Shown here piece after piece: positions 1 to 10,984 of a stretch of 10,984 nucleotides of DNA. Both the position numbers and the translations under genes were made by a program. Location of the stretch: NCBI GenBank assembly GCA_017861495.1, contig JAGFXW010000055.1, positions 1 through 10,984 on the forward strand, read 5' to 3'. The DNA comes from Bacillota bacterium (GTDB lineage: Bacteria > Bacillota_C > Negativicutes > CTSoil-072). Below the pieces are notes generated by a model. The model saw only the letters and a program-made list of their open reading frames with translations, did not search any database and had not been told where the DNA came from. Every line of letters begins with the position of its first letter. Positions within the stretch are counted from its first letter, which is position 1.

Positions 1-273
1 TCTCACTGCTTGCGTACAGGCAACCACTTCCTGGACAAAGGAAATATCCATACACTTAGAAAGGCCGATACCGGCCGAGCCGGTAAACATCACCGATAAT
101 AACTTTTTGGGCATTGTCGCATGCGCCGTGTCAATCATAGTCTTAAGGGTCGAGATAATATTGGAAAAATGTCGGAAATATTGCTGAAAAACAATGCTGT
201 TGCGTTCATCAAGGATCACTATTTTTATGGTGGTTGAACCAACATCCACCCCTACCCGAAACGCATTTTCCAT
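1..273 (-). CDS. Acyl-CoA dehydratase activase (BadF/BadG/BcrA/BcrD ATPase family), N-terminal part only
   Basis: Only the first 91 codons are in the window; the gene continues past the left edge. I read this frame by hand from the ATG at 273, which has a strong AAGGGGG ribosome binding site a few bases upstream. The protein opens with FRVGVDVGSTTIKIVILD, the phosphate-1 loop of the ASKHA (actin/Hsp70/sugar-kinase) ATPase fold. A second glycine-rich segment, VMFTGSAGIGLSK, lies near residues 60-75. In this family the activase uses ATP to drive an electron into 2-hydroxyacyl-CoA dehydratase or benzoyl-CoA reductase through a [4Fe-4S] cluster; the cluster-binding part lies outside the window. 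Many Firmicutes carry a very long (~1400 aa) fused form, and the start here resembles those, but the length cannot be checked. It is the next gene downstream of the first MarR gene and one of the palindromes. Confidence 0.85.
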   Translation of the reverse strand, partial: MENAFRVGVDVGSTTIKIVILDERNSIVFQQYFRHFSNIISTLKTMIDTAHATMPKKLLSVMFTGSAGIGLSKCMDISFVQEVVACTQAVR

Positions 274-295
274 TTCTTTTCCCCCTTCACATTAT

Positions 296-412
296 TTATG
301 ACGCTAACCATTTTTCTTTGTGACCTCTTTCCGGGGCAGCTAAAACTTTAGCATACATCGCTGAAATCCATTTTCGCCCGTCCAGCGCTTCTTGCCTTAT
401 AACAATAACCAT
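296..412 (-). CDS. Possible small protein or gene remnant, 38 aa, upstream of the activase
   Basis: An open frame from ATG 412 to TAA 296 encodes 38 residues beginning MVIVIRQEALDGRKW and ending GHKEKWLAS. It stops 22 bases before the activase start, in the same direction. The composition looks protein-like (mixed charged and hydrophobic residues, Trp, few rare codons), but I see no clear ribosome binding site before the ATG, and an in-frame stop lies just upstream. It could be a short upstream gene in an operon with the activase. It could also be the C-terminal stub of a gene cut off when the regulator cassette arrived, or chance. I do not recognise the family. Confidence 0.25.
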   Translation of the reverse strand: MVIVIRQEALDGRKWISAMYAKVLAAPERGHKEKWLAS

Positions 413-452
413 AGCTTACTATCTTATGTCTGGGCAGCGGATCTAATCGCGC

Positions 453-479
453 CATTTAATTGTCATTAACAACTAAATG
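453..479. promoter_or_regulatory. 27-bp palindromic operator, distal end of cassette A
   Basis: The core TTGTCATTAACAA (460-472) differs by one base from the perfect palindrome near the promoter of the same gene. Symmetry extends outward to CATTTA...TAAATG, so 11 of 13 base pairs match around a centre at 466. It lies 33 bases beyond the stop of the first MarR gene and about 180 bases upstream of the activase start. It could therefore bind the MarR protein and affect the small ORF and activase downstream. The MarR assignment is inferred from shared sequence with the other three sites. Confidence 0.6.
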
Positions 480-511
480 CTTAAAAAAAGCAACGCTTCC
501 GTAGAAAAATT

Positions 512-937
512 TCAATTTTTAATATGACCATACAATTTGTTCAAAAGAAACTTTAACGTACTGACTTCTTTTTCACTCATCGCTCCTATCACCCATCGGT
601 CTAATTCTGCAATAAGCGGAAGGATCTTTTTCCTTAACTCGTTTCCTTCCTTCGTCAAATAAATTAAAGAAGATCGTTTGTCATTCTGACTTTCCTCTCG
701 CCGGACAAGACCTCTATCCTCCAGTTTATCAATTAGCCTAGTCGTATATGGCTTATCTCTTAATGATGTTTGCGATAAATCGGTCAATGAAATTCCTTCT
801 TTTTCAGAAAGTCTGGCGAATAATACCCATTGTTCGGGGGTAACACCATAAGGTTTTAGTTGTTGAAGAAATCGTTTGTGCAAATTAGATTGGGTTCTAT
901 TAATAAAGAAACCAATGGTATCAAGTACATCTATCAC
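512..937 (-). CDS. MarR-family winged-helix transcriptional regulator (copy A)
   Basis: A 141-residue MarR-type repressor, the normal length for the family. The winged helix-turn-helix covers roughly residues 33-97: helix GVTPEQWVLFARL, recognition helix around RDKPYTTRLIDKLEDRG (60-76), and the wing with the conserved basic-acidic motif NDKRSSLIYLT (85-95). Terminal helices would form the dimer interface. I place the start at GTG 937 because GGAGGAG sits 8 bases upstream and the start then aligns with the 141-aa copy B. There are no cysteines, which argues against OhrR-type thiol sensing; a small-molecule ligand is more likely. A consensus promoter and a perfect palindrome in the leader suggest that it represses itself. 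It is about 83% identical to the product at 3776-4201. The differences cluster in the C-terminal dimerisation helices (102-127) while the DNA-reading part is almost unchanged. Confidence 0.93.
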   Translation of the reverse strand: MIDVLDTIGFFINRTQSNLHKRFLQQLKPYGVTPEQWVLFARLSEKEGISLTDLSQTSLRDKPYTTRLIDKLEDRGLVRREESQNDKRSSLIYLTKEGNELRKKILPLIAELDRWVIGAMSEKEVSTLKFLLNKLYGHIKN

Positions 938-957
938 AATTAAAGCTCCTCCATTTA

Positions 958-972
958 ATTGTCATTGACAAT
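958..972. promoter_or_regulatory. Perfect 15-bp palindromic operator, proximal to marR copy A
   Basis: ATTGTCATTGACAAT is a perfect palindrome around one central base. It lies 20 bases before the GTG start and about 9 bases downstream of the transcription start predicted from the promoter at 988-1016. A repressor bound here would block elongation or promoter clearance. Its size and symmetry are typical of MarR operators; that the adjacent MarR protein binds it is inference. Confidence 0.75.
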
Positions 973-987
973 AATTATTTCAACTTC

Positions 988-1016
988 ATATTATCTCCTA
1001 TTACCGAAATAGTCAA
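988..1016 (-). promoter_or_regulatory. Sigma-70/SigA-type promoter of marR copy A
   Basis: On the minus strand, TTGACT (-35, 1011-1016) and TAATAT (-10, 988-993) are separated by exactly 17 bases. The same two hexamers and spacing recur in copy B, which supports their being functional. The promoter lies between the stop of the 827-residue gene (1050) and the regulator start, so the regulator need not depend on read-through from that gene. Confidence 0.75.
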
Positions 1017-1049
1017 TCATTTTTTAATACATTGAAGTTTACCCATATC

Positions 1050-3533
1050 CTATATATCATCTTCACTATTCTTTTGCCTTTTAGAATCGAAATTTCTCAC
1101 GAATTGAGGAGCAAAGCCAAATAATCTTCTGATCCTATTTCCCAGTTTTTTAGATACATCTTTGATTTCACGAATCAGCTCATGATGCTGTTGATCCAAG
1201 TCGAAAAATCCCCATTCAACAACTTGATAAAATTCAGACAACTTTTTACTGAATGCAAGTAACACATCTGAGTCATGCTTCCGGCTCCTTAGTGCAGCAT
1301 ATTCATTCGTCAGATTCACAAACACATCGCTCAGCCTCTTTGTAGTTGGACCGGGGAGTATTTTCTCTGTATGTTCTAGTAATATTCTGGCTGCATCATA
1401 ACATCTGTCAGCCAAGCAGCTAATTTCTCGCACAGTCCGTTCTTCTATTCTTATTTTGAAAACCTCAACACCCAAAGTTTTTTTCTCTTCAAACAAACGC
1501 CGTGCTTCTTTAAAAAGAATTTTCTCTATCTCTTTCGCTTTAATGCATGACCGTCCAAAATCATCAGATGCCAAGACCGGCAAGTAAGCGCTTAAATTCT
1601 CATAATAAATTCTCTCATCTCCGATAAATCCGGTCAATTGCTTACTAATCATTGATTCAAGCCTATCAGAAGCAGAATTGCATAGAACTTGCTGCAATGC
1701 CCTGCCTGGTTGACCTAATGAAAGAGGAAACCGCGAAAAACGGTAGTAAGCTTGGGAGCCAGTCAAGCGTCTATAAGCGACCAATTCTGTGCTAAAGTTC
1801 GGATTTATTTCAAAAGTTGCACGCACTTTTTCGAAAACATCCAACGGCATCGTAAAAACAGATCCTAATCCTTGCGTACATTTAATAACATATCCACTCT
1901 TCCGAAGAATTCGGACAACAAAATCTGCGCAATTTGATTCTTTTGCGTCATATTTACATATCCCCAAGCGAAACTCTTCTTCAATCATTGATGCCTCTGC
2001 ATGCATGCTTTGAATGGATTCTATCGCAAATCCCTTTATACGGAACCCCAGAGTATCCCGGCCATATGCCACCCCATAAGTGCTTGTGTGCTCTTGGTTG
2101 CCAGCGGGAGGAAAAACTCCAAATAGATAATTTGCCAAACTCACATGCTGGAGCAAAGGAGATTCTTTTTCTGGGTGTGCCATATAATTTGAACTGTATA
2201 CTGTAACACCAATGCGAATTGCGATATGACCAAAAGGATTTTCCCTGACTATGCGCTCATCCACTTTTGACGAAGAATAGGAAAGCAATATTTCCACATC
2301 GGCTGGCGCATCAGCCTCAAGCTGTGCCAGAGCATTATAAACATTGCTTGCAGGCTGACCATATTCCAACCCAAATTTTGACGACACGCACCGCGCTTTA
2401 ACTTGAGGATCGAGAACAAAACGTGCGATTTTACTAATATTCACGTTTTCCCGGAGCTCTCTCTGCGCCGCTAGCATAATAGTTTGCTTCTCTTTATCTG
2501 ATAGAAGCCTTCGCGTCTGATCCCCAATTTCCCTAACATCTTTATTAAACTCGGCCAGCCCCAGTTTCACGAACAACTCTGCATTCTCTCTTTCATGTCC
2601 GCTTATTGCGTTCAATAGTATAGTCGGTTTTCCCAATACAAAGGCTTCTGTCGGAGACAATCCCCCCGCTTTAGTAATGAATAGATCGGATGCCTGAATG
2701 AAAGAAACCAGGTCAGTTTGAGGAATGAACCCCATGATTTCCAACTTAAAATGTTTAGGGATTTTAGGTTGAATTCTTTGTAGAGCTTGGAATTGTCTTG
2801 TGTTACGACCACACACTGCGATAATTTGCATGGGCTCTTCTATCGTATTCGAGAGACTCATGACAATACCAGGAAAGTCACCGACTCCTTCTTTTCCACT
2901 GGCTATTGTAATGGTTTTTATGGATAAGGAAAAACCGATTTGAATTAAACATTCTTTAGAAATATTCAGTTTACCCGCAGGAATGTTAACCGGTATACCC
3001 GAGGTTTCAATCAAATCCGGAAATACTCCAGCTGCCAGCCAACCAGTTTCCAGCGCAGGATGGGCAAGAAAAGTTCGATCAATCCGCTTGGATATTCGGG
3101 GAAAATATCCCACAAAATAATCGGTATGGAGCCAACCAATCTTGATAGCTGGAAGCAATCCCTTCTCTCTTAGATTTCCCAGCACTTGCGCAGCTCCATA
3201 ATGAGTGGCCAAGATTGCATCCGGCTTCTCAGCGACAAGATATTCATACACTTTTTGTTCCGGATAATCATTTGGCAAACAAACCAATGATCCGACTCTA
3301 TTCCCCTTCTCTTGCATGGAATGAAATAAATTATCAAACAGAATCGGCAAGTTTTGGGCAACAAACCAATAAAGTTTTTCGTCAAGCCTTCTTCCGATAG
3401 GATCCATAAACTCGCGAATATCTTTTTGCACGATGATAGCAGCGGGCTCTTTTCTGCGAATTTCTTTCTCAATAGAGTTAGCTGCACTAATATGGCCCTG
3501 CCCTATGGAAGAGTAAAACAAAATGATCTTCAT
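1050..3533 (-). CDS. GT28-type (MGDG synthase/UgtP-like) glycosyltransferase fused to a permuted NlpC/P60-LRAT-like domain
   Basis: An 827-residue protein starting at ATG 3533, with AAGGA about 9 bases upstream. Residues 1-375 match the layout of the processive diacylglycerol glycosyltransferase / MGDG synthase group of GT28. The N-terminal half has GQGH (11-14) and GWLHTDYF (133-140). The C-terminal half has the nucleotide-sugar site KAGGLSPTEAFVLGKP (288-303) and GHERENA (312-318). Such enzymes transfer a sugar from a nucleotide sugar to diacylglycerol at the inner membrane face and are usually about 370-400 aa. From ~410 to ~570 there is a second domain with FGHIAIRIG (His435) and, about 100 residues later, SNCADFVVRIL (Cys535). 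His before Cys with these contexts fits circularly permuted papain-like folds (LRAT/NlpC-P60/YiiX type), which act on peptides, lipids or esters. Residues ~620-827 look helical and charged, with no clear membrane segment. The substrate and the role of the fusion are unknown. The first assignment is firm and the second moderate. Confidence 0.8.
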   Translation of the reverse strand: MKIILFYSSIGQGHISAANSIEKEIRRKEPAAIIVQKDIREFMDPIGRRLDEKLYWFVAQNLPILFDNLFHSMQEKGNRVGSLVCLPNDYPEQKVYEYLVAEKPDAILATHYGAAQVLGNLREKGLLPAIKIGWLHTDYFVGYFPRISKRIDRTFLAHPALETGWLAAGVFPDLIETSGIPVNIPAGKLNISKECLIQIGFSLSIKTITIASGKEGVGDFPGIVMSLSNTIEEPMQIIAVCGRNTRQFQALQRIQPKIPKHFKLEIMGFIPQTDLVSFIQASDLFITKAGGLSPTEAFVLGKPTILLNAISGHERENAELFVKLGLAEFNKDVREIGDQTRRLLSDKEKQTIMLAAQRELRENVNISKIARFVLDPQVKARCVSSKFGLEYGQPASNVYNALAQLEADAPADVEILLSYSSSKVDERIVRENPFGHIAIRIGVTVYSSNYMAHPEKESPLLQHVSLANYLFGVFPPAGNQEHTSTYGVAYGRDTLGFRIKGFAIESIQSMHAEASMIEEEFRLGICKYDAKESNCADFVVRILRKSGYVIKCTQGLGSVFTMPLDVFEKVRATFEINPNFSTELVAYRRLTGSQAYYRFSRFPLSLGQPGRALQQVLCNSASDRLESMISKQLTGFIGDERIYYENLSAYLPVLASDDFGRSCIKAKEIEKILFKEARRLFEEKKTLGVEVFKIRIEERTVREISCLADRCYDAARILLEHTEKILPGPTTKRLSDVFVNLTNEYAALRSRKHDSDVLLAFSKKLSEFYQVVEWGFFDLDQQHHELIREIKDVSKKLGNRIRRLFGFAPQFVRNFDSKRQKNSEDDI

Positions 3534-3718
3534 TTTTTCATTCCTTTTCGGAATAGTTTAATATAGGCCAGCGTGTTCTGACATGAATATTCATAAAGTG
3601 AATATATCTATAATTTTTTAGTAATTTTCGGAAATTTATCCAATATTTTTTTGTATAATTTCATTTGTCGGTTTAATGGAATGAATTATCTCTGTAAAGT
3701 CTGTATGATGGCACTAAT
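3534..3718. other. AT-rich intergenic leader of the glycosyltransferase fusion gene
   Basis: This non-coding stretch holds the ribosome binding site of the 827-residue gene and, at 3583-3594, a perfect 12-bp palindrome ATGAATATTCAT. I see several poor -10-like AT runs on the minus strand but no convincing -35/-10 pair. The gene may be read from the MarR copy B promoter at 4248-4276 or from a weak promoter here. No terminator hairpin with a T-run is visible between the regulator stop and this gene. Confidence 0.4.
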
Positions 3719-3745
3719 CACTTAGTTGTTAATGACAATTAAATG
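3719..3745. promoter_or_regulatory. 27-bp palindromic operator, distal end of cassette B
   Basis: The core TTGTTAATGACAA (3726-3738) is the reverse complement of the distal site of cassette A, and 10 of 13 pairs around 3732 are symmetric. It lies 30 bases beyond the stop of MarR copy B and about 185 bases upstream of the glycosyltransferase fusion. That makes it the best candidate for direct control of that gene by the MarR proteins, or a roadblock to read-through from the regulator. Confidence 0.6.
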
Positions 3746-3775
3746 ATTAAAAAAATAACTGCTCCTAATAAAATT

Positions 3776-4201
3776 TTAATTTTTAACATGCGCATACAAT
3801 TTGTTTAAGAGAAATTTTAGCTGCATTACCTCTTCTCCACTCATCGTTCCTATCACCCATTGATTTAATTCTGTAATAATCGAAAATATCTCTTTACTTA
3901 ACTCATTTCCTTCTTTCGTCAAATAAATTAAAGAAGATCGTTTGTCATTCTGACTTTCCTCTCGCCGGATAAGACCTCTATCCTCCAGTTTATCAATTAG
4001 CCTAGTTGTATATGGCTTATCTCTTAATGATGTCTTGGACAACTCTGTCGGTGAAATTCCTTCTTTTTCAGAAAGTCTGGCAAATAATACCCATTGTTCA
4101 GGAGTAACACCATACGGTTTTAATTGTTGAAGAAATCGCTTTTGCAATTTAGACTGGGTTCTACTAATAAAGAAACCAATAGTATCAAGTTCATTTATCA
4201 T
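3776..4201 (-). CDS. MarR-family winged-helix transcriptional regulator (copy B)
   Basis: A 141-residue paralogue of the protein at 512-937, with 24 substitutions by my count. The frame is open further upstream, to 4276, but that extension would run through the operator and up to the promoter. I therefore choose ATG 4201 (MINELDTIG), which has AGAGG 7 bases upstream and matches the length of copy A; ATG 4204 is an alternative. The recognition helix and wing (RDKPYTTRLIDKLEDRG, NDKRSSLIYLT) are the same as in copy A apart from one V/I change, so both proteins should read the same DNA site. The dimerisation and ligand region differs (for example KKILPLIAELDRW against KEIFSIITELNQW), so the two may respond to different signals or form heterodimers. 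There are no cysteines. It may share a transcript with the glycosyltransferase fusion downstream. Confidence 0.92.
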   Translation of the reverse strand: MINELDTIGFFISRTQSKLQKRFLQQLKPYGVTPEQWVLFARLSEKEGISPTELSKTSLRDKPYTTRLIDKLEDRGLIRREESQNDKRSSLIYLTKEGNELSKEIFSIITELNQWVIGTMSGEEVMQLKFLLNKLYAHVKN

Positions 4202-4217
4202 CATTATACCTCTTTTA

Positions 4218-4232
4218 GTTGTCATTGACAAC
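4218..4232. promoter_or_regulatory. Perfect 15-bp palindromic operator, proximal to marR copy B
   Basis: GTTGTCATTGACAAC is a perfect palindrome with the same 13-base core as the site at 958-972 but different outer bases. The conserved core inside a diverged leader suggests selection on the site. It lies about 10 bases after the predicted transcription start and overlaps the region just before the ribosome binding site. Confidence 0.75.
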
Positions 4233-4247
4233 AATGTTGCCAATTTC

Positions 4248-4276
4248 ATATTATCGCCTATCAACGAAATAGTCAA
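4248..4276 (-). promoter_or_regulatory. Sigma-70/SigA-type promoter of marR copy B
   Basis: TTGACT (4271-4276) and TAATAT (4248-4253) on the minus strand with a 17-base spacer, identical in hexamers and spacing to the copy A promoter although the spacer sequence has changed. Confidence 0.75.
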
Positions 4277-4397
4277 TCATTTTTTTACTCAATCTACGTT
4301 TGCAAAAGCTCATTGTAAATGACTTGCAACAGTGAACCCTATTGCCTTTTGTGGACAGGATGAGTGGTTGATAAAATAACCCCAAGAGAAAATAGGA

Positions 4398-4517
4398 AAT
4401 GAGCCAAGAGCATCTTGCAGGTGCTCTTGACTCAGAGATACGCTTAGCAACTTTGTGCCAAAATTCTTTACCAAAGAAACGGAGCAATCCCCCATTGTTT
4501 TGGCAGAGTTTTATGAT
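4398..4517 (-). pseudogene. Remnant of the C-terminus of a second DUF169-like gene
   Basis: Directly behind the intact DUF169 gene, one minus-strand frame encodes EFWHKVAKRISESR. This matches the intact protein's C-terminal AWEKVAKRIPESH at most positions, including at DNA level (GTTGCTAAG in both). The frame has a stop just upstream at about 4518-4520, no start signal, and reads on past the expected end. It is best explained as the tail of a tandem duplicate or an earlier copy truncated by rearrangement. It is short, so chance similarity cannot be wholly excluded. Confidence 0.45.
4401..4433 (-). terminator. Strong hairpin, probable terminator behind the DUF169 gene
   Basis: GAGTCAAGAGCA and TGCTCTTGGCTC pair over 12 bp (one G-T pair) with a 9-base loop. 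On the minus strand the stem is followed by a T-rich but interrupted stretch (ATTTCCTATTTTCTC). It would end transcripts from the DUF169 gene before the MarR copy B promoter. The T tract is not canonical, so a structural or processing role is also possible. The stem partly overlaps the DUF169 remnant. Confidence 0.5.
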
Positions 4518-4533
4518 TTATTTTTCGATTTGG

Positions 4534-5286
4534 CTATACGTTATGAGACTCAGGAATTCTCTTAGCAACCTTTTCCCATGCATGTTTATCAAGGAAACTC
4601 CCCTGCACGTTTGACTCCAGTTCCTTAAACAAGCTTAGAGATACGCTGAATGACAGGAGATCAGCATCAATAATAGGTCGAGCCGAAATATCCGCCATTC
4701 CCACTACAGCTCGCGGCTGATCTTTAAAAGACTCTTGGAACGGCAGAAGACAAAAGCTCTGGCATCCGGCCGCAAAGGGAATTGCGACATTTTCATTACC
4801 AGAACGGTTATAGTTGGTAAGTACGATCAGCGCTGATAACTGATCCGGGTTTGCATAAAAGACAATAACTTTGGGTTCTTCTTGTGCTGGATCAACTTCT
4901 GTCAAAGGTTTGAAAACTACAAACTGCTCCGGTATATCGGTCAGCGGAAGCCCATCGACAAAGTTTTGGGCGAGTTCCGGTGTCTTTTTATACGCTTCTC
5001 CCGGCGGATATCCTTCGCCGCTTCCAGTTGACAGAAACTGAGGGAATCCCCCGGGAAAACGAACGTACATGTTGCCAAATCCGAGACCGACTCCGCCACC
5101 CAAGCACCCGAAGGTTTTCCGGCTGAAGGCGATTGTCCTTCCCTTCATCGCGGCTGTCATCATGGCAGCCACACAGCCCCATTTTTGCTCAACAAATTCT
5201 AAAGCAGTTTGGGGCTTTTCGTTCGTGAATAGAACCGCTACCGGCGAATACCGCAGCTTGAGTCTTGATGCAAGTTGACTGTTCAT
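4534..5286 (-). CDS. DUF169 family protein
   Basis: A 250-residue protein starting at ATG 5286, with GGAGG 7 bases upstream. DUF169 proteins are common in strict anaerobes and archaea and have no settled function. Family hallmarks are visible: GCVAAM with Cys38, the glycine-rich FGCLGGGVGLGF with Cys61, and AAGCQSFC with Cys175 and Cys179 before a hydrophobic segment. The spaced cysteines and glycines would suit binding of a metal, a cofactor or a cysteine-linked substrate, but this is inference. No signal peptide or membrane helix is seen, so it is probably cytoplasmic. It has its own promoter and follows the isochorismatase-like gene by about 250 bases. The product is complete; a fragment of a related copy lies immediately downstream. 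Confidence 0.85.
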   Translation of the reverse strand: MNSQLASRLKLRYSPVAVLFTNEKPQTALEFVEQKWGCVAAMMTAAMKGRTIAFSRKTFGCLGGGVGLGFGNMYVRFPGGFPQFLSTGSGEGYPPGEAYKKTPELAQNFVDGLPLTDIPEQFVVFKPLTEVDPAQEEPKVIVFYANPDQLSALIVLTNYNRSGNENVAIPFAAGCQSFCLLPFQESFKDQPRAVVGMADISARPIIDADLLSFSVSLSLFKELESNVQGSFLDKHAWEKVAKRIPESHNV

Positions 5287-5310
5287 ACCCTACCCTCCAT
5301 TTCATTATTA

Positions 5311-5338
5311 AATATACGATCCATCACTTGTTAGTCAA
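5311..5338 (-). promoter_or_regulatory. Sigma-70/SigA-type promoter of the DUF169 gene
   Basis: TTGACT (5333-5338) and TATATT (5311-5316) on the minus strand, 16 bases apart, end 24 bases before the ATG. The -35 is the same hexamer as in the two MarR cassettes, but no TTGTCA-type palindrome accompanies it. Confidence 0.6.
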
Positions 5339-5533
5339 CATCCTACTCTATATTATCGGTTGAAATCTGACCATATTCGGGGCAAACATGACACCAAGCG
5401 GCATACATGTTTGGGAAAACCAACATAGTCAAAGTTCAGGGAGATCTCAGCCTTTTTAAAACAAACGATTGCTTGATTAAAATCGAAAAGCGTGGTCAAT
5501 TTACTCATCATGCGTGGTTTCCGTAAAACGAAC

Positions 5534-6127
5534 TTATTTAATTTTGGAAAATACATCTTCCATCAATATTTGAATCAATTGACCCCCTTTTTCTGTCGCC
5601 CAGCTTCCTGCAAGTTCAGCAATGAGTTGATTTGTACTGGTTAATGTCACTCCAGCTTGTTCCATACGTCTTAACGCTGTCTCATCAGCAATTTTTGTCG
5701 GCGAACCCCCGGCATCTACAACAACTTGCACATCATAACCTTGCCTTATAGCCGTGATTGCAGGGTAAACCACACAAACATCATGTGTCACTCCAGCAAT
5801 AATTATTTTCTTTCTTCCTGCATTCTTAACTGCATTTGCGAAATTTTCATCATCCATTGCGTTTACAATTCCAAAACGCTTAACTCTTGCGTCGAATTCT
5901 TTGGGTAAAATTTCTTTAAATTCTTCCAGCAATGGTCCTTGTGCATATTCTTCCATACTACTTGTTAATACAACGGGCATATTTAATACCTTCGCTGACT
6001 TTGCCAATACTAATGCATTCTTTTTCATTTCTTCGAATGTCGTTGATCTAACCCACCCCATTGTACCAACTTGATGATCAATTAATAACATTACTGAATT
6101 TTCTGCTGTAAATTTTTCTTTTATCAT
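5534..6127 (-). CDS. Isochorismatase-family cysteine hydrolase (YcaC-like)
   Basis: A 197-residue protein starting at ATG 6127 behind a strong AAAGGGGGAGAG site. The isochorismatase-like fold is clear: MLLIDHQ with catalytic Asp17, a basic segment RVKRFGIVNAMDDENF near 81-96 (Lys83/Arg84), and AGVTHDVCVVYPA with the nucleophile Cys118. The segment VVVDAGGSPTKIADETALRRM and the overall length match the YcaC subgroup. This subgroup is distinct from true isochorismatases, and its physiological substrate is not established; members are thought to be amide- or ester-type cysteine hydrolases. It lies 110 bases downstream of the FMN reductase-like gene in the same direction. I see no strong promoter in that gap, so co-transcription is plausible. 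True isochorismate hydrolysis (enterobactin-type) is unlikely because no siderophore genes are nearby. Confidence 0.87.
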   Translation of the reverse strand: MIKEKFTAENSVMLLIDHQVGTMGWVRSTTFEEMKKNALVLAKSAKVLNMPVVLTSSMEEYAQGPLLEEFKEILPKEFDARVKRFGIVNAMDDENFANAVKNAGRKKIIIAGVTHDVCVVYPAITAIRQGYDVQVVVDAGGSPTKIADETALRRMEQAGVTLTSTNQLIAELAGSWATEKGGQLIQILMEDVFSKIK

Positions 6128-6237
6128 TTTTCTCTCCCCCTTTATTACTCTTAATTATTTACAAACTTCCGTGAAATGATCCTATTGAATAGTTTCTATT
6201 GGGCACTGTTCTCGGCGCTTCTCTGGCACTCCAGCGA

Positions 6238-6798
6238 TTACACAGCGTTTTTTTCGACCCATAATGCAAATTCATTCATGATTTTTTTCAAAAACTCACG
6301 TGTCCCATCATTAACAAGGACTCCTCTGTCATCGAAAAGATTAGCGGCATTACCTATATATGCCTCGGGTTGCTGCATTGTTGGAACATTCAGGAATACG
6401 AGAGCTTGCCGCAATTGGTGGTTTGCACCAAAACCACTTAACGCACCAATGGATACGCTGACCACAGCACCTGGTTTTTTGTTCCACAAATTTTGGCCAT
6501 AGGGTCTTGATCCTATATCGAGAGCATTCTTAATGACTGCAGGAATAGACCGATTATACTCTGGCGTGACAAAGAGAAAAGCATCAAATTTCTTTAGTTC
6601 TTCACGAAAAGCAGTCCATGTTGCAGGCGTATCTCCTTCATCATCAAAATCTTGGTTGAATATTACCAAATCGCCAATCTTGACTTCTTCCAACTGAAAG
6701 CCTACCGGAGCTAGCTCCATTAAATTCTTTGCAATCTTTCTGTTGAAGGATTCTTTACGCAGACTCCCGATAATAACTCCGATTTTTTTAGTTGTCAT
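6238..6798 (-). CDS. NADPH-dependent FMN reductase-like flavoprotein (flavodoxin fold)
   Basis: A 186-residue protein of the FMN_red family (azoreductase/chromate reductase/quinone reductase-like). The FMN phosphate loop GSLRKESFN is at residues 11-19, and the second FMN-contacting motif TPEYNRSIPAVIKNALD is at 78-94. Members carry FMN and pass two electrons from NAD(P)H to quinones, azo compounds, metals or flavins; the substrate here cannot be read from sequence. I choose ATG 6798 because GGGGG lies 8 bases upstream. The ATG 15 bases earlier is inside that site and has no site of its own. The start overlaps the stop of a short ORF (6788-6868), which suggests translational coupling. It follows the DsbA-like gene closely and probably shares its transcript. 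Confidence 0.9.
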   Translation of the reverse strand: MTTKKIGVIIGSLRKESFNRKIAKNLMELAPVGFQLEEVKIGDLVIFNQDFDDEGDTPATWTAFREELKKFDAFLFVTPEYNRSIPAVIKNALDIGSRPYGQNLWNKKPGAVVSVSIGALSGFGANHQLRQALVFLNVPTMQQPEAYIGNAANLFDDRGVLVNDGTREFLKKIMNEFALWVEKNAV

Positions 6799-6868
6799 AA
6801 TTTGTTCCCCCATTCCATAGGCATTGAAAGCCTATTTTTTCAATCTTAATCACTTGTTGACCGGACAT
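6788..6868 (-). CDS. Short ORF (26 aa) overlapping the start of the FMN reductase-like gene
   Basis: ATG 6868 has a good GGGAG site 7 bases upstream and opens a frame MSGQQVIKIEKIGFQCLWNG... that ends with TAA at 6788. The last codons overlap the ATG of the flavoprotein gene by 11 bases. The frame begins 13 bases after the DsbA-like stop, so the whole gap between the two enzymes is filled with translatable sequence. It may be a coupling or leader peptide that brings ribosomes to the next start, or the remnant of a gene start. It matches no family I know. The good ribosome binding site and the overlap are the only support. Confidence 0.4.
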   Translation of the reverse strand: MSGQQVIKIEKIGFQCLWNGGTNYDN

Positions 6869-6881
6869 ATTATCACTCCCT

Positions 6882-7787
6882 TCATCTATTGCAAAAACCA
6901 GAATCTGAATCACAGGATAACGGATTGATTGCGCACTCTACGAAGAATCCATTGCCTGCTGAAATGAGTTTGATAAGCTTTTGGCTTTTCAATTTTTCGA
7001 TAATCTCTTGTGTTTCTTCATTTGAATATTCCAGGGCAACTTGTATTTCAACCGGAGTAACCCGTCCGAATTTTTTAATGAAGTTCAGAACGCTCTCTTC
7101 CGACTTCTGTGGAACGCTATCGTTTATAGTATCACCAGCCATGGTTTTGATTACTGCACGGAAGGCTTCAAAGGTCTGATAGCCCCTCAAAAGCACTTCT
7201 TTTTCGCCAATTCGCACTAAATAACTAGGGAAGCCGTGAACCCTATATTGACGAGTAGTCTGCAAGTCATTGTTGAATGCATCTTCTGCAGTTCCATCAG
7301 TTAGCCTTGCAATGAATTTTGCAATATCAACTCCGACCTCTGACGCCAGCTCAATCAGCACTTCCTGTTTGCTTATCTGTTTTGCCTCGGCGGCCGATGC
7401 TTCCCGCATTCTCCTCAAGAATCTATCCGCCAGCTCTGCATTCTCCATTTGAACTGCCTTGTAGGCGATATTTTGCGGATATGTGGACGGATAGTCCTCT
7501 GAAAACAGACAGAAACCTTCTCCTTTTACTGGCATGCCATGCCTTTCAGATGCTTCAACCCAATGCTTTGCAATTTGCTTGTTTGAACGTTCAGGATCTC
7601 CTCCTATGTCATTATTACTGTCATAAAATTCTCTAATATCTTTAACAAGGCCGCCCATTACATATTTAACTGTCAATTGATCACCATACCTGGTTTCAAG
7701 TTTGCGCAAAATAGGTTCACTACCCCAGCACCAAGTGCAAACTGGATCTGTAAATTCAATTATTTCTACGGTTTTCTTCTCAGCCAT
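6882..7787 (-). CDS. DsbA-family thiol oxidoreductase with C-terminal winged-helix region
   Basis: A 301-residue protein. I start it at ATG 7787 (MAEKKTVEIIEFTDPVC) with AAAGGA about 9 bases upstream, rather than at the upstream ATGs of the open frame. Residues 1-215 have the thioredoxin/DsbA fold with the active site DPVCTWCWGSEP (Cys17-Thr-Trp-Cys20) and the cis-proline loop HGFPSYL (Pro187). There is no signal peptide, so it is a cytoplasmic member (FrnE/PDI-like) rather than a periplasmic disulfide donor. Residues ~230-283 (SVLNFIKKFGRVTPVEIQVALEYSNEETQEIIEKL...) read as a winged helix. The extreme C-terminus adds Cys285, Cys292 and Cys299, which could form a second redox or metal site. 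It could be a redox enzyme, a polyketide-type isomerase (FrnE was named from frenolicin biosynthesis) or a redox-responsive DNA-binding protein. It heads a probable operon with the flavoprotein. Confidence 0.85.
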   Translation of the reverse strand: MAEKKTVEIIEFTDPVCTWCWGSEPILRKLETRYGDQLTVKYVMGGLVKDIREFYDSNNDIGGDPERSNKQIAKHWVEASERHGMPVKGEGFCLFSEDYPSTYPQNIAYKAVQMENAELADRFLRRMREASAAEAKQISKQEVLIELASEVGVDIAKFIARLTDGTAEDAFNNDLQTTRQYRVHGFPSYLVRIGEKEVLLRGYQTFEAFRAVIKTMAGDTINDSVPQKSEESVLNFIKKFGRVTPVEIQVALEYSNEETQEIIEKLKSQKLIKLISAGNGFFVECAINPLSCDSDSGFCNR

Positions 7788-7806
7788 AGTACATTTTCCT
7801 TTCAGA

Positions 7807-7835
7807 TATAAAAATAATCTCATCAATTATGTGAA
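7807..7835 (-). promoter_or_regulatory. Possible promoter of the DsbA-like/flavoprotein operon
   Basis: On the minus strand, TTCACA (7830-7835) and TTTATA (7807-7812) are 17 bases apart, ending 19 bases before the ATG. Each hexamer departs from consensus at two positions, so this is a moderate match in AT-rich DNA. Confidence 0.35.
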
Positions 7836-7934
7836 CAATAGGACCATATTACCAAAACCGGCGGAATGAAGTTACACAGACAACATTAGAAAGCATAGGC
7901 CATTCAAACATAACTCAGCACCAGATTGCCTTAA

Positions 7935-7970
7935 GCGAGTACACTTGACTATTTTTCTGAGTGTACTCGC
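7935..7970. repeat. Perfect inverted repeat between the third MarR gene and the DsbA-like gene
   Basis: GCGAGTACACT (7935-7945) and AGTGTACTCGC (7960-7970) are perfect 11-base complements around a 14-base loop. No T-run follows on either strand, so it is not a standard intrinsic terminator. It lies about 38 bases past the MarR stop and 148 bases before the DsbA-like start. An unusual terminator, a transcript-stabilising hairpin or a protein-binding site are all possible. Confidence 0.6.
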
Positions 7971-8007
7971 CCGAATAGATGATATATCAATCAATTAAAC
8001 AAAAAAT

Positions 8008-8463
8008 CTACTCAACATTTGACACCACTTTTCGTAAAAGTTTTTTTAAAGTATGAACCTCATTTTCCGTAAGTCCTTCGGTAGCTTCTTTAAGAACACT
8101 AACAGCAATGGGAACCACTTGCTCTCTGAGCTCTTTGCCACTGTCGGTCAGGTAAACTAAAAATGATCTTCTATCGCTTTGGTTAATATGACGTTTGACA
8201 AGCCCCTTGGATTCCATTCCATCTAATATTCGTGTCACGGCAGCTTGATCTTTCAACGTTTGTTCAGATAAATCCTTTTGGCTGATTCCATCCTGGTCGA
8301 ATAGTCGGCCAATGATCGCCCACTGTTCCCGGGTAATACCATATGACTTTATTTGCCGTTGGAAGCGGCTCTTAATTTTTAAATCTGCACGATAAATTAG
8401 AAAACCAAGCGAATCATCTACTAAATAAATTTTCGTCACCACCTCAGACAAATTACTTGACAT
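8008..8463 (-). CDS. MarR-family winged-helix transcriptional regulator (third, divergent copy)
   Basis: A MarR-type regulator of about 151 residues with the same architecture as the other two: SYGITREQWAIIGRL, recognition helix KDQAAVTRILDGMESKGLV and wing QSDRRSFLVYLT. The recognition helix differs (DQAAVTRILD against DKPYTTRLID), so it should read a different site. There are no cysteines. The start is uncertain. ATG 8463 is the first ATG after the promoter-like TTGACA, but it has no ribosome binding site. GAGGTGG lies within the first codons, so a shorter product from a weak start near 8424-8430 is possible. The upstream extension to TTG 8505 would use the -35 box as a start codon, and I reject it. 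It lies upstream of, and in the same direction as, the DsbA-like, flavoprotein and hydrolase genes, which are its most likely targets. Confidence 0.88.
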   Translation of the reverse strand: MSSNLSEVVTKIYLVDDSLGFLIYRADLKIKSRFQRQIKSYGITREQWAIIGRLFDQDGISQKDLSEQTLKDQAAVTRILDGMESKGLVKRHINQSDRRSFLVYLTDSGKELREQVVPIAVSVLKEATEGLTENEVHTLKKLLRKVVSNVE

Positions 8464-8476
8464 ATCAATTATTTTT

Positions 8477-8505
8477 AGTTTATATCTGGAATTGTATTTT
8501 GTCAA
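8477..8505 (-). promoter_or_regulatory. Promoter-like sequence for the third MarR gene
   Basis: TTGACA (8500-8505, perfect -35) and TAAACT (8477-8482, a 4/6 -10) are 17 bases apart on the minus strand. If it is used, the mRNA leader before ATG 8463 is only a few bases long. Confidence 0.45.
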
Positions 8506-8508
8506 TAA

Positions 8509-8524
8509 TAACTATCGATAATTA
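8509..8524. promoter_or_regulatory. Candidate operator of the third MarR protein
   Basis: TAACTATCGATAATTA is a 16-bp palindrome with one mismatched pair, starting 4 bases upstream of the -35 box. Its size and position suit a MarR operator. It differs from the TTGTCA core, which agrees with the changed recognition helix. The IS30-family element begins only 22 bases further out. Confidence 0.4.
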
Positions 8525-8545
8525 CTTAATGAATAAATTGGGTTC

Positions 8546-8568
8546 ATTGTAAAATGAAATGCAACACT
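8546..8568 (+). repeat. IS30-family left inverted repeat
   Basis: It matches the reverse complement of 9671-9693 at 18 of 23 positions. The first four bases (ATTG) and the inner eleven (AAATGCAACAC) are identical. Confidence 0.8.
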
Positions 8569-8576
8569 TCTGATGA

Positions 8577-9647
<1,071 letters not shown>

Positions 9648-9670
9648 AATCATTTCCAAGTTACTCACTG

Positions 9671-9693
9671 GGTGTTGCATTTGCTATTGCAAT
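9671..9693 (-). repeat. IS30-family right inverted repeat
   Basis: Partner of 8546-8568. It begins 23 bases after the transposase stop, and its outer end is one or two bases from the start of the IS3-family element. Confidence 0.8.
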
Positions 9694-9704
9694 CTACACA
9701 ATTT

Positions 9705-10526
9705 TTATAAGGTCAATCGTCGGTATTCAACCGGCGTTAAATAATTAAGCGAGCCATGAATCCTGCCATTATTAAACCAGGCAACATATTGGGCTAATTC
9801 ATGGCGTAAATGGCCTAAACTATCAAAATTTCTTCCATTCACAAATTCGGTTTTAAAGATTTTAAAGGTTGCTTCTGCGACAGCATTATCATAATGGCAA
9901 CCCTTCATACCATGGGATCGCTTGATTTGAAAAGTAGAAATCACTTCGTCAATCAGTTCATTTTTAAACTCACTGCCCCGGTCGGAGTGGAACATCTGAA
10001 TGTGTCGCAAATCGGTTTGCACGGCTGCAAAGGCATCATATACCAATTGAGCATCTTTATGAATTCCAGCACTATATCCAATAATTTCCCGATTAAATAA
10101 ATCCACAAGAATGCAGACATAGTTCCATTTGTAATTGGCTCGAACATACGTCAAATCACTCACAACCACTGCATAAGGAGCTTGTCCATTAAATTGTCGG
10201 TTCAACTCGTTTTTTACAGGATCTTCATTGCATTTTTGCTTATGTGCTTTAAATTGCGCAATTGTATATTTTGATACTAAACCGACGCTTTTCATAATTC
10301 TTCCTATACGTCTGCGCGATACCTACAAGTCCAGCTTTTGCAGTTCTTTTTTGAGTTTTCTTGTTCCATATACGTCATGATTTTCATGAAAGACCTGGCT
10401 GATCTTTGCTACCAGGGCACTTTCATCCGGCTTGCAAGCTGTTTCATAATAATAGGTGCTTCTCGCAATATTTAAGCATTTACACATCGCTGATATGGAG
10501 TATTTATGAGCATTTTGCCGGATCAC
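9705..10526 (-). pseudogene. IS3-family transposase orfB (DDE integrase), interrupted by an in-frame amber codon
   Basis: One frame of 273 sense-plus-amber codons runs from GTG 10526 to TAA 9705. It is split after residue 67 by TAG (10323-10325). Beyond the stop the protein continues as expected: VSRRRIGRIMKSVGLVSKYT. The integrase core then follows, with SDLTYVRANYKW (first Asp), FHSDRGSEF (second Asp) and DNAVAEATFKIFKTEF (Glu), ending RIHGSLNYLTPVEYRRL. The TAG stands where relatives commonly have a residue such as Gln, so a single CAG-to-TAG change explains it. No base is lost. It would normally be made as an OrfAB fusion by -1 frameshifting from the upstream orfA. A restart at ATG 10295 would give only the catalytic half. 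Confidence 0.88.
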
Positions 10527-10528
10527 TC

Positions 10529-10813
10529 TTATTTTTGTGCCAGTATCAGCGCTGCTTGCTTTAAAATATCGTTTTCCATTTTTAATTGTTGGTTTTCTTT
10601 GCGTAGTTTAAGGAGTTCGTTTTCTTCGTCGCTGCGATTGTCGATTGCCTTAAATGAGCCAGTCGTCTTACTTTGCTTAACCCAATTGTCAAAGGCTGAA
10701 GAACTCAAATCATACTCTTTGATGATTTCCGCCCTTGGTTTTCCGTTTAAATGCAGTTGGACCATTTGATTTTTGAATTCGTCTGTAAAAGCTCTACGTT
10801 CTCTTCTCGTCAT
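10529..10813 (-). CDS. IS3-family transposase orfA (helix-turn-helix protein)
   Basis: A 94-residue protein starting at ATG 10813 (MTRRERRAFTDEFKNQMVQ). The frame is open for 20 more codons, but that would run into the IS end. Residues ~8-50 form the IS3 helix-turn-helix (EIIKEYDLSSSAFDNWVKQ). Residues ~60-90 are a leucine-zipper coiled coil (ENELLKLRKENQQLKMENDIL). OrfA binds the IS ends and joins OrfB through frameshifting. It ends at CAA AAA TAA, and orfB lies in the -1 frame, so slippage on the A-run just before the stop is the likely site. I see no strong ribosome binding site. Confidence 0.88.
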   Translation of the reverse strand: MTRRERRAFTDEFKNQMVQLHLNGKPRAEIIKEYDLSSSAFDNWVKQSKTTGSFKAIDNRSDEENELLKLRKENQQLKMENDILKQAALILAQK

Positions 10814-10862
10814 AGTATAAATTGCAAGTTTAAATGCCGTCCATATATTGGGAATTGGTGTA

Positions 10863-10984
10863 ATGTTAAGCATTGTCTGTTGTTACCCTTTTTCCTGATG
10901 ACAAATGCCTTTCCGATTAAAGGGCTTTGGTCAAGGTCGGATGCTTGCAGCCGGTGAAACATACCTTGACCATGGACCTGGATC
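10863..10984. other. Unassigned flank of the IS3-family element
   Basis: This stretch of about 120 bp runs to the window edge. It contains a 10-base inverted repeat, TGGTCAAGGT (10928-10937) and ACCTTGACCA (10963-10972), with a 25-base loop. Open frames run to the edge on both strands (for example plus-strand ATG 10905), but none has a ribosome binding site or a sequence I recognise. It may be part of a gene that the insertion interrupted. Confidence 0.3.

Follow-up and report, generated by a model that had tools for sequence, protein, structure and literature searches.

The window, as we call the whole stretch of 10,984 nucleotides that was analysed, carries a fusion gene on the minus strand (1050..3533), with its ATG start at 3533 and a stop codon that ends at 1050. 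The encoded protein of 827 aa has three parts: a GT28 / MGDG-synthase-type glycosyltransferase domain (residues 1-380; 2394..3533, minus strand), a second domain predicted to be a permuted NlpC/P60 papain-like domain (residues 385-620; 1674..2381, minus strand), and a weakly conserved tail predicted to be helical (residues 621-827; 1053..1673, minus strand). We found the fused open reading frame proposed by the first-pass annotation to be real, and frame 1 of the plus strand over 1050-3533 is interrupted by many stops. The hydropathy of the protein indicates no membrane segment (highest 19-residue mean 1.33). Two MarR regulator genes flank the fusion gene, one upstream (3776..4201, minus strand; likely ATG at 4201, with a TTG at 4276 as the start in the open-reading-frame list) and a second, duplicated one downstream (512..937, minus strand); their proteins are 83% identical and their upstream regions are alike. 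No Rfam family or tRNA was found in the window.

Diacylglycerol glycosyltransferases of the MGD1 and UgtP type (GT28) are known as stand-alone enzymes, whereas the window protein carries a second enzyme-like domain after its GT28 half. Pfam recognizes this half through MGDG_synth (residues 14-182, E 2.7e-10, 41 bits vs a gathering cut-off of 25) and Glyco_tran_28_C (residues 225-351, E 3.5e-8, 34.1 bits vs a gathering cut-off of 22), and the NCBIfam models for diglucosyl diacylglycerol synthase align with residues 2-375, far under their cut-off (114.6 vs 500 bits). Its sequence relatives in the PDB are a processive diacylglycerol beta-glucosyltransferase (9wde) and MGD1 (4wyi), and MurG matches weakly. 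The half is predicted to adopt an MGD1-like fold with a histidine at the position of the catalytic base, which in MGD1 is His155 (PMC7419546). The predicted equivalent is His14 (3492..3494, minus strand), paired through the range of an alignment in which residue 1 of the model aligns with MGD1 142; this histidine is identical in 92 of 92 ungapped sequences among the 94 full-architecture proteins described below. We predict that the GT28 half transfers a hexose to diacylglycerol as the acceptor.

Residues 385-827 gave no match to Pfam or NCBIfam at E up to 1. Using AlphaFold2 on residues 385-650 alone, we obtained a model (pLDDT 85.8, pTM 0.88) with a papain-like core in which the histidine strand lies ahead of the cysteine helix, as in the permuted NlpC/P60 superfamily; the papain-like core anticipated from the sequence is present in this predicted structure. 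Foldseek gave TseH as the best structural match of the model, with YiiX and BcPPNE also close; the best match among solved structures had E 7.4e-3, and the YiiX and BcPPNE structural alignments had 14-15% identity. LRAT-family structures were absent from the best 1000 Foldseek matches, a scope that excludes nothing. By sequence, the second domain could be tied to no solved structure: a search up to E 10 gave 64 hits, the best at 0.072, which we read as chance. Hence, the relation to known permuted enzymes is a distant one.

The histidine of FGHIAIRIG had been numbered 435, a position occupied by glycine; it is residue 436 (2226..2228, minus strand). The cysteine of SNCADFV is Cys535 (1929..1931, minus strand), as originally numbered, and is the first residue of helix 535-544. 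In the model, His436 is at the start of a strand and Cys535 at the start of a helix, both within the structurally aligned stretch. His436 is identical in 100 of 100 proteins, the window's own included, and Cys535 in all 98 with a residue at that position, the remaining two proteins being truncated; both are invariant in the 94 full-architecture proteins. This conservation, which the first pass had expected, and the model point to His436 as the catalytic histidine and Cys535 as the nucleophile. Asn449 (2187..2189, minus strand) is a candidate for the third, polar residue of the triad, being N in 92 of the 94 full-architecture proteins and H in two, and three stand-alone forms of the domain (see below) likewise have N after the His motif (paired by eye). 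Tyr490, conserved in 99 of 99 ungapped proteins, is a candidate signature tyrosine. A GT28 enzyme and a permuted papain-like domain are, as proposed, joined in one protein, the former identified by Pfam and the latter predicted from the model and the invariant His and Cys.

To place the second domain in a family, we compared profiles with hhalign, using 101 sequences (cut to 64 by the hhalign filter) for the domain. The alignment with Peptidase_C92, the YiiX-type family, had P 1.1e-4, probability 57 and score 39.1 over 64 columns that exclude the His and pair Cys535 with the C92 cysteine, and that with LRAT had P 0.028, probability 1.8 and score 21.6, with His436 and Cys535 both paired with LRAT residues. 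The negative control, the N-terminal GT28 half of the protein, gave P 0.15, and the positive control, LRAT against C92, gave P 6.9e-7 and probability 92; LRAT and C92 resemble each other much more than either resembles the second domain. None of 150 column shuffles for each family reached the real score (maximum 20.95 for C92 and 19.7 for LRAT), and reversed profiles scored 12.6 and 9.9, respectively. The LRAT profile was built from 12 of 16 loci (L025, L027 and L028 were under the family cut-off and L026 was over it only with in-frame neighbours) and the C92 profile from 12 of 20 (the open-reading-frame pick missed the gene in L034 and L035, and L048-L053 were under the cut-off).

Scanning 15 proteins, we found no Pfam family over its cut-off on the second domain and no match at E up to 1 to Peptidase_C92 (PF05708) or to Lnb_N / DUF4105 (PF13387), and Lnb_N members were found in none of 21 genomes searched. 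LRAT (PF04970) was over its cut-off in none of the 15, the best being P0035 (12.1 bits vs 24.3); with this single sub-threshold hit and the weak profile score, LRAT is unsupported as the family. Of the first-pass label LRAT/NlpC-P60, the permuted NlpC/P60 fold is supported, LRAT being a weaker relative than TseH, YiiX and BcPPNE. In our reading, the second domain represents a divergent family, as yet without a name, within the permuted NlpC/P60 superfamily, leaning to YiiX/C92 over LRAT; fold and motif carry this view more than profile scores.

To our knowledge, YiiX and BcPPNE have no glycosyltransferase partner. They also differ from the window protein in that it has no Pfam C92 match and has Asn as its candidate third residue, where BcPPNE has Glu. 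As in LRAT and HRASLS enzymes, an NC motif is present at the Cys, and His and Cys pair in the profile alignment. TseH and Tox-Act1 are T6SS effectors, and DUF4105/Lnb, to which the window protein has no Lnb_N match, is reported to be a lipoprotein N-acyltransferase; the passages on this group in PMC12994826 describe no glycosyltransferase partner. LnsA of Staphylococcus aureus is also of the permuted NlpC/P60 type and is required for acyl transfer; lipoprotein N-acylation needs LnsA with LnsB, whose individual roles that study leaves undefined, and, unlike the fusion, LnsA-LnsB are two proteins, LnsA has a signal peptide and the substrate is a lipoprotein (PMC7387801).

The roughly 250 residues expected after the second domain do include a helical tail, but the papain-like domain extends to about residue 620, so the tail is about 207 residues long, with helices mostly at 669-804 and a basic amphipathic stretch at 787-804. 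Among 86 long-tailed relatives, mean identity to the window protein is 61% for the GT28 half, 59% for residues 385-620 and 29% for residues 640-827, and fewer than 140 of 227 positions are filled in seven of the 94 full-architecture proteins. This low identity and these gaps led us to reject the tail as an essential part; it is not a conserved element of the architecture.

Searching with residues 385-827, we found 100 proteins, the window's own included; set A1 comprises 72 of the 100, and set A3 comprises 60 of the 100 besides the window piece. The GT28 and second domains occur together, nearly complete, in 94 of the 100, and P0043, P0068, P0075, P0091, P0095 and P0100 are incomplete on one side. 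Hence, the pairing of the two domains goes beyond chance, within a set that was selected by length and by words taken from residues 385-827, with scoring confined to the 7997 candidates that had most words in common, and that is uninformative on GT28 proteins that lack the domain. Distances between sequences are correlated across the two domains (r 0.958 for 94 sequences; 999 permutations reached no more than 0.158). In both domain trees, the 45 full sequences ranked best, including the window's, form one clade (support 0.987 and 0.945), P0098 and P0099 form a clade in both, and a middle group of 47 forms a clade in neither. The trees have 49 of 91 splits in common, and 26 of those with support of at least 0.9 (52 and 35 splits). 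Although not a formal test, this fits a single old fusion kept intact and not repeated fusions.

Organism names attached to the relatives include Syntrophaceae, Smithella, Paenibacillus sp. FSL H7-0357, Polaromonas, Acidovorax, Rhodoferax, Acidobacteriales, Methanomethylovorans and Bdellovibrionales. With the seed genome counted each time, matches were found in 3 of 185, 1 of 398 and 1 of 148 genomes, these samples being the groups of three loosely labelled MAGs, and most of the relatives named above, such as Syntrophaceae and Polaromonas, belonging to groups outside them. A scan of genome contigs yielded three loci out of 16 matched stretches. Five stretches of viral contigs fit the search pattern with no relative among them, and the window protein had no PHROG match at E up to 1; from these two results we rejected the idea that the gene is viral or comes from a phage.

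A hydrophobic run of at least 12 residues lies near the start of 23 of the 94 full members, and P0058, P0061 and P0064 (Polaromonas, Acidovorax and Rhodoferax) begin with a hydrophobic helix followed by arginines. Judged by eye, P0076, P0098 and P0099 look exported as whole proteins. Motifs seen by eye at the end of P0098 (1204 aa) suggested a PlsC-like acyltransferase, a candidate that was set aside since Pfam, NCBIfam and PDB sequences lent it no support. Searching for stand-alone forms of the second domain returned 24 proteins, many of which resemble pieces of the fused form; we read six in full and the first residues of all 24. P0114, P0117 and P0118 look complete, two of the three with signal-peptide-like starts, and a repeat search returned the same three and P0125, a shortened fusion. 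Among the proteins found, the second domain is mostly fused, and it can also occur alone, perhaps outside the cytoplasm.

The fusion gene is plasmid-borne in Polaromonas naphthalenivorans CJ2 and in Polaromonas sp. JS666, within the same gene run: TetR, hypothetical, DUF883, DUF6781, AarF/UbiB kinase-like, fusion, patatin lipase, polyprenyl synthetase, RND adaptor, RND permease and TolC. From DUF6781 to TolC the genes abut or overlap, the fusion gene overlapping its neighbour by 4 bases on either side. For the CJ2 copy, we checked the domains of seven genes, the prenyl synthetase domain being narrowly over its cut-off (29.5 vs 27 bits); the hypothetical gene has no domain, and the pump genes were taken from annotation. 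Past an AraC gene, CJ2 also carries a fatty-acid desaturase and a long-chain acyl-CoA ligase. A TetR gene lies immediately upstream of the fusion gene in four loci (L001, L002, L003 and L017; domain confirmed in L003 and L017), a DedA/VTT-domain gene follows the fusion gene in L003, and in L016 the contig stops where the fusion gene begins, its upstream side lying outside the sequence.

In the window, a palindrome between the upstream MarR gene and the fusion gene (3726..3738; TTGTCATTAACAA), 193 bases ahead of the fusion ATG, is a predicted operator. With at most one mismatch, the 13-base palindrome TTGTCAATGACAA occurs at four sites in the window (460-472, 959-971, 3726-3738 and 4219-4231), all of them intergenic provided that the upstream MarR gene starts at ATG 4201. 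There are six strand matches to TTGTCAATGACAA in the window vs a chance mean of 0.07, the motif having been picked from the sites at 959 and 4219, which belong to the duplicated stretch and are hence non-independent. The pattern TTGTYAWTRACAA was found in 0 of 55 loci. Promoter-like sites in the window number 20 (12.8 ± 3.6 expected) and were given no weight. We predict from this arrangement that the fusion gene is here under MarR control, with a MarR protein binding the palindromes and responding to an inducer. TetR may take the place of MarR in some relatives, and the trigger is perhaps envelope or solvent stress.

Our preferred reading, which we hold with about even confidence, is that the fusion protein is a membrane-associated two-step enzyme for glycolipid tailoring that adjusts sugar head and acyl content together. 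In the proposed mechanism, the GT28 half would convert UDP-hexose and diacylglycerol to glycosyl-diacylglycerol, with His14 as the base, and the permuted NlpC/P60 half would adjoin it on the same membrane face. There, the Cys535 thiolate, activated by His436, would take an acyl chain from a membrane lipid to form a Cys535 thioester, and the acyl group would pass to the new glycolipid, to water or to another acceptor. We infer acyl-thioester chemistry on lipids, and transfer in place of hydrolysis. Lipid-acyl chemistry is favoured by analogy, since the permuted branch is lipid-associated (YiiX, whose hydrophobic pocket contains a fatty acid (PMC3142127), as well as Tox-Act1, DUF4105/Lnb and LnsA), and also since a number of the genes that accompany the fusion in Polaromonas encode lipid enzymes. 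We rank transfer over hydrolysis on the judgement that an enzyme joined to a synthase would tailor what the synthase makes. That the GT half is nearest to MGD1 and the processive diacylglycerol glucosyltransferase and that the second domain occurs mostly with GT28 speak for tailoring, as do the predicted permuted fold with its invariant His436 and Cys535, the profile link to C92, the Polaromonas gene run with its kinase-like, prenyl synthetase and RND pump genes, and the DedA/VTT-domain neighbour in L003. Against it, the three exported-looking proteins would be in a place where a UDP-sugar donor is unexpected, and LRAT, the branch with the best proven acyl transfer, matches weakly (P 0.028, probability 1.8). 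The distance to solved permuted enzymes, the C92 match limited to the Cys region and the lack of a hydropathic membrane segment in the window protein also count against it.

A bolder form of this reading, which we put forward tentatively, is that glycosyl-diacylglycerol is built and then acylated through the Cys thioester on one polypeptide, giving an undescribed class of acylated glycolipid that would be handed to the co-encoded RND pump in Gram-negative hosts; the thiol domain would then be a new family of GT-bound permuted NlpC/P60 acyltransferases.

For TseH, the best structural match of the second domain, a fluorescence assay on liposomes revealed phospholipase activity and a mass-spectrometry assay did not, and Tox-Act1 is a phospholipase that cleaves phosphatidylglycerol and phosphatidylethanolamine (PMC12994826). 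It is somewhat doubtful, although worth weighing, that the second half is likewise a plain phospholipase or glycolipase, in which Cys535 would free acyl chains to water for lyso-lipids or recycling while GT28 glycosylates, with no acyl transfer to the sugar. The patatin lipase gene next to the fusion gene in Polaromonas cuts both ways, being also a separate lipase that the operon already has; a constitutively active fused lipase would also harm its own membrane unless tightly controlled, and neither objection is decisive.

Cleavage of a fatty acid-amino acid amide has been proposed for BcPPNE and YiiX (PMC3142127), C92 has been described as a family of lipid amidases, and peptidoglycan is the target that canonical NlpC/P60 enzymes cut (PMC10318531). 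The profile lean to C92 would also fit a second half that, as an amidase or peptidase, acts on a protein, on a peptide of peptidoglycan or on an amino acid linked to a lipid, the GT28 product serving as anchor or signal. We regard this as unlikely: the GT half of most members would have to be cytoplasmic to reach UDP-sugar, far from mature peptidoglycan, and the predicted fold is that of the permuted, lipid-associated branch. Finally, MGD1 needs anionic lipids for activity (PMC7419546), which makes a lipid-binding regulator plausible, but it is very unlikely that the second half lacks catalysis and controls the GT by sensing lipids or docking to the membrane, since mere binding would not need the invariant His436 and Cys535 or the nearly invariant Asn449.

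Among the papers that our searches of the open-licence PubMed Central literature listed, judged by title and opening of the abstract, none describes a GT28 and permuted NlpC/P60 fusion or its operon, in line with the initial statement that no described enzyme of such architecture was known. Each half is of a known kind; what appears to be new is their combination, together with the sequence family to which the second half belongs. Glycolipid synthases and lipid-active permuted NlpC/P60 enzymes are known separately, and here they are joined in one protein; that the fusion has been long kept suggests that the two reactions belong together. The fusion also offers a concrete substrate hypothesis for the poorly understood bacterial branch of permuted NlpC/P60 proteins. 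The pairing suggests an unstudied route of membrane-lipid tailoring and could reveal a new membrane lipid.

A 13-bp palindrome, predicted to be an operator, was found at window positions 460-472, 959-971, 3726-3738 and 4219-4231, beside the two duplicated MarR genes (512-937 and 3776-4201) that flank the fusion gene. This common palindrome suggests a small MarR regulon that takes in the fusion gene, and the gene at 1-273 is perhaps a further member. By eye, this gene is CoA-dehydratase-activator-like. We also found a third MarR protein (8008-8505), which has 41% identity to the MarR protein of 512-937, and a weaker copy of the palindrome (8499-8511, two mismatches) accompanies its gene.

Between MarR genes, the domain scan identified DUF169, isochorismatase-like, NADPH-dependent FMN reductase and DsbA-like genes (4534-7826), a set that looks like a redox or xenobiotic response. 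At the right end of the window, the same scan found a transposase that matches HTH_38 and an integrase core (8610-9647) and that we take to be IS30-type, and a transposase piece with an rve domain (9705-10295), presumably IS3-type; 10323-10873 looks like the remainder of this piece.

Among the relatives, the second domain occurs without its GT28 partner in the stand-alone forms P0114, P0117 and P0118, and P0114 and P0118 have signal-peptide-like starts. P0098 (Bdellovibrionales, 1204 aa) has a lipoprotein-like start and ~300 additional C-terminal residues; acyltransferase-like motifs were seen by eye in this extension, and searches of Pfam, NCBIfam and PDB did not support them. For the predicted structure of the second domain (model m58cff2be6821), the top match in the viral structure set BFVD was the uncharacterised Homavirus protein A0A3G5A5F0 (E 1.2e-9, TM 0.59, 18% identity).

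The gene order TetR, fusion gene, dihydrodipicolinate-synthase-like gene is common to loci L001 (labelled Oscillospiraceae), Synergistaceae L002 and L017, and the TetR-fusion pair also occurs in L003 (labelled Methanomethylovorans); the bins behind L001 and L003 may be mislabelled. On two Polaromonas plasmids, both typed as conjugative, we found a run of 11 genes that begins with TetR and ends with TolC (L013, 4357-18921; L014, 4388-18906) and includes UbiB-like, patatin and prenyl-synthetase genes. No description of this run was found in the open-licence PubMed Central literature, and it looks like a lipid synthesis-and-export operon.
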